IMG/VR virus record: IMGVR_UViG_3300044949_001773 | Coordinates: 62,001-126,000 of that record | Length of the DNA stretch: 64,000 nt | Source: a virus | Strand: one strand, 5' to 3' | Shown here: piece by piece, positions 1 through 64,000 of the stretch | How the letters are laid out: each line of letters starts with the position of its first letter | How positions within the stretch are numbered: the stretch's first letter is position 1 | The notes under the pieces: model-generated | What the model was told of the DNA's origin: nothing | The model's input: the letters and a program-made list of their open reading frames with translations, nothing else | The model's database searches: none | Translations under genes and position numbers: made by a program

Positions 1-141
1 TGATTTTACATCCCAAACATTGTTGGAGGAATTCCATTCAGTAAAGGTAGATTCTCCTACTTTAGATACTCTTGGAGACTCTAAATTATCATAGCCAGCT
101 ATTTCAAGTAAATTTCCTCCGACTATTGTTCTTTTTGCCAT
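1..141 (-). CDS. Unidentified protein, N-terminal 47 residues (runs off window)
   Basis: The reverse strand from 141 to the window edge is open for 47 codons from an ATG, starting MAKRTIVGGNLLEIAGYDNL. I do not recognise the family. The visible part is polar, has no signal peptide or membrane segment, and reads like a small phage structural protein. It follows gp4 on the same strand with a 34-base gap, and a late promoter octamer lies 31 bases before the ATG, so it is probably a late gene. The C-terminus is outside the window. It is not gp53, whose usual start I would expect to look different. Confidence 0.6.
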   Translation of the reverse strand, partial: MAKRTIVGGNLLEIAGYDNLESPRVSKVGESTFTEWNSSNNVWDVKS

Positions 142-172
142 TAAAATGACCTATTAATAGTTACTTTTTTAG

Positions 173-180
173 TATTTATT
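173..180 (-). promoter_or_regulatory. T4-type late promoter (AATAAATA)
   Basis: AATAAATA on the minus strand, one base from the T4 late consensus TATAAATA and 31 bases before the ATG at 141. It overlaps the stop codon of gp4. The call rests on sequence match and position only. Confidence 0.5.
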
Positions 181-619
181 TGATTCCCAGTTCATCTTCT
201 GTAATAATCTTAAATTCTATTAATCTATCATCGCACCATTCTTTTGCTGCATTCCATTTCGCTTGATTTACAGCATAAGTTTTTGCTTCATAAAGATAAT
301 TTTTAGTAGTTCTTGATTTCTTTACTGGCGGCACTGTTTGCTTTTTTGGCTTGACTTCAATTACATAAGTTTTTATTTGTCCACTTGATTCTTTAACTTT
401 AATAATAAAATCTGGAAAGTACTTATGAACTCTTCCATCAACCGGCGACTTATATGGAATAAAGAATTCTTCAGAACCCCAAGAAATTATATTCTCATTC
501 AAATCGCACCAATGACAAAATTTTCTCTCCCAACTACTTCTACAAATAATATTATTTGGATCGCCTGTATATTTTTTTGGATTTGATGGTTTGTATTTTG
601 ATTTTAGACTTTCCGCCAT
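176..619 (-). CDS. gp4: Head completion protein, gp4-like, nuclease-like fold
   Basis: This 147-residue protein matches T4 gp4, the head-completion protein needed to finish DNA-filled heads before tails attach; T4 gp4 is of similar length. The signature YKPSNPKKYTGDPNNIICRS, then SSWERKF near residue 30, is typical. Across the chain one can read a PD-(D/E)xK nuclease-like pattern: Glu in SSWE, Asp in FPDF (about 71) and VIEVKP (about 88), as in TnsA-like folds. Whether it cuts or caps DNA ends cannot be read from sequence. A perfect late promoter lies 23 bases upstream of the ATG. It is transcribed away from the baseplate operon, whose first gene starts 31 bases to the right. Confidence 0.9.
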   Translation of the reverse strand: MAESLKSKYKPSNPKKYTGDPNNIICRSSWERKFCHWCDLNENIISWGSEEFFIPYKSPVDGRVHKYFPDFIIKVKESSGQIKTYVIEVKPKKQTVPPVKKSRTTKNYLYEAKTYAVNQAKWNAAKEWCDDRLIEFKIITEDELGIK

Positions 620-641
620 ACATAATATATAAACTAAAAGA

Positions 642-649
642 TATTTATA
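642..649 (-). promoter_or_regulatory. T4-type late promoter (TATAAATA) for gp4
   Basis: A perfect TATAAATA on the minus strand, 23 bases upstream of the gp4 ATG at 619. This is the classical place for a late promoter read by sigma gp55 with gp33/gp45 in T4-like phages. Confidence 0.75.
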
Positions 650-650
650 A

Positions 651-1505
651 ATGTCTGCTGGAAACCCTAGAAGTTATACCGTAAGTGAATTAAAAACTAG
701 ATTTCTTAATATTGCTCAAAATTCAATATACCATATTAAGTTTGGTGTGCCACCTTCTGTAAGTTCTTTTTTATCAACTAGAAGCATAAGCTTTCAAAAT
801 ATTTCTAATATTGAACTTCTTTGTTCTGAAACTGCTTTGCCAGGAACATCTTTAGCTACACATGAAGCTACAAATGATTATCATGGCGTCACTGAAAAAA
901 TGGCATATAGGAGAATGTATGATGATACGATTGATTTGACTTTTTATGTGGATAGGGATTATAGAGTCATTGAGTTTTTTGATAGTTGGATTGATTATAT
1001 AACAGGACAAGGTACGACATTTTCTAAAGAAGAATACAAAGAAAAAACAGCTTACTATAGGATGAATTACCCTGAAACGTATAAGAGTGATATATTTTTA
1101 ATGAAATATGAAAAAGATTATGGACAATCCATGCAATACACGTTTGTAAATTCTTTTCCTATTAATATCATCTCAACTCCAATAAACTATGAAGCTAGTC
1201 AATTATTAAAATGTACCGTATCATTTTCTTATATTAGATATGTAAGAGAAAGAAAAGGTACAAGCTTTACTGGAACCATTCCCAATCCAAAATCTCCAGG
1301 AATAACTGAATTTAATTCTTTTGATTTTTGGAGAAAATCGCCGATTGTGCAAGATTTTGATTATAGTAAATTAGAAAAAGTACTTTCTAATGAGTATTAT
1401 AATAATGGAATTTTAAGACTATACAAAGAAGGAAATATTGATTTTAGACAAACTTTCGGAGACCCTCTTCAAGATGCCACAAACTTTGGACGCGGTATTG
1501 GGTAA
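651..1505 (+). CDS. Tail-tube-like baseplate protein (gp54/gp48 type)
   Basis: A 284-residue soluble protein. The central region (about 60 to 120) contains CSETALPGTSLATHE, then a MAYRRMYDD stretch and TFYVDRDYRVIEFFDSWID. This order (LPG strand, then a Tyr/Asp-rich strand, then a fiber-like FF-W helix) is characteristic of the tail-tube fold that T4 gp19, gp48 and gp54 share. Its place at the head of the hub operon, rather than beside a sheath gene, favours a baseplate tube initiator or cap over the main tube subunit. The gp54 versus gp48 choice is open. The ATG is the first in frame; no Shine-Dalgarno sequence is evident. Confidence 0.55.
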   Translation: MSAGNPRSYTVSELKTRFLNIAQNSIYHIKFGVPPSVSSFLSTRSISFQNISNIELLCSETALPGTSLATHEATNDYHGVTEKMAYRRMYDDTIDLTFYVDRDYRVIEFFDSWIDYITGQGTTFSKEEYKEKTAYYRMNYPETYKSDIFLMKYEKDYGQSMQYTFVNSFPINIISTPINYEASQLLKCTVSFSYIRYVRERKGTSFTGTIPNPKSPGITEFNSFDFWRKSPIVQDFDYSKLEKVLSNEYYNNGILRLYKEGNIDFRQTFGDPLQDATNFGRGIG

Positions 1506-1511
1506 TAAATA
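1504..1511 (+). promoter_or_regulatory. T4-type late promoter (AATAAATA)
   Basis: AATAAATA overlapping the end of the tube-like gene, 26 bases before the ATG at 1538. A GAGAGA ribosome-binding site follows at about 1530. Confidence 0.5.
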
Positions 1512-1537
1512 TTAATAACTGATTTTTTTGAGAGATC

Positions 1538-2257
1538 ATGCCTTTACCAACCATTGCGACTCCTACTTATGAACTTGAGTTGCCATCCACAGGAAAAACG
1601 ATTAAATATAGACCATTCCTAGTAAAAGAAGAAAAACTTTTAGTTTTAGCACTAGAATCGGAAGACATTAAAGAGATTTCTAATGCTATTACTGCTGTAT
1701 TGAAATCTTGTATTCAGACAAAGGGCGTAAAGGTAGAGACTTTACCCACATTTGATATTGAATTTTTATTTTTAAATATTCGCGCCAAATCTGTTGGTGA
1801 AGAAATTGAAGTTAATATTACAGCGCCTGATGATAATCAAACACAGGTTTTAGTAAAACTTAATGTTGATGATATAAAAGTACAGAAGAGTAAAAACCAT
1901 AATAAAACAATAAAACTTGATGATAGTCTAATGATGGACATGAAATACCCATCATTAGATCAATTCATTAAAAACAACTTTGACTTTACGGGAACTTCTT
2001 CTTTGAATCAATCTTTTGATTTGATCGCTTCTTGTATTGATAAAATTTATAATCAAGAGGAGGTATGGGTTGCTGAAGATGTTACTAAAAAGGAAGTTGT
2101 GGAATTTTTAGAACAGATGAATAGTAAACAGTTCAAAGATGTTGAACAATTCTTTGAAACTATGCCAAAACTATCTCATGAAATTACAATTAAAAACCCA
2201 AATACAGAAGTAGAAAGTACTGTTGTATTGGAGGGATTAACAAGTTTTTTCGCCTAG
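1538..2257 (+). CDS. gp26: Baseplate hub / tail assembly chaperone, gp26-like
   Basis: A 239-residue protein opening MPLPTIATPTYELELPSTGK, then RPFLVKEEKLLVLALES, the signature of the T4 gp26/gp51 baseplate family. In T4 gp26 is needed for hub assembly. Here it lies directly before two large tape-measure-like proteins, the place held in other tailed phages by the G tail-assembly chaperone. Its last codons run AGT TTT TTC GCC TAG, a perfect U UUU UUC slippery heptamer three bases before the stop. A -1 slip there would read on into the small frame at 2260-2439, giving a 300-residue fusion. Late promoter and GAGAGA site lie upstream. Family fairly sure; chaperone role inferred from position. Confidence 0.8.
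   Translation: MPLPTIATPTYELELPSTGKTIKYRPFLVKEEKLLVLALESEDIKEISNAITAVLKSCIQTKGVKVETLPTFDIEFLFLNIRAKSVGEEIEVNITAPDDNQTQVLVKLNVDDIKVQKSKNHNKTIKLDDSLMMDMKYPSLDQFIKNNFDFTGTSSLNQSFDLIASCIDKIYNQEEVWVAEDVTKKEVVEFLEQMNSKQFKDVEQFFETMPKLSHEITIKNPNTEVESTVVLEGLTSFFA
2245..2251 (+). promoter_or_regulatory. Candidate -1 programmed frameshift site (T TTT TTC)
   Basis: The heptamer T-TTT-TTC stands in the reading frame of the gp26-like gene as X XXY YYZ, the canonical -1 slippery form. After slippage the next codons are CGC CTA GGA ATG, leading in frame into the 59-codon frame at 2260. I see no strong downstream stem-loop, so efficiency may depend on the nearby stop or on the GAGGGA (about 2230-2235) acting as an internal Shine-Dalgarno sequence upstream of the site. 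Confidence 0.6.
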
Positions 2258-2259
2258 GA

Positions 2260-2439
2260 ATGGTATATATGGATTTGGAAAATTATTATAAAATAAATTT
2301 TTCTTTAATTCAATACCATAAATATTCATTATGGGAAGTAGAGAATTTGATTCCTTGGGAAAGAGACGTTTATGTTGCTCTTCTTCAACAGCATCTTGAA
2401 GACGAAAAATTAAAGTTACAGCAGCAACAGAATGGCTAG
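2260..2439 (+). CDS. Small extension frame, T-like tail chaperone tail (59 codons)
   Basis: ATG at 2260, two bases after the gp26-like stop, encodes 59 residues beginning MVYMDLENYYKINFSLIQ. The motif SLWEVENLIPWERDVYVALL, then a Gln-rich helix, resembles the T part of G/GT tail-assembly chaperones, which often ends with a proline, Glu/Arg and Tyr-rich helix. No Shine-Dalgarno lies at a normal distance from this ATG, which favours expression as a -1 frameshift fusion over independent starts. It overlaps the next gene by 8 bases. If fused, the product would be 238 residues from the upstream frame plus 62 from this one. Confidence 0.65.
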   Translation: MVYMDLENYYKINFSLIQYHKYSLWEVENLIPWERDVYVALLQQHLEDEKLKLQQQQNG

Positions 2440-5125
2440 ACCTAAAAATTTAAAAAAACTTTATGAATTAAAATTAGGAAAGGCTGTAGTATCCAAGCTT
2501 TCTGATGCTCAGCTTTCTACACTTTCAAAGTATTATAATTCTCTTTCTGACAAAGAAAAAGAAGAACTTGATGAAAAAATTTCTAAAGGATCTAAAAACG
2601 ATCTTTTAGAAATAGCAACTGGTATGATAGAAGAAAATGAAGCTGATGAACCTATCCCCGAAGGTTTGGATGATTTGTTGTCTGAAATAACCGGAAATAA
2701 AAAAGATAAGCAAGATCAAAAACAGAAAGATGAAAATGATAAATCTCCATCTCCTCCATCGGCATTAGCAACTATACCAAAAGAAGATAATCAAAAGAAA
2801 ACAGGAGAACAACAAGATACTATAAATGATGAAGATTTTGTAGAAGAAGAAATTGATTCAAGAATTCTGGATATATTGGGGATTAAAGATACTTTTGATT
2901 TGACTTATGGTGAATATAAAAGTCTCTTAAGAGAAAGGGCAACTGCTGCGTGGATAGGGGATCCTAATATATCAACAGAAAATGCTCAATTAATAGCCAA
3001 TGAGTTTAAGCGTGTAAAGAATAAAGAAAGTGATAAGAAGATTAAGATAAAGAAAAAGGTTGTTAAAGTAGAGGAGTTATTCAAAAGGACAGCAGGTCCA
3101 AAAAAACAACAACTAGATCCTAAAAAATTACTTCCTCCAGAAAAAACTGATAAAAAAGAAGACGCAGCACTTTCTCCTGAAAGAAATCGTGAAAGTAGTT
3201 TGAATAGAAGTTTATCTTCTATTTTGTCAGTATTAAATGATATTAAATCAATACTCAATGAACAACTATTGTCAGATAGCAAATCTCAAGAATCTTTAAG
3301 ACGAGAGTATCAAAAATCAGGAAGTAGAGAAAGAGAAGGTAGATTAGAGTCTAAAAAAGATAACTCTAATATAATAAAAGATCTTGCATCAAAAATAGAG
3401 ATACCATTTTTTGATCGCATTAAAAAATATTTTGGAAATATTTTTGCCGGTTCAGTTGTTGTTGGGTTATTGAATTGGTTGAATGATCCAAAGAATAAAA
3501 AAAGTGTAGATAATTTTAAAGAATTTTTTATTAATCAGGGTCCATTAATTCTTGGAGGAATATTAGCTCTTACATTATTACCAGTTGCTAGTACTTTATT
3601 GTCATTTAGTGCTGCAATTCTTGGCGGAGCAGCAAAATTGATATCTGCTATACCTTTGTTAAAGGCTGCCATAACTGGATTGGCGACAGCAGCTGCAATG
3701 TCAGCAGTAGTTGCTGCCGGAGCAATAATTCCTAAGATGTTTCCTGGTAGAGTGAATGAGCAAGAACGAAAAACTTTAAAGACTCTTGAGGAAAAGTATA
3801 AAGGTAATAAAGGGGAAATGGTAAAGGATTTGAAAAATCAGAAGAAAAATTTAAATTTTCTTCAAGTTATTCAAGGTGTCGGTAATGAAATTGATGAGCA
3901 AATATCTTTTTTAGAATCTGGAAGAACAAAAATGTATGGATCTACTGGAGAAGATTTAATACTAGAGCAATTAGAAAAACAAGGGCTTCCAAAAGATCAG
4001 TTAAATTATCTTAAAGAACTTTATAAACTTGATAAATCTCCAAAAGGATCAGAAAAACTTCAAACAGAAGCAGATAAGAAAAGAGCTCAAGAACTAAGTT
4101 CTATGACTCCTGAAAAACTAAAAGAACTTTTTCAAAAAGGAAAATCTCTTGATTTATTTAAGGCCTATAAAGGTGGAGATTCGGAATCTGTCAAAATACC
4201 TGGTTTAGGATCTATAGTTGCTGGAACTAACTGGTTTGGTGGAAGACAGCGTAAATATTTTGATGAGAATGGAAAAGAAATATCAGAAGAAGAGATGAAT
4301 CAAAAATATCGTCTTTATTCTGCCGTATTGGAAAAAAGAAAAAAAGATAAGCAAAAAGAAAAACCTCAAACACCTTCGGGTGGAGGGATGCCAGGACTTC
4401 CTCCAAGTGCCGCCCAACCTGGGACTGGACCTACTGGAAATTTAGTTGGGTCTAGTTCTATACCAAATCAAGCAGGGTTGCCGCCATTACCTCCAACAAA
4501 TACTTTACCAGGAAAGCAACATTATGGTGCTTCTAGAGATAATGGAACAAGAAAACATGCTGGTGTCGATTTTGATATTAGTGGAAATGAAAAATTTTAT
4601 AGTAGAATTGGTGGTGTTGTTGTCAGTAATCCATTTAGATATGGGGCTGATGGTTGGGGAATTGATATTTACAATCAACAGCTTGGTGTATATGAAAGAA
4701 TAGCAGAAGCTGCTAAAGTTTTAGTAAAAAAAGGACAAACAGTATCACCTGGCCAAGCGGTTGTACAGGGAGAAAGTGAAACTGGCGTTATTCATTATGA
4801 AATTAGGAAAAAGATTGAAGGTGGCTATGAAGGCACTTTAGATCCAATGGCATTTTTGGGGAATCCGACAAGACAAAATGGAACCCCTCCATCTGGCCAA
4901 ATAGCGGGAATATCCCCGTCCCAAGCTGCTCCATCAATAACTCCTTTCTTTTCATCTCCACTTATAATAACTGGACCATCTAAACCACAGGCCCAATCAG
5001 TTAATCCTCCCGGCGGCGGAAGTTCATCTAGTGCTAAACAAGCACCTGTTCCATCGTTCTCTTCGGAAGATCCTAATAATTTTACTACAATGGTAGTAAA
5101 AGGAATCTATAATGTGGTAGGATAA
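2432..5125 (+). CDS. Large tape-measure/hub-like protein with M23-like domain
   Basis: An 897-residue protein. Residues 1-330 are charged, Lys/Glu-rich and probably coiled coil or disordered. About 333-350 and 371-433 are strongly hydrophobic, with GSVVVGLL and a long Ala/Leu/Ile stretch, as in tape-measure proteins. About 700-800 is like an M23 (LytM) metallopeptidase: HAGVD (about 708-712) supplies the His and Asp zinc ligands and GVIHYE (about 784-789) the third His. The first His of the usual HxH pair, the catalytic base, is Val here. Its place after the gp26-like chaperone fits a tape measure or hub (gp29 counterpart). The segment IPFFDRIKKYFGNI is repeated in the next gene. Tape-measure role is inferred. 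Confidence 0.6.
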   Translation: MARPKNLKKLYELKLGKAVVSKLSDAQLSTLSKYYNSLSDKEKEELDEKISKGSKNDLLEIATGMIEENEADEPIPEGLDDLLSEITGNKKDKQDQKQKDENDKSPSPPSALATIPKEDNQKKTGEQQDTINDEDFVEEEIDSRILDILGIKDTFDLTYGEYKSLLRERATAAWIGDPNISTENAQLIANEFKRVKNKESDKKIKIKKKVVKVEELFKRTAGPKKQQLDPKKLLPPEKTDKKEDAALSPERNRESSLNRSLSSILSVLNDIKSILNEQLLSDSKSQESLRREYQKSGSREREGRLESKKDNSNIIKDLASKIEIPFFDRIKKYFGNIFAGSVVVGLLNWLNDPKNKKSVDNFKEFFINQGPLILGGILALTLLPVASTLLSFSAAILGGAAKLISAIPLLKAAITGLATAAAMSAVVAAGAIIPKMFPGRVNEQERKTLKTLEEKYKGNKGEMVKDLKNQKKNLNFLQVIQGVGNEIDEQISFLESGRTKMYGSTGEDLILEQLEKQGLPKDQLNYLKELYKLDKSPKGSEKLQTEADKKRAQELSSMTPEKLKELFQKGKSLDLFKAYKGGDSESVKIPGLGSIVAGTNWFGGRQRKYFDENGKEISEEEMNQKYRLYSAVLEKRKKDKQKEKPQTPSGGGMPGLPPSAAQPGTGPTGNLVGSSSIPNQAGLPPLPPTNTLPGKQHYGASRDNGTRKHAGVDFDISGNEKFYSRIGGVVVSNPFRYGADGWGIDIYNQQLGVYERIAEAAKVLVKKGQTVSPGQAVVQGESETGVIHYEIRKKIEGGYEGTLDPMAFLGNPTRQNGTPPSGQIAGISPSQAAPSITPFFSSPLIITGPSKPQAQSVNPPGGGSSSSAKQAPVPSFSSEDPNNFTTMVVKGIYNVVG

Positions 5126-5126
5126 A

Positions 5127-6872
5127 ATGTTACCAGTACTAGCATCTGTCGCATCATCTTTATTCAAATCATCTGATGATAAAAAAAAGAATGGTAAAGA
5201 GGTGTCTGATAAAATATTCAACAGGAAAACAATAGATTCTAAACCATCTGGGAAAGAAACTGAAAATAAAAGTTCCGCAATCGTAAAGGCTTCAAGAGGT
5301 TCAATTAAAACTATATCAGTAGATAAATTATTACCTCCCGGACAAGATCAATCTGAGCAAAGATCTACGCAGACTAATAGACCATCCTCAATTGCTTCCA
5401 TATTAAAATCTATAAGAAAAGTATTGGTTCAAATAAAAAATACATTAAAGAAAATACTTAATCTAAGGAAAAAATATACAGATTCTCTACGTATTACATC
5501 TAATAGAGAGCGTTTTAGAAAAGGGGAAGGTGAATTAGAAAAAAAACCAAATTGGCTATCTGGACTTGCAAACACTATTCCAAATGTACAAATTCCATTT
5601 TGGGATAAAATTAAACAATATTTTGGAAATATACTTATTGGATCTTTAGTTTTATTTTTATTAAAAAATATCAATTCTATTATTGATACAATAAGAAAGT
5701 TTTTTGAAATTTTAAAAAATATATGGGAAGCATTTAAGCCATTTGTTACTCCGGTATGGGATGCCTTTAAATGGATAGTCAGTGAAGGTGTAAAATTGAC
5801 CGCTAAAATAATGGGAGTCCCATCACAAGAAGCGGATAAAAATAAAGTGGTGGAAAATTTATCCGAAATACTAAAAAAAATTCCAAGCTTAAATGGGTTG
5901 TTTTTTGATATTGAAAATGCTATAAAGAATTTAATACCTGGAGGTGGTGGAGCAACTGGAGGAGAAGCAGCTGGTCAATTAATTCCAGGAGATGCGCCTC
6001 CAGAAATTAAAGCCTTAATGTCTACTATTTCTGGCGGTGAAGGGGGACCCAATTCTGTACAGGGAATTGGAGAGGTTCCGGGTCTTTCGGATATGACTAT
6101 AGATCAGGCAATAGCTAAAGCTAAATCTTATATTGGTAAAGGATCTGAAACTGGAGCATTGGGAGCATTTCAATTTCATTCCTCATATCTAAGGGAAAGG
6201 GCGGTTTCTGCAGGATTAAATCCGGCAATTGAAAAGTTTAGTATGGAAAATCAAATTAAAATAATGCGTAATTTTATGGCAGTTGTTTATGGAGAAGGTG
6301 GTGAAGTAAAACTATTAGAGTCATTAAAGTCTGGTGGATTACAAACTGATGTATTTCCAAAACTTTCTAGAAATCTTGGTTGGCCATCTTTACCTGGAGG
6401 TAGTCAACCTAATGTACACACGCCTCAAGCAGCTTCTAGATATCAAAAATATCTTCAAAAATACTCTCAAGGTGGGGGAACTATGCCTTCGCCATCAACC
6501 CCATCCCCAGCCCCAACACAATCTCCAGCACCAGCCCCAGCAGCTACTTTAATACCATCTGGCACGCCATCGCAAATATCTTCAGATAGCCCTAGTGATT
6601 CAATTACTGCAGCTGAAAAAATCGATACTGTTCAAATTCAATCATCCCAATCTCAAGCAAGATCTCCGGAACCTATTCAACAATATGCCAATTATGAAAA
6701 ACCATCACAAGGGCAAGGAGCAATTGTTTTATTACCCGGAAAATCTCAATCACCAATGCCGATGAACAGTGGTGGGGAGGGTGCCATGCCTTCCGTTACA
6801 ATTTCTCAAACTGACATATTAAATAGTTACTACAGAGCTCAATTAATGGGATTCTTATATAAACAAGGATAA
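5127..6872 (+). CDS. Second tape-measure/hub-like protein with lysozyme-like domain
   Basis: A 581-residue paralogue of the preceding protein: about residues 90-185 line up with it, including RERFRKGEGELEKK and IPFWDKIKQYFGNILIGS, followed by a hydrophobic helix. Residues about 295-450 resemble a lysozyme or muramidase: MSTISGGEGG puts a candidate catalytic Glu at about 305, and GALGAFQFHSSYLRERA fits the GxYQF segment of glycoside hydrolase-like tail lysozymes. A Pro/Ser/Ala-rich linker follows, then a C-terminal helix. The gene begins 1 base after the previous stop and overlaps the next ATG by one base, so expression is coupled. It probably supplies the cell-wall cutting that T4 places on gp5. 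Confidence 0.6.
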   Translation: MLPVLASVASSLFKSSDDKKKNGKEVSDKIFNRKTIDSKPSGKETENKSSAIVKASRGSIKTISVDKLLPPGQDQSEQRSTQTNRPSSIASILKSIRKVLVQIKNTLKKILNLRKKYTDSLRITSNRERFRKGEGELEKKPNWLSGLANTIPNVQIPFWDKIKQYFGNILIGSLVLFLLKNINSIIDTIRKFFEILKNIWEAFKPFVTPVWDAFKWIVSEGVKLTAKIMGVPSQEADKNKVVENLSEILKKIPSLNGLFFDIENAIKNLIPGGGGATGGEAAGQLIPGDAPPEIKALMSTISGGEGGPNSVQGIGEVPGLSDMTIDQAIAKAKSYIGKGSETGALGAFQFHSSYLRERAVSAGLNPAIEKFSMENQIKIMRNFMAVVYGEGGEVKLLESLKSGGLQTDVFPKLSRNLGWPSLPGGSQPNVHTPQAASRYQKYLQKYSQGGGTMPSPSTPSPAPTQSPAPAPAATLIPSGTPSQISSDSPSDSITAAEKIDTVQIQSSQSQARSPEPIQQYANYEKPSQGQGAIVLLPGKSQSPMPMNSGGEGAMPSVTISQTDILNSYYRAQLMGFLYKQG

Positions 6873-8215
6873 TGGCAAATAATTCAGCAACTAGAACTGG
6901 CAGTATTAATCAGTTTCAACTTTTCCAGGCAAAAGATAATGGAGAATCAGTAGATCTTTCTGCCGCAGCTCCTGATATAAGATATTATGAAAGCGTCTTA
7001 TCAAATTCAGTTACTTTGACGGCAACAGTCATTGAGACTGGATTTAGAGATAAAAAATTTAATAACGAGGTAAATTCATCTGGTATTATAGATTCTTTAC
7101 CTATTAGGGGAGGAGAACAAGGTTTTATTGAATTGGAGGATAATCAACCAGAAAAAAATAAATTAAAATTTAAAAATGACAATGCGTTTTATGTAAATAG
7201 AGTTCGTAATATCAATCCAGGCACTCAAAAAGATTTATTTTTCTTAGATTTTTCAACTAGAGAATTTATTTCAAATGAGCAAAGTAGAGTTTTGAAAAGG
7301 TTTGATGGATCAATATCCGATAATGTAAGAAGGATACTTTCTGACTCAAATGGATTGAAAACTAAAAAAAATATTGAGGTAGATGAGACTCAAAATAATT
7401 ATAACTTTATAGGAAATACAAGAAAACCGTTTTATGTTTGCACTTGGTTAGCATCAAAGTCGGCTCCAAAAATTGGTGGAAAAGTAGGAGGAACTGCTGG
7501 TTATCTTTTCTATGAAACTTATGATGGATTTAAATTCAAATCTATTGATAAACTATTTGAACAAAAACCAGTAAGAAAATATCTATACACAAATACCGCA
7601 GATATTCTTCCTGGATATGATGATAAGGTATTGTCATATAATATAGAAAGAGATATTGATCTTCAACAAAATTTAACTCTAGGAACATACTCAAATACAA
7701 GTATATTTTTTGATTTTTATAGATTTCAGTATCAAGAAAGAAAATTTAATGTTGATGATAATCAGAAAGACGTAATAAAAAATGCCGGTTCTAATGACAT
7801 CCGTTATGTTGCCGATCAATTTAGAACTCCGGTTTCAAGGTTAATGAATCATGTATTAGATATCGGAACTTTGCCAGATGGAACCAATGTTGAGGAACAA
7901 TTGAAAAATTGGAAAAATAGTCCAGAAACATCAACTTATGACGCAACAAATATTATGGTTCAGAGTATTATGAGATATAATCAGATGTTTACCATAAAAG
8001 TAAATATTGTTGTGCCTGGAGATTTTAGTTTAAGAGCCGGTGATCTCATACATTGTGATTTTCCAGAATTGTCAACAGATAAGAACTCGGGCATGAATAA
8101 GCAAAGTAGTGGCATATATATGATAGCTAGTCTATGTCATAGAATAACAACATCAGACACTTTTACGAGTTTGACTCTTGTGAGAGACACATTTGGAAGA
8201 AAACCAATTAAATGA
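6872..8215 (+). CDS. Baseplate hub protein, gp27-like
   Basis: 447 residues. The early stretch YYESVLSNSVTLTATVIETG is typical of hub proteins of the gp27/gpD type, which form a trimeric torus joining tail tube and spike. Near the C-terminus VPGDFSLRAGDLIHCDFPEL and SGIYMIASLCHRI match the tube-like domain seen in such hubs. It is somewhat longer than T4 gp27 (391). Position between the tape-measure-like pair and the gp5-like spike supports the role. The start overlaps the preceding TAA as TAATG, with AAGGA just upstream. Family assignment is by motif and synteny. Confidence 0.65.
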   Translation: MANNSATRTGSINQFQLFQAKDNGESVDLSAAAPDIRYYESVLSNSVTLTATVIETGFRDKKFNNEVNSSGIIDSLPIRGGEQGFIELEDNQPEKNKLKFKNDNAFYVNRVRNINPGTQKDLFFLDFSTREFISNEQSRVLKRFDGSISDNVRRILSDSNGLKTKKNIEVDETQNNYNFIGNTRKPFYVCTWLASKSAPKIGGKVGGTAGYLFYETYDGFKFKSIDKLFEQKPVRKYLYTNTADILPGYDDKVLSYNIERDIDLQQNLTLGTYSNTSIFFDFYRFQYQERKFNVDDNQKDVIKNAGSNDIRYVADQFRTPVSRLMNHVLDIGTLPDGTNVEEQLKNWKNSPETSTYDATNIMVQSIMRYNQMFTIKVNIVVPGDFSLRAGDLIHCDFPELSTDKNSGMNKQSSGIYMIASLCHRITTSDTFTSLTLVRDTFGRKPIK

Positions 8216-8436
8216 ATATGGAAAAGAAAACTTTACAGCAACATATGGAAGAAGATAGAGAGAAACTATCTGACCCAAATATCAATCCTCAAAGCAGAAG
8301 ACATTATGAGGATGAATTGACTCAATTAGAGGCATATCAAGAGAAGCATCCAAAAGAAACTAAAGATCCAACATCATTGGAACTTTATTGTGATTCAAAT
8401 CCAGATGCACCAGAATGTAAAGTATATGAAGTATAA
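8212..8436 (+). CDS. cp12: CP12-like regulator of the Calvin cycle
   Basis: 74 residues ending LELYCDSNPDAPECKVYEV, an excellent fit to the C-terminal loop of CP12 (YC..NPxAxEC..YD). In cyanobacteria that disulphide loop docks on glyceraldehyde-3-phosphate dehydrogenase, and with phosphoribulokinase it forms the inactive complex that shuts off carbon fixation. Overall length fits CP12. The middle EDELTQLEAYQEKHP recalls the usual AWDAVEELQAEASHQ core but is degenerate, and the N-terminal cysteine pair is absent. Cyanophages are known to carry CP12 as a metabolic gene. It sits between two hub genes with ATGA and TAATG overlaps. ATG 8212 was chosen for coupling; 8218 is also possible. Confidence 0.8.
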   Translation: MNMEKKTLQQHMEEDREKLSDPNINPQSRRHYEDELTQLEAYQEKHPKETKDPTSLELYCDSNPDAPECKVYEV

Positions 8437-10694
8437 TGATTGAACAGGGTTTTTTAAAGAAACATTTTGTAGGTCGTGATGGGTTTATTTGGTGGATAGG
8501 TCAGGTTGTAAAAGAATCCGAATGGGTTGTTAATCATCCAGGAAATAGAACTCCGACTACAAATGATCATAAGGGATTTGATTATCGTTATAAAGTTCGC
8601 ATCATGGGATACCACCCAGAGGAGGTTACTGATGCGGATCTTCCTTGGGCTTCAATTATGCTTCCTGTCACTGCTGGTTCTGGAGCAAGGGGTTCTTCAT
8701 GCTCTCCAGCATTAAGTCAGGGCGATTTTGTTTATGGATTTTTTCTTGATGGAGAAGATGCCCAGACTCCTATTATTATGGGAATTATTGGCAATAATCA
8801 ATATGTTTCTATATTAAAGTCACCATCCCAATCAATCTTTCTACCATTTTCTGGATTTACAAACAGAGATACTGTTCCTAGATATGCTCTTCCTCTAGAA
8901 AATGAAGATGGAAAAGCAAAGCAACAGACTAATCCGGAATCATCAAAATCTACAACAAACAAAACGGCAATTGAATCTAATGTCGGTCTTGAAGGTAGAA
9001 CTGATGGCGCATCCAAACAGCAAATGGATGAAGGAAAAAGAAAAATACCATTACAAAGAACTTCTGATTGCGAACCGGTTCCTTTAAGCAAAATACAAAC
9101 TTCTATAAAAAACTTGATTGCCGATATTCAAAAAATAAGAAAATCTGCGTCTGATTGGAAAACAAAAGTATCTACTAAAATTGACAATATTGAAACGCAA
9201 ATTAAAAAGAAAATTGATGATGCTGCTGGATATATTACTGGGGGTATTAAATGGCTGATTTCAGAGGTTAAAAAATATATAACAAAAAAAGTAAATGATA
9301 CTTTAAAAGATACTTACTATGCGATTTTTCCAAATCAGCGTCCGAAGTTAAAGGAAGCCGTTGAAAAATGCAATAATCTTATTGCTTGCTTGTTTAGAAA
9401 GATAATTAGCAACCTACTAAAAATGGTAGGTAAATTTTTATTGGAAGCAGCAGATAAATTTATCACCACTCCTCTTTGTGCTGTTGAGAATTTTGTTGGA
9501 GCATTGGTTGGAAAATTAACAAATCTTATAACATCGGCATTAGACGCAATCTTAGCCCCAATCAAAGCAATACTTGGAGTATTTGATTTAGCAGATGGAA
9601 TCTTAAGTTTTGTAATTGATCTATTGAGTTTCTTATCTTGCGACGAAAAGCCAAACTGCGCAGAAATTAAAGAGTGGAGTATTTGGGATGGTCCATCAAA
9701 TCTCCCTTCTATAGACTTAAGCTCTTTAGTTGGAAAAGTTAAATCGTTTGCTAATTCAGTTAAACAAAGCATCAATCCAGATAATTTTGATTTTGATTTA
9801 GATTTTAGTGATGTTTTTCAAGATACATGTAACGTTGGAGCATTGTTCTGCGGACCTCCAAACGTTGAATTTTTTGGAGGTGGTGGATCTGGAGCTGCTG
9901 GAAATGCAATTATCGGAGCTGCTGGAAATATTTTAGGAGTGGATATTATTACTCCAGGTTCTGGATACACTGAAAGTCCATTTGTAAATTTTGTAGACCC
10001 ATGCGGAAAGGGAAGGGGTGCTGTAGGAAGAGTTAGAATTAATTCTAGAGGTGAAGTTGATGATGTTGTTATGGAAGAATCTGGATATGGATACTTAACA
10101 GGTCCTGATGGAAGTCGTGGAGGAGATGGAAGAGTTTTTGCTGAACCTGGAGATACCATTGTAAAAAGATCCGATGGAAAATATGACTTACCATATTCCG
10201 CAGGAGACCTTATAAATTTACTTCCCGGAGATGAAGTACAATCTTGTTCAAAAGCACCGTATACTGTATCAGAAGCTGGAACTATTGTAGCTCCTTATTG
10301 TTCTGATACTATTCCAGTAGTTCCAGATACGAATCTCCCATTGAATGATGAAGGAAAATATCCAGTTGTACTTGAAATAAAAGACATATATATTTCTGAT
10401 CCTGGATTTAATTATGATGAAAAAGACAATGTTGTTGTTTCTGAAGGGGATGTTGATTTGACAATAAATGTTGATGATGTTGGATCTGTAACAAAGGTAA
10501 ATGTAAATAAATCAGGAGTTGGATTTAGAAATATTCCAACAATCTTCATTGAGTCTGATACTGGATATAATGCCAAGTTAATACCAGTATTTAATGTTAA
10601 AAGAATCGGCCCTCCAACAGAAGAGGAAATTCAAAGCTCTATATTCTTAGATCATATTACAGTAATAGATTGTGTAGGAAAGTTTAATGTCTAA
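8436..10694 (+). CDS. gp5: Baseplate spike/hub protein with gp5-like OB domain
   Basis: 752 residues. About 1-130 is a gp5/VgrG-type OB domain: FVGRDGFIWWIGQVV, RYKVRIMGYHP, PWASIMLPVT and QGDFVYGFFLDGE are its usual strands. Residues about 215-410 are helical and partly hydrophobic, with amphipathic and Cys-containing segments. About 490-740 carries beta modules around GSGYTESP and FNYDEKDN like those in the fiber genes. I see no lysozyme domain, unlike T4 gp5; that activity seems to be on the gene at 5127. The ATG overlaps the cp12 stop (TAATG). The next gene encodes what looks like the missing beta-helix. Confidence 0.7.
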   Translation: MIEQGFLKKHFVGRDGFIWWIGQVVKESEWVVNHPGNRTPTTNDHKGFDYRYKVRIMGYHPEEVTDADLPWASIMLPVTAGSGARGSSCSPALSQGDFVYGFFLDGEDAQTPIIMGIIGNNQYVSILKSPSQSIFLPFSGFTNRDTVPRYALPLENEDGKAKQQTNPESSKSTTNKTAIESNVGLEGRTDGASKQQMDEGKRKIPLQRTSDCEPVPLSKIQTSIKNLIADIQKIRKSASDWKTKVSTKIDNIETQIKKKIDDAAGYITGGIKWLISEVKKYITKKVNDTLKDTYYAIFPNQRPKLKEAVEKCNNLIACLFRKIISNLLKMVGKFLLEAADKFITTPLCAVENFVGALVGKLTNLITSALDAILAPIKAILGVFDLADGILSFVIDLLSFLSCDEKPNCAEIKEWSIWDGPSNLPSIDLSSLVGKVKSFANSVKQSINPDNFDFDLDFSDVFQDTCNVGALFCGPPNVEFFGGGGSGAAGNAIIGAAGNILGVDIITPGSGYTESPFVNFVDPCGKGRGAVGRVRINSRGEVDDVVMEESGYGYLTGPDGSRGGDGRVFAEPGDTIVKRSDGKYDLPYSAGDLINLLPGDEVQSCSKAPYTVSEAGTIVAPYCSDTIPVVPDTNLPLNDEGKYPVVLEIKDIYISDPGFNYDEKDNVVVSEGDVDLTINVDDVGSVTKVNVNKSGVGFRNIPTIFIESDTGYNAKLIPVFNVKRIGPPTEEEIQSSIFLDHITVIDCVGKFNV

Positions 10695-11274
10695 TAAAAT
10701 AAATTACCACTCATATAGACTTGGTAATGATCATGGAGAAATTCGCTTCGGTCATATTCATGACGATGATGTCCTTGCCGGTTTTATGGTCAGGACAGGT
10801 GAAGATGGTGGGAGACATTATATCCAAATGGAGAGTAGTGGAAGTTCTGAGAAGGGAAGAAAAGGCGGAACTATTTTTTCATCTCCAGGATCTCATGAAA
10901 TAGTTTGCGGAAAAGATGTAAACAAAGGGATCCCAGCATTCATCACTGTTGCCGAGAATGGAGATATAGTACTTAATGCCGAAAAAGGCAGAATTAGAAT
11001 AATTGCGGAAAATATTGATCTTATTGCTACTGGAAATGATGGCAAGAATGGGGTCATTACTCTTGACGGAAATGAAAAAGTAATTGTTAAAGCTCCAATT
11101 ATTGACGTAAGGTCAACGACTTCTACAAAAATTTTTTCAGAACAAACTGTAGATGTTATTGGTAAAGCCATATTAAATATATACGGCGGACTCATTGATG
11201 CTGCTGATGGAGCAACTAAAGTAAATGGTTCTAAAGGTGGAAAATATTCAAATGAACAGAGGTTTAAAAAATGA
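10687..11274 (+). CDS. Spike beta-helix protein (gp5 C-terminal-like)
   Basis: 195 residues. The opening YRLGNDHGEIRFGHIHD and later GDIVLNAEKGRIRIIAENID, GVITLDGNEKVIVKAPIID and KIFSEQTVDVIGKAILNIYG are short alternating beta repeats of the gp5 C-terminal spike/VgrG type, which make the triangular needle. It overlaps the gp5-like gene by 8 bases, so the two may be translated in a fixed ratio. This separates into two chains what T4 makes by maturation cleavage of one. Structural role inferred. Confidence 0.6.
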   Translation: MSNKINYHSYRLGNDHGEIRFGHIHDDDVLAGFMVRTGEDGGRHYIQMESSGSSEKGRKGGTIFSSPGSHEIVCGKDVNKGIPAFITVAENGDIVLNAEKGRIRIIAENIDLIATGNDGKNGVITLDGNEKVIVKAPIIDVRSTTSTKIFSEQTVDVIGKAILNIYGGLIDAADGATKVNGSKGGKYSNEQRFKK

Positions 11275-11531
11275 AATTACCAAAATCCAATTCTTATGAC
11301 TTATTTTTGAGAGGTAAATTAATTGCTTCTAATGAGATTGATCTTCCACAAGAATGGGAGTCTGTTATTGATGTCAAGTCAATTACAGTTTGTATCACTC
11401 CTATTGGAGCCACTCAAAATATTATAATTAAACGAGTAGACACTAAGAAAGTATATTTACAAAGCAGCGGAATCCCTATAGAATGTTATTATCATATTTA
11501 CGCAGATAAAAAGAAAAATGAAAGTACCTGA
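11271..11531 (+). CDS. Minimal RLRH/EYEG-family structural protein
   Basis: 86 residues that correspond to the middle of the domain in the next two genes: LFLRGKLIASNEIDLPQEW, IDVKSITVCITPIGATQNII and IECYYHIYADKK. The RLRH..EGP lead-in and the EYEG..DYPG tail are missing, so this is a stripped version of the domain. It overlaps its neighbours on both sides (ATGA at the start, 14 bases at the end). Function unknown; probably a baseplate or spike decoration. Confidence 0.6.
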   Translation: MKLPKSNSYDLFLRGKLIASNEIDLPQEWESVIDVKSITVCITPIGATQNIIIKRVDTKKVYLQSSGIPIECYYHIYADKKKNEST

Positions 11532-12288
11532 TTTATTTGTTGGAAAAAGATTATTTGTTGGAGAAGGTAATCCAATTGCTTTAGGACTTGGCCCAAAAGA
11601 AGCAAGAGGATCTGCTTACCTTGAAGGTCCAGTTATTATGGGAGATCCTGGTAGCTTTCCAATCGTAAATGCTACAGTGATGATTGGACCGAATATTAAC
11701 AGCGAATCTAGTGTTCCAGTCGTTCTTGGTGGATTATGCACTCCATTACACAATCCGTATTCTCTTTGTGTTACTGGAGACGCAGCAATATTTGACAATT
11801 TAGATGTCCAATTAAACATTGCTGCTGGTAATAATATTATTGCTCAGGGAGAAGTAATGTCCCGTTGTGGTGGACATATTCTTTCTGCTAAAAAGAACTT
11901 TGACATTCCGCACCCAACAAAAGATGGATGGAGATTGCGGCATACTTGTCCAGAAGGACCATCTAATGATGTTTATGTAAGAGGTAAAATTAAGGGATCC
12001 GATACAATAGAACTTCCGGATTATTGGATTGGATTTGTGGATCCAGAAAGTATTACAGTATCTTTAACTGCAATTGGCTCTTATCAGAATGTGATTGTAG
12101 AAAAAATAGAAAATAATAAAGTATATTTAAAATCAGAGACATCAATCAATTGTCATTATCATATTTTTGCCGAAAGGATTGATGGTGAAAAATTAATTAC
12201 CGAATATGAGGGAAATACTCCAGCCGATTATCCGGGTAATAATCAAGAATATTCTGTATCAGGATTCCACTACGATATTAAGGAGTGA
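11518..12288 (+). CDS. RLRH/EYEG-family virion protein, long form
   Basis: 256 residues. The N-terminal half begins VPDLFVGKRLFVGEGNPIAL, with GSAYLEGPVIMGDPGSFPI, GGLCTPLHNPYSLCVTGDAA and SRCGGHILSAKKNFDIPHP. The C-terminal half is the family domain: WRLRHTCPEGPSNDVYVRGK, DYWIGFVDPESITVSLTAIG and EYEGNTPADYPGNNQEYS. I recognise this pattern as common in cyanomyovirus baseplate regions, but no biochemical role is known to me. It is second in a run of three related genes, which suggests a peripheral baseplate or short fiber component. Strand-rich, no membrane segment. Confidence 0.7.
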   Translation: MKVPDLFVGKRLFVGEGNPIALGLGPKEARGSAYLEGPVIMGDPGSFPIVNATVMIGPNINSESSVPVVLGGLCTPLHNPYSLCVTGDAAIFDNLDVQLNIAAGNNIIAQGEVMSRCGGHILSAKKNFDIPHPTKDGWRLRHTCPEGPSNDVYVRGKIKGSDTIELPDYWIGFVDPESITVSLTAIGSYQNVIVEKIENNKVYLKSETSINCHYHIFAERIDGEKLITEYEGNTPADYPGNNQEYSVSGFHYDIKE

Positions 12289-12292
12289 TTAA

Positions 12293-12919
12293 ATGTCTAA
12301 CAAATTTAAGCCAAAATCCACTAAAAATAATAATTGTGACGATCCAATAACAGGCATTGCCCATCCAAGTTTTGATTATATTCATAGAACCACTACAGGA
12401 GATGATGACTATCCGATAGAAGCGTGTCCAAGATACCTTCAAGTTAATGCTAAATTTGATAATTTAAATGTATCAGGAACTGTACAAGCAACTACTTTTC
12501 AGGGAACAATTAATGTCCAATCTTGGAAAGGATTTGATATTAAACATCCAAACAAAAAAAATTATCGCTTAAGGCATATTTGCTTAGAGGGACCAGAAGC
12601 AGGAGTTTATTATAGGGGAAGACTTACTAATTCAAATATCATCAATATCCCCGAATATTGGTATGGTCTTATTGATCCAGAAACTATAACCGTAACGCTA
12701 ACACAAATTGGATATTCTCAAGATTTAATTATTGATAAAATTGAATGGGGACGTATTATTCGTATTAGATCAGGAAATGGTGCCAATATAGATTGTTATT
12801 ATACTATTCATGCAGCTCGTGTTGATGGAGATCCTCTTATTATAGAATATGAGGGAGAAACGCCTAATGATTATCCAGGAAATTCTTCTCAATTTTCTAT
12901 TTCTGGACACGACTATTGA
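12293..12919 (+). CDS. RLRH/EYEG-family virion protein, third copy
   Basis: 208 residues. It shares the family domain in full: RLRHICLEGPEAGVYYRGRL, EYWYGLIDPETITVTLTQIG, YYTIHAARVDGDPLIIEYEG and DYPGNSSQFSISGHDY. The N-terminal 75 residues are unlike those of the second copy and include NAKFDNLNVSGTVQATTFQG, a fiber-like coil element. The gene starts 4 bases after the previous stop and probably ends the hub transcription unit; a fresh late promoter follows at 12923. Confidence 0.7.
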   Translation: MSNKFKPKSTKNNNCDDPITGIAHPSFDYIHRTTTGDDDYPIEACPRYLQVNAKFDNLNVSGTVQATTFQGTINVQSWKGFDIKHPNKKNYRLRHICLEGPEAGVYYRGRLTNSNIINIPEYWYGLIDPETITVTLTQIGYSQDLIIDKIEWGRIIRIRSGNGANIDCYYTIHAARVDGDPLIIEYEGETPNDYPGNSSQFSISGHDY

Positions 12920-12922
12920 TAT

Positions 12923-12930
12923 TATAAATA
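12923..12930 (+). promoter_or_regulatory. T4-type late promoter (TATAAATA)
   Basis: Perfect TATAAATA, 18 bases before the ATG at 12949 and just after the stop at 12919. It restarts late transcription for the two fiber genes downstream. Confidence 0.7.
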
Positions 12931-12948
12931 TCTAAAAAATGACTTAAA

Positions 12949-13506
12949 ATGGCATTTGTAGGATTAAATACGGGATCTAGTCCAAACTCGGGAGATGGAG
13001 ATAGTTTACTTCAAGGTGCTATTAAAATTAACTCTGCCTTTAATGAGCTTTATACCGCACTTGGAGACGGTTCAAATTTACAGATTACAAGTGATAAAGT
13101 ATCTGAAGGAAATAATAATTTATATTTCACAAATGAAAGGGCGCAAGATACCATTGGGGAAGCAATCAATAATGGAACAAAAACTGGCATATCAGTAACT
13201 TATGATGATGCTACCAATAAAATAAATTTCTCCAATTATACTATTACAACCACATCAACTGGAAAAACTTTATCAAATCTTGAGTATTGTACAACAACTG
13301 CTAATAATATTTCACTGGTTCTTCCCGCAAGTCCTTCTGTTGGAAATAGAGTAATGGTTGGAGTTGGTGGAAATTTTGCTAATATAAAGATTGAAAGAAA
13401 TGGAAGTAATATTATGGGAATTGCTGAGGATATGACTATTGATTTTCCTTATATTACTCTAGATTTAATATATATTAATAGCGCACTAGGATGGAGAATA
13501 AGCTAA
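12949..13506 (+). CDS. Small tail fiber/collar-type structural protein
   Basis: 185 residues. The N-terminus FVGLNTGSSPNSGDGDSLLQ followed by AIKINSAFNELYTALGD is the common attachment segment of many T4-like phage fibers. NNLYFTNERAQDTIG is a coil element, and the C-terminal LVLPASPSVGNRVMVGVGG to LGWRIS is a small beta domain resembling that of the 24695 gene. Start supported by the late promoter 18 bases upstream and the motif beginning at residue 2. Exact place in the virion unknown. Confidence 0.65.
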   Translation: MAFVGLNTGSSPNSGDGDSLLQGAIKINSAFNELYTALGDGSNLQITSDKVSEGNNNLYFTNERAQDTIGEAINNGTKTGISVTYDDATNKINFSNYTITTTSTGKTLSNLEYCTTTANNISLVLPASPSVGNRVMVGVGGNFANIKIERNGSNIMGIAEDMTIDFPYITLDLIYINSALGWRIS

Positions 13507-13507
13507 T

Positions 13508-14434
13508 ATGAGTACCTTAAGTCAATTTTTTGGTAATAGGGGTAGTAGTGAAATTGTACCTATTGAAGTGTGTCTTATTGGAGGCGGAGGAGGTGGCGGT
13601 TGCGATACCACTAATTCTCCCGGAGGAGGTGCTGGCCAAGTTAGATATCTTTTATTAAATGTAAATAAAGGTATCCAATACGATATTATCATAGGCGCAG
13701 GTGGAAGAGGTGGTAGTGTAAATCATGAACCAAATACGCCATTAAATGGTGAGCCAACTTATTTCGGATCTTACTTTGCCGATGGAGGAAATGGATACGG
13801 TCAACCTACAACATTTGGATCAACCGCAGGAGCTTTGCCTGGTGTAACTCCACCCTCTGTAGTTTTTAATTCAAGCCAATCTGCAGATGGATTTTCTTTA
13901 CAGAGAAGTGGAAATGTTGGGTTTTTTGGAACTGAATACGAAGTATCTACTTCTGATCCGGATGGACCAATTGGTGGCGGTGGAGGTGGAGCAGGCGGCC
14001 CATCCCCAATCAAAAAGCTATTGGATTTTAATGAATTTCAGGGAACATCTGGCGATGGTCATCTTGGAATTAATTTATCATTTATAGGATATCCAACACT
14101 TAGGGTTGCTGGTGGAGGCGGTGGAGCAGGATCTTCTACTAATAATAGTTCTAGGGGGTCCGGTGTTGATGGAGGTGGCAGTGGCGGTAGTCGAAATAAT
14201 CCTGCCGGAAACGGAACAGCAAACACTGGCGGTGGAGGCGGTGGAGGTAATAGAAGTACTACTTATCCTGTGCCAAGTCTTCTTGGAGGTGGCAAAGGCG
14301 GATCGGGACTTGTTATTATAAGATATCCGGACGATTATCCAGCTGCAACTGTAAATAATAACGCGACTACGCCAGCGCAGTCTGGGTTTAGAGTTTATCG
14401 ATGGAATGCTTCTGGGTCAATAATTTTTAATTAA
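13508..14434 (+). CDS. Glycine-rich adhesin-like tail fiber protein
   Basis: 308 residues, with many runs of glycine: LIGGGGGGGCDTTNSPGGGA, GGGGGGAGGPSP, RVAGGGGGAGSS and GGGGGGGNRST. These recall the polyglycine-II sandwich of T2/T6-type gp38 adhesins, where loops between Gly-rich strands bind the host receptor. It ends in SGLVIIRYPDDYP, then a short FRVYRWNASGSIIF tail. It starts 1 base after the preceding stop. A related Gly-rich block sits in the 21165 protein. Receptor binding is inferred. Confidence 0.65.
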   Translation: MSTLSQFFGNRGSSEIVPIEVCLIGGGGGGGCDTTNSPGGGAGQVRYLLLNVNKGIQYDIIIGAGGRGGSVNHEPNTPLNGEPTYFGSYFADGGNGYGQPTTFGSTAGALPGVTPPSVVFNSSQSADGFSLQRSGNVGFFGTEYEVSTSDPDGPIGGGGGGAGGPSPIKKLLDFNEFQGTSGDGHLGINLSFIGYPTLRVAGGGGGAGSSTNNSSRGSGVDGGGSGGSRNNPAGNGTANTGGGGGGGNRSTTYPVPSLLGGGKGGSGLVIIRYPDDYPAATVNNNATTPAQSGFRVYRWNASGSIIFN

Positions 14435-14439
14435 AGGCA

Positions 14440-14468
14440 TTGACATCCTTCCAAGAGTGTCCTATACT
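14440..14468 (+). promoter_or_regulatory. Host sigma70-type promoter (TTGACA-17-TATACT)
   Basis: A perfect -35 TTGACA (14440-14445), 17-base spacer and TATACT -10 (14463-14468), one base from consensus. The predicted start is near 14475, about 20 bases before the ATG at 14494. The inverted repeat TTCGT-AAAC-ACGAA (14472-14485) spans the start. It would allow the small genes downstream to be read by host polymerase. Confidence 0.8.
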
Positions 14469-14493
14469 ACGTTCGTAAACACGAAATCATTCA

Positions 14494-14676
14494 ATGCGAG
14501 ACGAGTACCTGACACGCTGTGTTGTAGATCCCATTAAGCGCACTGTATATCTTTATTCTAATGAAGGATCTACAAAAGAAGTGGTCTGTGAAACGGTGGA
14601 TGAATTTATGAATGTATTAGAGTTTGTTCGTTCTACAGTAGATGAAGAAACTCTTTCATATGCATCTCCACTATAA
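14494..14676 (+). CDS. Small conserved-looking protein of unknown function (60 aa)
   Basis: 60 residues starting MRDEYLTRCVVDPIKRTVYL, acidic toward the C-terminus with a predicted mixed beta/alpha fold. I do not recognise a named family. It is the first gene behind the sigma70-type promoter at 14440, which is the main support for its being real, with codon use like its neighbours. The 5' untranslated region is about 20 bases and has no Shine-Dalgarno. Early or middle expression is inferred. Confidence 0.65.
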   Translation: MRDEYLTRCVVDPIKRTVYLYSNEGSTKEVVCETVDEFMNVLEFVRSTVDEETLSYASPL

Positions 14677-14684
14677 TATCTTAG

Positions 14685-14692
14685 CATAAATA
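14685..14692 (+). promoter_or_regulatory. Possible late promoter (CATAAATA)
   Basis: CATAAATA 23 bases before the ATG at 14716, one mismatch to the late consensus. It would give the middle genes of this island a late start too. Confidence 0.4.
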
Positions 14693-14715
14693 TTGAATGT
14701 ACGAGGAACTTCCAT

Positions 14716-14985
14716 ATGAAGTACAGAATAGATACTACATATGCTTGGTACAATAATAAGTCTATTATAGTCTTTATGTATTTTATCAATGGTGTTCCTT
14801 TTACATTTGATGACATTCCTGACAGTTACATGTATGATTGCGAAGTATTAGAAATCGCAGACAATAATAGAACTTTTGAGCCTGAAGATTTGTACAAAGC
14901 ATCATTTTATTTAATTGATGAAGAATGTCATCCTATGTTATTTGAAGTTGAACTTGAAAATCCAGAAATGTTACCGGTAGATTAA
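14716..14985 (+). CDS. Unidentified acidic small protein (89 aa)
   Basis: 89 residues, opening MKYRIDTTYAWYNNKSIIVF and ending with many Glu and Asp. The WYNN and FINGVPFTFDDIPD stretches suggest a compact beta fold; no membrane segment beyond one hydrophobic strand. Preceded by a GAGGAA ribosome-binding site about 8 bases upstream. The next gene begins 8 bases after its stop. No function can be assigned. Confidence 0.6.
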   Translation: MKYRIDTTYAWYNNKSIIVFMYFINGVPFTFDDIPDSYMYDCEVLEIADNNRTFEPEDLYKASFYLIDEECHPMLFEVELENPEMLPVD

Positions 14986-14993
14986 GAGGTATT

Positions 14994-15164
14994 ATGTCAT
15001 TAATATCACAGCAAGATCGCAAAAATGTTGTTGAAGCTTTGGACTTTTATCTCTTCAGCAAAGGACCAGATTTTGCGGAAGAGAAAAGAGCGGAGTTTAA
15101 TGCTCTTCTCAATTGGATTAAACTAGAACATTTCAAACATGAAGATTCAAATCTGGTACTGTAA
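14994..15164 (+). CDS. Small helical protein of unknown function (56 aa)
   Basis: The ATG at 14994 opens 56 codons, beginning MSLISQQDRKNVVEALDFYL and ending with EDSNLVL. The sequence is alpha-helical, with charged and aromatic residues spaced as in an amphipathic helix. An AAGAGGT ribosome-binding site lies 7 bases upstream. Its last 26 bases overlap the start of the next gene in another frame. Function unknown. Confidence 0.6.
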   Translation: MSLISQQDRKNVVEALDFYLFSKGPDFAEEKRAEFNALLNWIKLEHFKHEDSNLVL

Positions 15165-15309
15165 GGAAATGACTCTGTGGAGATGGGTAGTTACGGATTC
15201 TTCCAGACCAATATGTAAACAAGAATCTGGTCAGAACCAAGATTTTCATAAAGCTTTAACAGAAGTTGAATCTATTATAAATTATTTTATAGATATAAAG
15301 AATAAATAA
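15139..15309 (+). CDS. Small protein of unknown function, overlapping frame (56 aa)
   Basis: The ATG at 15139, inside the end of the previous gene, opens 56 codons starting MKIQIWYCKEMTLWRWVVTD and ending in an isoleucine-rich helix. The early WYCKE..LWRW pattern, rich in Trp, looks conserved and reminds me of short proteins seen in cyanophage genomes. The frame fills the 146-base gap that otherwise has no gene, and its stop touches the ATG of the next one, which supports coupling. Function unknown. Confidence 0.6.
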   Translation: MKIQIWYCKEMTLWRWVVTDSSRPICKQESGQNQDFHKALTEVESIINYFIDIKNK

Positions 15310-15555
15310 ATGCTTACTTATAGAGAATTTTACGAGATTTGCGAGGGAAAAAAATCAACAGATCCCCCTCACGCAGTTCCGGGATCTGTTAAAGATTTGG
15401 GAGATGGTGCTAGAACTTATACTCTTCAATCTTATACCGGCCCTTCAGGACCACCATCTAAAAAAGAAATAGAAAAAACAGTAATTAGTAAAAGCGGTGG
15501 TAAAGAAGTGAAGAAATATGTTAAAGCAAGAGATAAGAAGAAGAAAAATCCTTGA
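15310..15555 (+). CDS. Basic small protein of unknown function (81 aa)
   Basis: 81 residues. MLTYREFYEICEGKKS is a short helix; the middle is Pro/Gly-rich (QSYTGPSGPPSKKE) and the end is strongly basic (KYVKARDKKKKNP), so nucleic-acid or capsid-interior binding is possible but unproven. The start follows the previous stop directly. The C-terminal codons overlap the -35 box of the promoter at 15552. Confidence 0.6.
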   Translation: MLTYREFYEICEGKKSTDPPHAVPGSVKDLGDGARTYTLQSYTGPSGPPSKKEIEKTVISKSGGKEVKKYVKARDKKKKNP

Positions 15556-15580
15556 CACATATTTAAATTTGACTTATAAT
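15552..15580 (+). promoter_or_regulatory. Consensus sigma70 promoter (TTGACA-17-TATAAT)
   Basis: TTGACA (15552-15557) and TATAAT (15575-15580) both match consensus with the ideal 17-base spacing, a rare perfect promoter. Transcription should start near 15587, and a terminator-like hairpin follows only about 60 bases later. Confidence 0.85.
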
Positions 15581-15586
15581 TATAGT

Positions 15587-15650
15587 GCGATACGTAAGTA
15601 TCAGTGACCCAAAATGTGTGACTTCAAAACCTCCTTCTGGAGGTTTTGTT
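15587..15650 (+). ncRNA. Candidate short noncoding RNA (about 64 nt)
   Basis: Between the perfect promoter and a terminator hairpin lies a segment with no convincing reading frame. The RNA would begin with a hairpin GATAC-GTAA-GTATC (15589-15602), a five-pair stem with a GNRA-type tetraloop. It then has a single-stranded middle and ends with the stem AAAACCTCC/GGAGGTTTT. This is the classic plan of a small regulatory RNA. Alternatively it is a short attenuated leader before the giant late gene. Confidence 0.5.
15626..15650 (+). terminator. Intrinsic terminator-like hairpin
   Basis: AAAACCTCC (15626-15634), loop TTCT, GGAGGTTTT (15639-15647), a perfect nine-pair stem followed by GTTG. The T-run is short but the A-rich/T-rich foot makes it work in either direction. 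Confidence 0.7.
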
Positions 15651-15654
15651 GTAT

Positions 15655-15662
15655 GATAAATA
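15655..15662 (+). promoter_or_regulatory. Late promoter (GATAAATA) for the giant structural gene
   Basis: GATAAATA 30 bases before the ATG at 15693. It lies in a 16-base string, ATAAATAAATTATAAG (15656-15671), that also occurs before the 5354-codon gene at 44216-44231. Confidence 0.6.
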
Positions 15663-15692
15663 AATTATAAGAAACCGTATAAGTGCAATAAA

Positions 15693-18600
15693 ATGGGTCT
15701 CAGTCGTCTAGAGAATTTTTTGCGTTCCGTAAGAGGAAATATAATCTATGTTGATCCAAATTCATTAGATTCAACAGATTCAATAGAAAATACTGGAACA
15801 GCATTAACAAGACCTTTTAAATCTATCCAAAGAGCTCTTATTGAAGCAGCTAGATTTTCATACTTACCAGGTCCAAACAATGATAGATTTGGGGAAACCA
15901 CAATTCTTGTCTATCCAGGAGATCATTTAATTGATAATAGACCTGGTTGGATTCCAGATGGTGAAGGAACCTTTAGATTAAGAAATGGTCAAATTTCTTC
16001 AGACTTTACTGCCTTTGACCTAAGAACTAATTTTAATGTAACGACTGACAATAACGCACTTTACAAAATGAACTCCATTCATGGTGGAGTAATTGTTCCC
16101 AGAGGAACATCTATTGTTGGTATAGATCTCCGTAAGACAAAAATTAGACCGAAGTACGTACCAAATCCAAAAAATTCAAATATTGAAAGATCGGCAATAT
16201 TTAGATTAACTGGCGGATGTTATCTATCTCAATTTTCAATATTTGATAGTGATATTAATGGACAATCATTTATAGATTATACTGGCAATAAGTATACTCC
16301 AAACTTTTCACATCATAAACTGACATGTTTTGAATATGCTGATGGTTACAATAAGATTGATATTAACGATGATTTCCAAATATATTCTACTGATAGAACA
16401 GATTTAGATGTATATTATGAAAAATTGAGTCTTGCTTATGGACCAAGCGCAAGAGAAATACTTCCAGATTATCCAGATGATGTGGATATTGAAACAAAAA
16501 TTGATGAATATAGAATTGTAGGCTCTAGAGGAGAAGAAGTAGGAATAAGTAGTATCTTCTCTGGAGATGGAGTTACGGCAAATAAAACCATTACGGTATT
16601 CCTTGAAAGTGAAGTAGAAGGATTGGCTGTAGATACTCCAATAAGAATTGATGGAGCTGTAGTGGAAGGTTATGATGGTCAATATATTGTTAAAAATGTA
16701 GTAAGTCCAACACAAATTCAATTTGAAACTACTGTCATCCCAACAGGTCCTGATGGAGGAACGGGTGGTACATTAAGTATTGTTTCTGATACTGTAACTT
16801 CAGCATCTCCATATATCTTTAATTGTTCCTTGAGATCTGTATATGGAATGTGCGGATTACATGCTGATGGAGATTCTGTTGAAGGTTTTAGAAGTATTGT
16901 AGTAGCTCAGTTTACTGGAATCTCACTACAGAAAGATAATGATGCTTTTGTAAAATATGATCCTCAGTCTGGTAAATATTTGGATTCTGAAGATGTTCCG
17001 AATATTTACTCAGATTCTCTTGGAAGATATAAACCAGAATACGAGAACTATCATATTAAAGCAAGTAATAATGCATTTATTCAGTGCGTATCTATCTTTG
17101 CGATTGGGTTTGCTCAGCAGTTTGAAGCAGCAAGTGGTGGAGATCAATCAATAACAAACTCAAATTCAAACTTTGGTGCAAAGGCATTATTATCTCGTGG
17201 ATTTAGAAAAGATAAATTTATTAGAGATGATCTTGGTTACATTACTCATATAATTCCAGCAAAACAAAATATTTCCGATACTATTAATATTGAATATTTG
17301 GGATATGATGCCGCAAAAACTGTTTCTGTTGGGTCAACAACAAGATTATATTTATACAATCAGACTGATGAATCATCTCCCCCAGAACATATAATCAACG
17401 GTTTCAGAATAGGGGCAAAAAAAGATGATGTTTTATATTTGCCATTTTCTTCAGGCATATATAGTGCTCCTATTATTATGGGAGAAAATTATCAATTCGC
17501 TTATGAAAAATCTTATAAGGTTGCAAAGCAAATTGACGGGATAACTAATTCAATTTCATCAAATATTATATCATTACAAACATCTCACCAGCTCCAAGAT
17601 GGAGAGTCTGTAAGATTGATAAGTGACACTGGAGAACTTCCAGATAAGGTAGAATCTAATAGAGTTTACTATGCGATTACTTCTGGATTATCCGCAAATC
17701 AACTCAAAATAGCAAGCTCATTTAATGATGCTATTAGTAATAATAGTGTTGATATTTACAGTAATGAGGCATCAAATATTAAAGTAGTAAGCAGAGTTTC
17801 TGATAAAAAATCAGGTGATGTCGGACATCCTGTACAATATGATGATGTAGAGGGTCAGTGGTATATAACTGCCAAACTCCCAAGTGCTTTCTTAACAGCA
17901 CTTGGACTTTTGAATCTTGATCCAGAATCAACTACTTTATCTACTGGTCAAAGAACATACATTCAAAGACTCGTTGACAGTAGAGCATTAGAAGATAAAC
18001 TTTATAAAATTAGATATGTAATACCAAAAAATACGGATGTAAAGTCTAGAACCCCTCTTGACGGTTATATCATACAATCATCCACTTCAATTCCAGAAAG
18101 TGATGCTGAGGTAAGCTATCAGTATGGATTATCTACAGTAAAAACTTTAGATGCAGAAAATCAACTTAGAAGCACACGATTTATATCAAATGCTTCTTGG
18201 GATGGAACTTCAGCAACTATAACGACTGAACTTCCTCATAGATTAAGTATTGGTTCTCAAGTTGATATTTTAAATATTTTAAGCACATCCAATGTTTCCG
18301 GAACTTACAATTCCGGATATAATGGTCTGTATACAGTTACTCAAATTACAAGTTCTAGATCATTTAAATACACTTTATCTTCAGATCCAGGAACCTTCTT
18401 AGATAACACTTCAACAAGAACCAGAGCATTACCTCGCTTTGATCGCAAACAATATGATGGAACATATTTCATCTATAAGTCTCAAGAACTTCAAGAATAT
18501 GTTCATCAAAAACAAGATGGCATTTATTATTTGACCGTATTGAGTTCTTCAACAACTCCAAATGTAGATCCATTTACTAATTTCAAATTATCTCAACCGA

Positions 18601-21155
18601 TTAAAAATTTATATCCAGAAATTGATAGAGATAATTTAAATTCGGATCCAGATCCAACTGAATGTTTTGCCCTCCCGGATCCAATTGGGCAAGTAGTTGT
18701 AAATAATCCAGAGAAAAGTATTACAAAAGAATCAATAAATGATATACTAATTGAGAATTCGGTAGGATTTGGAGTTACTTATATTAGTACTACTAGCGGA
18801 TTTACGCACATGATTTTTACAAATATAGATCATGGACTGAATCCAATCACTAGTCTAACAATTTCAAATTCCGGAAATGCTTATGGCACAATTTCTGGAT
18901 CAATACAAACATTATATAATGCCGATCTAACTGGTGGTTCTGGAGAAGGTGCTTCTGCTGTAGTAAAGACTAATACTTCTGGATCAATTACAGAAATTGA
19001 AATTATGAGCGGTGGTAGCGGTTATGTTGTGGGAGATGTTTTAACAGTTACTGGGGTGGCCACAACAACCGGACATTCTCCAGCAACGGTAACAGTAAAT
19101 TCAATCTACAATCATGTAGGTGAAATTTTACAAATATCCGGCGTAGGTGAAGATTATGAACAATATAATACTCTTTATAGAATACTTAGTGTAGATGGAA
19201 GTAAAAAAGTAACAGCAGAAAGTGCTACAAATATTTCTCATTCATCAGTATCTCAGGAAAAACTTACAAATTCAAATTGCCATTTAACTGGAGGTCTCCA
19301 TATTAATGGAGGTGGTGTAAATGGAGGATTTCAAGTATATTATAATGCTTTAGTGGAAACTGATGGCATTCAAACGTTCCTTAAAGTTGTTCTTTATAAT
19401 ACACAAAGACCTAAACAACTAAAAGTTGGTCAGAAAATAATTTTAAAGACATTAGCAAACGCCTCAAGGGAATTTGTTATTACTGGATTGGCGAGATATG
19501 CTAATAAAGATGGTTTTACAATAGAAGCGGTTGATAATACTCCAAATCTAGCTTTTCTTGGTTCAAATCCAAGAACATTCCCATATGGCCATTACTCATC
19601 ATCCTACGGAAACAATACAGAGGACAATGAAAATAGAGTAGTTACAAAGTATGGTGGAGTCATGTCTACATTGACATCTACAATTACTAACACAACTACA
19701 ACTATAGGAATTAGCAATCTAAGTTCATTAGGGCTTAAGATCGGAGATTATCTTGAAATAAACAATGAAATTGTAAGAATATCAAGATCTGTTTCTGGTT
19801 CTTCTATTCAAGCATTCCGAGGATTATTGGGAACCCAAAGTAGGTCTCATGGAACTGGCTCTTATGTTAAAAAGATAATTATTACTCCAATAGAATTTAG
19901 AAGAAATTCTATTCTAAGAGCTTCTGGACATACGTTTGAATATGTTGGATTTGGACCAGGAAACTATTCAAATTCATTACCGGAAAGACAAGATAGACAA
20001 ATAAGCGAAGAAGAAGAAATTATTTCACAGTCATTAAAAATTGATGGGGGAGTTACTGTTTATACTGGAATGAATAATGATGGTGATTTTTATATTGGAA
20101 ATAAAATTATAAATTCCTCTACTGGTAATGAAAGCGTATTTGATTCTCCGATTCCATCATTAAGAGGTGATAAGACGGATAATAAATTTAATAATATTAT
20201 AAACACAGAAAAAGCCAATATTACAGATTCTATTAAAGTTGAGGGCGGTCCAGATGGAACTTCAATTTCCGAATTTAATAGTCCAGTAATATTCAATAAC
20301 AGATTAACTTCAAATTCTGGATTTGGAATTGAAAGTAATTCAATTTATATTCAAGGTAATGAAACCGTCTCTAGAAAATATACAGTTACTAGTTCAGAAC
20401 CTACAATAATAGGAAACGTAGGTGATGTTGAGTATTATTCAAGACCAGAAGATGGGGAATTCAGTGGGTGGATTTACACTAGAAATAATGCTTGGAGAAA
20501 ATATGGACCAGTCCAAAATGCGGATGGAGCGTATGAAGGAACTTGGAATGGAACATTTGAAGGTACATTTTATGGAGATGCTTCCGGATTAACTGGACTA
20601 GATTCTGCATGGAAGAGAACAAGTGCTGGCATACATACATCAGTGAATGTCGGTATTGGTACAGAACAGGCAAGTAGTATTCATAAACTTGAAGTTAATG
20701 GATCCACTAACATTAAAGGAGTATTAAATGTTGGAGAAATTATAGAACGAGTTACAATTGATTCTTCAACCGAACTTGGAAATCCATTATCACCAACAAC
20801 AAATATTAATCTTGGAGATAATAATGTATATTATTTTACTCGTTCCGCAACGCAAAATTGGGGTATAAATTTTAGATCAAGCGCTTCTCAATCTTTAGAT
20901 CAATTTATGAGTGTTGGTCAAACATTGACAGTTGCAATAATGACAACGCAAGGAGCAAATGCTTATTATAATAATACTACTTCAATTGATGGAGCAGCAA
21001 TCACAGTATTTGAGTATGGCGATTTGGAAATTATAGAAGGAAACCCTGATGGTATTGATATGTACACTTATGTCATTATTAAAAAATCTAATACTGGTTC
21101 AATACCTAACAAATTCACAGTATTAAGATCATTATCCCAATATAAACAGCAGTAG
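15693..21155 (+). CDS. Giant beta-helix virion structural protein (1820 aa)
   Basis: 1820 residues. The N-terminus GLSRLENFLRSVRGNIIYVD and then RPFKSIQRALIEAARFSY is, to my knowledge, a hallmark of a large baseplate or fiber protein of marine T4-like cyanophages. Residues about 20-500 have the spaced turns of a right-handed beta-helix (YPGDH, GGVIVPRGTSIVGIDLRKT). Shared modules follow: GSGYVVGD near 1106, ASGHTFEYVGFG near 1409, and near 1615 ASGLTGLDSAWKRTSAG. It is strand-rich, with no membrane segment or C-terminal S74 domain. A late promoter precedes it. Exact position in the virion is unknown; gp10/gp12-like baseplate periphery is one possibility. Confidence 0.75.
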   Translation: MGLSRLENFLRSVRGNIIYVDPNSLDSTDSIENTGTALTRPFKSIQRALIEAARFSYLPGPNNDRFGETTILVYPGDHLIDNRPGWIPDGEGTFRLRNGQISSDFTAFDLRTNFNVTTDNNALYKMNSIHGGVIVPRGTSIVGIDLRKTKIRPKYVPNPKNSNIERSAIFRLTGGCYLSQFSIFDSDINGQSFIDYTGNKYTPNFSHHKLTCFEYADGYNKIDINDDFQIYSTDRTDLDVYYEKLSLAYGPSAREILPDYPDDVDIETKIDEYRIVGSRGEEVGISSIFSGDGVTANKTITVFLESEVEGLAVDTPIRIDGAVVEGYDGQYIVKNVVSPTQIQFETTVIPTGPDGGTGGTLSIVSDTVTSASPYIFNCSLRSVYGMCGLHADGDSVEGFRSIVVAQFTGISLQKDNDAFVKYDPQSGKYLDSEDVPNIYSDSLGRYKPEYENYHIKASNNAFIQCVSIFAIGFAQQFEAASGGDQSITNSNSNFGAKALLSRGFRKDKFIRDDLGYITHIIPAKQNISDTINIEYLGYDAAKTVSVGSTTRLYLYNQTDESSPPEHIINGFRIGAKKDDVLYLPFSSGIYSAPIIMGENYQFAYEKSYKVAKQIDGITNSISSNIISLQTSHQLQDGESVRLISDTGELPDKVESNRVYYAITSGLSANQLKIASSFNDAISNNSVDIYSNEASNIKVVSRVSDKKSGDVGHPVQYDDVEGQWYITAKLPSAFLTALGLLNLDPESTTLSTGQRTYIQRLVDSRALEDKLYKIRYVIPKNTDVKSRTPLDGYIIQSSTSIPESDAEVSYQYGLSTVKTLDAENQLRSTRFISNASWDGTSATITTELPHRLSIGSQVDILNILSTSNVSGTYNSGYNGLYTVTQITSSRSFKYTLSSDPGTFLDNTSTRTRALPRFDRKQYDGTYFIYKSQELQEYVHQKQDGIYYLTVLSSSTTPNVDPFTNFKLSQPIKNLYPEIDRDNLNSDPDPTECFALPDPIGQVVVNNPEKSITKESINDILIENSVGFGVTYISTTSGFTHMIFTNIDHGLNPITSLTISNSGNAYGTISGSIQTLYNADLTGGSGEGASAVVKTNTSGSITEIEIMSGGSGYVVGDVLTVTGVATTTGHSPATVTVNSIYNHVGEILQISGVGEDYEQYNTLYRILSVDGSKKVTAESATNISHSSVSQEKLTNSNCHLTGGLHINGGGVNGGFQVYYNALVETDGIQTFLKVVLYNTQRPKQLKVGQKIILKTLANASREFVITGLARYANKDGFTIEAVDNTPNLAFLGSNPRTFPYGHYSSSYGNNTEDNENRVVTKYGGVMSTLTSTITNTTTTIGISNLSSLGLKIGDYLEINNEIVRISRSVSGSSIQAFRGLLGTQSRSHGTGSYVKKIIITPIEFRRNSILRASGHTFEYVGFGPGNYSNSLPERQDRQISEEEEIISQSLKIDGGVTVYTGMNNDGDFYIGNKIINSSTGNESVFDSPIPSLRGDKTDNKFNNIINTEKANITDSIKVEGGPDGTSISEFNSPVIFNNRLTSNSGFGIESNSIYIQGNETVSRKYTVTSSEPTIIGNVGDVEYYSRPEDGEFSGWIYTRNNAWRKYGPVQNADGAYEGTWNGTFEGTFYGDASGLTGLDSAWKRTSAGIHTSVNVGIGTEQASSIHKLEVNGSTNIKGVLNVGEIIERVTIDSSTELGNPLSPTTNINLGDNNVYYFTRSATQNWGINFRSSASQSLDQFMSVGQTLTVAIMTTQGANAYYNNTTSIDGAAITVFEYGDLEIIEGNPDGIDMYTYVIIKKSNTGSIPNKFTVLRSLSQYKQQ

Positions 21156-21164
21156 TAAAGAACC

Positions 21165-24100
21165 ATGCCATTACTCGGAGCTATTGGTAACGCCTCAAAA
21201 CATTCTTTTAGGGGTAATTATGATAATTATCCATTTGATATAGATTTTGGCGATTTAGTTAATGTACAACCTGGAAAAATCTATAAAACTTCTTTTAAAT
21301 TAATTGAAGACATTAATTATAAAGTTCCATTAACTATAAGTGGTGATGGTGAATATTATATTGGAGATTCTAGTTTTAGTAAAACTTTTGATAACTCCAT
21401 CACTTCATTTGACCAAACTCCAACAACATTTGATGCGGATTTTCCTGAACTTGACTATAGCACTCAACCAACATATGTTAGAAATGGTGACATAGTTTCT
21501 TTGAGAGTAATTGGTATACCTCCGGTAAAGGTTGAAGAATCTACTTTTTTTGTTGATAGAAATTCTAATGAAATTGAAATTTCTTTATTAAATCCGATTA
21601 ATTTTGTATTAAGATCAGGAAATTATTCCTTTAATCCAAATGGCCAAGCTATAATTGAAGATAAGCAATCGCAACAAGAAAATTATATACCTCCAGAGTA
21701 TTATGGGAAAACATATACTACAAATGTGACTATAGGAAAAAAAGAATTTGTTTGGAAAGTTACAACACAAAATGCGTCATTGGCTCAAAACTTTTCTTTC
21801 CCACCATTGACAAATGTGTTTACTAATACAAGTGTTATTAGTGAACCTTACATTGTAACTGGGTTAAGTGAAAACTTTAACTATGAGGCAGATATAATTA
21901 CGACAACTGGAAATGGAACATTAAGTGTAAATTATGGGCCGTTTCTGAAAAAAGTTTCAGTAAAAAATGGAGATAATCTAAGAGTAAGAGCCACATCTTC
22001 TACAGATACGGATACAGAACTTAGTATTGGAGTTAGAATATCTTTAAATCAAACAACATCTCAGTCAATTACATATTGGTCAGTAAAAACATTAGATAAT
22101 GTCCCTTCAAATTTAAATACTTTACAAAATGCTACAAATTGCGAGTTAGAAACTGGCATCTTTAGCAATAAAATAACAATTTCTGGCCTAAGTCCAAATA
22201 TTGATTTTAATATTTCTATTACAAATGGAGATGGTTTATTATCAGTAAATGATCGCCAATATACAAAATCTGATAAGATAAGAAACGGAAATACATTACA
22301 ATTATTTACAAGATCTTCATATATTTGGGAAGATGAAAAGGAAATCACTGTAACTATTGAAAATACATCTCATACTTGGAAAGTGACAAATAGAACGATT
22401 AGAGTAAACAAAGATCTTTATGCTAGCTTTCTTTGTTTCGCTTTACCTTTAGAATATTATAGTGCTTTAGATTATGAATCTGGAAAAAATAGAATTCCTG
22501 ATGATGTTACTGAGGAGATTAAATTCCTTAGCACCGGTAGATCCGAAACAACAGAACCGCCATCTATAATAACAGGTTCAAACACCTATCAATCGTTTCA
22601 AAATGAAATACCTTTAGAATCTAGGATAAGTAAGTATTATACTCATTCATATCAACTTGAGAAAGAAGCTACACAAACCAAAAAAACAAATGAATTAAGT
22701 TACTTTAATTTAAAAACAAAACCTTATTATGCTTTAAGAGCAAATGATTTTACTCTGCAGTTTTGGTTTAGAACGTCTGGTTTTGATTTTAATGGAACTC
22801 CTGGATTATCAATTATACGTCCCCAATACTTTGAATCTAAAGATCAGGACAAATATGTTCCTATAGTATATTTAAAGGGCGATAATTGGCAAAATTCCAA
22901 TGGATTTAAAAGGGGACTTTTATTTGGTTATGTAGATCAACAAACAGGTCAATCAAAAACAATAGTAGAAACTAATGAGCAAGTTTTCCGAGAAAATGTT
23001 TGGCATCATGTTGCTGTTGTTAAGTCCTCCGGACTGTATATAATTTTAATTGATGGAGTTCGTAGAGCATCGGCCACACTTACAACTCAAATTGATTTTA
23101 CTGGATATATTTACGATTTCTTCAGAACTGATGGACTGGTAAAGCTTTATAATCAAAACACTTATTTTCAAGATTTTAGATTATATAATAATGCATATGT
23201 TCTTGGGTTAAATTCTATTAATGAATTTAAAAGATATGACCCAACATCTATTGTTCCAATATTAGAAAGATATAAAGACTCAGCAGAGGATATAAATCCA
23301 CTTTCTGATTTGTATTATGACAGTCAAGGAAGAGCCTTAATTTTCTCAACAAATACAGCATTAAAAGATCCGAGAACTTTATCAAAAACTACTAGTAAAG
23401 TCCTTCCCGGAACTGATAGTTGTATTGATGACGTAAGATGGAAACAAATTTTAGCACTTGTTGAAAATGATACAAGCACTACTGGTTATAGATTAGCAAT
23501 TCAAAGTAATAATCTAACATTTATTGCTAAAGCTACTGATAGAAATCTTTATAAGTTGATAAAATCTAATAGATTTACTTTAAGAGAAAGTCTCACTGAG
23601 TGGACCGATTTTTATACTGCTTCTAATTCTTCATTTAAAATAGATGTAAAAGGTTCTGATGGATCATTCACAACTATAGATTTTAATAATCTATCATCGT
23701 ATAGTAATTTTAAAACTGGAGTTGAATATACACTAACTTCTTATACCGATATTCCTACTAGATTATATGCTGTAGGTGGTGGAGGTGGATCTTCAACTAC
23801 TAAAGGAGCTCGTGGAGGTTCTGGAGGATTTGCTCAAGGTGATTTCACATTTGTGGCCGGAAAGAGTTACAAATTAAAAGTAGGTGGAGGAGGGTTCAGA
23901 GTATTTCAGGGAAGCGGATCTTTCACTGCAAGTGGTGGATATAATGGTGGTGGCTTTGGCGGTAATAGATCTGGTTCTGGTGGTGGTTATACCGGTATCT
24001 TTGACGAATCAATTACTCATGAAAATGCAATATTGATTGCTGGAGGAGGGGGAGGAGGCTCCGATGATCCAGCAACTGGAGGATCTGGTGGTGGCGAAAG

Positions 24101-24662
24101 CGGAGGAAATGGGTCAAATTATTATAGTAGGAGAGGCGGTTCTGGAGGAACTCAAACAGCGGGAGGAGCTGGTTTCCAATCAGGTGAAAAATTAAATGGT
24201 GGTGATGGAAGTAGTCAAGGAGGTGCTGGAGGTGGAGGTGGGTATTATGGAGGAGGATCTGGACTTTCTTTCTTTAGCGTATTTGCGTATGGCGCTGGTG
24301 GCGGAGGATCTGGATATCTACATCCGACATTAATTACAAATGGATCTTATAATAGCACTGGTGTAGTTTCTGGAGGATCTGCTGGAGAATATTCTAATGG
24401 AGGATCGGGAACATTTAAAATTGAATTAAAATCTTCTATAATCAGTTCATCATTCCTAATTTTATCATGGGACGAAAATGAAGGATTTAATGGAACTGGA
24501 TTAGATTATTCTGGATTAAGTTGGAGAAGTGATCTTGGAGGATTTGGATATTATTTAGATTCCACTAATAAACCATTTGAAAGTAGTAAGCTTACATATT
24601 CCATTACATATCCCACCGCAAAATGGTGGATTCTACCACCAGGAGTTCCAGACTTTTCATAA
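21165..24662 (+). CDS. Fiber protein with LamG-like and Gly-rich domains (1165 aa)
   Basis: 1165 residues. About 1-480 consists of beta domains, some repeated (SVKNGDNLRVRATSS, then KIRNGNTLQLFTRSS). Residues about 528-685 look like a concanavalin/LamG fold: FTLQFWFRTSGFDF, WHHVAVVKSSGLYIILIDG. Residues about 868-1080 are a glycine-rich block (YAVGGGGGSSTTKG, AGGGGGGSDDP) like the 13508 adhesin. The end, YPTAKWWILPPGVPDFS, is Trp/Pro-rich. Such carbohydrate-binding parts point to cell-surface recognition. Starts 9 bases after the preceding gene. Confidence 0.65.
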   Translation: MPLLGAIGNASKHSFRGNYDNYPFDIDFGDLVNVQPGKIYKTSFKLIEDINYKVPLTISGDGEYYIGDSSFSKTFDNSITSFDQTPTTFDADFPELDYSTQPTYVRNGDIVSLRVIGIPPVKVEESTFFVDRNSNEIEISLLNPINFVLRSGNYSFNPNGQAIIEDKQSQQENYIPPEYYGKTYTTNVTIGKKEFVWKVTTQNASLAQNFSFPPLTNVFTNTSVISEPYIVTGLSENFNYEADIITTTGNGTLSVNYGPFLKKVSVKNGDNLRVRATSSTDTDTELSIGVRISLNQTTSQSITYWSVKTLDNVPSNLNTLQNATNCELETGIFSNKITISGLSPNIDFNISITNGDGLLSVNDRQYTKSDKIRNGNTLQLFTRSSYIWEDEKEITVTIENTSHTWKVTNRTIRVNKDLYASFLCFALPLEYYSALDYESGKNRIPDDVTEEIKFLSTGRSETTEPPSIITGSNTYQSFQNEIPLESRISKYYTHSYQLEKEATQTKKTNELSYFNLKTKPYYALRANDFTLQFWFRTSGFDFNGTPGLSIIRPQYFESKDQDKYVPIVYLKGDNWQNSNGFKRGLLFGYVDQQTGQSKTIVETNEQVFRENVWHHVAVVKSSGLYIILIDGVRRASATLTTQIDFTGYIYDFFRTDGLVKLYNQNTYFQDFRLYNNAYVLGLNSINEFKRYDPTSIVPILERYKDSAEDINPLSDLYYDSQGRALIFSTNTALKDPRTLSKTTSKVLPGTDSCIDDVRWKQILALVENDTSTTGYRLAIQSNNLTFIAKATDRNLYKLIKSNRFTLRESLTEWTDFYTASNSSFKIDVKGSDGSFTTIDFNNLSSYSNFKTGVEYTLTSYTDIPTRLYAVGGGGGSSTTKGARGGSGGFAQGDFTFVAGKSYKLKVGGGGFRVFQGSGSFTASGGYNGGGFGGNRSGSGGGYTGIFDESITHENAILIAGGGGGGSDDPATGGSGGGESGGNGSNYYSRRGGSGGTQTAGGAGFQSGEKLNGGDGSSQGGAGGGGGYYGGGSGLSFFSVFAYGAGGGGSGYLHPTLITNGSYNSTGVVSGGSAGEYSNGGSGTFKIELKSSIISSSFLILSWDENEGFNGTGLDYSGLSWRSDLGGFGYYLDSTNKPFESSKLTYSITYPTAKWWILPPGVPDFS

Positions 24663-24671
24663 CAAACTATT

Positions 24672-24679
24672 CATAAATA
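24672..24679 (+). promoter_or_regulatory. Late promoter (CATAAATA)
   Basis: CATAAATA 15 bases before the ATG at 24695, between two structural genes. Confidence 0.55.
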
Positions 24680-24694
24680 AAATAAAACTCTAAA

Positions 24695-25168
24695 ATGGCA
24701 GATAGATATCCTCTTATATTTGATCCAGGTGATAATAAATTTAAAGAACTTCCTACTGGAGATAATCTAAATCTTCAAGGAAATGGTATTATTAATGCGT
24801 CATCAATTAGTTCTACTGGATTTATTACTGGAAAGAGAAGATTCCCAGTTTATAATAATACAGTAACCGAAACTAATGTTACATTGACACTTTCTGATTT
24901 AAACATGGTATTGTTACTTAGAACAAATGTTCCAAGAATTATTAACTTACCATCAACTACAGGATTACAAATTGGAGATTGGATTAAAATCGTTGATATA
25001 GGTTCTTCAGATACTAATAGAGGAAATTCATATAAACAAAATATAACCATTGTTCCTAACGGAGCAAGAGTTCAAGGAGATCCAGATTCTCTTATAGTTG
25101 ATATTGACGGACACTCAATAACATTAATGTGGTGTGGTGAAACATATAATTGGCGTATAGTAGATTAA
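24695..25168 (+). CDS. Small fiber-associated protein (157 aa)
   Basis: 157 residues. The start DRYPLIFDPGDNKFKELPTG, then LNLQGNGIINASSISSTGFI, is a typical phage fiber lead-in. The C-terminal half (RIINLPSTTGLQIGDWIKIV, later HSITLMWCGETYNWRIVD) is a beta domain like the end of the 12949 protein. Probably a short fiber or fiber tip. A late promoter precedes it. Confidence 0.6.
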   Translation: MADRYPLIFDPGDNKFKELPTGDNLNLQGNGIINASSISSTGFITGKRRFPVYNNTVTETNVTLTLSDLNMVLLLRTNVPRIINLPSTTGLQIGDWIKIVDIGSSDTNRGNSYKQNITIVPNGARVQGDPDSLIVDIDGHSITLMWCGETYNWRIVD

Positions 25169-25186
25169 TTTAAAAGGAAACATACA

Positions 25187-26215
25187 ATGACTTTAAGACT
25201 TTCTCAAATAAAAGATAGTAGTGAAATAGTAGATTCAACTATCACTATAAAACTTTCTGATTATGGAACAATATCCGATTTAGGTACACATCAATCAGCC
25301 GTAAACAATGCGGATATCTTTAAAATTGCTTATCAAGATATTTTAAGTAAAAGATTTGGAATGTTTAACGCAGCAGTATGCTACTTAGAATGTCCTCCAG
25401 GTGATTATTATTTTGGAGACAATCCAAGTGGAGATTCAAATTATTATACTATGATGTTGAATCATCCGCAAGCCGCAAATATATCAATACGAGGAATCAC
25501 TTCTGGAACAAAACCATCAAATAGTGCTTTGTCTTCAGCATCAACGGTTAATGATAGATACAATTTATTAAAAGCATATTACAAAACAAGATTTCATTTT
25601 AAAAGAAATGGAATTCTTGGGGGGTTGAGTAATACTACTGGGGCAAGGGCACCTGGTCTTCATAAAATAGGTGTATTTGGAAGTTATAAAGATGCTCCAG
25701 GATCTTTTGATACGACATATACTGGATTTGCTAGAGGAATAACTGGAAGTATAAGACTTGAATATTGTTGCGTTCATGGTTTTGGTATTAATGGAAATGG
25801 TAATAGTTGGGGTCTCGGTACAGATGGTGGTGGAAAAATAGATACATATGATATTCAAGTTGTAGATTGTGCAAGAGGATTTTTTGCTCAACGTAATGGA
25901 ACGATAAATTCATTTGGAGATGCCTGTAGCATTCATAATATAGCAGGTACATCTGGTCAAGGATTACTAGCAATGGACAGTGCTTCAATATATTTTGCTG
26001 GAGGAGGAACTGGATATGTGGCAAATTGTTCCAATACCGGAGTTATAGCATATTCTGGAGGAATAATTAGGTTTGGGAATGGGGGAACTCATACAGTTAC
26101 TTCAACTGTTAAAGAAAATTTATATGCCGATACATTAGGGTTAATTGTTGGCGATGCAACTACAGTTTCCTACAGTACAAAATTCTCTCAACGCGGCGCA
26201 AGAATTGAAGTATAA
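25187..26215 (+). CDS. Beta-helix tail protein (342 aa)
   Basis: 342 residues, rich in Gly and Asn with repeated strands and turns: RLEYCCVHGFGINGNGNSWG, DTYDIQVVDCARGFFAQRNG, LLAMDSASIYFAGGGTGYVA and VIAYSGGIIRFGNGGTH. This is the step pattern of a right-handed parallel beta-helix, as in tailspikes. I cannot assign catalytic residues. AAAGGAAA provides a ribosome-binding site. Its place among fibers suggests a spike subunit, with or without polysaccharide binding. Confidence 0.6.
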   Translation: MTLRLSQIKDSSEIVDSTITIKLSDYGTISDLGTHQSAVNNADIFKIAYQDILSKRFGMFNAAVCYLECPPGDYYFGDNPSGDSNYYTMMLNHPQAANISIRGITSGTKPSNSALSSASTVNDRYNLLKAYYKTRFHFKRNGILGGLSNTTGARAPGLHKIGVFGSYKDAPGSFDTTYTGFARGITGSIRLEYCCVHGFGINGNGNSWGLGTDGGGKIDTYDIQVVDCARGFFAQRNGTINSFGDACSIHNIAGTSGQGLLAMDSASIYFAGGGTGYVANCSNTGVIAYSGGIIRFGNGGTHTVTSTVKENLYADTLGLIVGDATTVSYSTKFSQRGARIEV

Positions 26216-26220
26216 ACTAT

Positions 26221-26228
26221 AATAAATA
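26221..26228 (+). promoter_or_regulatory. Late promoter (AATAAATA) with strong ribosome site downstream
   Basis: AATAAATA 39 bases before the ATG at 26268. The leader carries AAGGGAGGGA and then CTCC-TAA-GGAG, where the second arm is also the Shine-Dalgarno TAAGGAGA. A four-pair hairpin could partly hide that site. Confidence 0.55.
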
Positions 26229-26267
26229 AAACTAAAGGGAGGGATAGTGAACTCCTAAGGAGAAGAA

Positions 26268-29200
26268 ATGAGTATTAACAAAAACTTCATAGTAAAAAAT
26301 GGCATTGAAGTTGCTGAAGATCTTATTTTTGCCGAAAATGGTAAAGTTGGCATAGGAACAACTGTACCGTTAAGAACTATTGAAATTGATGGCGATATAT
26401 CATTTACTGGAAAAATATATGCCCCTTCGGAGAATCCATTATATTCATCTAGCGGAACGGTAAATTCAACCTTTCCAAATGCTATAATCACAAATGAAAA
26501 TACTGATGATTTTAGAGTATATGATATCCTAAATGACACTTCTGGTTATTTAGAGACAAATACTATAGTTACAGGTATTGGAAATAACAGAATTTTCATT
26601 TCTCCAAATCATACAAGAACTTCTGGTTCCGATGCGGTCAATATTTCCATTTATAGACCAGTATCAACTGGAAGTACAAATAATGTACTAGTTTCTCAAG
26701 GTGATGAACCGCCCGTCTGGAAGCAAATGCCAGATGCGTTTAATGTTATTGGAGGAATTGCGTCTGTAACTTCATTGCAAGTTGATGGACCTTCAAACTT
26801 ACAAACAGTAACTGCTCTAGAATATCTTGGGGATGGTACTAGACTATCCGGAATTGTAACTCAAATATTAGCTGGAACTGGAATTAATATTCAAGAAACT
26901 CAAGTTCCAGGAAAAGGTCTAGTAGAAATCACTTCATATTTTCCAATTGGGAAAACAATATTTGTAACTCAAAATGGAGATGATGATAATAGTGGATTGA
27001 CTGAAAGTGATGCTAAAAAAACTATAAGAGCGGCAGCAGCGATTGCTTTTCCTGGAGATACTATAAAAGTATATCCAGGTGTCTATGTTGAAGAAAATCC
27101 AATTTATCTATCAAAGAGAGTTGCTGTAGAAGGTACTGAACTTAGAAACTGTGTAGTAACTCCAAAATATCCAGGAAAAGACTTATTTTACGTAAATAAT
27201 AGTTGTCATATAACTGATTTAAGTTTTATCGGTCCAGAAATGTTTAATGGGGCATCAATTGTTAGTTTGCAACCATTAACTGGAGTTGCTACTGATAGAT
27301 ATTTTGATGCTGCCAGAATGATCCGTTATAATTTAGATTATATAGCAAGAGAATCTGTTGGTTTTCTTACAAGTGGATTTAGTGGATTTGCTGGAGGACA
27401 TAGAGAACAAGATGCCGCAAGACTTATTGATTTAAATACTAATTTTATTGCAGCAGAAGCGATAGGATTTCTCACATCGACCAATTATAAGAATCCAGTA
27501 TTTCAGATAGTAGATTCTTCAGGAAATCCTACAGATCCAGTAAATTGTTCAGACGATATCAAATCCATATTGGGAGCAATTTCCGACGATCTAAAAGCGG
27601 CAAGTAATAAAAAAAGTATAGGAGCAGCAAAATCATACTTTGACGGGGATGGAGTTTTACTTCATATTACTGGAAGCGATCCAACAGGATACTCTGTTAA
27701 AGAAGCCACAATTGCTGCTATTAATCACGCAGTAGGCATTGTAACTCACGTAATTAATAATGTATCTTATGCGGGAACAACATATAGTAATTTAACGCAA
27801 GATACTACTAGCTATTCTCCAGTTATAGTAAGCGGTGGTTGTACTAGTACAATAGAAAAAATACAAGATCTTTCTGACATTATTACAGGTGGTCTTATAA
27901 ATTCCTCAACTTTTAATACTTATATTTCCGGAATTACTACAGTATATGGAGTAAATCTTGATATCAAAGATTGTGCCGATGATGTAAAAGATATTTGGAA
28001 GTGCGTAATTCATGATATTACAAGAGGTGGAAATTCTCGTTGCGTTGCCGCTGGAAGATCTTATTACGATGAGAATTGGAATCTAATACCTCAAATTCTA
28101 AAAAACCCTCAAGAAGTAAATCAAACAATAAAAACCTTAGATTATTCGTTCAATGTTGCTCGTTCTATTATTAACAATGTAACTTGGGGAGGATATCCAG
28201 TAGGAGTATCAACAAATGTTACAAATGCTAATTATAATAATGTAACTGGAATAGCAACAATTACTGCTACCAATCATGGTCTTTTACAAAATGACGCCGT
28301 AAAAGTAGTAGGACTTGGTTTTACTTGCCCATCAGATGGTGGTGTTCTAACACTAACATATCCAACAGGAAGTTATGGTTATGTTTTTAATGTACACAAA
28401 GTAGTAGATAATAATAAATTTGAAGTAATTGTTGGAAAATCCACACTACCTCATACTTATGTTTCTGGAGGAACTATTCAAAAGTATGGTAATTTTCAAA
28501 ATGAGTATACTCAGGTAAAGGATTTGGGAATGCAGATTGATCCAGATACTGGGTTCAATAATGGCATTAATGGATGCGCTAATGTAGTTTCTGCCTTAAG
28601 ATCTTGCGTAGGTGTTGTAACAACCATAATTGGTTATGGCCAAACTTCAGGAATAAATGTTACATATCCAGGTAATTCTGGAATTGGTTATAATACCCTC
28701 AAAAATGTAACAGATGCTATATACGACAATGTAACTGGAATTACTACTTTAACTGTGCCTGGTTTAATAGTCAAAAAAGATAGCATAGTAGAAGTAAGAG
28801 ATTTAGTATTTGAGTGCGAATCCGGTGGGGTCACTGCATCTCAAAAATTCCCATCAGGTAAATATGGTTACGAATTTGATGTAACTAAAGTAAATCAAGA
28901 CGGATCATTTGTAATTAATACTGGCGTTTCAACTATACCTCATACTTATGTAAGTGGAGGATTTATTGTAGATCGTTCAATTGAAGTTACAAATGCCATC
29001 TATGATCATACTACAGGAAATACCATTATTACTGCCCCAGGAGCATATGTTAGAAAAGATGATTTTGTAACATTGTATGATTTGGAATTTTCATGCTCAA
29101 GTGGAGCGGGAACGACAACTTTATATCCTACAGGAAATCTTGGTTATTCTTTTAAAGTAATAGACATCGTAACTCCTGGACAAACTTTTATAGTAAATAC

Positions 29201-30374
29201 TGGAAAATCAACAATAGTTCATACTTATGAACAAGGAGGCGTTGTTCTTCCACCATATTCTCCAGGAGTTGGTCCAATTACGCAGGGTCCTTATGTTAGG
29301 AACTGTACCAATTTCGTACCAAATTCTATTGGGATGAAAATTGATGGGTTTGATGCAGAACCAGGAGATCAAGATGATATTGGCGTAACTGGTACAATGA
29401 GTGTTGACTCATACACCCAATATAATCAAGGTGGTATTGGAGTTTCAATTACTAATGGAGCTTATGCTCAGTTAGTATCTATCTTTACTATTTGCGATGA
29501 TATTGCTATATTTACTGGTTCTGGAGGTCAATGTGACATAACAAACTCAAACTCATCATTTGGAAGATTGGGATTGGTTGCTGATGGAGTTGGTGACGCT
29601 GAAACTAAATCAATTTATAGATATACAGGTGTTTGTGCTCAAGAAGCCGAGCAAGAACAAGATACTATTATTATTTCCGGATTAGGAAATTTGAGACCAT
29701 ATGATGGTCAATCAATTTATTTTGGTCAATTATACTATTTCGTCAATACAATTGAAGTCCTCGATGGAGGATCTGGATATGTGTCTCCGCCAACAGTGAT
29801 AATAGATGAACCGACAGGACAAAATGGAATTAGAGCAGAGGCTTCGGCAAATATCCAAAATGGAAAAGTCGTTTCTATAGATCTTATCAGTACGGGAACT
29901 CAATACGAATCTCCACCATCAATACAATTATTGGGGGGTGGAGGAAATGGGGCTTCTGCTCAAGCCACTATGACAGCAATATATTATACAATTGAAACGG
30001 CAACTCTTCCTTCTGCGGGTATATCAACAGTAGTTTTAGCACAAAATCTAAATAATACAGTTGGTGCTGGGACTACAGTTTACTTTAGTCGTTTAAGTTT
30101 ACAGATTACATCATCACATTCATTTGAATGGGTTGGATCTGGAAATGATATTAATAAAGCAAAACCAGCTTTAGGGGGTGTTGTAAATACAGATAATGAA
30201 GTTGTTAGTTTAAATGGTGGTCAAGTTGTATATACAAGTACTGACCAAGCAGGAAACTTTAGGATTGGTGATGGTATTGTGATTAACCAAATTACCGGTA
30301 CTATTACTGGAAGAGCTTTCAGTCAAAGTATCTTAAATACAGTAAATCCACTCATTGTAGCATTAGGTAACTAA
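26268..30374 (+). CDS. Beta-helix fiber protein, cassette copy 1 (1368 aa)
   Basis: 1368 residues. It starts with a short fiber coil (GKVGIGTTVPLRTIEIDGDI). A beta-helix starts near 229 (FVTQNGDDDNSG, then FPGDTIKVYPGVYVEENPIY). DAARLIDLNTNFIAAEAIGF is a module also present in the 44246 protein. Three repeats of a YPTGSYGYVFNV...HTYVSGG module lie at about 648-737, 811-900 and 906-993. GSGY repeats follow near 1167, then SSHSFEWVGSG near 1281, and it ends TVNPLIVALGN. First gene of a three-gene set that recurs at 38258. Surface binding is inferred. Confidence 0.7.
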   Translation: MSINKNFIVKNGIEVAEDLIFAENGKVGIGTTVPLRTIEIDGDISFTGKIYAPSENPLYSSSGTVNSTFPNAIITNENTDDFRVYDILNDTSGYLETNTIVTGIGNNRIFISPNHTRTSGSDAVNISIYRPVSTGSTNNVLVSQGDEPPVWKQMPDAFNVIGGIASVTSLQVDGPSNLQTVTALEYLGDGTRLSGIVTQILAGTGINIQETQVPGKGLVEITSYFPIGKTIFVTQNGDDDNSGLTESDAKKTIRAAAAIAFPGDTIKVYPGVYVEENPIYLSKRVAVEGTELRNCVVTPKYPGKDLFYVNNSCHITDLSFIGPEMFNGASIVSLQPLTGVATDRYFDAARMIRYNLDYIARESVGFLTSGFSGFAGGHREQDAARLIDLNTNFIAAEAIGFLTSTNYKNPVFQIVDSSGNPTDPVNCSDDIKSILGAISDDLKAASNKKSIGAAKSYFDGDGVLLHITGSDPTGYSVKEATIAAINHAVGIVTHVINNVSYAGTTYSNLTQDTTSYSPVIVSGGCTSTIEKIQDLSDIITGGLINSSTFNTYISGITTVYGVNLDIKDCADDVKDIWKCVIHDITRGGNSRCVAAGRSYYDENWNLIPQILKNPQEVNQTIKTLDYSFNVARSIINNVTWGGYPVGVSTNVTNANYNNVTGIATITATNHGLLQNDAVKVVGLGFTCPSDGGVLTLTYPTGSYGYVFNVHKVVDNNKFEVIVGKSTLPHTYVSGGTIQKYGNFQNEYTQVKDLGMQIDPDTGFNNGINGCANVVSALRSCVGVVTTIIGYGQTSGINVTYPGNSGIGYNTLKNVTDAIYDNVTGITTLTVPGLIVKKDSIVEVRDLVFECESGGVTASQKFPSGKYGYEFDVTKVNQDGSFVINTGVSTIPHTYVSGGFIVDRSIEVTNAIYDHTTGNTIITAPGAYVRKDDFVTLYDLEFSCSSGAGTTTLYPTGNLGYSFKVIDIVTPGQTFIVNTGKSTIVHTYEQGGVVLPPYSPGVGPITQGPYVRNCTNFVPNSIGMKIDGFDAEPGDQDDIGVTGTMSVDSYTQYNQGGIGVSITNGAYAQLVSIFTICDDIAIFTGSGGQCDITNSNSSFGRLGLVADGVGDAETKSIYRYTGVCAQEAEQEQDTIIISGLGNLRPYDGQSIYFGQLYYFVNTIEVLDGGSGYVSPPTVIIDEPTGQNGIRAEASANIQNGKVVSIDLISTGTQYESPPSIQLLGGGGNGASAQATMTAIYYTIETATLPSAGISTVVLAQNLNNTVGAGTTVYFSRLSLQITSSHSFEWVGSGNDINKAKPALGGVVNTDNEVVSLNGGQVVYTSTDQAGNFRIGDGIVINQITGTITGRAFSQSILNTVNPLIVALGN

Positions 30375-30376
30375 AA

Positions 30377-30736
30377 ATGGCACAAGTTGCACTTAATAAA
30401 TTTAGAACAATCCGTGTAGGAATTACCACTCAAATGGTAGGAATCTATACATGCCCAGTAGGTGTAGCATCTATTGTAATTCTTTCACAAGTTACTAATG
30501 TTTCTACTGGTTCTTCACTTGGCAATTATAAAGTTACTGCTGTTCATTCTAGAACATCAGAATCTCAGATTGATTTTACATTTGCCAATGATATCACTAT
30601 ACCGCCGAACGATGCCTTTAATCTAATTTCCGATGGAAGATTGGCATTAGAAACTAATGATGTAATTAAAATAAAATCAAATAGTGAAGGAAAATTAGAA
30701 TTGCTTTTAAGTGTCCTGGAAACCGCAAAACAGTAA
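30377..30736 (+). CDS. Small fiber-linked protein, cassette copy 1 (119 aa)
   Basis: 119 residues; paralogue of the 113-residue protein at 40125. Shared pattern: ALNKFRTI / ALNVFKTV at the start, then Y(T/C)xPVG and V(I)LSQVTN / VLLAQVTN, and an LLLSVLETA / LVISILETL end. Beta-rich and soluble. It lies two bases after the beta-helix gene and five before the fiber gene, in the same order as its paralogue, which suggests it joins or caps those two proteins. Confidence 0.65.
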   Translation: MAQVALNKFRTIRVGITTQMVGIYTCPVGVASIVILSQVTNVSTGSSLGNYKVTAVHSRTSESQIDFTFANDITIPPNDAFNLISDGRLALETNDVIKIKSNSEGKLELLLSVLETAKQ

Positions 30737-30740
30737 GTAA

Positions 30741-33700
30741 ATGACTAAAAGATATAACTCAGGAAGAGTACAAAAGCTTCCTCAATCTGGAATTACTACA
30801 GACAGATACGAATTTTTAGGGTTAGAACAGGCAGAACCCGATTTGGGCGATCCTATAGTAGGAGTATCATCTGTACAGGCTCGCCCATTTAATGGTAATA
30901 TATATGAATGGTATATTTTAGCATCTGATAATAGTGGAGCGGGAAAAAGATATTGGTTACCAAAGGACATTGTTATAGCAGAGAATGTAAGGCAAGCAGG
31001 TGCTATAACAATTAGAAGTAATGATAATTTAATCGGAATACCTAATGGAGTATATGATTTAAATTTTAAAGGTGGTATTACTATTACTGCTCCAGGAACT
31101 GTTGCTGGAATAGGCAATTCTGGAGTAGATATAGAAATCACTAATGTTCCAGAAGCAGAAAGATCTGAGCAAGCTGGAAATTTGGAAGGAGGAAATCCAG
31201 GATCATTGCCATATCAAGAAGCGACAAATTCTACGGTATTTTTGCCAGGTCCTGGACTGGAGAGACAAGTTTTATCATATAATCCGACAACAATTGCTCC
31301 TACTTGGAGAAACATTTTAGATTTAAAACCTATAGAAGTTGAACAAAAATTACAAGATCAAAATTATTACTTATCATACCTAGTATCTACAGGGTCAACA
31401 TCAACAATTGGAATTGGACAATCTGTATTATCATTTAATCCATCAAAAATAAGATTAGGTATAGGAACAGATAATCCATCATCAACTTTAGATGTACGTG
31501 GAGATGTTATCATCTCAGGAATATCCACTTTTGAATCAAACTCAACATTTAAAAAATCAATAATTGTCCAAGAAAATTTTAATGTAACTGGATTATCAAC
31601 TTTCAATAATAGAGTAAGCATTGGAGCCACTTTAAGTGTAACTGGCGTATCAACTTTTAGTAATAATGTAAGCATTGGAGCCACTTTAAATGTAACTGGT
31701 GTATCAACTTTTAGCAATAATGTAAGTATTAGTAAAACTGATGGTCTGTTAAATGTAAAGTCACCTGCGATTTTTACTGGAATTACAACAGTCAATACAC
31801 TTACTGCTCAATCTCTTTCACCAGATGGCATTGATTATGGTACAAATTTGTACGTACCTGTGGCAAACGCAGTGGGATCTTGGACATGGCAGCCAGTATT
31901 TGATGCTGGAGCAGGAAGTATTGATGGAATTACTATATTTGAAAATGGTGCTCAAGTAGGAACAGATATAATAGCACTAGATTTCTTAAATCAAAATTAT
32001 TCAATTACACTATCGGGGTCAGTTGCAAACATAGCATTTAGCGAAACACCAAATTTTACTTCAATTACCGCAGGTTTTAGTTCAGAAGTTACACTCAATT
32101 CTACTGGAGTTAAGGTCTCTGGAATCGTAACATCAACAAAACTTGATGTTGGTTCTCTTAATGCGGATTCTTCTGGAATTAGGGTTTCTGGATTTGTTAC
32201 TACTACTAATCTAAAAGTTACAAATAATGCTACAATAGATAATAATTTAACAGTAACAGGTGATTTAACTGTTAATGGTCAAACTACCACTATTAATAGC
32301 GTTACACTTACGGTAGATGATAAATTAATATCATTAGCATCAACCGCAACTCCTTCGGACATTGGAGCAGATGGTGGTGGTATTGAGTTAAAAGGAAATA
32401 CTGATCACACTATTTTATGGAGCAATGCTAATGATTCTTGGGACTTTAGTGAAAATTTAAATATAATTACTGGTAAAGTTTACAGAATTAATAATGCCTC
32501 TGTATTGAGCGCAACTTCTCTTGGAGCTGGAGTAACAAATTCTTCATTAACCTCCTTAGGAACAATTACTACAGGTATTTGGCAGGGTAGTCAAATCGAT
32601 GACAATTATATTGGCACTATAAACGACAGTAATAAGGTTTCTCTAAGTGCTCTTGATATTGATGGTGCAGCAGAAACTACTTCAGTAGTTGATGCGGATT
32701 TGCTCATCATTGACGATGGTGCTAATGGGACAAATCGTAAAGTTACTGCTTCAAATTTAAAAACTTATGTTGGTAGTAACTTATCACTTAGCGGTTCTCT
32801 TAGTGGAAATCTCAATTTAAATGGAAATGATATAATTGGAACCTCTGGTAATATTAATATTAGTGGAAATATTAAAGCTGGCATTATAACTGCAACGACT
32901 TTTAATGGAAGTCTTAGTGGAACTGCTACGACAGCAACCGATTTGTCTAGAAGTGTCAATACTCCAGTAACAGGAGGATTGACAGGGGGTGGGCAATTAA
33001 ATCAAGATTTAAGCCTTTCATTAAAAAATGCAGCATCATTATCCAATAATACTATTTTAAAATGGAATTCCACTAATGGAGAGTTAACTAATGCTTCTAT
33101 AACAGACACTGGATCCTTAGTAACTGTATCCAGTACTATAAAATTAGCAGGAATTCAAGATAGTAGTAATTCTGCAGGATCAGCAAATAATGTTCCAATT
33201 GCTAATGGTAGTGGAGGATGGTCTTGGGGAACGGTAGCCAGCTCTGGAGCTCTTACTGATATTGTTAATGATACAACACCTCAATTAGGTGGTAATCTAG
33301 ATCTAAACAGTAAAAATATTAATGGAACCGGAAACATTAATATTAATGGAAACATTACCGCTGGCATTATAACAGCAACGACTTTTAATGGAAGTCTTAG
33401 TGGAACTGGAAACATTAATATTAATGGAAACATTACCGCTGGCATTATAACAGCAACTACTTTTAGTGGGAGTTTTAGTGGAACCGCAACTGGTATTGAT
33501 AAGAGTGTCATTGCCGGTAATGGATTAACCGGTGGAGGAGCATTAACTTCTGATGTTACATTAAATGTTGGTGCAGGAACTGGAATTACAGTCAATGCTG
33601 ATGACATAGCTCTTAAAAATTCTTCTTCTTTAACTTCAAATCGAGCTCTTAAATGGGACGGAACTCAACTATCAAATACTAATATAACAGATAATGGTAC

Positions 33701-34865
33701 TCAAGTATCAATAGCATCATCTATTAAAATTGAATATGGAATCATTGATAAAAATAACTCAGCGGGAAATAATACCTACATACCGGTTGCTGATGGTACA
33801 GGTAGTTGGCAATGGAGTCAATTATCATCCGCCGGAGGAATTTCTGGCATTTCCGTTAGAGAAGAATCCAATTCCGCATTTACAGGAATTACAGAATTAA
33901 AATTCACTGGTATTAATGTAACGGCTACTTCTTCCGGAAGTGTTGCTACTATAACAATTCCAGATACGGTTGCTTTTGCTACAACATCAACAAATTTGTC
34001 TAGAAGTGTTAATACTCCATCTGATGGTGGATTGACTGGTGGTGGACAATTGAATGCTGACTTAAATTTAAAATTAAAAAATTCGGCATCATTATCCAAC
34101 AATACTATTTTAAAATGGAATTCCACTAATGGAGAGTTAACTAATGCTTCTATAACAGACACTGGATCCTTAGTAACTGTATCCAGTACTATTAAATTAG
34201 CTGGCATTCAAGATAGTGGAAACTCTACAGGATCAGCAAATAATATACCAATTGCTAATGGTAGTGGAGGATGGTCTTGGGGAGCATTAAGCTCAGCCGG
34301 AGGTATTACTGGAATAACTGTATCTGAAGAAGGATCTGCTATTAGTGCTACTTCATTTAAAACTATTAACTTTGTGAGTGGCAATTTAACTGCTTCGGAT
34401 GCTGGAAGTTTCCAAGCTAACATTACACTAACTGATAATCCAAACTTTGTAAATATAAATGCTACTGGTATAGTAACGACAACAACATTAAGATCAACTA
34501 ATATAAATGCTACCGGTATAGTAACAACAACAACATTAATATCAACTAATATAAATGCTACTGGGATTATAACTGCTGGAACATATGATGTAAGTTCTGA
34601 TATTAATTTAAAAGATAGTGTAGAAATTATTAAAGATCCTTTAGATAAAATTGTAAAAATTGATGGTGTTACTTTTAATTGGAAAGAAAATAACAAACCA
34701 TCAATGGGTGTTATAGCTCAAAATATAGAAGAAGTATTACCCGAATTAGTAAGTTCTGGAGAAACAAAGCATGTCAATTATAATGGATTGATAGGTTTAT
34801 TAATTGAATCTATTAAAGAACTAAAATATGAGATTGAAGAATTAAAGAAGAATATAAATAATTAA
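30741..34865 (+). CDS. Long fiber protein with C-terminal S74 chaperone (1374 aa)
   Basis: 1374 residues. Residues about 225-345 have GVSTF coil repeats (54-base units in DNA). About 490-1280 are fiber repeats such as FNGSLSGTATTATDLSRSVN and NSTNGELTNASITDTGSLVT, some repeated nearly identically. The last 90 residues are an S74 intramolecular chaperone: SSDINLKDSVEIIKDPLDKI with the Ser-Lys dyad, GVTFNWKENNKPSMGVIAQN, then a coiled coil. In this family the chaperone trimerises the fiber and then cuts itself off. Third gene of the duplicated cassette. Confidence 0.8.
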   Translation: MTKRYNSGRVQKLPQSGITTDRYEFLGLEQAEPDLGDPIVGVSSVQARPFNGNIYEWYILASDNSGAGKRYWLPKDIVIAENVRQAGAITIRSNDNLIGIPNGVYDLNFKGGITITAPGTVAGIGNSGVDIEITNVPEAERSEQAGNLEGGNPGSLPYQEATNSTVFLPGPGLERQVLSYNPTTIAPTWRNILDLKPIEVEQKLQDQNYYLSYLVSTGSTSTIGIGQSVLSFNPSKIRLGIGTDNPSSTLDVRGDVIISGISTFESNSTFKKSIIVQENFNVTGLSTFNNRVSIGATLSVTGVSTFSNNVSIGATLNVTGVSTFSNNVSISKTDGLLNVKSPAIFTGITTVNTLTAQSLSPDGIDYGTNLYVPVANAVGSWTWQPVFDAGAGSIDGITIFENGAQVGTDIIALDFLNQNYSITLSGSVANIAFSETPNFTSITAGFSSEVTLNSTGVKVSGIVTSTKLDVGSLNADSSGIRVSGFVTTTNLKVTNNATIDNNLTVTGDLTVNGQTTTINSVTLTVDDKLISLASTATPSDIGADGGGIELKGNTDHTILWSNANDSWDFSENLNIITGKVYRINNASVLSATSLGAGVTNSSLTSLGTITTGIWQGSQIDDNYIGTINDSNKVSLSALDIDGAAETTSVVDADLLIIDDGANGTNRKVTASNLKTYVGSNLSLSGSLSGNLNLNGNDIIGTSGNINISGNIKAGIITATTFNGSLSGTATTATDLSRSVNTPVTGGLTGGGQLNQDLSLSLKNAASLSNNTILKWNSTNGELTNASITDTGSLVTVSSTIKLAGIQDSSNSAGSANNVPIANGSGGWSWGTVASSGALTDIVNDTTPQLGGNLDLNSKNINGTGNININGNITAGIITATTFNGSLSGTGNININGNITAGIITATTFSGSFSGTATGIDKSVIAGNGLTGGGALTSDVTLNVGAGTGITVNADDIALKNSSSLTSNRALKWDGTQLSNTNITDNGTQVSIASSIKIEYGIIDKNNSAGNNTYIPVADGTGSWQWSQLSSAGGISGISVREESNSAFTGITELKFTGINVTATSSGSVATITIPDTVAFATTSTNLSRSVNTPSDGGLTGGGQLNADLNLKLKNSASLSNNTILKWNSTNGELTNASITDTGSLVTVSSTIKLAGIQDSGNSTGSANNIPIANGSGGWSWGALSSAGGITGITVSEEGSAISATSFKTINFVSGNLTASDAGSFQANITLTDNPNFVNINATGIVTTTTLRSTNINATGIVTTTTLISTNINATGIITAGTYDVSSDINLKDSVEIIKDPLDKIVKIDGVTFNWKENNKPSMGVIAQNIEEVLPELVSSGETKHVNYNGLIGLLIESIKELKYEIEELKKNINN
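31584..31745 (+). repeat. 54-base in-frame tandem repeats (GVSTF coil)
   Basis: The string GTAACTGG recurs at 31584, 31638 and 31692, a 54-base (18-residue) period; the third unit decays after about 30 bases. Each unit encodes NVTGVSTFxNNVSIGATL. Confidence 0.8.
33033..33165 (+). repeat. Near-identical direct repeat, first copy
   Basis: About 130 bases from GCATCATTATCCAA recur at 34086 with only scattered changes, exactly 1053 bases (351 codons) later, within one gene. Encodes LKWNSTNGELTNASITDTG. Confidence 0.8.
34086..34218 (+). repeat. Near-identical direct repeat, second copy
   Basis: Second copy of the 33033 repeat. It keeps the frame, so recombination between the two would delete 351 codons without a frameshift. 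Confidence 0.8.
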
Positions 34866-34873
34866 AAACCACA

Positions 34874-35212
34874 ATGGCAGTTCCGGCAATTAACATTACT
34901 ATTGAAAAGGGGACTTATTTTGAAAATACTTTTTATATCAATACTGAAGATGAAACATCTTATGATTTATTAGATTATTCTGCAATTGCTAAGATCAGAA
35001 AGCACCCTGGCTCTTCTGTATTTCATTCATTTAATGTTCATATGGAGCCAGAAATAGGTCTAATTAGATTAATTATGCTACCATCAGTCTCTTCATTATT
35101 AAGTGAAGGTAGAAATTACTATGATATAGTTTTGACATATACTCCAGATCCGGTCTACAAAATAAAAGTGATTGAAGGAACTGCTATGGTTATTCCATCA
35201 ATTTCAGTATAA
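34874..35212 (+). CDS. Small structural protein of unknown function (112 aa)
   Basis: 112 residues. The opening PAINITIEKGTYFENTFYI, and YDLLDYSAIAKIRKHPGSS, then NYYDIVLTYTPDPVYKIKVI, give a compact beta-sandwich-like protein. I recognise this type as recurring among cyanophage baseplate and fiber genes, without a known job. It starts 8 bases after the fiber gene and its stop overlaps the next ATG. Confidence 0.6.
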   Translation: MAVPAINITIEKGTYFENTFYINTEDETSYDLLDYSAIAKIRKHPGSSVFHSFNVHMEPEIGLIRLIMLPSVSSLLSEGRNYYDIVLTYTPDPVYKIKVIEGTAMVIPSISV

Positions 35213-35553
35213 TGTCAGATTTAAAAAAAGGACTAGAATACAAAGTAAAATTGGGGAAACCAAAGACATTTAAAGTTGTTTCGGAAAGAACCATGCCATC
35301 AAATTACTTTCACGAATTATATGATATTGATATCAATAATATAACAAGAGAAAGTAATGATGTAAATCAGAATCAATTTGTCATCATGTATGACAGTTCA
35401 AATAATAAATTCAAATTAGTTGATCCAGATAATGTTTTAGTAGCAGCAGCTTCTACTACAGGAGCTTCTGCAAATGGCACTGAAAGTGGATTACCTGATC
35501 AATTCGTAACATCAGTTGAAGATAGTATTGATATTGATGGTGGATATTTTTGA
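35212..35553 (+). CDS. Small structural protein of unknown function (113 aa)
   Basis: 113 residues, starting SDLKKGLEYKVKLGKPKTFK. The middle FVIMYDSSNNKFKLVDPDNV is a fiber-like strand and the end SVEDSIDIDGGYF is acidic. Overlap with the preceding stop (TAATG) points to coupled translation, so the two small proteins probably act together. No family recognised. Confidence 0.6.
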   Translation: MSDLKKGLEYKVKLGKPKTFKVVSERTMPSNYFHELYDIDINNITRESNDVNQNQFVIMYDSSNNKFKLVDPDNVLVAAASTTGASANGTESGLPDQFVTSVEDSIDIDGGYF

Positions 35554-35578
35554 GTAATAAAAATTAACGAGTAGAAAA

Positions 35579-38203
35579 ATGGCATCACCAACGATTCAAT
35601 TTAAAAGAGGTAATGCTGGTATTGCTGGTACTTTGCCTGTAGGGTTAAAGGAAGGAGAGCCCGGCTTTACTCTAAACTACTCGGATTTTTTTATTGGTAT
35701 TGATGAAACTGTAGAAAATAATAAATTTTTTGGATCAAGTAGATATTGGATTAGAGAAGATAATGAAACTTCCTTGAGGCTTTCTTTAGTAGATAGGAAT
35801 GGAATAAACAATATACAACTAAAATCTCCAAATACATTATCTGGAATTACTACATATACATTACCAGAAACACCTATTGATACATATTTTCTGAAGACTG
35901 ATGAATTAGGAAATTTAAGTTGGTCATCAGAATTTTCAGATATTATTATTAACTCTGCTATTATAGGAATAGCAACAATCACTAATTATCTAAATATAAC
36001 TTCTCAAATTGAATCCTTCAGTAAAGACACTGGGGCATTAGTAATTGATGGAGGGGTTGGGATTGAAAAGAATTTAAATGTTGGAGGCAATTTAAAGGTT
36101 CAAGGAATTTCCGAATTTGTTGGAATTGTAACATTTAGAGGTGGTACAATTAATATCGGAGATTCTGATGAGGACGATATTAATGTTGTTGGGGAATTTA
36201 TATCTAATTTAGTTCCAAATTCGGACAATACATTTAGTATTGGAGTTGGTACAAATAAAAGATGGAAAAATGCAAATTTTTCAGGTATAGGTACATTTTC
36301 TTCAGGATTATCGGCCAATAACATCAGTATTGGATTGTCAAATTCCAATACAATTGATACGTATATTGGAAATTTAATTTTAAATTCAAATGGCGGCACC
36401 ATTATAATCAATGATAATCTAGAGGTATCTGGTGTATCTACATTTGCTTCTGACCTTGATATCAATTCTTCCATAGATGTTCAGAATCAAACTCAACTTA
36501 ATACATTAAATGTATCTGGAGTATCGACTTTTGCATCCAATCTTGATATCAATTCTTCTGTCGATATACAAAATCAAACTCAACTTAATACATTAAATGT
36601 ATCTGGAGTATCTACATTTGTTTCTAATGTTGATATTAATTCTTCGATAGATGTCCAGAATCAAACTCAACTTAATACATTAAATGTATCTGGAGTATCT
36701 ACATTCAATAATTTAGTTAGTTTTGCCTCATCAGTTATTTTTGGTGATAATGACATTTTAAGCTTTGGTGATGGAACTGACTTAAAATTATTCCATAATG
36801 GTTCCAATTCATATATTCAGGATTTTGGAATTGGGGCATTGCTTATACAGTCTGATGAATTAGCAATTCAGAATGAAACAGGAACTGAAAATTTTGCTAG
36901 ATTTTTGACAAATAGTTCAGTTCAGCTTTATTATGACAATATTAAAAAATTTGAAACAACTGGATATGGTGCTACTGTATTAGGAACCATACAATCTCAA
37001 GGTGTAAAAATATCAGGAGTATCTACATTTAGCTCTGATGTTGATGTCAATGCATCTATTGATGTCCAGAACCAAACTCAACTCAATACTCTTAATGTAA
37101 CTGGAATATCAACTTTTATTTCAGAATCAAACTTTGGTTCTAATATAAGTGTAGCTAATAATGGACAATTTGGATCAATAACTGTAATTGGTGTAACAAC
37201 ATCAACTGGTGGATTTGACGGAGATTTGACTGGAAATGCCGGTACAGCAACATCTCTAGCAAATTCAAGAACTTTTCAAATTACTGGAGATATTGTAGCA
37301 TCTCCGATCAATTTTGACGGAACTGGAAACGTATCTTTAGCAGCGACAATTCAACCAAATTCCGTTGGACTTGGAACAGATACCTTTGGCGATTATATAA
37401 AATCAATCTCAGGAACTTCTAATCAGATTACTGTAACTGGAGGAACTGGAGAAGGTTCAACACCAGTTATTTCTATTCCTGATAGTCCTACACTTCCGGG
37501 AAACGTAACCGTAGCAAATGATTTATTAGTTAATAATAACTTGAATATCTACGGCAACATTATGATTGGAGGAACGATAGCGGTAGTTGCTGTCGAAGAA
37601 TTATTAGTAAAGGACAAAGAACTTGTATTAGGATTTACTACCGACTCATCGGGCAATGAGGTATCAAATGATTCTACAGCAAATGGAGGAGGAATCTCGA
37701 TTGCGTCAACTGAGGGGTCACCTTTAGTCGATTTTAATATTTCTGGAATACATACCCATCCAAATACATATAAAGATATAATCTGGATTAAATCCGGAAC
37801 ATTAGGTGCTGGAACAACGGATGCTTGGCACTTTAATTATGCTGTCGGTATTGGTTCAACTCAAGTTCCAAATAATGTAGTGTTTGCCGCTGGAGCTGTA
37901 CAATTTACAAATGATGATTTGGTTGCTGTAAGAAATATAAATGTATCTGGATTATCTACCTTTGCCTCTAATGTTGATATTAATAATAACTTAACAGTTA
38001 CTGGAACAACACAACTAAATTCTGTAAATATTACGGGACAAACTTCATTCAATACAATAAGTGTAGCAACGACATCTACACTCAATAAAGTGATACTTCA
38101 GTCATTATGGGTAGACGATTGTGCTGGTAATTCGCAAGTTATTAACTGTATTGGAGCGGAAAGAATTCTTCAGAATGTAACAATAGACTGTGGTACATAT
38201 TGA
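35579..38203 (+). CDS. Fiber protein with Mtd-like N-terminus and GVSTF repeats (874 aa)
   Basis: 874 residues. The N-terminus PTIQFKRGNAGIAGTLPV, then LKEGEPGFTLNYSDFFIGID, is like the attachment domain of major-tropism-determinant-type receptor proteins. About 280-500 contains 29-residue repeats (NVSGVSTFASNLDINSSVDI). About 550-640 is a typical fiber domain (GNAGTATSLANSRTFQITGD). The last residues, DDCAGNSQVINCIGAERILQ, contain three Cys. No S74 domain. Role in host recognition is inferred. Confidence 0.65.
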   Translation: MASPTIQFKRGNAGIAGTLPVGLKEGEPGFTLNYSDFFIGIDETVENNKFFGSSRYWIREDNETSLRLSLVDRNGINNIQLKSPNTLSGITTYTLPETPIDTYFLKTDELGNLSWSSEFSDIIINSAIIGIATITNYLNITSQIESFSKDTGALVIDGGVGIEKNLNVGGNLKVQGISEFVGIVTFRGGTINIGDSDEDDINVVGEFISNLVPNSDNTFSIGVGTNKRWKNANFSGIGTFSSGLSANNISIGLSNSNTIDTYIGNLILNSNGGTIIINDNLEVSGVSTFASDLDINSSIDVQNQTQLNTLNVSGVSTFASNLDINSSVDIQNQTQLNTLNVSGVSTFVSNVDINSSIDVQNQTQLNTLNVSGVSTFNNLVSFASSVIFGDNDILSFGDGTDLKLFHNGSNSYIQDFGIGALLIQSDELAIQNETGTENFARFLTNSSVQLYYDNIKKFETTGYGATVLGTIQSQGVKISGVSTFSSDVDVNASIDVQNQTQLNTLNVTGISTFISESNFGSNISVANNGQFGSITVIGVTTSTGGFDGDLTGNAGTATSLANSRTFQITGDIVASPINFDGTGNVSLAATIQPNSVGLGTDTFGDYIKSISGTSNQITVTGGTGEGSTPVISIPDSPTLPGNVTVANDLLVNNNLNIYGNIMIGGTIAVVAVEELLVKDKELVLGFTTDSSGNEVSNDSTANGGGISIASTEGSPLVDFNISGIHTHPNTYKDIIWIKSGTLGAGTTDAWHFNYAVGIGSTQVPNNVVFAAGAVQFTNDDLVAVRNINVSGLSTFASNVDINNNLTVTGTTQLNSVNITGQTSFNTISVATTSTLNKVILQSLWVDDCAGNSQVINCIGAERILQNVTIDCGTY
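36425..36685 (+). repeat. 87-base in-frame tandem repeats (3 units)
   Basis: GTATCTGG starts at 36425, 36512, 36599 and 36686, giving three 87-base (29-residue) units with few differences. A diverged fourth lies near 37018, behind an insertion of about 330 bases. Confidence 0.85.
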
Positions 38204-38204
38204 T

Positions 38205-38212
38205 GATAAATA
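38205..38212 (+). promoter_or_regulatory. Late promoter (GATAAATA)
   Basis: GATAAATA right after the previous stop, 45 bases before the ATG at 38258. A second AAATAAAA stands at about 38219. The longer spacing than usual lowers confidence. Confidence 0.45.
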
Positions 38213-38257
38213 TTATTAAATAAAAGAATCTGTATATCTTCTAAAATGGAGTGATGA

Positions 38258-40120
38258 ATGCCAGATCCTATAATCCGATTTAAACGATCTTCAATACCTG
38301 GAAAAAAACCAGCCATAGAGCAACTTCCTTCAGGGGAAATAGCTTTAAATACTCATGATGGTGAAATTTATATTCGTAGAGAAAGATCTGGCGTAGGTAC
38401 TGATATTGTATCAGTTAGTGCTGGTGCTACTGTTACAAACATTATCTACGTAACGAAAGATGGAAATGATAATAATACTGGTAAAAAATTAGGTGATGCT
38501 AAAGCAACTATTAAAAATGCTGTAGAGAATGCAGAAGAAGGATCAATAATTAAAATAAGTGCTGGAGTATATGAAGAAGATAACCCAATAACAGTTCCAA
38601 AACAAGTCAGTATATTTGGAGATAGTTTAAGAGAAGTATCTGTTAAACCTTTAAATGATAATGATTTATTCAGAGTAGGAAATGGAAATTATATCACTAA
38701 TATTTCATTTATTAGTGATGGGCCAATGCCAAATACATCTATAGTTGCTTTTGATCCCACAAAACCGCAATTTATCAATCAATCTCCATATGTTCAGAAC
38801 TGTACTAATTTTATTGATAGTAGTATTGGTTTGAAAATAGATGGCCGTCATGCAATAGGACCAACAAAATCAATGGTTCTTGATAGTTTTACGCAATATA
38901 ATCCAAACGGAATAGGAGCTTCAATCACAAATAGTGCTTATGCCCAATTAGTGTCAATGTTCACTATTTGTACTGATATGGCAGTTTATTGCGGAAGCGG
39001 TGGAGCATGTGATTTAACAAACTCAAATTCATCATTTGGAAATTATGGGTTAGTTGCTGAAGGTGTAGGAGCACTTCAATATACTGGATTATCAATTAAT
39101 AATAATGATCCTGGTTTTGATACGATTACTTTAGATTTGAGTGCTCCAGTATTAGGAGTTTCTACGGCATCGTATGATAATTTATCTGGAGAATTAATAA
39201 TACAAACTACTTCAGACCATAATTATAATGTAGGAATGGCGGTTAATATTTCTGGATTGGGATTTACATGTTCTTCTGGACCAGGAATTGTTACATATCC
39301 AAGTGGAAGTAGTGGGTATGTATTCAATATATCCCAAATAAATTCTTCAGATACATTTAAAACTTATGTCGGAATTTCAACTTTAGAGCATTTTTATGTA
39401 TCTGGAGGATCTGTAAGACCAGATGTTGTTAGACCTTTTGATGGACAAGTTGTTTATTTTGATAAGTTATATTATGAAATCGATAGAGTTAATGTTTCTT
39501 ATGGAGGAACTGGATATACAAACAATACAACAATAAATTTTCAATCTCCTTCAACAAGTTGGGGAGTTCCTGCTCAGGCGACATTAGAAGTTGTAAATGG
39601 ATCAATTACAAATGTAAATATAGTTTCTAGCGGAAGAGGTTATCAATCAGTTCCAGCAATATTAATAAGCCCTCCAGAAGGAAGTACAGATCTTGCTTCA
39701 TTAGAAGTTGTAATAAGACCAAAGTATTATTTAATATTAAGTTCTACTCAAATAACTAATGATTTCTGCACAATTCAGTTAAATGATAATGTCCCATACT
39801 CTGTGGGCATTGGAACTACAGCATACTTCTTCAAACAAAGTAGATTATTGGCATCAAGTCACTCATTTGAATATATTGGAAGTGGAACTGATATAGATAC
39901 TGCGTTACCAGTTTATGGCGGAGTTCCGGTTCAAGAAAATGAAACAAGATCTATAGATGGGGGTCTTGTAGTTTATACGAGCACAGACCATTCAGGAAAC
40001 TTCAGAGTTGGTGATGGAGTTGTTATTAACCAAGCAACGGGAACAATCTCTGGAACATTTTATTCCAAGAGTTTATTTTCAACAATGACTCCATTTATCT
40101 TAGCACTAGGAGGGGATTAA
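38258..40120 (+). CDS. Beta-helix fiber protein, cassette copy 2 (620 aa)
   Basis: 620 residues. The N-terminus PIIRFKRSSIPGKKPAIEQL is again Mtd-like, followed by a beta-helix: VTKDGNDNNTGKKLGDAKAT, SGVYEEDN-like GVYEEDNPITVPKQVSIFG. It carries a single YPSGSSGYVFNI...HFYVSGG module, GTGY and GRGY repeats, and SSHSFEYIGSGTDID, ending STMTPFILALGGD. It is a shorter relative of the 26268 protein. A GGAG ribosome-binding site lies before ATG 38258; an ATG at 38254 in another frame was rejected. Confidence 0.7.
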   Translation: MPDPIIRFKRSSIPGKKPAIEQLPSGEIALNTHDGEIYIRRERSGVGTDIVSVSAGATVTNIIYVTKDGNDNNTGKKLGDAKATIKNAVENAEEGSIIKISAGVYEEDNPITVPKQVSIFGDSLREVSVKPLNDNDLFRVGNGNYITNISFISDGPMPNTSIVAFDPTKPQFINQSPYVQNCTNFIDSSIGLKIDGRHAIGPTKSMVLDSFTQYNPNGIGASITNSAYAQLVSMFTICTDMAVYCGSGGACDLTNSNSSFGNYGLVAEGVGALQYTGLSINNNDPGFDTITLDLSAPVLGVSTASYDNLSGELIIQTTSDHNYNVGMAVNISGLGFTCSSGPGIVTYPSGSSGYVFNISQINSSDTFKTYVGISTLEHFYVSGGSVRPDVVRPFDGQVVYFDKLYYEIDRVNVSYGGTGYTNNTTINFQSPSTSWGVPAQATLEVVNGSITNVNIVSSGRGYQSVPAILISPPEGSTDLASLEVVIRPKYYLILSSTQITNDFCTIQLNDNVPYSVGIGTTAYFFKQSRLLASSHSFEYIGSGTDIDTALPVYGGVPVQENETRSIDGGLVVYTSTDHSGNFRVGDGVVINQATGTISGTFYSKSLFSTMTPFILALGGD

Positions 40121-40124
40121 TTAA

Positions 40125-40466
40125 ATGGCACTCGCACTTAATGTTTTTAAAACGGTAACAAATACAGTACAACAATCTGAGCAAGAAATATACACAGCTC
40201 CCGTTGGATATACTGGAGTAGTATTATTGGCACAGGTCACTAATACTCATCCAAGTTCACAGACAATCAATTTAACTCATAGAAGAAGAATTTCGGGACT
40301 AGATTATGATACAGAAATGCTTCTTGATTACCCAATTCCATCAAGTGATACTTTAAATTTACTTTCTGGAAAATTAGTATTGGAATCTGGTGACAAATTA
40401 GTTGTAAATTGTAGTATTAATAATTACCTCAAACTTGTAATAAGTATTTTAGAGACTCTAAACTAA
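40125..40466 (+). CDS. Small fiber-linked protein, cassette copy 2 (113 aa)
   Basis: 113 residues; a clear paralogue of the 30377 protein across the whole length (ALNVFKTV, TAPVGYTGVVLLAQVTN, KLVISILETLN). It holds the same middle position in the second cassette, four bases after the beta-helix gene and six before the next. Function unknown; a link between partners is a guess from position. Confidence 0.65.
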   Translation: MALALNVFKTVTNTVQQSEQEIYTAPVGYTGVVLLAQVTNTHPSSQTINLTHRRRISGLDYDTEMLLDYPIPSSDTLNLLSGKLVLESGDKLVVNCSINNYLKLVISILETLN

Positions 40467-40472
40467 CCTAAA

Positions 40473-42296
40473 ATGGCAAAGTTCTTAAGCGGAAGACAAA
40501 AAAATCTAAAACTTGGCGTAGAATCTTTTTCAGAAGATAAAGTCTCGCTTGAGATTATTGGAAAGGTTGGTATTAATAGTTCTAGTCCAGTAGGGACTTT
40601 GGATGTTGTTGGAGATGTTAATGTTTTAGGTTCTCTTGGAATATCTACCTTAACAGTAGATAATATTGCTCTTGGAGTTGGTGCTAGTATTACTATCGCA
40701 GGAATCGCCGGAAGTGATGGGCAATATCTTGGTTCTACAGGAACAGGAATTACCTGGGCAAACTTTCCAAACTTAAGAACTGGATTTAGTACAGTAGGAA
40801 TATTAAGTCAAACTAATATACAAACACTTTATAACACTAATTTTCTTGATATTTTCGTAAATGGCGTTTTATTAGATAGCTCTGAATATACAGCATTAAA
40901 TGGAATTGATATTATATTTGATGAGCCATTTCTTGGTGGAGAAAATATAGATATATTCTCTTACAATACAGTATCAACTTATAGCGGAGGCGGTGGAGGT
41001 ACTACAGTTGTAGTTGGAGGAGGTGGAGAAAGTCTATGGACATCAAATGTATCTGGAATTTACACAAATGCAAATGTTGGAATATTCACAAATTCTCCAC
41101 AATCTACACTTGACGTAAGAGGAAACGTAAAAATTTCTGGAGTGGTAACCGCATCAAATTTCGTTGGAGATGGTTCTGGCCTTTCAAATATTATTGGAAC
41201 GGGATCTGGTATAGTAGTACTAGATTCTGGAAATTTAGTAGGAACTGCTTCAACTATAGACTTTGGAAATAATATATCAGTAACCCCAATATCTGCAGGA
41301 ATTCTTACCGTATCTTCCCCAGATATTCCTCCATCATATTGGAGTTCTGGATCCTCTGGCATTTCTACAGCATCAAATGTTGGAATTGGAACAACAATAT
41401 TATCATCAACATTAACTGTTAATGGAACAGCATTCGTATCTGGTGTTTCTACTTTCCAAAACAATATCAATGTTAAAGGAACTTCAACATTTGAAAACAA
41501 TATTTATTTAAAAGATGATGATATAATTTACTTTGGAGATGGTAATGATTTTTCACTACTTCATAATGTAACTCTTGGTGGTTTATTCCAAGCAAATTCT
41601 AATTATATTTACTCTCAGAATTCTAGAGATTTATATATTTCTGGAAATTTAAATTCCTCTGTAAGAATTCAAGAATCTGGAACATCGGCGAACTCGGCAA
41701 GATTTCAATATGGCGGTCCAGTAGAACTTTATTATAATGGAGTGAAAAAAATAGAAACGACTAACAGTGGAATCGTAGTTTCTGGAGCAACAACATCTAC
41801 AAGTTTTTCTGGTAGTGGAACTAATTTAACTGGAATTGTAACATCTATAATTGCTGGAACAAATGTAACTATATCTGGTTCTACTGGACAAGTTACAATT
41901 AATGCCTCTGGGGCTGGCGGTGGTGGGGAATCATATTGGACACAATATAGCACTGGAATATCCACAACTTCTAATGTTGGAATAGGGACAACGAATGCCA
42001 CTTCAAAATTAACTGTAGCTGGCGATGGTTATTTCACTGGAATTATAACCGCAAATCAATTCACAACGCAAACTGGCGGAACTCCTACTATTGACAGTCC
42101 CAACAACTTAAATATAAATGCAAATACAGTAGCAATAAGCACAAATGTAACGATTGGTAATAATTTAACTGTAAGTGGAGATGCGATTGTTGGAGTAAAT
42201 ACCTCTAAAGGTTTAATTTTGACATCTCCAAATGGAACACAATATAGATTAATAGTAAGTAATTCTGGCGTTTTAAGTACAACTGCTGTAGTATGA
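40473..42296 (+). CDS. Fiber protein, cassette copy 2 (607 aa)
   Basis: 607 residues. Opens AKFLSGRQKNLKLGVESFS, comparable to TKRYNSGRVQKLPQSGITTD of the 30741 protein. Repeats of VGIGTT plus SKLTVAGDG-type coil units (SYWTQYSTGISTTSNVGIGT) make a collagen-free triple-stranded fiber likely. A glycine loop (SGGGGGTTVVVGGGGES) sits at about 172-188. Unlike cassette 1 it has no S74 domain: it ends SPNGTQYRLIVSNSGVLSTT. It overlaps the protease gene by ATGA. Confidence 0.6.
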   Translation: MAKFLSGRQKNLKLGVESFSEDKVSLEIIGKVGINSSSPVGTLDVVGDVNVLGSLGISTLTVDNIALGVGASITIAGIAGSDGQYLGSTGTGITWANFPNLRTGFSTVGILSQTNIQTLYNTNFLDIFVNGVLLDSSEYTALNGIDIIFDEPFLGGENIDIFSYNTVSTYSGGGGGTTVVVGGGGESLWTSNVSGIYTNANVGIFTNSPQSTLDVRGNVKISGVVTASNFVGDGSGLSNIIGTGSGIVVLDSGNLVGTASTIDFGNNISVTPISAGILTVSSPDIPPSYWSSGSSGISTASNVGIGTTILSSTLTVNGTAFVSGVSTFQNNINVKGTSTFENNIYLKDDDIIYFGDGNDFSLLHNVTLGGLFQANSNYIYSQNSRDLYISGNLNSSVRIQESGTSANSARFQYGGPVELYYNGVKKIETTNSGIVVSGATTSTSFSGSGTNLTGIVTSIIAGTNVTISGSTGQVTINASGAGGGGESYWTQYSTGISTTSNVGIGTTNATSKLTVAGDGYFTGIITANQFTTQTGGTPTIDSPNNLNINANTVAISTNVTIGNNLTVSGDAIVGVNTSKGLILTSPNGTQYRLIVSNSGVLSTTAVV

Positions 42297-44200
42297 CATT
42301 AAAAAAATATACATTAAAAGTTAAAGATCCAACTCAATGGGAAGAAATACATGATCTCTTGTGCCATGAATCTCACGAACCAACAATACCAGATAGAAAA
42401 ATAGAGTGTTGGGACGACAAACTTCATAGTCCAACAAGAGGAACTTTTATTCTTCATGGAACAGAAGTTGAGTTATTAAAAAATGATCCAAGAATTGATT
42501 GGATTGAATTGTCTCCACAAGATAATCCAGACAGCTATCCTAAACCAGAACCAGCAACAAATAGGTGGAATAAACAGGTAAAGATATATAGGGATTTGGA
42601 TGTCAGCGGAATACCAGCAACAAATCCCACAAGTGCCGAATTAGATAGAACGACATGGGCAACAAAAAGAGTTGCTATTCAAGCAAATTCTGATTTTTGG
42701 AGTGGAGTAACTGGAAATCCTCCAGCAAAAAATACAGATTTGACTTATGATATGGATGGAAAGCATGTTGATATTGTAATTCATGATAGTGGAGTTCTTC
42801 AATACCATCCAGAATTTATAGATGAAAATGGCCAATCTAGAGTGAGAGATATTGTACTCGATGGGCCATTTTACATTGATCCGGTTTATTTTATTAGTAA
42901 TGGGTTTACATATACTAAACCAGATGGAAGAATAGGAATTACAACCACATCCGCCAAAAATTGGTGGTCTAATGGTTCCAATCGTTCTTCCACTTTTCTA
43001 AACATAGGTACAGTTTTCATCCCAAGCGCATATACTGAATACAATGCTATGGGAAATTCATTAGATGGTTCTAATGGCATGATCAGTGGTCATGGAACAG
43101 CTTGTGCCGGTCTTGCTGCTGGTAAAAATTTTGGAGCTGCATTTAGAGCAAATATTTGGAATATGCCAGGAATTTCTGATAATGTAGGCATGGATATTGA
43201 AACAAATTATGATCTAATAAAGTTATTTCATAAGTATAAACCAATAAATCAAATCACAAAGAAAAAAAATCCAACAATTGTGAATGGAAGTTGGGGATAT
43301 CAGGCAGCATTCTCTTCTTCAAATACAGTAAGTTATAAATTTAGAGGATCTACTGGTTCATTTATTGGCAATGCCTCTGTAACAAATCAAGTTACAGCAA
43401 TGAAAGAAGGACTTAGTAACCAAGTATCTGGGGCATATAAATCTTGGTCCTCATCTTCTCGCTCAAATTCTACAGATACAGCAGGAGCTGAAATGATGGC
43501 AGAGGGGGTAATTTATGTTGCAGCCGCAGGAAATAATAATCAAAGACTTGGAGTTGGATCAGCAGATCCAGATAGATTGAATTATATGAGTGATAATTAT
43601 TTTGGATCTACTGATCCAAGAGCACAATTTCCAACAAATACGGTACCTTGTAATCATAGAGATTGGATGAATCCTCAAGGTATTGGATTTGATTCGGTAA
43701 ATGACTTTCATCCAGTAATTTGTGTTGGTGCAATGGATGAATTTATAAATGTCAATTCAACAGAACGAAAGGCGTCTTATTCAAATAATGGACCAGGTAT
43801 TGATGTATGGGCACCTGCTGATGAAACATTATCAGCAGGAACTAATAATGTGGCAGGATATACTGATTATCAAAGATATGATGATTCTAGATTTTATGAT
43901 TGTTATTTCAATGGAACCAGTGCTGCTGCCCCAGTAACAACAGGCGTGATTGCTTTATATTTACAGTCAAATAGATTAGCATCTTCACAAAATGTAAAAA
44001 AATGGCTAAAAGATTATGGTTCAATAGTTATTAGTTTATATCAAGATACTCAAACTAATGACACTCAAACAACTTATTGGACAGATCTTTACAACATGAG
44101 GGGTGCTGAAAAAAGAATACTTTATAATCCATTTACAAGTAATACTCAGACAAAAATTCAAGGACTTTCTGTTTCTGGAATTACATTTTCCCAGTATTAA
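42293..44200 (+). CDS. Subtilisin-like serine protease (S8 family)
   Basis: 635 residues with a full subtilase triad in order: Asp165 in DIVIHDSGV, His267 in SGHGTACAGLAAG, Ser543 in FNGTSAAAPVTTG, and the oxyanion Asn in VAAAGNNNQ near 415. Residues 1-110 could be an attachment or pro-like region (YTLKVKDPTQWEEIHDLLCH). No signal peptide, so it probably acts in the infected cell or in the particle. Position between two fiber genes with ATGA coupling suggests processing of fibers or cutting of host-surface proteins on contact. Target not known. Confidence 0.8.
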   Translation: MTLKKYTLKVKDPTQWEEIHDLLCHESHEPTIPDRKIECWDDKLHSPTRGTFILHGTEVELLKNDPRIDWIELSPQDNPDSYPKPEPATNRWNKQVKIYRDLDVSGIPATNPTSAELDRTTWATKRVAIQANSDFWSGVTGNPPAKNTDLTYDMDGKHVDIVIHDSGVLQYHPEFIDENGQSRVRDIVLDGPFYIDPVYFISNGFTYTKPDGRIGITTTSAKNWWSNGSNRSSTFLNIGTVFIPSAYTEYNAMGNSLDGSNGMISGHGTACAGLAAGKNFGAAFRANIWNMPGISDNVGMDIETNYDLIKLFHKYKPINQITKKKNPTIVNGSWGYQAAFSSSNTVSYKFRGSTGSFIGNASVTNQVTAMKEGLSNQVSGAYKSWSSSSRSNSTDTAGAEMMAEGVIYVAAAGNNNQRLGVGSADPDRLNYMSDNYFGSTDPRAQFPTNTVPCNHRDWMNPQGIGFDSVNDFHPVICVGAMDEFINVNSTERKASYSNNGPGIDVWAPADETLSAGTNNVAGYTDYQRYDDSRFYDCYFNGTSAAAPVTTGVIALYLQSNRLASSQNVKKWLKDYGSIVISLYQDTQTNDTQTTYWTDLYNMRGAEKRILYNPFTSNTQTKIQGLSVSGITFSQY

Positions 44201-44214
44201 AAACTTCACATACT

Positions 44215-44222
44215 AATAAATA
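44215..44222 (+). promoter_or_regulatory. Late promoter (AATAAATA) for the 5354-codon gene
   Basis: AATAAATA 23 bases before the ATG at 44246, with AAGGA at about 44230. The 16 bases from 44216 are identical to those at 15656 before the other giant gene. Confidence 0.6.
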
Positions 44223-44245
44223 AATTATAAGGATACGTAGTAGAA

Positions 44246-47200
44246 ATGGCAGGAAATCGAGATCTATCAAAGTTTGCGAATCAACTTTTTGTAGATTCTA
44301 ATGGAAATATTGGACTCGCTACAAATGTAAATATAGCAATAGGACATACAAATCCATCAGTTAAATTTGACCTATTAGGACCAGCAAATATAAACGGAAA
44401 TCTTACCGTATCTGGAATAGCAACATTTAATTCCACATTAGGGGTGTCTAGTTTAACAGCCTCTATATTAAATTCTTCTACAATTAGGGCCACTTCTATT
44501 GCGGCCACTTCTATTACGGCCACTTCCATTGCGACAACTTCTATTACGGCCACTTCCATTGCGACAACTTCTATTACGGCCACTTCTATTGCGGCAACTT
44601 CTATTACATCCGGTATTCTTTCTACTACTAATTTAAATGCTTCTGGAATTTCTTCATTTGCAGGAAGCGTTTATGTAGGCGGAGCATCAACATTTTCCGA
44701 TAATGTTTATATCCAATCTTTATCATCTCCTTTAATTTCTTCTACTAATTTATCATCCCAATCTATACAATCCTCTTCATTAAATATAACTGGAATTGCT
44801 ACTTTTGGCAGCAATGTAAAATTTAACGGGAATGTTGTATACACTGGATTAACAACTTTTATTGGTGCTTCAACTATTAATGATTTGAATGCAGTATCGG
44901 CCAATATATCTGGAATATTAACAGCAAATAATCTAAACGTATTAAATTCAACAGTTACTGGATCTATTGGGGCAACAACCGCACAAATAGAATCGGCTTC
45001 TATAGATAATTTAAATGTATTAGGAATTACGACCTTTACAAATGATGTGAATTTTGATTCTGGAATTATAGTCAGTGGAGTATCTACATTTTCTTCAGAT
45101 ATCAATACTTTAAATATCAACGCATCAGGTACATTAACATCTGGTATTATTAATTCTGATGAAATAACTACAAATTCTTTAGATGTAGAGAGATTTAGTG
45201 TTTCTTATACTGGAACTTTAATAGGCGTATCCACAAATATAATATCAAATACCGACACTACAGGTATTTTAATTAATTACTTAGTCTCTGGTACAAATAT
45301 ACCTCAGGAAACTGTAGTATCATCAATAGGTTCAAGTTCAATAATATTATCTAAAAATACCACAAATAATTTTATACCAATTCAAAGAACTGGATCTTTT
45401 GAATCTGCGAGTGGTAATGTTATTACTGGAATTTCAACGTCAAATATTCAAGTTGGTTTTGGAGTTACTGGAAATTCTTATGTGTCTGCAGGAACTACTA
45501 TAGCCAATATAGGAATCAGTTCAGTAATATTGTCCCAAAATGCTTCTAATCCATACGGAAAAGAACTTAAAGAAGGGACTTTATCTGGAGTATCTACAAA
45601 CATTATTTCTGGAATTGATACGTCTGGTATTTTCATAGGACAGATTGTTTCAGGAAATTTTATCTCTATTGGATCTACAGTTTTAGAAATTGGAATAGGA
45701 AATTTAACTTTAAGCCAATCTGCTACAAATATATCATCTAATACTTCAAATTATGAATTCTATTTTGTAGATATATTCTCATTTATTCCATTAGAAGCCA
45801 TATCATCAAGTATTTACACTTATACCGATATCAATAGCGGAAACTTAGTTTCATATTCGATAGATAGTACTTTATTAGAATCCAATGAAGGCTCTATTGG
45901 AATATTAACAGGAACAACATTATCTTATGATACCGCAGTATTTGGCGAGTATCAAGCAACTACTGGAATTGTAACAAGTTTAATCGCAGAGGATTTAACA
46001 TCTAATGTTGGAATTGTTTCAAATATAAGTGGAAATAATTTAAATTATACCGGAATTGGTACAATATCAACACTAAATGTAAGTACTCTTAATTCTAATA
46101 CGGTATCTTTAGATTTTGTTGATGTTATAAATCTTTCAGGACAGAATTTAAATATATCTGGAGTTGGGTCAATAACAACTCTTAATTCTACAACATTATA
46201 CTCACCATCTGGAGAAATTGATAATTTAGTTGCTGGTATAGGAACTGTAACTACGTTAAATGTATCTAATCTATTTGCGGATTCTGTTGGAATATCTACA
46301 ATAGTAAGTACTGGTTACATTTCTGGAGATGATTTCGTTTTCTCCGGAATAGGAACAGTCGATACTTTATATTCCTCCGATGGAAATATAACAACGCTAA
46401 ATTCTACAGATATTTTTGCTGATAACGTATCAATAGCGAATTCATTATCATCTCAAGAAATAACCTCAGATTTACTTACAACGGTAGATTTAATAGCAGA
46501 TACTTCTACTATTGGAATATCTGGAATTACAACCGCAAATATTTCAAATCTCACAGTTACAGAATCCTTTGTAGTTTCTATTGGAAGCTCAAATGTATTA
46601 TTTGGGCAAGGTACTATTGTTGCTGCTGGGGGAACAATTAATGATATTTCAGGAAACTCTATAACATATCTATCAGGAAATATTTCCAATTTAGATTCTC
46701 AATTTATAGATGTAACTAATAAATTAACTTCTGCTGAAGGAAGTATTGGATTTTTAACTGGAACTAATTTAGACTATTCAGGAATTTCTACATTAGCAGT
46801 TATAGATTCTAATAAAGCGACAATAGATTATCTGAATGGTATTAATTTAAATTATTCGGGAATTTCTACATTAACAAACTTAGAGACTAATGAAGTAACA
46901 GTTAATACCTCATTAAGTTCCCCTTTAATTGATATCGTTAATGGAACAGTTGATGGACTGAGTGGAATTAATCTATATTATCAAACTGGAATTGTAACTT
47001 CACTATCAGGTTCTAATATTTCTTATAGTGGATTAGGAACTATTACTAATCTATTAGGAACAAATATCAACTATAGTGGAATAGGAACAATAGATTCCTT
47101 ATACGGAACTACTATTTCATATAGTGGAGATTCGTCTTTTGGAAATATAACCGTTACTGACGGAATAAATGCTGGAGGAAATTTAACTGCATTTGCTGCT

Positions 47201-50200
47201 ACATTTACTAATGAAGTAGATGCGTTTTCAATCGCAACAGAAGAAGGTATTATTAATACTTTAAGTGGTAATAACTTATCATATAATTCTGGTATCATTA
47301 CATCTTTATCTGGTACTAATATTTCATACAGTGGAGTTGGAACAATTTTAACTCTACAAGGTACTAATATATCTTATACGGGCGTTGGAACTTTTGGGCA
47401 AGTAGGAATTACTACAGCTACAATAGGGACAATAAGTGCTACAAATGTTTCTATTTTTGGAAACTTAAGTGTTTCCGATTTAACAGTAGGTATTGTTACA
47501 GCTAACGATGTAATTACAGATAATATTACATCTACAGAAGGTACTATCACAAATCTTGATGGTCTGAATTTAAGTTACAGTGGAATTGGAACAATTTCAA
47601 AAATTGAATCCACAACTATCACAACAACTAATTTAGGAACACAGAATTTAAACGCAAGTGGCATTGGAACTATTGCCACATTAAAAACGACTAATTTAGA
47701 TAATTTAGAATCTATTACTACTGATGAATTTTATGCCAGAATTGGCATTATAACCGAACTATCTGGAAATACTATTGATTATAATACTGGTTCAGTTGAT
47801 AATCTTTCTGGAGTTAATTTAAATTATAGTGGAATTGGAACTATTAACCAAATTGATGTCAATATTGGTTCAGTTGATTATTTGAATGGTGTAAATGCGA
47901 ATTATACTGGTATTTCTACATTCAACGTAGCTGGCATCACAAGTTTAACATCACAGTCTATTTTTGGTTCTGCTGGCATTATTACATCATTAACTGGAGA
48001 AACTTTAAACTTCTCAACAAGCGCAGAAATTTCTAATGTAACTATAGGTATTGGAAATACGGATTTAATTGTATCTGGAGATGCAAGAATAACAGATACG
48101 CTAACTATAGGTCCAGATTCTATCATAATTAATGGGATATCAAATAGTATAACTGGAGTATCAACATTAACTTCTAATTATGCTTCTATTGGCACAATCA
48201 CAGGATCAGATTCCACATATACAAATGTAAATACGGACAGTTTAACATTTGCAGGAATCAATACCAGTAATAACTTTAACACTCAAGTCAATATTGTAGC
48301 CTCAAATTCTGGCGTATCAACTTCATATAATTTAATACTTCCGGCTCAATTGGGCATTCCGGGAACAGTATTGACATTAGAATCCGATGGCAATCTTGGA
48401 TTTACAACTGCTGGCTTGTATGAAAATAGAATCTATGTCTCACCTGTCAATGGTGATGATTCCAATGATGGTAAAGCAAGGCCAGTAAAAACTATTAAGA
48501 AAGCGGCTCAGTTAGCATCTTTTGAATCATTTGTTCTTCCAGGTGGTAGATTCCTTGATGCGGCAAGTGTATTAAGCTCAAATAAAGATTTTATTGCTGC
48601 GGAAGTTGTCGGATTTGTAACAACAACATATCCTTCAATTCTTTCAAATCCAGATTATAATGAAGCAATTTGTAAGAGAGATGTTGGTTATATTGTTGAT
48701 GCAATAAGTTACGATTTAAGTTATGGAGGAAACTCAAAGACTGTAGAAGCCGGTTTAGCATATTGGAATGCAGGAACATCATATGTTGATGGCGAATCTA
48801 TTGAAACTATTGCCGGTTATAATCATATTATAACCATTTCAAAATATATTATTAATAATATTGATATTCCTCAGTCATATCAAGGAATTCAAACAGTATT
48901 CCAAACAAAAGATTTGACATTGGCATATGATGCTAATTGTAGTCCATCTTCTTATAGTGAAAATTGTTGCTCTGATGTCTGGTCTGCAATTGGTTCTTTT
49001 GTAGGAATTGTAACAAGTATCATTGGTATTGGAACAACAGCTGCTCCATCAGTAACTCTACCGACTTCAAAATCAACTCCAGTTGCTGTTATTGTAGAGG
49101 CTGGAGAATATGTAGAAGATAATCCGATTATTTTATACGAAGATGTAGCTATTATCGGAGATAACTTAAGAAATACGATTATCAGACCACAAAATGCAGG
49201 TAAAGACTTATTCCGCGTTAGAAATGGATGTTATTTGACTGGATTTGCTCTTAAAGATTATGTAGATCCTGCTGGTGTTCCTCAATTTACATTTAATTAT
49301 GCGGTTGCTTTTGACGATCCTTCAGATCCGACAACATCAAGAGTAGGATACGCGATTAAAGAAACAAAACCAATCATCACAAGATCACCTTACATTCAAA
49401 ACTGCTCTATTCTTTCATTCTTAGGAGCAAATGGTATTCTTGTTGATGGTTCTAAAGTAGATACTTTAAATACGGCAATTATTCCGGAAGAATCAGAGAA
49501 TCCTGTAGAGGGAGAGCAACCAGAATTTGGTAAATCTATGGTTGCCGCCGCATTTACTATGGTTTCTTTCGGAGGTATTGGATGGCGTGTTATTAACGAT
49601 GGATATTCTCAGGTCGTTTCTTGCTTCCAAATTTTCTGTAGATATGGTTCTCTAGCTCAGTCTGGTGGTTATTTATCAATTACAAACTCTGCTACAAACT
49701 TTGGATTATATGCTTTAAGATCTACTGGTTACAATGGAAGATCTTATATCTTTGATAGGGGATTAGTATCATCAACCGGAACAAGTGGAGGTCTTCAAAC
49801 TCTTAAAGTTATTGGTCTTGGAAGAGCTGATCAAGAGCTTTATGTTTTAAGATTTATTAATCGTTCTACAGGAATTGATGAAACTTCAAACTTTAAATTA
49901 GCTCCAATAACTAGAGAAGTTGATATTTCTGTAGGCGTCAATACAGTAACTAATATAATTGGTATTCAAACACATGGATTTACAAATGGGGATAGTGTAA
50001 TTTATTTGGGAAATGAATCCACAATTCCTCCCCAAGTTATTGGTGGTCTTGTAAACTTAAATGAATATTATGTTGAATATGTAAATGATGATGAATTCAA
50101 GCTTTATGAAGATGATAGCTTAACTCGTATTGTAGATCTAACTTCTGTAACAAGTGGTATTAATACATTCGTTAAGGGTAATCAAGAATTCTTCAATTCA

Positions 50201-53200
50201 GAAATGTTGAATTCTCATACATCATATCAAAGAGTAAGTTTAGCATCAACAACATCAATCCTCAATTTTGTACCAGGAAGACAGATTACTCAAACAGTAA
50301 ACGGCGGAACAGCAGTTGGTATTGCTTATACTTATAATTCAACGACAAGAGAATTAATCGTTTCCGTTGAAGCTCCGGGAGGAGTTAGAAATAATTTTGG
50401 AGTTAGTGGAGTTGGTGTAAATGGTCTTATTCAAGATCACAATGGATCTCCAATATCCATTGGAGTTACCGCAGTAGCAGGGATTTCTACTTTACATACT
50501 GTTGAATTTAAAGTAGATTCAACTCAAACTGGAAGTCAAATTTTAGGTATTGGTGGTCTCCCTGAAAATTATAAAGTCCATTTCCATAGACCATCTATTG
50601 TTAACTCTTCATCTCACACTTGGGAATTCTCCGGTTCTGGTACTGACTATAATGCTCTACCACAAAACGGAGGAAAAACCAGAGTAGAAACTGAACAAGT
50701 ATTTTCTCAGGGCGGACGAGTTTATTCATCAGGTACAAATGAACTTGGCGATTTCAAGATTGGAAACTTTATTACTGCATATAATAGAACTGGTAACATT
50801 ATCTTCAATAATAAAGTAAGTATTGGTCAGTTAGATAGCTTAAGACTCAGCCTATCTGGTGGAGTTGCGATTGAAGAATTTTCGACTGATATTGGACTTG
50901 GCGATAATGAAGTAGGCGGAGCATTAAATAGCAGGGTTTCTACTCAAAAGGCAGTAAGAACATTCTTAAATAATAGACTAGGAAACTTCATTGATAAAGA
51001 TCTCTCAACAAATGCAGTACCTAGTGCTGTAGTTCAGCTGAATGCTTTTGGTCAAATTAACGCAGATTTAATTCCACCAAAAGTTGTTAATTATTATACA
51101 GCTGATGTTGGAGGAGGAAGAACAACACTTGTTGATAGAATTCCTGCTGTAGATTTGAGACAAGGAGATACTGTCGTTGAACCAGATTTCTCTTATGTTC
51201 TTATTTCCGATGTTTATAGTCAATATTTAATTCTTAGCGATTCAAACAGAAATTATGATTTTAATAATGGAGATGAAGTCGTAAGTGCCGTTTCAAATGG
51301 AGGAGCGATTGGTATTGTCACCGCACCAACTTCCGTTGGATACGGAACAACTGGTCTCGTTAAAGGTGTACTTTTAAATGGATCATTAACTTCAGGAGGT
51401 TCTGGATATACAAGCGCTGGTATCTACACAGGCGTAACTTTAACTTCAACAAGCGGAATTGGTACTGGAGCCAAGGCTAATATTACTGTTGGAGCATCTG
51501 GAAGCGTAACAGATGTCGATGTTGTATATGGCGGAAGATATTATGATGAAAATAATACATTAACAGTAACTAATCCAAATGATATTGGCGGAAGATCAGG
51601 AGGATCTGATTTTGTATTTACTGTAAGTAATATTGAAACAAGACTTTATATCGAGTTGACAAATAATCAAAAGTTCACTGGTTCAACATTATTAAATGAT
51701 TATATCGAAGACGGAACATCTGTTGGAATTTCCACAACACTCACAAATACATATACACTTACATTCAATCCAACTTCAATAGAAACTGGTGGTGATATTG
51801 ACTTTACTAATGATAGAATCGTTATTGGGACAAATAATTTCTCAGATGGTGATAATGTAGTATATTCTGCAGGAGGAGGAAATACCTTAGAAGAATTAAT
51901 TAGTGGGGATACCTACTATATTAAGAGAGTTGGAATTTCTTCAGTCGAATTATATACAACTTATGCGCTATCTACAAAGAAAAATTTCCTATCAAGCGGA
52001 ACTGGAACTCACAGTATCACGAGAAAAGTAGTCAATACAACCGAAAATAAATTAACTTTCGTCAATCATGGATACTCAACCGGAGATGCTGTTAGAGTAA
52101 GTGGAAATGTTCCTGCTGGAATTTCTACTGGAGATTATTATTTTGTTGGCTCCGTTACTACAAATGCTTTTAGTTTACATGATACCCAACAAACTTCTTT
52201 AGCATCTGTTAATGGATTAATTTTTAATGCGGTAGACATCACTTCTGTTGGTTCCGGAACATTAACTTTAACAAAGCAAAACGTTCAGTACACAAGTACC
52301 GTCAATACATCATCAAATATCCTTGATAATTGGACAGTTCTTTCTTCAGGAACCGTTGATGCTGCTAATATTACAACTGGAACCATTTCTCCTTCCAGAT
52401 TAGGTTCAGGAAATGCTAATTCCGATACATTCTTGGGAGGCGATTCTGTTTATAGAAAGGCAGTTAAATCTGTTGGTATTGGTACAACAACACCAATGAC
52501 TATCACTTCATCTTCTTTTGAAGTTGAAAACGGAATAACTAAGCATTTCGGCGATTTACAAGTTTCTCTAAACAGAGTTGAAGAAACATTAGAAACATAT
52601 TCAACAACTGGTATTGCTAAATTCAAAACATCTACATTCGACATTGGAGATGACGGAGCAGTATCTATTAAATCCTCACAGTTTGGTGATGTTGATGCGG
52701 CAACACTTGGAGGATTTACTGGGGCATATTACTTAGATCTTAATAATTCTACTGGTACAGTTCCTATTCCTCGCGGAGGTACTGGATTATCTGCACTCCC
52801 ATCAGAAGGTTATTTACTAGTTGGCAATGGTAGTGCTTATACCCTAACAGGTAATCCAACAATTGCGGGAACATTAACTGGAGAAATTACAATTAAGTCT
52901 GGAGGTGATATTGAATTACCAACTGGTACTTGGACCGGAGAAAAGGCAGCAAAAATTCAAAATAGTTCAAATAATCTATATCTACAATACACTACAAACC
53001 TGATTGGAAGAAACTCCTCAGGAACAGATAGACTCACTCTAACTTCTGGTGGCAATTTAACAGTAGGTGGAACAGTAGAAGGAACAAGACTAATTTCCAA
53101 TATTGCTAATGGAACTGCTCCATTAACAGTTACTTCATCAACTGTCGTAACAAACTTAAATGCCGATGCTGTCGATGGAATTCAGGGAGCATCACTACTC

Positions 53201-56200
53201 AGATCTGATGATAATGATGAATTTAGTGGAACATTAACTTATACTGGTTCTGGAACTGCTCTGAACTTCACAAGTACTGGAGAAGTTATTCTTGCCGATC
53301 ACTCATCAAATTCAACACCAGTTCCATTTGATATTCGCAAATCTGGTTCTACTTTATCCGATTCTGAGAGTTATGGCATTCTACATCTAAGCAGACTAAA
53401 TCATAATAACTCAGCAACTACTGCTGGAGCATCTCTATACTTCCAGTTAAGAGATAGTGGTGGAACACTTAGAGAGTATGCTGGCATTTCTGGACAGAAG
53501 ACTGAAGCAGGTGCTGCTGGTGGAAGACTCCAATTCTACCGATATGGAAGAACTTCACTTGGATATTGGGATGCAAACAATTTATATATTGGAACAAATG
53601 GTGTTTGGCACGCTGGTAATGACGGAGCAGGTTCCGGTCTTGATGCAGATCTTTTTGATGGAGTAGATTCCAGCAGTTTCTTAAGATCTGATGCTACTGA
53701 CACAGTAACTGGCGGAAGTGTTCTTCAATTTGCCACATCGTCGGGAAATATCAGAGGTTATCTACAATCTACGGACACTGATGATGCCCACTTTATCATT
53801 GCTACAAGTGGAGGAGAAGACATCGCATTTAAGGATGGTGGTGTAGGTGGAACCACAAATATGATTATTAGAGGTGATGGAACTCTCTTACAAGGGACTT
53901 CTAATACTATCTGGCACGCTGGTAATGATGGACCATCTTCTGGACTAAATGCGGATCTACTTGATGATTTACAAGCAACAAGTTTCTTAAGATCAGACAC
54001 AAATACTTCAACTACTGGATTCTTAGGTGCTGAAGGATTTGTCGGAACTGGAGGAGGAGCACTCCGATTAGTCTTACCACATGGAGCATCTTATGCCACA
54101 ACAGCATCATCAGTAACTGGAGCAATTAAAGTCAATCTCCCACAATCATGGTCAGATACCATGATGAGAATGACTATTAAGATTTATGAGTATGCTACTG
54201 GAGAGTCATTTGAGGTTATATGTGGTGGCTATAATTACACAGGAAACTCTTCATGGATTAATACCTTTGCTTACATTCTAGGAGATCCACAGATTAATAG
54301 AAACTTTAATGTAAGATTTGGTCATGATGGAACCAGATGCTGTATTTACATTGGAGAAACAAATTCAACATGGTCTTATCCTCAAGTAGCAGTTACTGAG
54401 TTTGAAGCTGGATATTCCAGTTATGGAGAAGAAGCTTGGAATGATAATTGGTCTATTGAATTTGCCACTTCCTTAGGAACAATTACTTCTATTCTTTCAA
54501 ATAGAGAAATTGGAAGATGGGTTGATGGAAATACGGTATGGCACGCAGGTAATGATGGAGCAGGTTCTGGATTAGATGCCGATACTCTTGATGGAATTCA
54601 AGGTGCAAGTTTTATAAGATCTGATGAAAATGATAGTGTTTCGGGGGTTATTGATTTCTTAGGAGGTTCTAGCACTACTCCGGCAATCAGAATTCGTTCT
54701 GGTGGAAATAACTGGTCAGAAGGTCTCGCTATTCATCCATCATCAAATAATAGTTATGCTCTTGCATTCTTCAGAACATCTTCTGATCTTGGAACCAGTA
54801 CAAATACTTGGGCAATTGGCAATCTTGGAGAAAATGGTACAAATAATTTTGGATTAATTCGCAATGGTTTAACAGGAAGTGCGGGAATACGAGCAGATTC
54901 TATCTTTGATGCTACTCAAGCAGGAATATTAAGATTTGGATTTACTCCAACTGTTGGTTCTAATACAATGTGGCACGCCGGAAATGATGGATCCGGATCA
55001 GGTCTTGATGCTGACCTACTTGATGGACAACAGGGTACTTATTATAGACAAGCATGGCAAAATGTTGATTCTGGTGTCAGAACAGATTATACATTAGGGT
55101 TCCAACCACCAGCAAGTGGATATGCAGGATTCTACTTTAGTAAGAGCACTTCTGGTTCCACTGCTCAAGATGCTGGATATCTGTTAGTTCGCGGAACATC
55201 TGATAATGACATATATACCGCCGAAGGAATTACTCTTGTTGCTGATGCTGGATGGTTAACTCTTGCTCAGAGAACAACCTCAAGCAGAGGTGTTCGTATT
55301 ATGTCTGGTACAACTTCTGCTGAAAGATTAAGAGTCAATACTGATGGAACTATTCAATTCGTCAATGGCGCTGGATTTACCTATAATGGAAATACTATTT
55401 GGCACGCTGGCAATGATGGTTCAGGAACAGGTCTTGATGCCGACACTGTAGATGGATACCACTTCTTACAAACTCAGGGAATCTCTGCGGTCGGTAACTT
55501 TGGACAATGGCAACCACATTCAACTTATACAAACTTCAATGCTAGTGTTTCTTATTGGGGTTGGAATTATGTTCAAGGAAATACAAATGCTCCAAATAAT
55601 ACTTCAAGCCAATGGTATAGAAACCGAGTTTCTCTTGGAAGTGATTATGGACTAAACTATGCTAGCGGCCACTATTGGCTAGAAATGGCATATCCGAGAA
55701 GTGATAGAAATTCTGCCGGACATATGTGGGTACGAGTTTGTGAAAATGGGTCTGTAGGAAGTTGGGAACAAGTTGGTAGCTATATTAACGGAAATACAAC
55801 ATGGCACGCCGGAAATGATGGACCTGGTTCTGGATTGGATGCTGATACTCTTGACACTTTCACTTGGGATTCTTCAGGTAAGAATCTTCGCGGTACAGAA
55901 ATCTATGCTGATAATTGGTTCCGTAATTATAATTCCGGTGAAGGTCTTTATAATGAAGAAACTGCGATGCATTGGTATTCTGATGCTAACTGGAGATGGA
56001 GATTATATAGTACTACTGGTAGCGCTGCTATTTTATTCACAACTAGTGGCAATAATGTAAGAGGATATCTTTATGCTGATACGGCATCCTCTATTGGATT
56101 CTTAAATACTGCGAGTGATTGGGGACTTCGTTATCTGTCAAATGATGGAAATTCTCCAAACCTGTATTTCTTAGAATCCGGAAATGAAAATTGGTCAGGA

Positions 56201-59200
56201 AATCCCGGAAATGATGAAGGGAAAATTGAATACCATTCAAATCGTTTCTACATCGCTTCTGGCGCAAACTCAACTGAAATCGCAAGATTCCGTCAATCCG
56301 GAACAGATAGAGTTGTTATTCAAAATGATGGTAACATCACAATTAATAGCAATACTGTTTGGCACGCTGGTAATGACGGAGCAGGTTCAACTCTTGATGC
56401 TGATACTGTTGATGGATATCAAGGAAGTGAGTTAGCAAATAATACTCATATACCAACATCAGAAGTATCAAATATTGCTGTAGGATGGTATACAATCGCA
56501 GTTAATGCCGGAGATAGAGCAGTAGCAAGATTTGGTATTCGTGACACTCAAAGTGGTAGACATCAAAGCGTTATATTCTATGCTTCTCACAAATTTGGAA
56601 ATTTCTCAGAACTTACTGTTCTTCACAGTAGTAGATATTCTGGAAATCCACTCAGATATATTAGAATCAAAGAGGGGGGCACTTATGATGGAGCACTTTT
56701 ACAAGTATATGTAGACGACTCTGGTAATAGCTTACAAGCATATTTACTTGGAGACAACTTCCAATCTGGTGGATGGGTAATTAAAAATTGGATTCCAGAT
56801 GCGACTAATCCCGGTGGGCTTAATAATTTTGGAGCACTAACCAATGTTGCTGCCCAAATTGATTTAGATAATATTCTAGATGGTGGTATGGCAACCACTG
56901 GCGAAATATTTGCTGGTGGCGATACAACTCAATATAAAGTTTGGCACGCTGGAAATCATGGATCTGGTTCTAACCTTGATGCGGATAAACTTGATGGATT
57001 AGATCTTCATACCGGAAGAAACAATGAGGCCAACAAGGTCGTAAGAACTGATGGTAATGGTTACATCCAAGCAGGATGGATTAATAGTGTATCCGGTAAT
57101 ATGGGAGATTGGGGTAATGGAGTTAATAAGTATTATCTTTCAAATGATGACTATATCCGTTATATTGATAGAAACTCTATAAAAGTCCAACTAGGACTTA
57201 CTGCTAAGTGGGATGCTGATAGAAGGGATTATACTACAGATTCCAATTATTTTGTTGGTTCAATGGGATGGGGAACCACTGATATGAACTCAGTCTTTGA
57301 CTGGGGAAGTGGATTCATTGATTCTTGGAGTAATCCTGGAAATCAACCATCAGGAACATCTCACTGGGTTGGTGTTCAGGCACTTCACTATACTAATGGT
57401 TCTGCTCGTTATGGTTGGCAGATGGTTGGTGGTCCAATTGGAAACTTAAGATTTAGGAATACATGGCCGTCATTCTCATCTTGGAGAACCATTCCAGTTC
57501 TTGATGTAAATGATATTAATGGTGGTACAATGTATGCTGGTTCTTATTCTGATGCAAATAATACAGCTTACTATGTGGATCCAGATAGCACCTCAAGAAT
57601 TGGAGCAATTCAAATAGGTGCCGCAAGTGACTCCAGCAATGAAATTAGATTCCGCGGAGTAAGTGGAGATGGTCCCGGTGCATATGATCATGCGGCTATT
57701 ATTGAAAGATTATGGGGAGCTGGTGATCAATCAGAACTATTAATTTTTAAAGGAAATGATCCAGATACTGGAGGAATTCATGACAGAATTCGTATTGCTG
57801 CAACCGGAAGAATTGTCTTTGATAGTTATAATGGATATGGAAATGTTTCCGATTACATAGGCGCTAGAGGAACCGGAAATGTTGACGGATCAATGTATAT
57901 TAATGGTAATAGTGTATTTGTCTCTGGAGATATAAGATCACCAATCTTCTATGATTTTAATAATACAAATTTTTACATAGACCCAGCATCCACATCTGTT
58001 GTTAATGGGATAGTAAGTAGTGATTATATAAGGATCCGTGGAAACAAGGGTATTATGGGAGACTATGATACTGACGGCACGGCCTCTAAGGTTATTTGGA
58101 CTATAGGAGCTTCGTGGCCTCTAGGTAATATGTACGGATTGGGCTACGAGTATGGTTCCGGATATGACCACCATCTCGCGCTTAGAAATAACGGAACTAC
58201 GTACAGTAGGTTTGGTTTTGCTGGAGGAATGTACCTAACAGGTACCGGTACGGCTAGTTCCGACTGGAGAGCACCAATTTTTTATGATTCTAATGATACC
58301 GCGTACTACTTAGACCCAACATCAACTTCAGACCAAGCATTAAGAATTCGCGGTGGAGTACTTCATGGCGGGAATCCAACTTGGGGCGCTTATCTTCTTG
58401 TTGGTGGAGATGGAAGACAAAATAGAACTAATGATGCTAATGTAGCATCAGTATGTACAACAAATGGAAATCTTCACATTGATGCTGCCAGTGGTTATGA
58501 CACATATATCAATTTTTATGATGGAAATAATGTTTATTTTGGAAATGGAGCAAATGGCACGGTAGCGCAAATTGCTTCTGACGGAACCTTTAGATCCCCG
58601 GTATTTTATGATTATAATGACACTGGTTATTATATAAATCCAGCAAGCGATGGAACCAGAGCGGGATACTTAAATGGCAACTTATGGATAAATCCAAAAT
58701 CAGAATCTTATGGTGAAGGAATAACATTTTATATGCCATCACAAAATACTTGGGGGGGTATTAGATGGTATAGAAACGGTTCACCTTTCACCGGAAACTG
58801 GGCATTTGGGTATTTTGGCAATGAAGCGAGTAATGATATCGGATTTCATAACGGAACTAATGGGTGGAGATTGGATCATTCATTTAATATGACATCAAAT
58901 GGATCTGTAAGATCTCCAATATTCTATGATTCAAATAACACCGGATATTATGTGGATCCGGCTAGCAATACTACCTTATATGGACAATTCCAAGTAAGTG
59001 GTGGACATGGAGACTCTCAAATAGGAGTTAGATTATTATCAGGTAATAATGGCGCTGGTACGGGAGAAGTTAATCTGAGAATGTGGTGTTCTGAACCCGG
59101 AATAACATGGGATTGGGCAGGATTTGGATATAATGTTACCAACAATAATGGATCTCCTAGTGGATTTGGTAGATTAAATACCGGTCTTGGGCAAGCATAT

Positions 59201-60310
59201 TTTAGATTCAGTACCGCCGGTAACATGTATGTATATAATACAAATACCAGTGGCACTCGTTATAGCACCATGGAATGGTACTCTGACGGAACATGTTATG
59301 CCAATAACTACTTAACTGGAGGAAGTTCATTAAGAGCCCCAATCTTCTATGATTCCAATGACACTGGTTATTATGCCGATCCAAATTCCACTTCAAGATT
59401 CAATGGAATAACTCCAAATGTAATAAACAGCCCATATAATGGAGGAAATAGTGGTCTTTCCAGATCATCATATCCATATTCATTTGGTTTCCAAGAAACT
59501 GGAGGATGGTCCTATCCTTATCCAGATTTAGTACTTCACTACCATACTGGCGTTACCTTTGCGGCAAACGCAAGCTATGATGGAATGACATTCAAGGCAG
59601 ATTATAATGATGACACTGTAATCTTCCGTGTGAATGGCGGATCCAATTACTTGTACAAGTATTATTGGATGTATACCAATACAACCGGATTCTATTCAGA
59701 TACAAATGGAGCACACCTTTACCCAAACACCGGTTCAAGTTATGGAACTTGGAGAATTGACGGTTCTAGAAATGGATATGCCGGATTCTGGTTTAATAAT
59801 GGTGGTGGTGTTGCTGAGATGTTTGATTCAAGCGGAAACGGAGGATGGTATAGAGAGGCGAGTGGACTTTGGTATGTATATTATAACATAGGTAATACTT
59901 GTTTAGGTGTTGATAGTTCAACAACATCATCTTCTTATGCATTATATGTAAGCGGAGCAATTTATTCTACTTCAAATATTGTCTCAGCATCTGATGCAAG
60001 GTTGAAGGATAATGTAAATACTATAGAAAATGCTCTTGACAAAGTATTAAACCTTCGTGGTGTAACATTTACTTGGAATAATCGTAAAGAAGATGATCCA
60101 GATTATCAAAAAACTCAAATTGGTTTTATTGCCCAAGAAGTTGAAGAAGTAGTTCCTGAAGTTGTAACTTATGCCGAAGATATTGATGAGTACTCGCTGA
60201 ATTATGGCCAAATGACAGCATTATTGACAGAAGCAATGAAACAACAGCAGGAAATGATAAATAATATGAAGAAAGAAATTGAAGAACTAAAGAAAAAATT
60301 AGGAGAGTGA
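44246..60310 (+). CDS. Giant mosaic tail fiber, 5354 residues, S74 chaperone
   Basis: One uninterrupted frame of 16 kb. Residues about 80-125 are ATSIA/TTSIT repeats. About 130-1390 are many NLNYSGIGTI-like coil repeats. About 1393-1800 is a beta-helix (RIYVSPVNGDDSNDG, VIVEAGEYVEDNPIILYEDV). Then follow GSGYTSAG, SSSHTWEFSGSG and HGYSTGD modules. About 3120-4240 has eight WHAGNDG.GSGLDAD units. About 4430-5030 has six PIFYDSNDTGYYVDP-type units. The end (about 5245-5354) is an S74 chaperone: SASDARLKDNVNTIENALDK, then a coiled coil. It resembles a fused T4 gp34/gp37 long fiber. Cleavage before the S74 part would give a mature chain near 5240 residues. Confidence 0.8.
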   Translation: MAGNRDLSKFANQLFVDSNGNIGLATNVNIAIGHTNPSVKFDLLGPANINGNLTVSGIATFNSTLGVSSLTASILNSSTIRATSIAATSITATSIATTSITATSIATTSITATSIAATSITSGILSTTNLNASGISSFAGSVYVGGASTFSDNVYIQSLSSPLISSTNLSSQSIQSSSLNITGIATFGSNVKFNGNVVYTGLTTFIGASTINDLNAVSANISGILTANNLNVLNSTVTGSIGATTAQIESASIDNLNVLGITTFTNDVNFDSGIIVSGVSTFSSDINTLNINASGTLTSGIINSDEITTNSLDVERFSVSYTGTLIGVSTNIISNTDTTGILINYLVSGTNIPQETVVSSIGSSSIILSKNTTNNFIPIQRTGSFESASGNVITGISTSNIQVGFGVTGNSYVSAGTTIANIGISSVILSQNASNPYGKELKEGTLSGVSTNIISGIDTSGIFIGQIVSGNFISIGSTVLEIGIGNLTLSQSATNISSNTSNYEFYFVDIFSFIPLEAISSSIYTYTDINSGNLVSYSIDSTLLESNEGSIGILTGTTLSYDTAVFGEYQATTGIVTSLIAEDLTSNVGIVSNISGNNLNYTGIGTISTLNVSTLNSNTVSLDFVDVINLSGQNLNISGVGSITTLNSTTLYSPSGEIDNLVAGIGTVTTLNVSNLFADSVGISTIVSTGYISGDDFVFSGIGTVDTLYSSDGNITTLNSTDIFADNVSIANSLSSQEITSDLLTTVDLIADTSTIGISGITTANISNLTVTESFVVSIGSSNVLFGQGTIVAAGGTINDISGNSITYLSGNISNLDSQFIDVTNKLTSAEGSIGFLTGTNLDYSGISTLAVIDSNKATIDYLNGINLNYSGISTLTNLETNEVTVNTSLSSPLIDIVNGTVDGLSGINLYYQTGIVTSLSGSNISYSGLGTITNLLGTNINYSGIGTIDSLYGTTISYSGDSSFGNITVTDGINAGGNLTAFAATFTNEVDAFSIATEEGIINTLSGNNLSYNSGIITSLSGTNISYSGVGTILTLQGTNISYTGVGTFGQVGITTATIGTISATNVSIFGNLSVSDLTVGIVTANDVITDNITSTEGTITNLDGLNLSYSGIGTISKIESTTITTTNLGTQNLNASGIGTIATLKTTNLDNLESITTDEFYARIGIITELSGNTIDYNTGSVDNLSGVNLNYSGIGTINQIDVNIGSVDYLNGVNANYTGISTFNVAGITSLTSQSIFGSAGIITSLTGETLNFSTSAEISNVTIGIGNTDLIVSGDARITDTLTIGPDSIIINGISNSITGVSTLTSNYASIGTITGSDSTYTNVNTDSLTFAGINTSNNFNTQVNIVASNSGVSTSYNLILPAQLGIPGTVLTLESDGNLGFTTAGLYENRIYVSPVNGDDSNDGKARPVKTIKKAAQLASFESFVLPGGRFLDAASVLSSNKDFIAAEVVGFVTTTYPSILSNPDYNEAICKRDVGYIVDAISYDLSYGGNSKTVEAGLAYWNAGTSYVDGESIETIAGYNHIITISKYIINNIDIPQSYQGIQTVFQTKDLTLAYDANCSPSSYSENCCSDVWSAIGSFVGIVTSIIGIGTTAAPSVTLPTSKSTPVAVIVEAGEYVEDNPIILYEDVAIIGDNLRNTIIRPQNAGKDLFRVRNGCYLTGFALKDYVDPAGVPQFTFNYAVAFDDPSDPTTSRVGYAIKETKPIITRSPYIQNCSILSFLGANGILVDGSKVDTLNTAIIPEESENPVEGEQPEFGKSMVAAAFTMVSFGGIGWRVINDGYSQVVSCFQIFCRYGSLAQSGGYLSITNSATNFGLYALRSTGYNGRSYIFDRGLVSSTGTSGGLQTLKVIGLGRADQELYVLRFINRSTGIDETSNFKLAPITREVDISVGVNTVTNIIGIQTHGFTNGDSVIYLGNESTIPPQVIGGLVNLNEYYVEYVNDDEFKLYEDDSLTRIVDLTSVTSGINTFVKGNQEFFNSEMLNSHTSYQRVSLASTTSILNFVPGRQITQTVNGGTAVGIAYTYNSTTRELIVSVEAPGGVRNNFGVSGVGVNGLIQDHNGSPISIGVTAVAGISTLHTVEFKVDSTQTGSQILGIGGLPENYKVHFHRPSIVNSSSHTWEFSGSGTDYNALPQNGGKTRVETEQVFSQGGRVYSSGTNELGDFKIGNFITAYNRTGNIIFNNKVSIGQLDSLRLSLSGGVAIEEFSTDIGLGDNEVGGALNSRVSTQKAVRTFLNNRLGNFIDKDLSTNAVPSAVVQLNAFGQINADLIPPKVVNYYTADVGGGRTTLVDRIPAVDLRQGDTVVEPDFSYVLISDVYSQYLILSDSNRNYDFNNGDEVVSAVSNGGAIGIVTAPTSVGYGTTGLVKGVLLNGSLTSGGSGYTSAGIYTGVTLTSTSGIGTGAKANITVGASGSVTDVDVVYGGRYYDENNTLTVTNPNDIGGRSGGSDFVFTVSNIETRLYIELTNNQKFTGSTLLNDYIEDGTSVGISTTLTNTYTLTFNPTSIETGGDIDFTNDRIVIGTNNFSDGDNVVYSAGGGNTLEELISGDTYYIKRVGISSVELYTTYALSTKKNFLSSGTGTHSITRKVVNTTENKLTFVNHGYSTGDAVRVSGNVPAGISTGDYYFVGSVTTNAFSLHDTQQTSLASVNGLIFNAVDITSVGSGTLTLTKQNVQYTSTVNTSSNILDNWTVLSSGTVDAANITTGTISPSRLGSGNANSDTFLGGDSVYRKAVKSVGIGTTTPMTITSSSFEVENGITKHFGDLQVSLNRVEETLETYSTTGIAKFKTSTFDIGDDGAVSIKSSQFGDVDAATLGGFTGAYYLDLNNSTGTVPIPRGGTGLSALPSEGYLLVGNGSAYTLTGNPTIAGTLTGEITIKSGGDIELPTGTWTGEKAAKIQNSSNNLYLQYTTNLIGRNSSGTDRLTLTSGGNLTVGGTVEGTRLISNIANGTAPLTVTSSTVVTNLNADAVDGIQGASLLRSDDNDEFSGTLTYTGSGTALNFTSTGEVILADHSSNSTPVPFDIRKSGSTLSDSESYGILHLSRLNHNNSATTAGASLYFQLRDSGGTLREYAGISGQKTEAGAAGGRLQFYRYGRTSLGYWDANNLYIGTNGVWHAGNDGAGSGLDADLFDGVDSSSFLRSDATDTVTGGSVLQFATSSGNIRGYLQSTDTDDAHFIIATSGGEDIAFKDGGVGGTTNMIIRGDGTLLQGTSNTIWHAGNDGPSSGLNADLLDDLQATSFLRSDTNTSTTGFLGAEGFVGTGGGALRLVLPHGASYATTASSVTGAIKVNLPQSWSDTMMRMTIKIYEYATGESFEVICGGYNYTGNSSWINTFAYILGDPQINRNFNVRFGHDGTRCCIYIGETNSTWSYPQVAVTEFEAGYSSYGEEAWNDNWSIEFATSLGTITSILSNREIGRWVDGNTVWHAGNDGAGSGLDADTLDGIQGASFIRSDENDSVSGVIDFLGGSSTTPAIRIRSGGNNWSEGLAIHPSSNNSYALAFFRTSSDLGTSTNTWAIGNLGENGTNNFGLIRNGLTGSAGIRADSIFDATQAGILRFGFTPTVGSNTMWHAGNDGSGSGLDADLLDGQQGTYYRQAWQNVDSGVRTDYTLGFQPPASGYAGFYFSKSTSGSTAQDAGYLLVRGTSDNDIYTAEGITLVADAGWLTLAQRTTSSRGVRIMSGTTSAERLRVNTDGTIQFVNGAGFTYNGNTIWHAGNDGSGTGLDADTVDGYHFLQTQGISAVGNFGQWQPHSTYTNFNASVSYWGWNYVQGNTNAPNNTSSQWYRNRVSLGSDYGLNYASGHYWLEMAYPRSDRNSAGHMWVRVCENGSVGSWEQVGSYINGNTTWHAGNDGPGSGLDADTLDTFTWDSSGKNLRGTEIYADNWFRNYNSGEGLYNEETAMHWYSDANWRWRLYSTTGSAAILFTTSGNNVRGYLYADTASSIGFLNTASDWGLRYLSNDGNSPNLYFLESGNENWSGNPGNDEGKIEYHSNRFYIASGANSTEIARFRQSGTDRVVIQNDGNITINSNTVWHAGNDGAGSTLDADTVDGYQGSELANNTHIPTSEVSNIAVGWYTIAVNAGDRAVARFGIRDTQSGRHQSVIFYASHKFGNFSELTVLHSSRYSGNPLRYIRIKEGGTYDGALLQVYVDDSGNSLQAYLLGDNFQSGGWVIKNWIPDATNPGGLNNFGALTNVAAQIDLDNILDGGMATTGEIFAGGDTTQYKVWHAGNHGSGSNLDADKLDGLDLHTGRNNEANKVVRTDGNGYIQAGWINSVSGNMGDWGNGVNKYYLSNDDYIRYIDRNSIKVQLGLTAKWDADRRDYTTDSNYFVGSMGWGTTDMNSVFDWGSGFIDSWSNPGNQPSGTSHWVGVQALHYTNGSARYGWQMVGGPIGNLRFRNTWPSFSSWRTIPVLDVNDINGGTMYAGSYSDANNTAYYVDPDSTSRIGAIQIGAASDSSNEIRFRGVSGDGPGAYDHAAIIERLWGAGDQSELLIFKGNDPDTGGIHDRIRIAATGRIVFDSYNGYGNVSDYIGARGTGNVDGSMYINGNSVFVSGDIRSPIFYDFNNTNFYIDPASTSVVNGIVSSDYIRIRGNKGIMGDYDTDGTASKVIWTIGASWPLGNMYGLGYEYGSGYDHHLALRNNGTTYSRFGFAGGMYLTGTGTASSDWRAPIFYDSNDTAYYLDPTSTSDQALRIRGGVLHGGNPTWGAYLLVGGDGRQNRTNDANVASVCTTNGNLHIDAASGYDTYINFYDGNNVYFGNGANGTVAQIASDGTFRSPVFYDYNDTGYYINPASDGTRAGYLNGNLWINPKSESYGEGITFYMPSQNTWGGIRWYRNGSPFTGNWAFGYFGNEASNDIGFHNGTNGWRLDHSFNMTSNGSVRSPIFYDSNNTGYYVDPASNTTLYGQFQVSGGHGDSQIGVRLLSGNNGAGTGEVNLRMWCSEPGITWDWAGFGYNVTNNNGSPSGFGRLNTGLGQAYFRFSTAGNMYVYNTNTSGTRYSTMEWYSDGTCYANNYLTGGSSLRAPIFYDSNDTGYYADPNSTSRFNGITPNVINSPYNGGNSGLSRSSYPYSFGFQETGGWSYPYPDLVLHYHTGVTFAANASYDGMTFKADYNDDTVIFRVNGGSNYLYKYYWMYTNTTGFYSDTNGAHLYPNTGSSYGTWRIDGSRNGYAGFWFNNGGGVAEMFDSSGNGGWYREASGLWYVYYNIGNTCLGVDSSTTSSSYALYVSGAIYSTSNIVSASDARLKDNVNTIENALDKVLNLRGVTFTWNNRKEDDPDYQKTQIGFIAQEVEEVVPEVVTYAEDIDEYSLNYGQMTALLTEAMKQQQEMINNMKKEIEELKKKLGE
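44489..44608 (+). repeat. 15-base tandem repeats (8 units)
   Basis: Eight units of 15 bases encode ATSIA, ATSIT, ATSIA, TTSIT, ATSIA, TTSIT, ATSIA, ATSIT. Third-position differences between units are few, so expansion looks recent. Confidence 0.85.
53605..56960 (+). repeat. Eight WHAGNDG fiber modules
   Basis: TGGCACGC starts at 53605, 53912, 54539, 54971, 55400, 55802, 56360 and 56942. Each is followed by AA(T/C)GA-like DNA encoding NDG and then GSGLDADTLDG or variants (one unit reads WHAGNHG). The intervening segments differ, as in phage long-fiber shafts. Confidence 0.85.
57540..59410 (+). repeat. Six PIFYDSNDTGYYVDP fiber modules
   Basis: Copies start near 57540, 57940, 58270, 58600, 58915 and 59336 (variants DANNTAYYVDP, DFNNTNFYIDP and others), about 300-400 bases apart, with dissimilar sequence between them. 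Confidence 0.8.
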
Positions 60311-60311
60311 A

Positions 60312-60740
60312 ATGGCATTAATTAGAGATTTTGAAATTCCTGGCACGGGGTTAAATGTTCCCGATGCTTATCATGTAATTGTTAAAGTAAATACAGAAAA
60401 AAGACTTAATGATATTCCTCCACCTCCCGATTCATCAAGACCAGATGGATTAACTGTAAGAAGTGGAGATGATCATGAAGTTTACTGGAAAGCCGGATAT
60501 GTTGGAAAAATTGCTCTTGAAATTTATTCATCAAAGCAAGCAAGAGATGAGGGAAAATCTCCAATCGGAGGTATCGCAATCAATCCAACAGATGTTCAAG
60601 TAAATGGTGTTCTTTCTACAAATATTGAGCAATTTGATTTGAATTTCTTTATTGACCCAACAAGTCAGTTGAGTATTATTGACCAGGCATATCAGCATTT
60701 AAAATTACTTGAATATTATAAGGATGCCACAGAAGCATAA
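60312..60740 (+). CDS. Fiber-adjacent protein of unknown function (142 aa)
   Basis: 142 residues: ALIRDFEIPGTGLNVPDAYH, VKVNTEKRLNDIPPPPD, then a helix SKQARDEGKSPIGGI. The long C-terminal helix (QAYQHLKLLEYYKDATEA) could bind a fiber or baseplate partner. AGGAGA ribosome-binding site is within the end of the giant gene, and the ATG is one base after its stop, so translation is coupled. I have the impression that such a gene follows long fibers in related phages; the role is unknown. Confidence 0.6.
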   Translation: MALIRDFEIPGTGLNVPDAYHVIVKVNTEKRLNDIPPPPDSSRPDGLTVRSGDDHEVYWKAGYVGKIALEIYSSKQARDEGKSPIGGIAINPTDVQVNGVLSTNIEQFDLNFFIDPTSQLSIIDQAYQHLKLLEYYKDATEA

Positions 60741-60752
60741 TAAATAATAGAG

Positions 60753-60760
60753 TATAAATA
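60753..60760 (+). promoter_or_regulatory. Late promoter (TATAAATA)
   Basis: Perfect TATAAATA 22 bases before the ATG at 60783; a further TAAATAAT at 60741 is weaker. Confidence 0.7.
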
Positions 60761-60782
60761 ACCATTAGTTGTTGATTAAACC

Positions 60783-60977
60783 ATGATTGATCACGAAAAA
60801 CATCTTAGAGATCTTTTACAAAACCAAAGATCACTATCTACTGAAATTCAAGAATTAACAAATCTTCTAGGAGTAAGAAGAGAACAATTCAGTAAACAGC
60901 AAGGTATTATTGAATATCTAACTGCAAATGGAATTAAACCAGAAGAAAATGAAAGAGTAGAGGAACCGCAGAAATGA
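60783..60977 (+). CDS. Small coiled-coil protein, pair 1 (64 aa)
   Basis: 64 residues, almost wholly helical: LLQNQRSLSTEIQELTNLLG, then SKQQGIIEYLTANGIKPEEN. It is a paralogue of the 61389 protein. It overlaps the next gene by ATGA. The heptad pattern suggests oligomerisation. Function unknown. Confidence 0.65.
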   Translation: MIDHEKHLRDLLQNQRSLSTEIQELTNLLGVRREQFSKQQGIIEYLTANGIKPEENERVEEPQK

Positions 60978-61357
60978 ACTATACTTGGAAACTGACTTCT
61001 TTAAAAAGAAAAGATACTTCCGATTTAAATAACATCATTGTCCAAACTTATTGGAAAAAGATTGGAACTGATGAGAATGGAAACACTGGAGAATTTTCAG
61101 GAGCAACTCCTTTTGATTTATCAACAGTAGATCCAACTAACTTTGTTGCTTATGAGGATTTGACCGAAGAAATGATTCTTGGATGGATTCAATCAGTAGT
61201 CGTTGGAGATTATGAGCGTCATGTCAATGAAAAAATCGCAAAACAAATTGAAGAGCAAGCATCTCCACTCACAGAAGTTACCGCAGGAAACTTCCCATGG
61301 AGCACTCCAGAAGAATCCACAACCCCAACCCCACCAGCAGACGAACCTGCTTCTTAA
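60974..61357 (+). CDS. Unknown protein paired with coiled-coil gene, pair 1 (127 aa)
   Basis: 127 residues: YTWKLTSLKRKDTSDLNNII, VQTYWKKIGTDENGNTGEFS, then FVAYEDLTEEMILGWIQSVV and NEKIAKQIEEQASP, with a Pro/Thr-rich tail. The TWKLTSL.RK start and the LTEEMILGWIQSVV helix recur in cyanophage structural regions as I recall, without known function. It overlaps the previous stop (ATGA). Confidence 0.6.
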   Translation: MNYTWKLTSLKRKDTSDLNNIIVQTYWKKIGTDENGNTGEFSGATPFDLSTVDPTNFVAYEDLTEEMILGWIQSVVVGDYERHVNEKIAKQIEEQASPLTEVTAGNFPWSTPEESTTPTPPADEPAS

Positions 61358-61388
61358 TTTTTTAATTGACAACATATAGGAGAAAACA

Positions 61389-61616
61389 ATGACTGAACAA
61401 CAAAATCACCTGAAGTCTGTTGTAGAACAGCAAAGAGTTCTACTTAATGAAATTCAAGAACTCACAAATAGACTCAATAATAAGAAAGAAGTTGCTCTGA
61501 AACTTCAAGGTATTGTTGAGTATCTGACTGAAATTGGCGTTACTCTTCCTCAAGAAGTACCACAACCTGAAGCAGATCAACCACAAGAAGAACAAGCAGC
61601 TGAAGAAGGACAATGA
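61389..61616 (+). CDS. Small coiled-coil protein, pair 2 (75 aa)
   Basis: 75 residues, paralogous to the 60783 protein (NEIQELTNRLNNKKEVALKL, then QGIVEYLTEIGVTLPQ), with an acidic Gln/Glu/Pro-rich tail. A clear ribosome-binding site, ATAGGAGAAAAC, precedes the ATG. Function unknown. Confidence 0.65.
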   Translation: MTEQQNHLKSVVEQQRVLLNEIQELTNRLNNKKEVALKLQGIVEYLTEIGVTLPQEVPQPEADQPQEEQAAEEGQ

Positions 61617-61864
61617 TCACATATAAAGTATCAGAATTTAATGAAGAGGATGTATCAGTAGAAGTTACTTATACTAATTCTTCAGCAGAAACACATATAA
61701 GAACTTTGTTTATTCCAAAAAATCCTGATGGCACAGTGAATCAAACAGAATGGGATAATATTTTGGAAAGTCAACTTAAAAATGTTGAACATAAAGCATC
61801 TATTGGAGTAATTAGTTTTACAAATCCAACTGTAGAAACTGCTACACTTTTACCAGAAGAGTGA
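61613..61864 (+). CDS. Unknown protein paired with coiled-coil gene, pair 2 (83 aa)
   Basis: 83 residues: ITYKVSEFNEEDVSVEVTYT, HIRTLFIPKNPDGTVNQTEW, then LESQLKNVEHKASIGVISF. Holds the second-gene place of the pair and overlaps by ATGA like the first. It is not obviously homologous to the 127-residue protein. A terminator follows about 25 bases after its stop. Confidence 0.6.
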   Translation: MITYKVSEFNEEDVSVEVTYTNSSAETHIRTLFIPKNPDGTVNQTEWDNILESQLKNVEHKASIGVISFTNPTVETATLLPEE

Positions 61865-61887
61865 TTTATAATTAATAAAATAACTTC

Positions 61888-61915
61888 AAAAGACCGCTAA
61901 AAACGGTCTTTTTTT
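61888..61915 (+). terminator. Intrinsic terminator
   Basis: Stem AAAAGACCG (61888-61896), seven-base loop, CGGTCTTTT (61904-61912), followed directly by a T run. It ends the fiber/small-gene unit. Confidence 0.85.
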
Positions 61916-61922
61916 ATAAATA
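61915..61922 (+). promoter_or_regulatory. Late promoter (TATAAATA) adjoining terminator
   Basis: Perfect TATAAATA beginning in the terminator T run, 28 bases before ATG 61951. Stop and restart are packed into 35 bases. Confidence 0.75.
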
Positions 61923-61950
61923 AAAATAACGGTTTAGTAAAATATTATAA

Positions 61951-62982
61951 ATGGCGTTTTTAATTGGTTCAAATACGACAATTGATGATAGTAGAAGATT
62001 TATTGGAAATGGAACTAATTTTTTTGCAGGATCTCTTGCCGGATGTTCTATTAGTACTGGAGGCTATAATATTGCGATCGGAGATGCGGCTGGATGTAGA
62101 ATTAGTACACCATTTTACAATACTATTATAGGAAGAAATGCAGGAAATGCGTTAACTACTTGCGGTTTCAACGTTATTATTGGAGCATTCTCCGCGCAAT
62201 CTGGAAATGCTGGAATTCAAAACGTTTTTATTGGTAATGATACTGCGAATTGTTCTAATAGTCTTAATGTTGAGTCTAACGTACATATAGGAGCAAGGGC
62301 TGGATTCAGAACATGTGGTCGTAATAATGTTTTTATTGGTTATTATTCAGGATCAAGGTCTGATACAGCAACTTCTTGTTTTAATGTTGCTGTTGGAGAT
62401 GGTGCTTCAGGAAATATAACTACTGGAATATGTAATGTAACTTTAGGAGCTAATTCTGCAACTTTTCTAAATACAGGTTGTTTTAATACACTTATTGGGG
62501 TATCTTCTGGGTCTCGATTGTGTGGAGGAAATAATAATGTTCATATAGGATGCGCCGCAGGGTCATGTAGTTGTGGCGGATCTAATAATATTTACATAAA
62601 CAATTTAGGAAGCATTGGAACAACTTCAAATGAAACATGTATTGGAAATTCCTCAACAGCATCAACATTTACTTTTGGTAATTTCACTTCACAACTAAAT
62701 GTAACTGCGTATTCTGATGAATCACTAAAAGAAAATATTGAAAGAATACAAAATGCATTAGAAAAAGTTAGAAGCCTTGAAGGTGTGACTTATAATCGTA
62801 ATGATTCTCCAGATCGTCCAAGACATATGGGATTAATCGCACAGTGTGTTGAAAAAGTTATTCCAGAAGTTATTGGAAAAGTAGATGGAAAACTAACAAT
62901 TGCTTATGGAAACTTAATTGCTCTTGTCGTTGAAGCAATTAAAGAAATTGATGAAAGATTAGAAGTATTGGAAAGCAAATAA
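61951..62982 (+). CDS. Cysteine-rich YadA-like fiber with S74 chaperone (343 aa)
   Basis: 343 residues. About 20-235 has repeats of the YadA/Hia head form (N(I/V)xIGxxAG, FNVAVGDGASG, GGNNNVHIGCAAG), which wind as a trimeric left-handed beta roll. This head has 13 Cys, each near a turn, an odd number for a cytoplasmically made phage protein. About 250-343 is an S74 chaperone: YSDESLKENIERIQNALEKV with the Ser-Lys dyad, then HMGLIAQCVEKVIPEV. Self-cleavage is expected before SDESLK. Probably a short trimeric fiber. Confidence 0.8.
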   Translation: MAFLIGSNTTIDDSRRFIGNGTNFFAGSLAGCSISTGGYNIAIGDAAGCRISTPFYNTIIGRNAGNALTTCGFNVIIGAFSAQSGNAGIQNVFIGNDTANCSNSLNVESNVHIGARAGFRTCGRNNVFIGYYSGSRSDTATSCFNVAVGDGASGNITTGICNVTLGANSATFLNTGCFNTLIGVSSGSRLCGGNNNVHIGCAAGSCSCGGSNNIYINNLGSIGTTSNETCIGNSSTASTFTFGNFTSQLNVTAYSDESLKENIERIQNALEKVRSLEGVTYNRNDSPDRPRHMGLIAQCVEKVIPEVIGKVDGKLTIAYGNLIALVVEAIKEIDERLEVLESK

Positions 62983-63813
62983 ATGACTCTTCAAAGTTCT
63001 GGAGCAATAAGTATTCAAAATCTAGCAACTGAATACGGAGGAAATGTTCCTCATTCAATGAGTGAATATTATAGAAACATAAGCCCTAATGCAGATGGAG
63101 CATGGGTCCCTCTTTCTATTGAAGGATTTTTTGAATATGGGTGGACTTCTACAGGTCAAAATTTAAGCAGTGGAGCAGCACCTATCAATGTATATTTTAG
63201 AAGAATTATATACCAAACAATATATACAGCAGCAGAGTTAACTGCGGCTGGAGTTCCTTCTGGAGCGTTTTTTAACCAAATAATCTGGAATATAACTGAA
63301 GCTGTTCCATCTAATAATTCAATTCTTGGTATGAATATTAGATTATTTCATACTCCAGCTGCTAATGGAAGTACTACTGCTGTTCCAGTTACTGGAACTT
63401 CTAAAGTTACAGTTTATTCTGATTTATCAACAACAGAGTTTACGTTAGTAGAAACTACTGGAGACAAAGCAATTAATTTTGGAGGTGGTTCTAGTGGAAC
63501 ATCATCGTCATCATTTCAATGGGATGGGGTTAATAATGTATGTGTAGAATCTTGTACATCACAAAATCAAACTAACTACGCTGCTTCTGGTAGACAAAGG
63601 GTTGTTAGCGGTGTAGCAAGTGGAGGAAGAAATTCTAGAACTGATAGCGCAGGAAATTCTTGTAATGAAGCTCCATCTACTTCACTTTCATACAAAGTAT
63701 CTACAAGAATGAGATGGTCTTTACCAGTAAATCAAAATGTCCCAGTATATTTTGGCACTGGTGCTGCCCCTTCATTAAGTTTATCAATGTTTTACAATGG
63801 TAGACGTTCATAA
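62983..63813 (+). CDS. Tail fiber/adhesin-type protein (276 aa)
   Basis: 276 residues. LQSSGAISIQNLATEYGGN with PHSMSEYYR is a common N-terminus of cyanophage tail fibers and adhesins. The rest is beta-rich with GGGSSGTSSSSFQWDG and SCTSQNQTNYAASGRQRVVS. The gene follows the preceding stop directly. Ends RRS. Virion location not known. Confidence 0.65.
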   Translation: MTLQSSGAISIQNLATEYGGNVPHSMSEYYRNISPNADGAWVPLSIEGFFEYGWTSTGQNLSSGAAPINVYFRRIIYQTIYTAAELTAAGVPSGAFFNQIIWNITEAVPSNNSILGMNIRLFHTPAANGSTTAVPVTGTSKVTVYSDLSTTEFTLVETTGDKAINFGGGSSGTSSSSFQWDGVNNVCVESCTSQNQTNYAASGRQRVVSGVASGGRNSRTDSAGNSCNEAPSTSLSYKVSTRMRWSLPVNQNVPVYFGTGAAPSLSLSMFYNGRRS

Positions 63814-63819
63814 TAAATA
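63812..63819 (+). promoter_or_regulatory. Late promoter (AATAAATA)
   Basis: AATAAATA overlapping the stop of the previous gene, 18 bases before the ATG at 63838. Confidence 0.55.
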
Positions 63820-63837
63820 TTTTTTTAATAAATTAAT

Positions 63838-64000
63838 ATGGATATTTCACACTCTTATGATAAATTACAATTAGAACAAATAAATGATGGTTCTGGGATA
63901 GTTTGTTCTATCATTGTTAGAATTTCTTCAACTGATGGAATTTATGATATAGAATCTAGCGAATGCATTCATTTAGATATTAATACTATTACAAACTTTA
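63838..64000 (+). CDS. Unidentified protein, N-terminal part (runs off window)
   Basis: ATG at 63838 opens a frame that continues past the window end, starting MDISHSYDKLQLEQINDGSG. Low-complexity, beta/alpha mixed; nothing recognised in the visible 54 residues. The late promoter and normal codon use support it as a real gene. Confidence 0.55.
   Translation, partial: MDISHSYDKLQLEQINDGSGIVCSIIVRISSTDGIYDIESSECIHLDINTITNF

Follow-up and report, generated by a model that had tools for sequence, protein, structure and literature searches.

Locus and features

The window (the whole stretch of 64,000 nucleotides that was analysed) is part of a 131,809-base IMG/VR virus record. It carries a gp26-like gene, a short ORF in the -1 frame and two large tail genes, with these features:

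1538..2257, + strand: gp26-like gene of 239 aa, proposed to be the short form of a tail assembly chaperone (TAC-N, 'G') (PF12322, phrog_150, AlphaFold2)
2230..2235, + strand: SD-like hexamer GGAGGG, 9 nt 5' of the heptamer, a possible stimulator with a putative function (sequence)
2245..2251, + strand: slippery heptamer T TTT TTC
2255..2257, + strand: TAG, at which the short form ends and which the slip bypasses (sequence)
2245..2439, + strand: -1 frame, C-terminal ('T') domain of the proposed long form TAC-NC (phrog_634, phrog_150, alignment with T4 gp51)
2260..2439, + strand: ORF of 59 aa, usually annotated as 'gp51, baseplate hub assembly catalyst' and most likely no separate gene (phrog_634)
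2262..2275, + strand: site of a 5-bp hairpin with an AUAU loop, covarying in relatives and weak in the window
2432..5125, + strand: tail gene of 897 aa that encodes an M23 peptidase domain and shares its first 8 nt with the end of the T frame
5127..6872, + strand: tape-measure-like gene of 581 aa (phrog_4200, phrog_58 and phrog_1272, at 1e-6 to 8e-6)

In profile searches, the gp26-like ORF belongs to the T4_baseplate family of T4 gp26 and gp51 (PF12322, E=1.5e-73, 247.5 bits for a curated cut-off of 24.5) and matches phrog_150 (3.6e-77). Its last codons are AGT TTT TTC GCC TAG, in which T TTT TTC stands in the X XXY YYZ register three bases before the stop, as the first-pass annotation had claimed. 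The -1 frame is free of stops between a point some 60 bases 5' of this TAG and 2436 and contains the 59-aa ORF; the further claim that a -1 slip would enter the frame of this ORF with no stop between is therefore also correct. The fusion product, join(1538..2251,2251..2439), has 300 aa. Its T domain matches phrog_634 (4.3e-27) and columns 231-281 of phrog_150, and aligns with the C-terminus of T4 gp51.

Conservation of the slippery site

The nearest set comprises the window and 80 contig relatives (81 loci, 69-78% protein identity), and three further scans gave a wider set of 239 assessable viral-contig loci, down to about 40% protein identity; as the loci in both sets are related, all counts given for them are non-independent trials. 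The heptamer and the phase are kept in the 81 nearest loci without exception. By comparison, TTT TTC, found at this site in all 81, encodes only 36 of the 393 Phe-Phe pairs (9%) located elsewhere in the same contigs, and the background of the complete T TTT TTC is 12 out of these 393. The Ser codon that precedes TTT TTC is either AGT or TCT and always ends in T. Since no single base change joins AGT to TCT, the preceding T has survived a switch of Ser codon family; in the wider survey, the first T of the heptamer is retained over AGT, TCT, GAT, AAT, GGT and GCT codons. The synonymous sites of the adjoining conserved Glu, Gly and Leu codons are free to vary in the 81-locus alignment, which indicates that the codon freezing is local to the slip site.

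All 239 loci carry a T TTT TTN heptamer (T TTT TTC in 167, T TTT TTA in 49, T TTT TTT in 22 and T TTT TTG in one) and keep the -1 phase. No stop interrupts the -1 frame after the slip in any of them, six being short only through the contig end. T TTT TTA is the heptamer used by HIV-1 gag-pol. The gp26 stop is TAG in 194 loci, a predominance that is expected if its last G also starts an Ala/Gly codon of the other frame. The alignment, which was the check proposed with the first-pass annotation, shows a slippery site and an unchanged phase of the downstream frame in every relative. The arrangement of heptamer and frame is not due to chance, and the slip signal is almost certainly real.

The phase is also kept in Melnitz, Cr30, pf16, a Stenotrophomonas phage, ACP17, Vibrio phages, P-SSM2, P-HM2 and Ackermannviridae, in Straboviridae outside the T4 group (avDM12, ZPAH1) and an Aeromonas phage, and in Schizotequatrovirus PVA23 and phages of Sinorhizobium, Rhizobium and Agrobacterium. 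In Ackermannviridae and in part of the Vibrio phages the run is shorter, e.g. G GTT TTC or A CTT TTC. Two genes are annotated in most phage records, and several give no downstream gene at all.

A run of six consecutive Ts, or up to seven in the T TTT TTT variants, might also cause RNA polymerase rather than the ribosome to slip. Such transcriptional slippage is very improbable here, as the heptamer keeps the X XXY YYZ register with a last base other than T in most loci (C or A), as the runs are short in the G GTT TTC and A CTT TTC sites, and as the hairpins that follow the heptamer in several lineages (see below) fit ribosomal slipping better.

Coding from the slip and status of the downstream ORF

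The usual 'gp51' annotation implies two separate genes, the 59-aa protein being translated from an ATG at 2260 or 2269 by initiation coupled to gp26 termination. The window does contain both of these in-frame ATGs, with an AGGA 9 nt upstream of the second one, at which some independent initiation may occur, and a two-gene annotation prevails in phage records. However, an ATG lies at most 12 codons after the slip in only 138 of the 239 loci, and in 69 of the 239 none of the 12 codons that follow the slip is ATG, GTG or TTG, so that the clear start of its own that would have marked the downstream ORF as a separate gene is not consistently present. Furthermore, protein conservation begins at the slip, upstream of the ATG: the six codons that lead from the slip to the ATG at offset +14 encode R-[IVL]-[AG]-[ML]-x-H, conserved in the 81 nearest loci. 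The -1 frame is thus coding from the slip itself rather than from an ATG. T4 gp51 is moreover a fusion, and the frozen codons of the slip site would have no reason to exist if the genes were separate. Taken together, these data make the hypothesis of two separate genes hardly credible, and the 59-aa ORF is most likely the C-terminal domain of a long form.

An SD was sought before the ATG at +5 and found in none of 49 loci. This absence was dropped as evidence for frameshifting, being a weak point, because the start of the next gene also lacks an SD (0 of 70). In one relative (L012, 3708-3905), both usual ATGs are lost and replaced by TTA and ATA whereas the heptamer and the frame are kept, which is a natural test against independent initiation.

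Some phages might combine both modes, i.e. a long form made by frameshifting and the C-terminal domain alone made from an internal ATG. The ATG at offset +14, present in 78 of the 81 nearest loci, and the product 26', annotated in T4 as an internal-start product of gene 26, would agree with this. The many lineages devoid of start codons indicate that a free domain is not generally needed, and this combination appears unlikely.

RNA signals around the slip

In the clade of the window, a hairpin is located after the stop: offsets 7-11 pair with 16-20 around an AUAU loop, and its 5 bp covary, with 41 cells in which both sides have changed versus 8.8 in shuffles and lower values in slid controls, although relatedness may inflate this signal. 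In its top pair, a wobble base faces the first base of a codon, a combination that is hard to explain by selection on the protein. The copy carried by the window, in which one pair is mismatched and three are G-U, folds poorly (z=+0.7). In P-HM2-like phages, a stable stem of 6 bp lies 5 nt 3' of the heptamer (median z -3.0), and long stems follow the heptamer in Cr30 and P-SSM2. A hairpin was rejected as a universal element, being strong in P-HM2-like phages, P-SSM2 and Cr30 and weak or absent in the window and others. A downstream RNA stimulator is thus likely in some lineages and no more than possible in the window. It is conceivable, although we consider it rather doubtful, that in the clade of the window the short covarying hairpin, which surrounds the internal CATATG, modulates frameshifting or hides the ATG, the C-terminal domain being made only as a fusion, and that other T4-like lineages evolved other hairpins at this place.

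Upstream of the heptamer, GGAGGG (2230-2235) resembles the stimulatory SD of dnaX. The Glu-Gly codons behind it are conserved in 81 of 81 loci; such an SD-like sequence (GARGGN) is therefore always present and proves nothing alone.

T4 gp26 and gp51

PF12322 matches both gp26 (208 aa) and gp51 (249 aa) of T4. T4 gp51 and the frameshift fusion can be aligned over their full lengths, and T4 gp51 has the C-terminal domain that is encoded by the 59-aa ORF. The short gp26 and the long gp51 of T4 are, as judged from their sequences, paralogues; this paralogy and the alignment of gp51 with the fusion would make gp26 the short tail assembly chaperone. T4 thus resembles the window in PF12322 and in the C-terminal domain of gp51 but has two separate genes on opposite strands, whereas the window has a single frameshift gene. 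A review names both T4 proteins among the hub assembly chaperones and states that gp51 is missing from the completed particle (PMC3004832).

Among the phages searched, T4 and RB43 have two PF12322 copies and the 13 others have one; all 13 single-copy phages show the frameshift arrangement, and the record that contains the window also has one copy. In an unrooted tree of the shared domain, a branch (96/92) separates the 21 frameshift genes from gp26 and gp51 of the T4 type. These data fit a single duplication in the T4 group that would have replaced the frameshift, a direction that is deduced from an unrooted tree in which RB43 gp26 has a long branch. In RB43 (L093, 2501-3794), gp51 and gp26 are in tandem, overlapping and on one strand, whereas the T4 pair is divergent. 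The RB43 arrangement could be closer to the original duplication.

For the small cyanophage protein named 'gp51, baseplate hub assembly catalyst', the match to T4 gp51 is limited to the C-terminal fifth of the T4 protein. This name obscures the fact that T4 gp51 is a gp26 paralogue to which this domain is fused.

Fold and neighbouring tail genes

The two consecutive ORFs (1538-2257 and 2260-2439) followed by tail genes (2432-6872) form an order of the G/GT type. The first-pass annotation had suggested that, if its frameshift reading is right, gp26 is the homologue of the G chaperone. In sequence, no homology between gp26 and lambda G is detectable (hhalign probability 0.1), and a sequence search of the PDB with the gp26 and T-domain profiles gave nothing meaningful, the gp41 matches being probably due to coiled-coil chance. 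The predicted structure of gp26 (AlphaFold2, pLDDT 88) retrieved the HK97 chaperone 2ob9_B from the PDB with the top probability (0.54, E=2.0, rmsd 2.8 over 62 columns), followed by 3fgx (0.23) and 3klu, which is YqbN (0.15); no E-value is below 0.9 and none of these matches is significant. The fold model may hint at an HK97-chaperone-type fold.

The two downstream genes had both been called tape-measure-like. This description holds in part: the 581-aa gene matches tape-measure profiles weakly, at the 1e-6 level, and the 897-aa gene has a C-terminal M23 peptidase domain and has in common with the 581-aa gene a 135-aa segment (38% identity). This segment suggests that the two large genes may be a duplicated tape-measure or hub module. 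A BLAST comparison of the tail genes of the window with the tape measure of Cr30 gave no match.

Proposed mechanism and significance

We are highly confident that the locus encodes a T4-like tail assembly chaperone made in two forms through a -1 frameshift, the arrangement of the G/GT type that had been proposed from the sequence; it is supported by the heptamer, the -1 phase, their conservation and the order before tail genes. The chaperone function is deduced from the location ahead of a tape-measure-like gene, from the two-form arrangement and from T4 gp26/gp51, and it is from sequence features that we infer the occurrence of slipping, its rate and its role in assembly. The process can be pictured as follows. 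Most ribosomes would stop at 2255 and release the 239-aa short form (TAC-N, gp26), and a minority would slip back by one base on T TTT TTC, bypass the stop and produce the 300-aa TAC-NC with its 60-aa C-terminal domain. If lambda gpG/gpGT is taken as the model, the short form in many copies and the long form in few would then coat the tape measure protein, recruit the tail-tube subunits and leave.

Genes 26 and 51 of T4, long described as 'baseplate hub subunit' and 'hub assembly catalyst', would thus encode two forms of a tape-measure chaperone, and the small 'gp51' of the cyanophage and other records examined is most likely a fragment of a frameshift product. Annotation pipelines should therefore join the gp26-like and 'gp51' ORFs. 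Lineages with one frameshift gene and those with two paralogues (T4 group) would also offer a natural comparison of two strategies for setting a protein ratio.

Comparison with known systems

The heptamer of lambda, G GGA AAG, differs from that of the window, and the two systems have no detectable sequence homology. Lambda gpG/gpGT and the set of Xu, Hendrix and Duda (2004) are otherwise like the window in that short and long products are made, as proposed here. The order of a chaperone followed by a tape measure is also found in lambda and in Cr30, where the tape measure is annotated as such.

The abstract of the 2022 work of Vladimirov and colleagues is said to name genes 26 and 51 and to state that frameshifting is kept in several T4-like groups. 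A 2016 review still described the G-T frameshift as widespread in long-tailed phages 'except T4' (PMC5009743). As later papers relate (PMC12846349, PMC10885494), T4-like chaperones were then identified by Vladimirov, Gautam and Davidson (2022, Virology 566:9-15), who are given credit for the polyT slippery sites of T4-like TAC-N genes (PMC12846349) and who, in some T4-like phages, found one short and one fused long gene copy (PMC10885494). According to these accounts, the chaperones belong to the same gene family as that of the window (gp26/gp51), with short and long forms. The view that such an arrangement was undescribed for T4-like gp26 must thus be abandoned: the finding is right but, on these accounts, already known in kind, and the locus of this uncultivated virus is one more instance. 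What is added here is the wide survey, the misannotation of gp51 and the hairpin after the stop, which covaries in relatives and is weak in the window. The chaperone of Vandenendeviridae/Andersonviridae, exemplified by phage Adele, has a conserved and stop-free -1 frame and an invariant T-rich motif that ends TAC-N, like the window, but this motif is GTTTTT instead of T TTT TTC (PMC12846349).

Follow-up and report, generated by a model that had tools for sequence, protein, structure and literature searches.

We found that an intergenic cassette of T4-like cyanophages encodes a predicted small RNA whose sequence is antisense to one host tRNA, tRNA-Val(CAC). The gene lies at 15552-15650 on the plus strand of the window, the 64-kb stretch of DNA that was analysed, which is part of a 131.8-kb cyanophage record carrying psbA; the phage host was deduced from psbA similarity. 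We consider it likely that the phage makes this RNA early in infection and that it sequesters host tRNA-Val(CAC), to the detriment of host translation. The antisense identity is read from the sequence, and we infer expression and effect.

Promoter, body and terminator of the small RNA gene

The gene starts with a sigma-70-type promoter (15552-15580, plus strand) that matches all 12 of the 12 consensus bases, as the initial annotation had claimed: TTGACA at 15552-15557 and TATAAT at 15575-15580 are separated by a 17-nt spacer. It is the sole 12/12 match in the 64-kb window, and such a match occurs in 0.33% of random 90-nt pieces of related phage DNA, real promoters counted in. The predicted RNA is ~64 nt long (15585-15650, plus strand; predicted start at 15585-15588). 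It ends in an intrinsic terminator recognised by sequence and fold (15626-15650, plus strand), made of the nine-pair hairpin AAAACCTCC-TTCT-GGAGGTTTT at 15626-15647 and a following GTTGT. The hairpin lies ~39 nt past the likely start, in agreement with the ~40 bases given earlier. The fold of the window RNA (66 nt) has an energy of -23.4 kcal/mol (z = -4.2), which was equalled by 0 of 200 shuffles. No conserved frame was found in the body: the sole ATG, at 15614, opens 18 codons that run through the terminator and is lost in relatives, which carry AAAAAGTG at its place. This agrees with the earlier statement that no plausible frame is present. Overall, a small regulatory RNA gene at 15552-15650 is well supported, and its own promoter and terminator together with the lack of a conserved frame are features of a trans-acting antisense small RNA.

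Within the body, three blocks on the plus strand are complementary to tRNA-Val. Block 1, GCGATAC (15587-15593), is the complement of the acceptor 3' strand GTATCGC, and block 2, CAGTGACCC (15602-15610), that of the variable region plus T-stem 5' strand, GGGTCACTG; both are seen in alignment and cofold. Block 3, GTGTGA (15616-15621), is the complement of the anticodon loop TCACAC and fits the anticodon CAC, not GAC.

A family of cassettes in T4-like cyanophages

A family search with the first 200 residues of the downstream fibre protein returned 55 IMG/VR loci, and the number grew greatly with pattern scans; the family consists mostly of contig fragments. Many of the 55 fibre loci have a promoter, a short body and a terminator at the same place, and at others the preceding small ORF runs directly into a late-type box, without the unit. 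At least 80 distinct versions, which fall into types A, B, C and D, occupy this place in T4-like cyanophages; the family counts are not independent because the members are related. The type A body (GGCGATAC..CCCTTCCGTGTG) is carried by isolates S-CAM1, Sf-FR1 and S-SCSM2R, and the type B body (TCCGTGTGAAGGA..GCAC..GTGC) by isolates S-SM2, Bellamy and S-B43. Type C, to which the window belongs, has the body GATAC..CAGTGACCCAAAANGTGTGACTTC, and type D the body CCTTCCGTGTGAA..AGTG... A promoter with at least 10 of 12 consensus bases precedes the body in 24/27 type C, 12/18 type B, 21/48 type A and 4/8 type D loci, compared to 2.9% of random pieces. Carriers are many marine and freshwater cyanophages, in which the cassette is intergenic and unannotated; searches for others within the same genome gave one clear copy per carrier. 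The cassette is absent from seven other isolate fibre loci inspected, including those of Prochlorococcus phages P-SSM2 and P-TIM68. A direct nucleotide search with the window's own sequence against named phages gave no match.

The terminator in the window is followed by the box GATAAATA (15655-15662, plus strand), which is kept in relatives as (A/G/C)(A/T)TAAATA and resembles the T4 late promoter, TATAAATA. The downstream neighbour is a tail-fibre gene (15693-21155, plus strand; 1820 aa, phrog_529). The type C RNA also precedes a different gene at two loci (L098:1059-1126 and L118:4399-4469; in L098, 424 aa, MGIQINGTTDTISATDG...), which by its look encodes a fibre-like protein. At L020:1599-2099 an HNH-endonuclease-like ORF (141 aa), possibly a mobile insert, separates a type D RNA from the fibre gene downstream. 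The cassette occupies a tRNA-rich place, and in S-CAM1-like phages the body starts within two bases after the tRNA-Asn gene. Elsewhere in the window, a second strong promoter (11/12) is located at 14440-14468, ahead of a small ORF at 14494. Three ORFs of ~400 aa in the same record (L393:538-4816; G000:126538-130816) are made of repeats like ITASDGAASDFFGYSVAVGSGRIVVGAYGDD.

Sequence, and not the 5' hairpin, is conserved

The initial annotation put emphasis on a 5' tetraloop hairpin, GATAC-GTAA-GTATC. The sequence is indeed present near the 5' end (15589-15602, plus strand), but its structure is not conserved. The position and pairing of the hairpin vary among relatives, where the string GATAC alone is kept, and in type A the 5' stem is often missing; with stem 1 displaced or missing in relatives, the emphasis is unsupported. 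In type C, GATAC of block 1 and GTGACCCAAAANGTGTGACTT are invariant at 27/27 loci, the scan itself having demanded GTGACCCAAAANGTGTGACTT, and GTGTGA of block 3 is invariant at all loci of this type. Pairing with the tRNA does not account for two conserved strings of type C, AAAA and ACTTC. Stem conservation with covariation had been proposed as a check; RNAalifold run on the family returned a weak stem and no covariation. Given this result and the shifting 5' stem, conserved structure was ruled out as the main signal.

The RNAs match host tRNA-Val(CAC)

In an unbiased search of three picocyanobacterial genomes, a model of type C hit the antisense strand of the tRNA-Val(CAC) gene in each, with 17.8 bits every time. 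A search of host genomes for copies of the RNA yielded this antisense strand plus a chance match only. The initial annotation had not seen this target; matches to phage mRNAs are probably due to chance (see below). By sequence comparison, all four types are collapsed antisense copies of picocyanobacterial tRNA-Val(CAC). Types A and C cover the stretch between acceptor 3' strand and anticodon loop, both included, with parts of the T-arm and variable region; the T-arm is shortened or remade. Types B and D cover the anticodon arm and the D-arm, with a shortened D-loop. In type B, the 7-nt loop of the hairpin UCC-GUGUGAA-GGA is the complement of the anticodon loop. The antisense reading is also supported by the finding that a single site hosts four architectures and that promoter and terminator are retained.

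We compared the bodies with a panel of all 41 tRNAs of one genome, Synechococcus RCC307. Val(CAC) was the best partner by alignment for 19 of 21 representative bodies, and its near-twin Val(GAC) for two type C bodies. For distinct type A, B and D bodies, Val(CAC) was the best of the 41 host tRNAs in 63/63 cases. The anticodon triplet was complemented in 63/63 as well, which is partly due to selection, since the scans demanded CCGTGTG-like strings; pairing outside these strings and the choice of tRNA are free of that selection. At positions that distinguish the two tRNAs, bodies of these types match CAC 218 times and GAC 3 times. Among 20 distinct type C bodies, the top partner, on T-arm plus acceptor, was Val(CAC) for 11 and Val(GAC) for 9; all 20 also carry GTGTGA, matching the CAC loop only.

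Cofolding gave a gain of -10 to -24 kcal/mol (shuffled-body means -0.5 to -3.5), with Val(CAC) the best partner in 12 of 13 cases. The gain for the window RNA was -9.7, versus -1.0 ± 1.8 (s.d.) for shuffles with a minimum of -7.0; its alignment score, taken by itself, does not reach significance (z = 1.6). Type C, the window's own type, is the weakest tRNA-Val(CAC) case, and the assignment of the window RNA rests on cofold and family. Overall, the complementarity to an RNA made elsewhere is beyond chance and kept in relatives, as judged by alignment, cofold and the survey of types A, B and D. Antisense to other tRNAs is not general at these loci: the best non-Val matches are mostly intron-split tRNA-Leu genes, tRNA-like stretches uncalled by ARAGORN, or weak matches. 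Pairing with the decoding site of 16S rRNA was an early idea, set aside when the tRNA match emerged.

Valine codons and tRNA genes of host and phage

The share of GUG among valine codons is 62.8% in a host sample (RCC307, 13,230 codons) versus 6.0% in the phage (34,885 codons). Since the host sample uses mostly GUG for valine and the phage rarely does, loss of the corresponding tRNA would harm host translation more than that of the phage, with the caveat that tRNA-Val(UAC) could in principle decode GUG by wobble. The tRNA-Val genes of phages have the anticodon UAC in all 4 of 4 read (S-CAM1, Bellamy, S-B43 and S-SM1). Cofolding of the antisense RNA with its own phage's tRNA-Val(UAC) is much weaker than with Val(CAC) (-5.8 versus -20.1 for S-CAM1, 0.0 versus -16.3 for Bellamy and -6.0 versus -21.9 for S-B43); the phage tRNA-Val(UAC) would be largely spared by the antisense RNA of the same phages.

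A survey of 151 genomes from the same family showed the common form of host tRNA-Val(CAC), 97-100% identical, in ~75. Six further genomes of the 151 have a 92% form instead, and both of its sequenced examples read CAC. In the remaining, mostly smaller, genomes the match is at most 90%, and the examples read are Val(GAC). In RCC307, a 3' piece of tRNA-Val(CAC) is repeated ~10.5 kb from the intact gene (L384 and L387; G006:C1:623875 and 634345), a pattern as expected for an island integrated at that tRNA.

We suggest that the host-type promoter leads to expression, probably early, and that the antisense RNA would invade or kiss tRNA-Val(CAC) in the cell. The bound tRNA would be unable to decode, or might be cut as a duplex, and the cost would be heavier for host translation than for phage translation. 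One point against the antisense reading is that tRNAs are tightly folded, and hence invasion would require help or a nascent tRNA. On a wider scale we also favour, with somewhat less assurance, the idea that T4-like cyanophages alter host decoding: an early antisense RNA would remove the GUG-reading host tRNA, and phage tRNAs would sustain phage translation.

Alternative explanations

The evidence for pairing would be identical if the RNA bound tRNA-Val(CAC) in order to shield or mark it, for example by guarding it from an anticodon nuclease or freeing something bound, instead of knocking it out. Nucleases of this kind are established weapons in phage conflicts, e.g. AriB (PMC12409363). We nevertheless find shielding unlikely: a tRNA with a covered anticodon cannot decode and, as the phage hardly uses GUG, there is little for shielding to protect. 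Slightly less probable again is that the cassette is a relic, either a tRNA gene that was inverted and has decayed or a former attachment site derived from a tRNA-Val gene. One could expect such a relic at a tRNA-rich locus, the repeat in RCC307 looks like an integration site, and types A and C span just the 3' half of the tRNA. However, types B and D span the 5' half, the identity with the tRNA is broken into blocks and not contiguous, and nine carrier genomes have no match to Phage_integrase (PF00589). ARAGORN finds no tRNA in the window and none on the minus strand at homologous sites. Moreover, the anticodon complement is kept in all type A, B and D bodies, and the promoter and terminator retained at these loci are oriented for antisense transcription.

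It is very improbable that the RNA is a T-box-like leader that senses tRNA-Val and governs read-through into the tail-fibre gene. Contact with the anticodon loop and a terminator ahead of a gene would suit such a leader, but Rfam gives no T-box match in the window at the gathering threshold and none among relaxed matches, the pairing is much longer than a specifier codon, and the tRNA would have to open. No antiterminator pairing was seen, the late-type box lies past the terminator, and the downstream genes vary, being tail fibres or an HNH endonuclease and not amino-acid or aminoacyl-tRNA genes. The position of the box and the presence of the unit before other genes also speak against half of an earlier proposal, an attenuator before the giant gene; the other half, a small regulatory RNA, is well supported, as the unit recurs in dozens of cyanophages. 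It is just as improbable that the RNA mainly targets a phage mRNA, with its 3' part, GUGUGACUUC, pairing at the start codon. A 12-nt complement is present after the ATG of an ORF at G000:130852 (L393:4852), and a 15/16 match after the ATG of an unrelated ORF in another genome (G004:C1:1809). However, 12-nt matches arose for shuffled bodies in 14 of 50 trials, the two genes differ, a similar site in G003 is without CACAC, and ACUUC varies in type A. We rejected this target, the shuffles and the G003 site indicating that the matches are probably chance.

Relation to known systems

No relevant Rfam family was found for the RNA at gathering or relaxed thresholds. The known cyanophage RNAs wcaG, manA, PhotoRC and glnA (Rfam) gave no match to it; the sole such match, to PhotoRC-I, scores 10.6 bits versus a cut-off of 45 and lies outside the RNA. 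In a full-text literature search of partial coverage, no report of a phage antisense RNA directed at a host tRNA turned up.

RNAI/RNAII and CopA/CopT are plasmid copy-control antisense RNAs, cis-antisense to the plasmid's own RNA. Type B resembles them in its mirror-image hairpins and loop-loop kissing; they act in cis on their own plasmid, whereas the target here would be a host tRNA in trans. CreT of CRISPR-associated toxin-antitoxin units is a small RNA that ties up a tRNA via rare codons during its translation. It likewise deprives the cell of one tRNA, but it does so through translated rare codons and belongs to CRISPR loci, whereas the RNA here has no conserved frame and would act by direct antisense pairing. 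PrrC is a protein anticodon nuclease of host defence that takes out one tRNA during phage infection. AriB of PARIS, also a protein anticodon nuclease of host defence, takes out one tRNA during phage infection too (PMC12409363). The elimination of one tRNA during infection is common to both and to our proposal; they are host-defence protein enzymes, while here a phage RNA would use base pairing instead of protein catalysis.

The nearest known cyanophage antisense RNA is CfrI of S-PM2, likewise from a T4-like cyanophage; it is described as ~225 nt long and cis-antisense to phage psbA and a homing endonuclease gene (Millard et al. 2010, via PMC2984593). CfrI thus acts on phage genes, whereas the RNA here is ~64 nt long and complementary to a host tRNA. 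The RNA here is also distant from psbA (psbA at G000:47869, RNA at 77583). Antisense RNA as such is not new; what would be new are its target and its presumed way of acting.

If the proposal is true, these phages would have a novel type of tool for taking over the host, an antisense RNA that targets a host tRNA; the virus would shut down host translation selectively via codon usage, by a 60-nt RNA and not a nuclease. It would also assign a function to an unannotated intergenic cassette of cyanophages. A search for antisense to tRNAs is a simple screen that we suggest for other phages.

Cyanophage tRNA gene clusters share the neighbourhood of the cassette (in S-CAM1 the RNA comes directly after tRNA-Asn), and both would alter the tRNA pool; the clusters supply tRNAs, whereas the antisense RNA would remove a host tRNA. 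Why such phages have tRNA genes at all is a long-standing question, which would become testable as a supply-and-sabotage pair. In cyanophage tRNA clusters we also observed tRNA-Leu halves split by a group I intron (L030:1281-1547 and L028:900-1169, with similar cases in L086, L089 and L106); the introns match Rfam Intron_gpI with 57-64 bits, and the genes are missed by ARAGORN.
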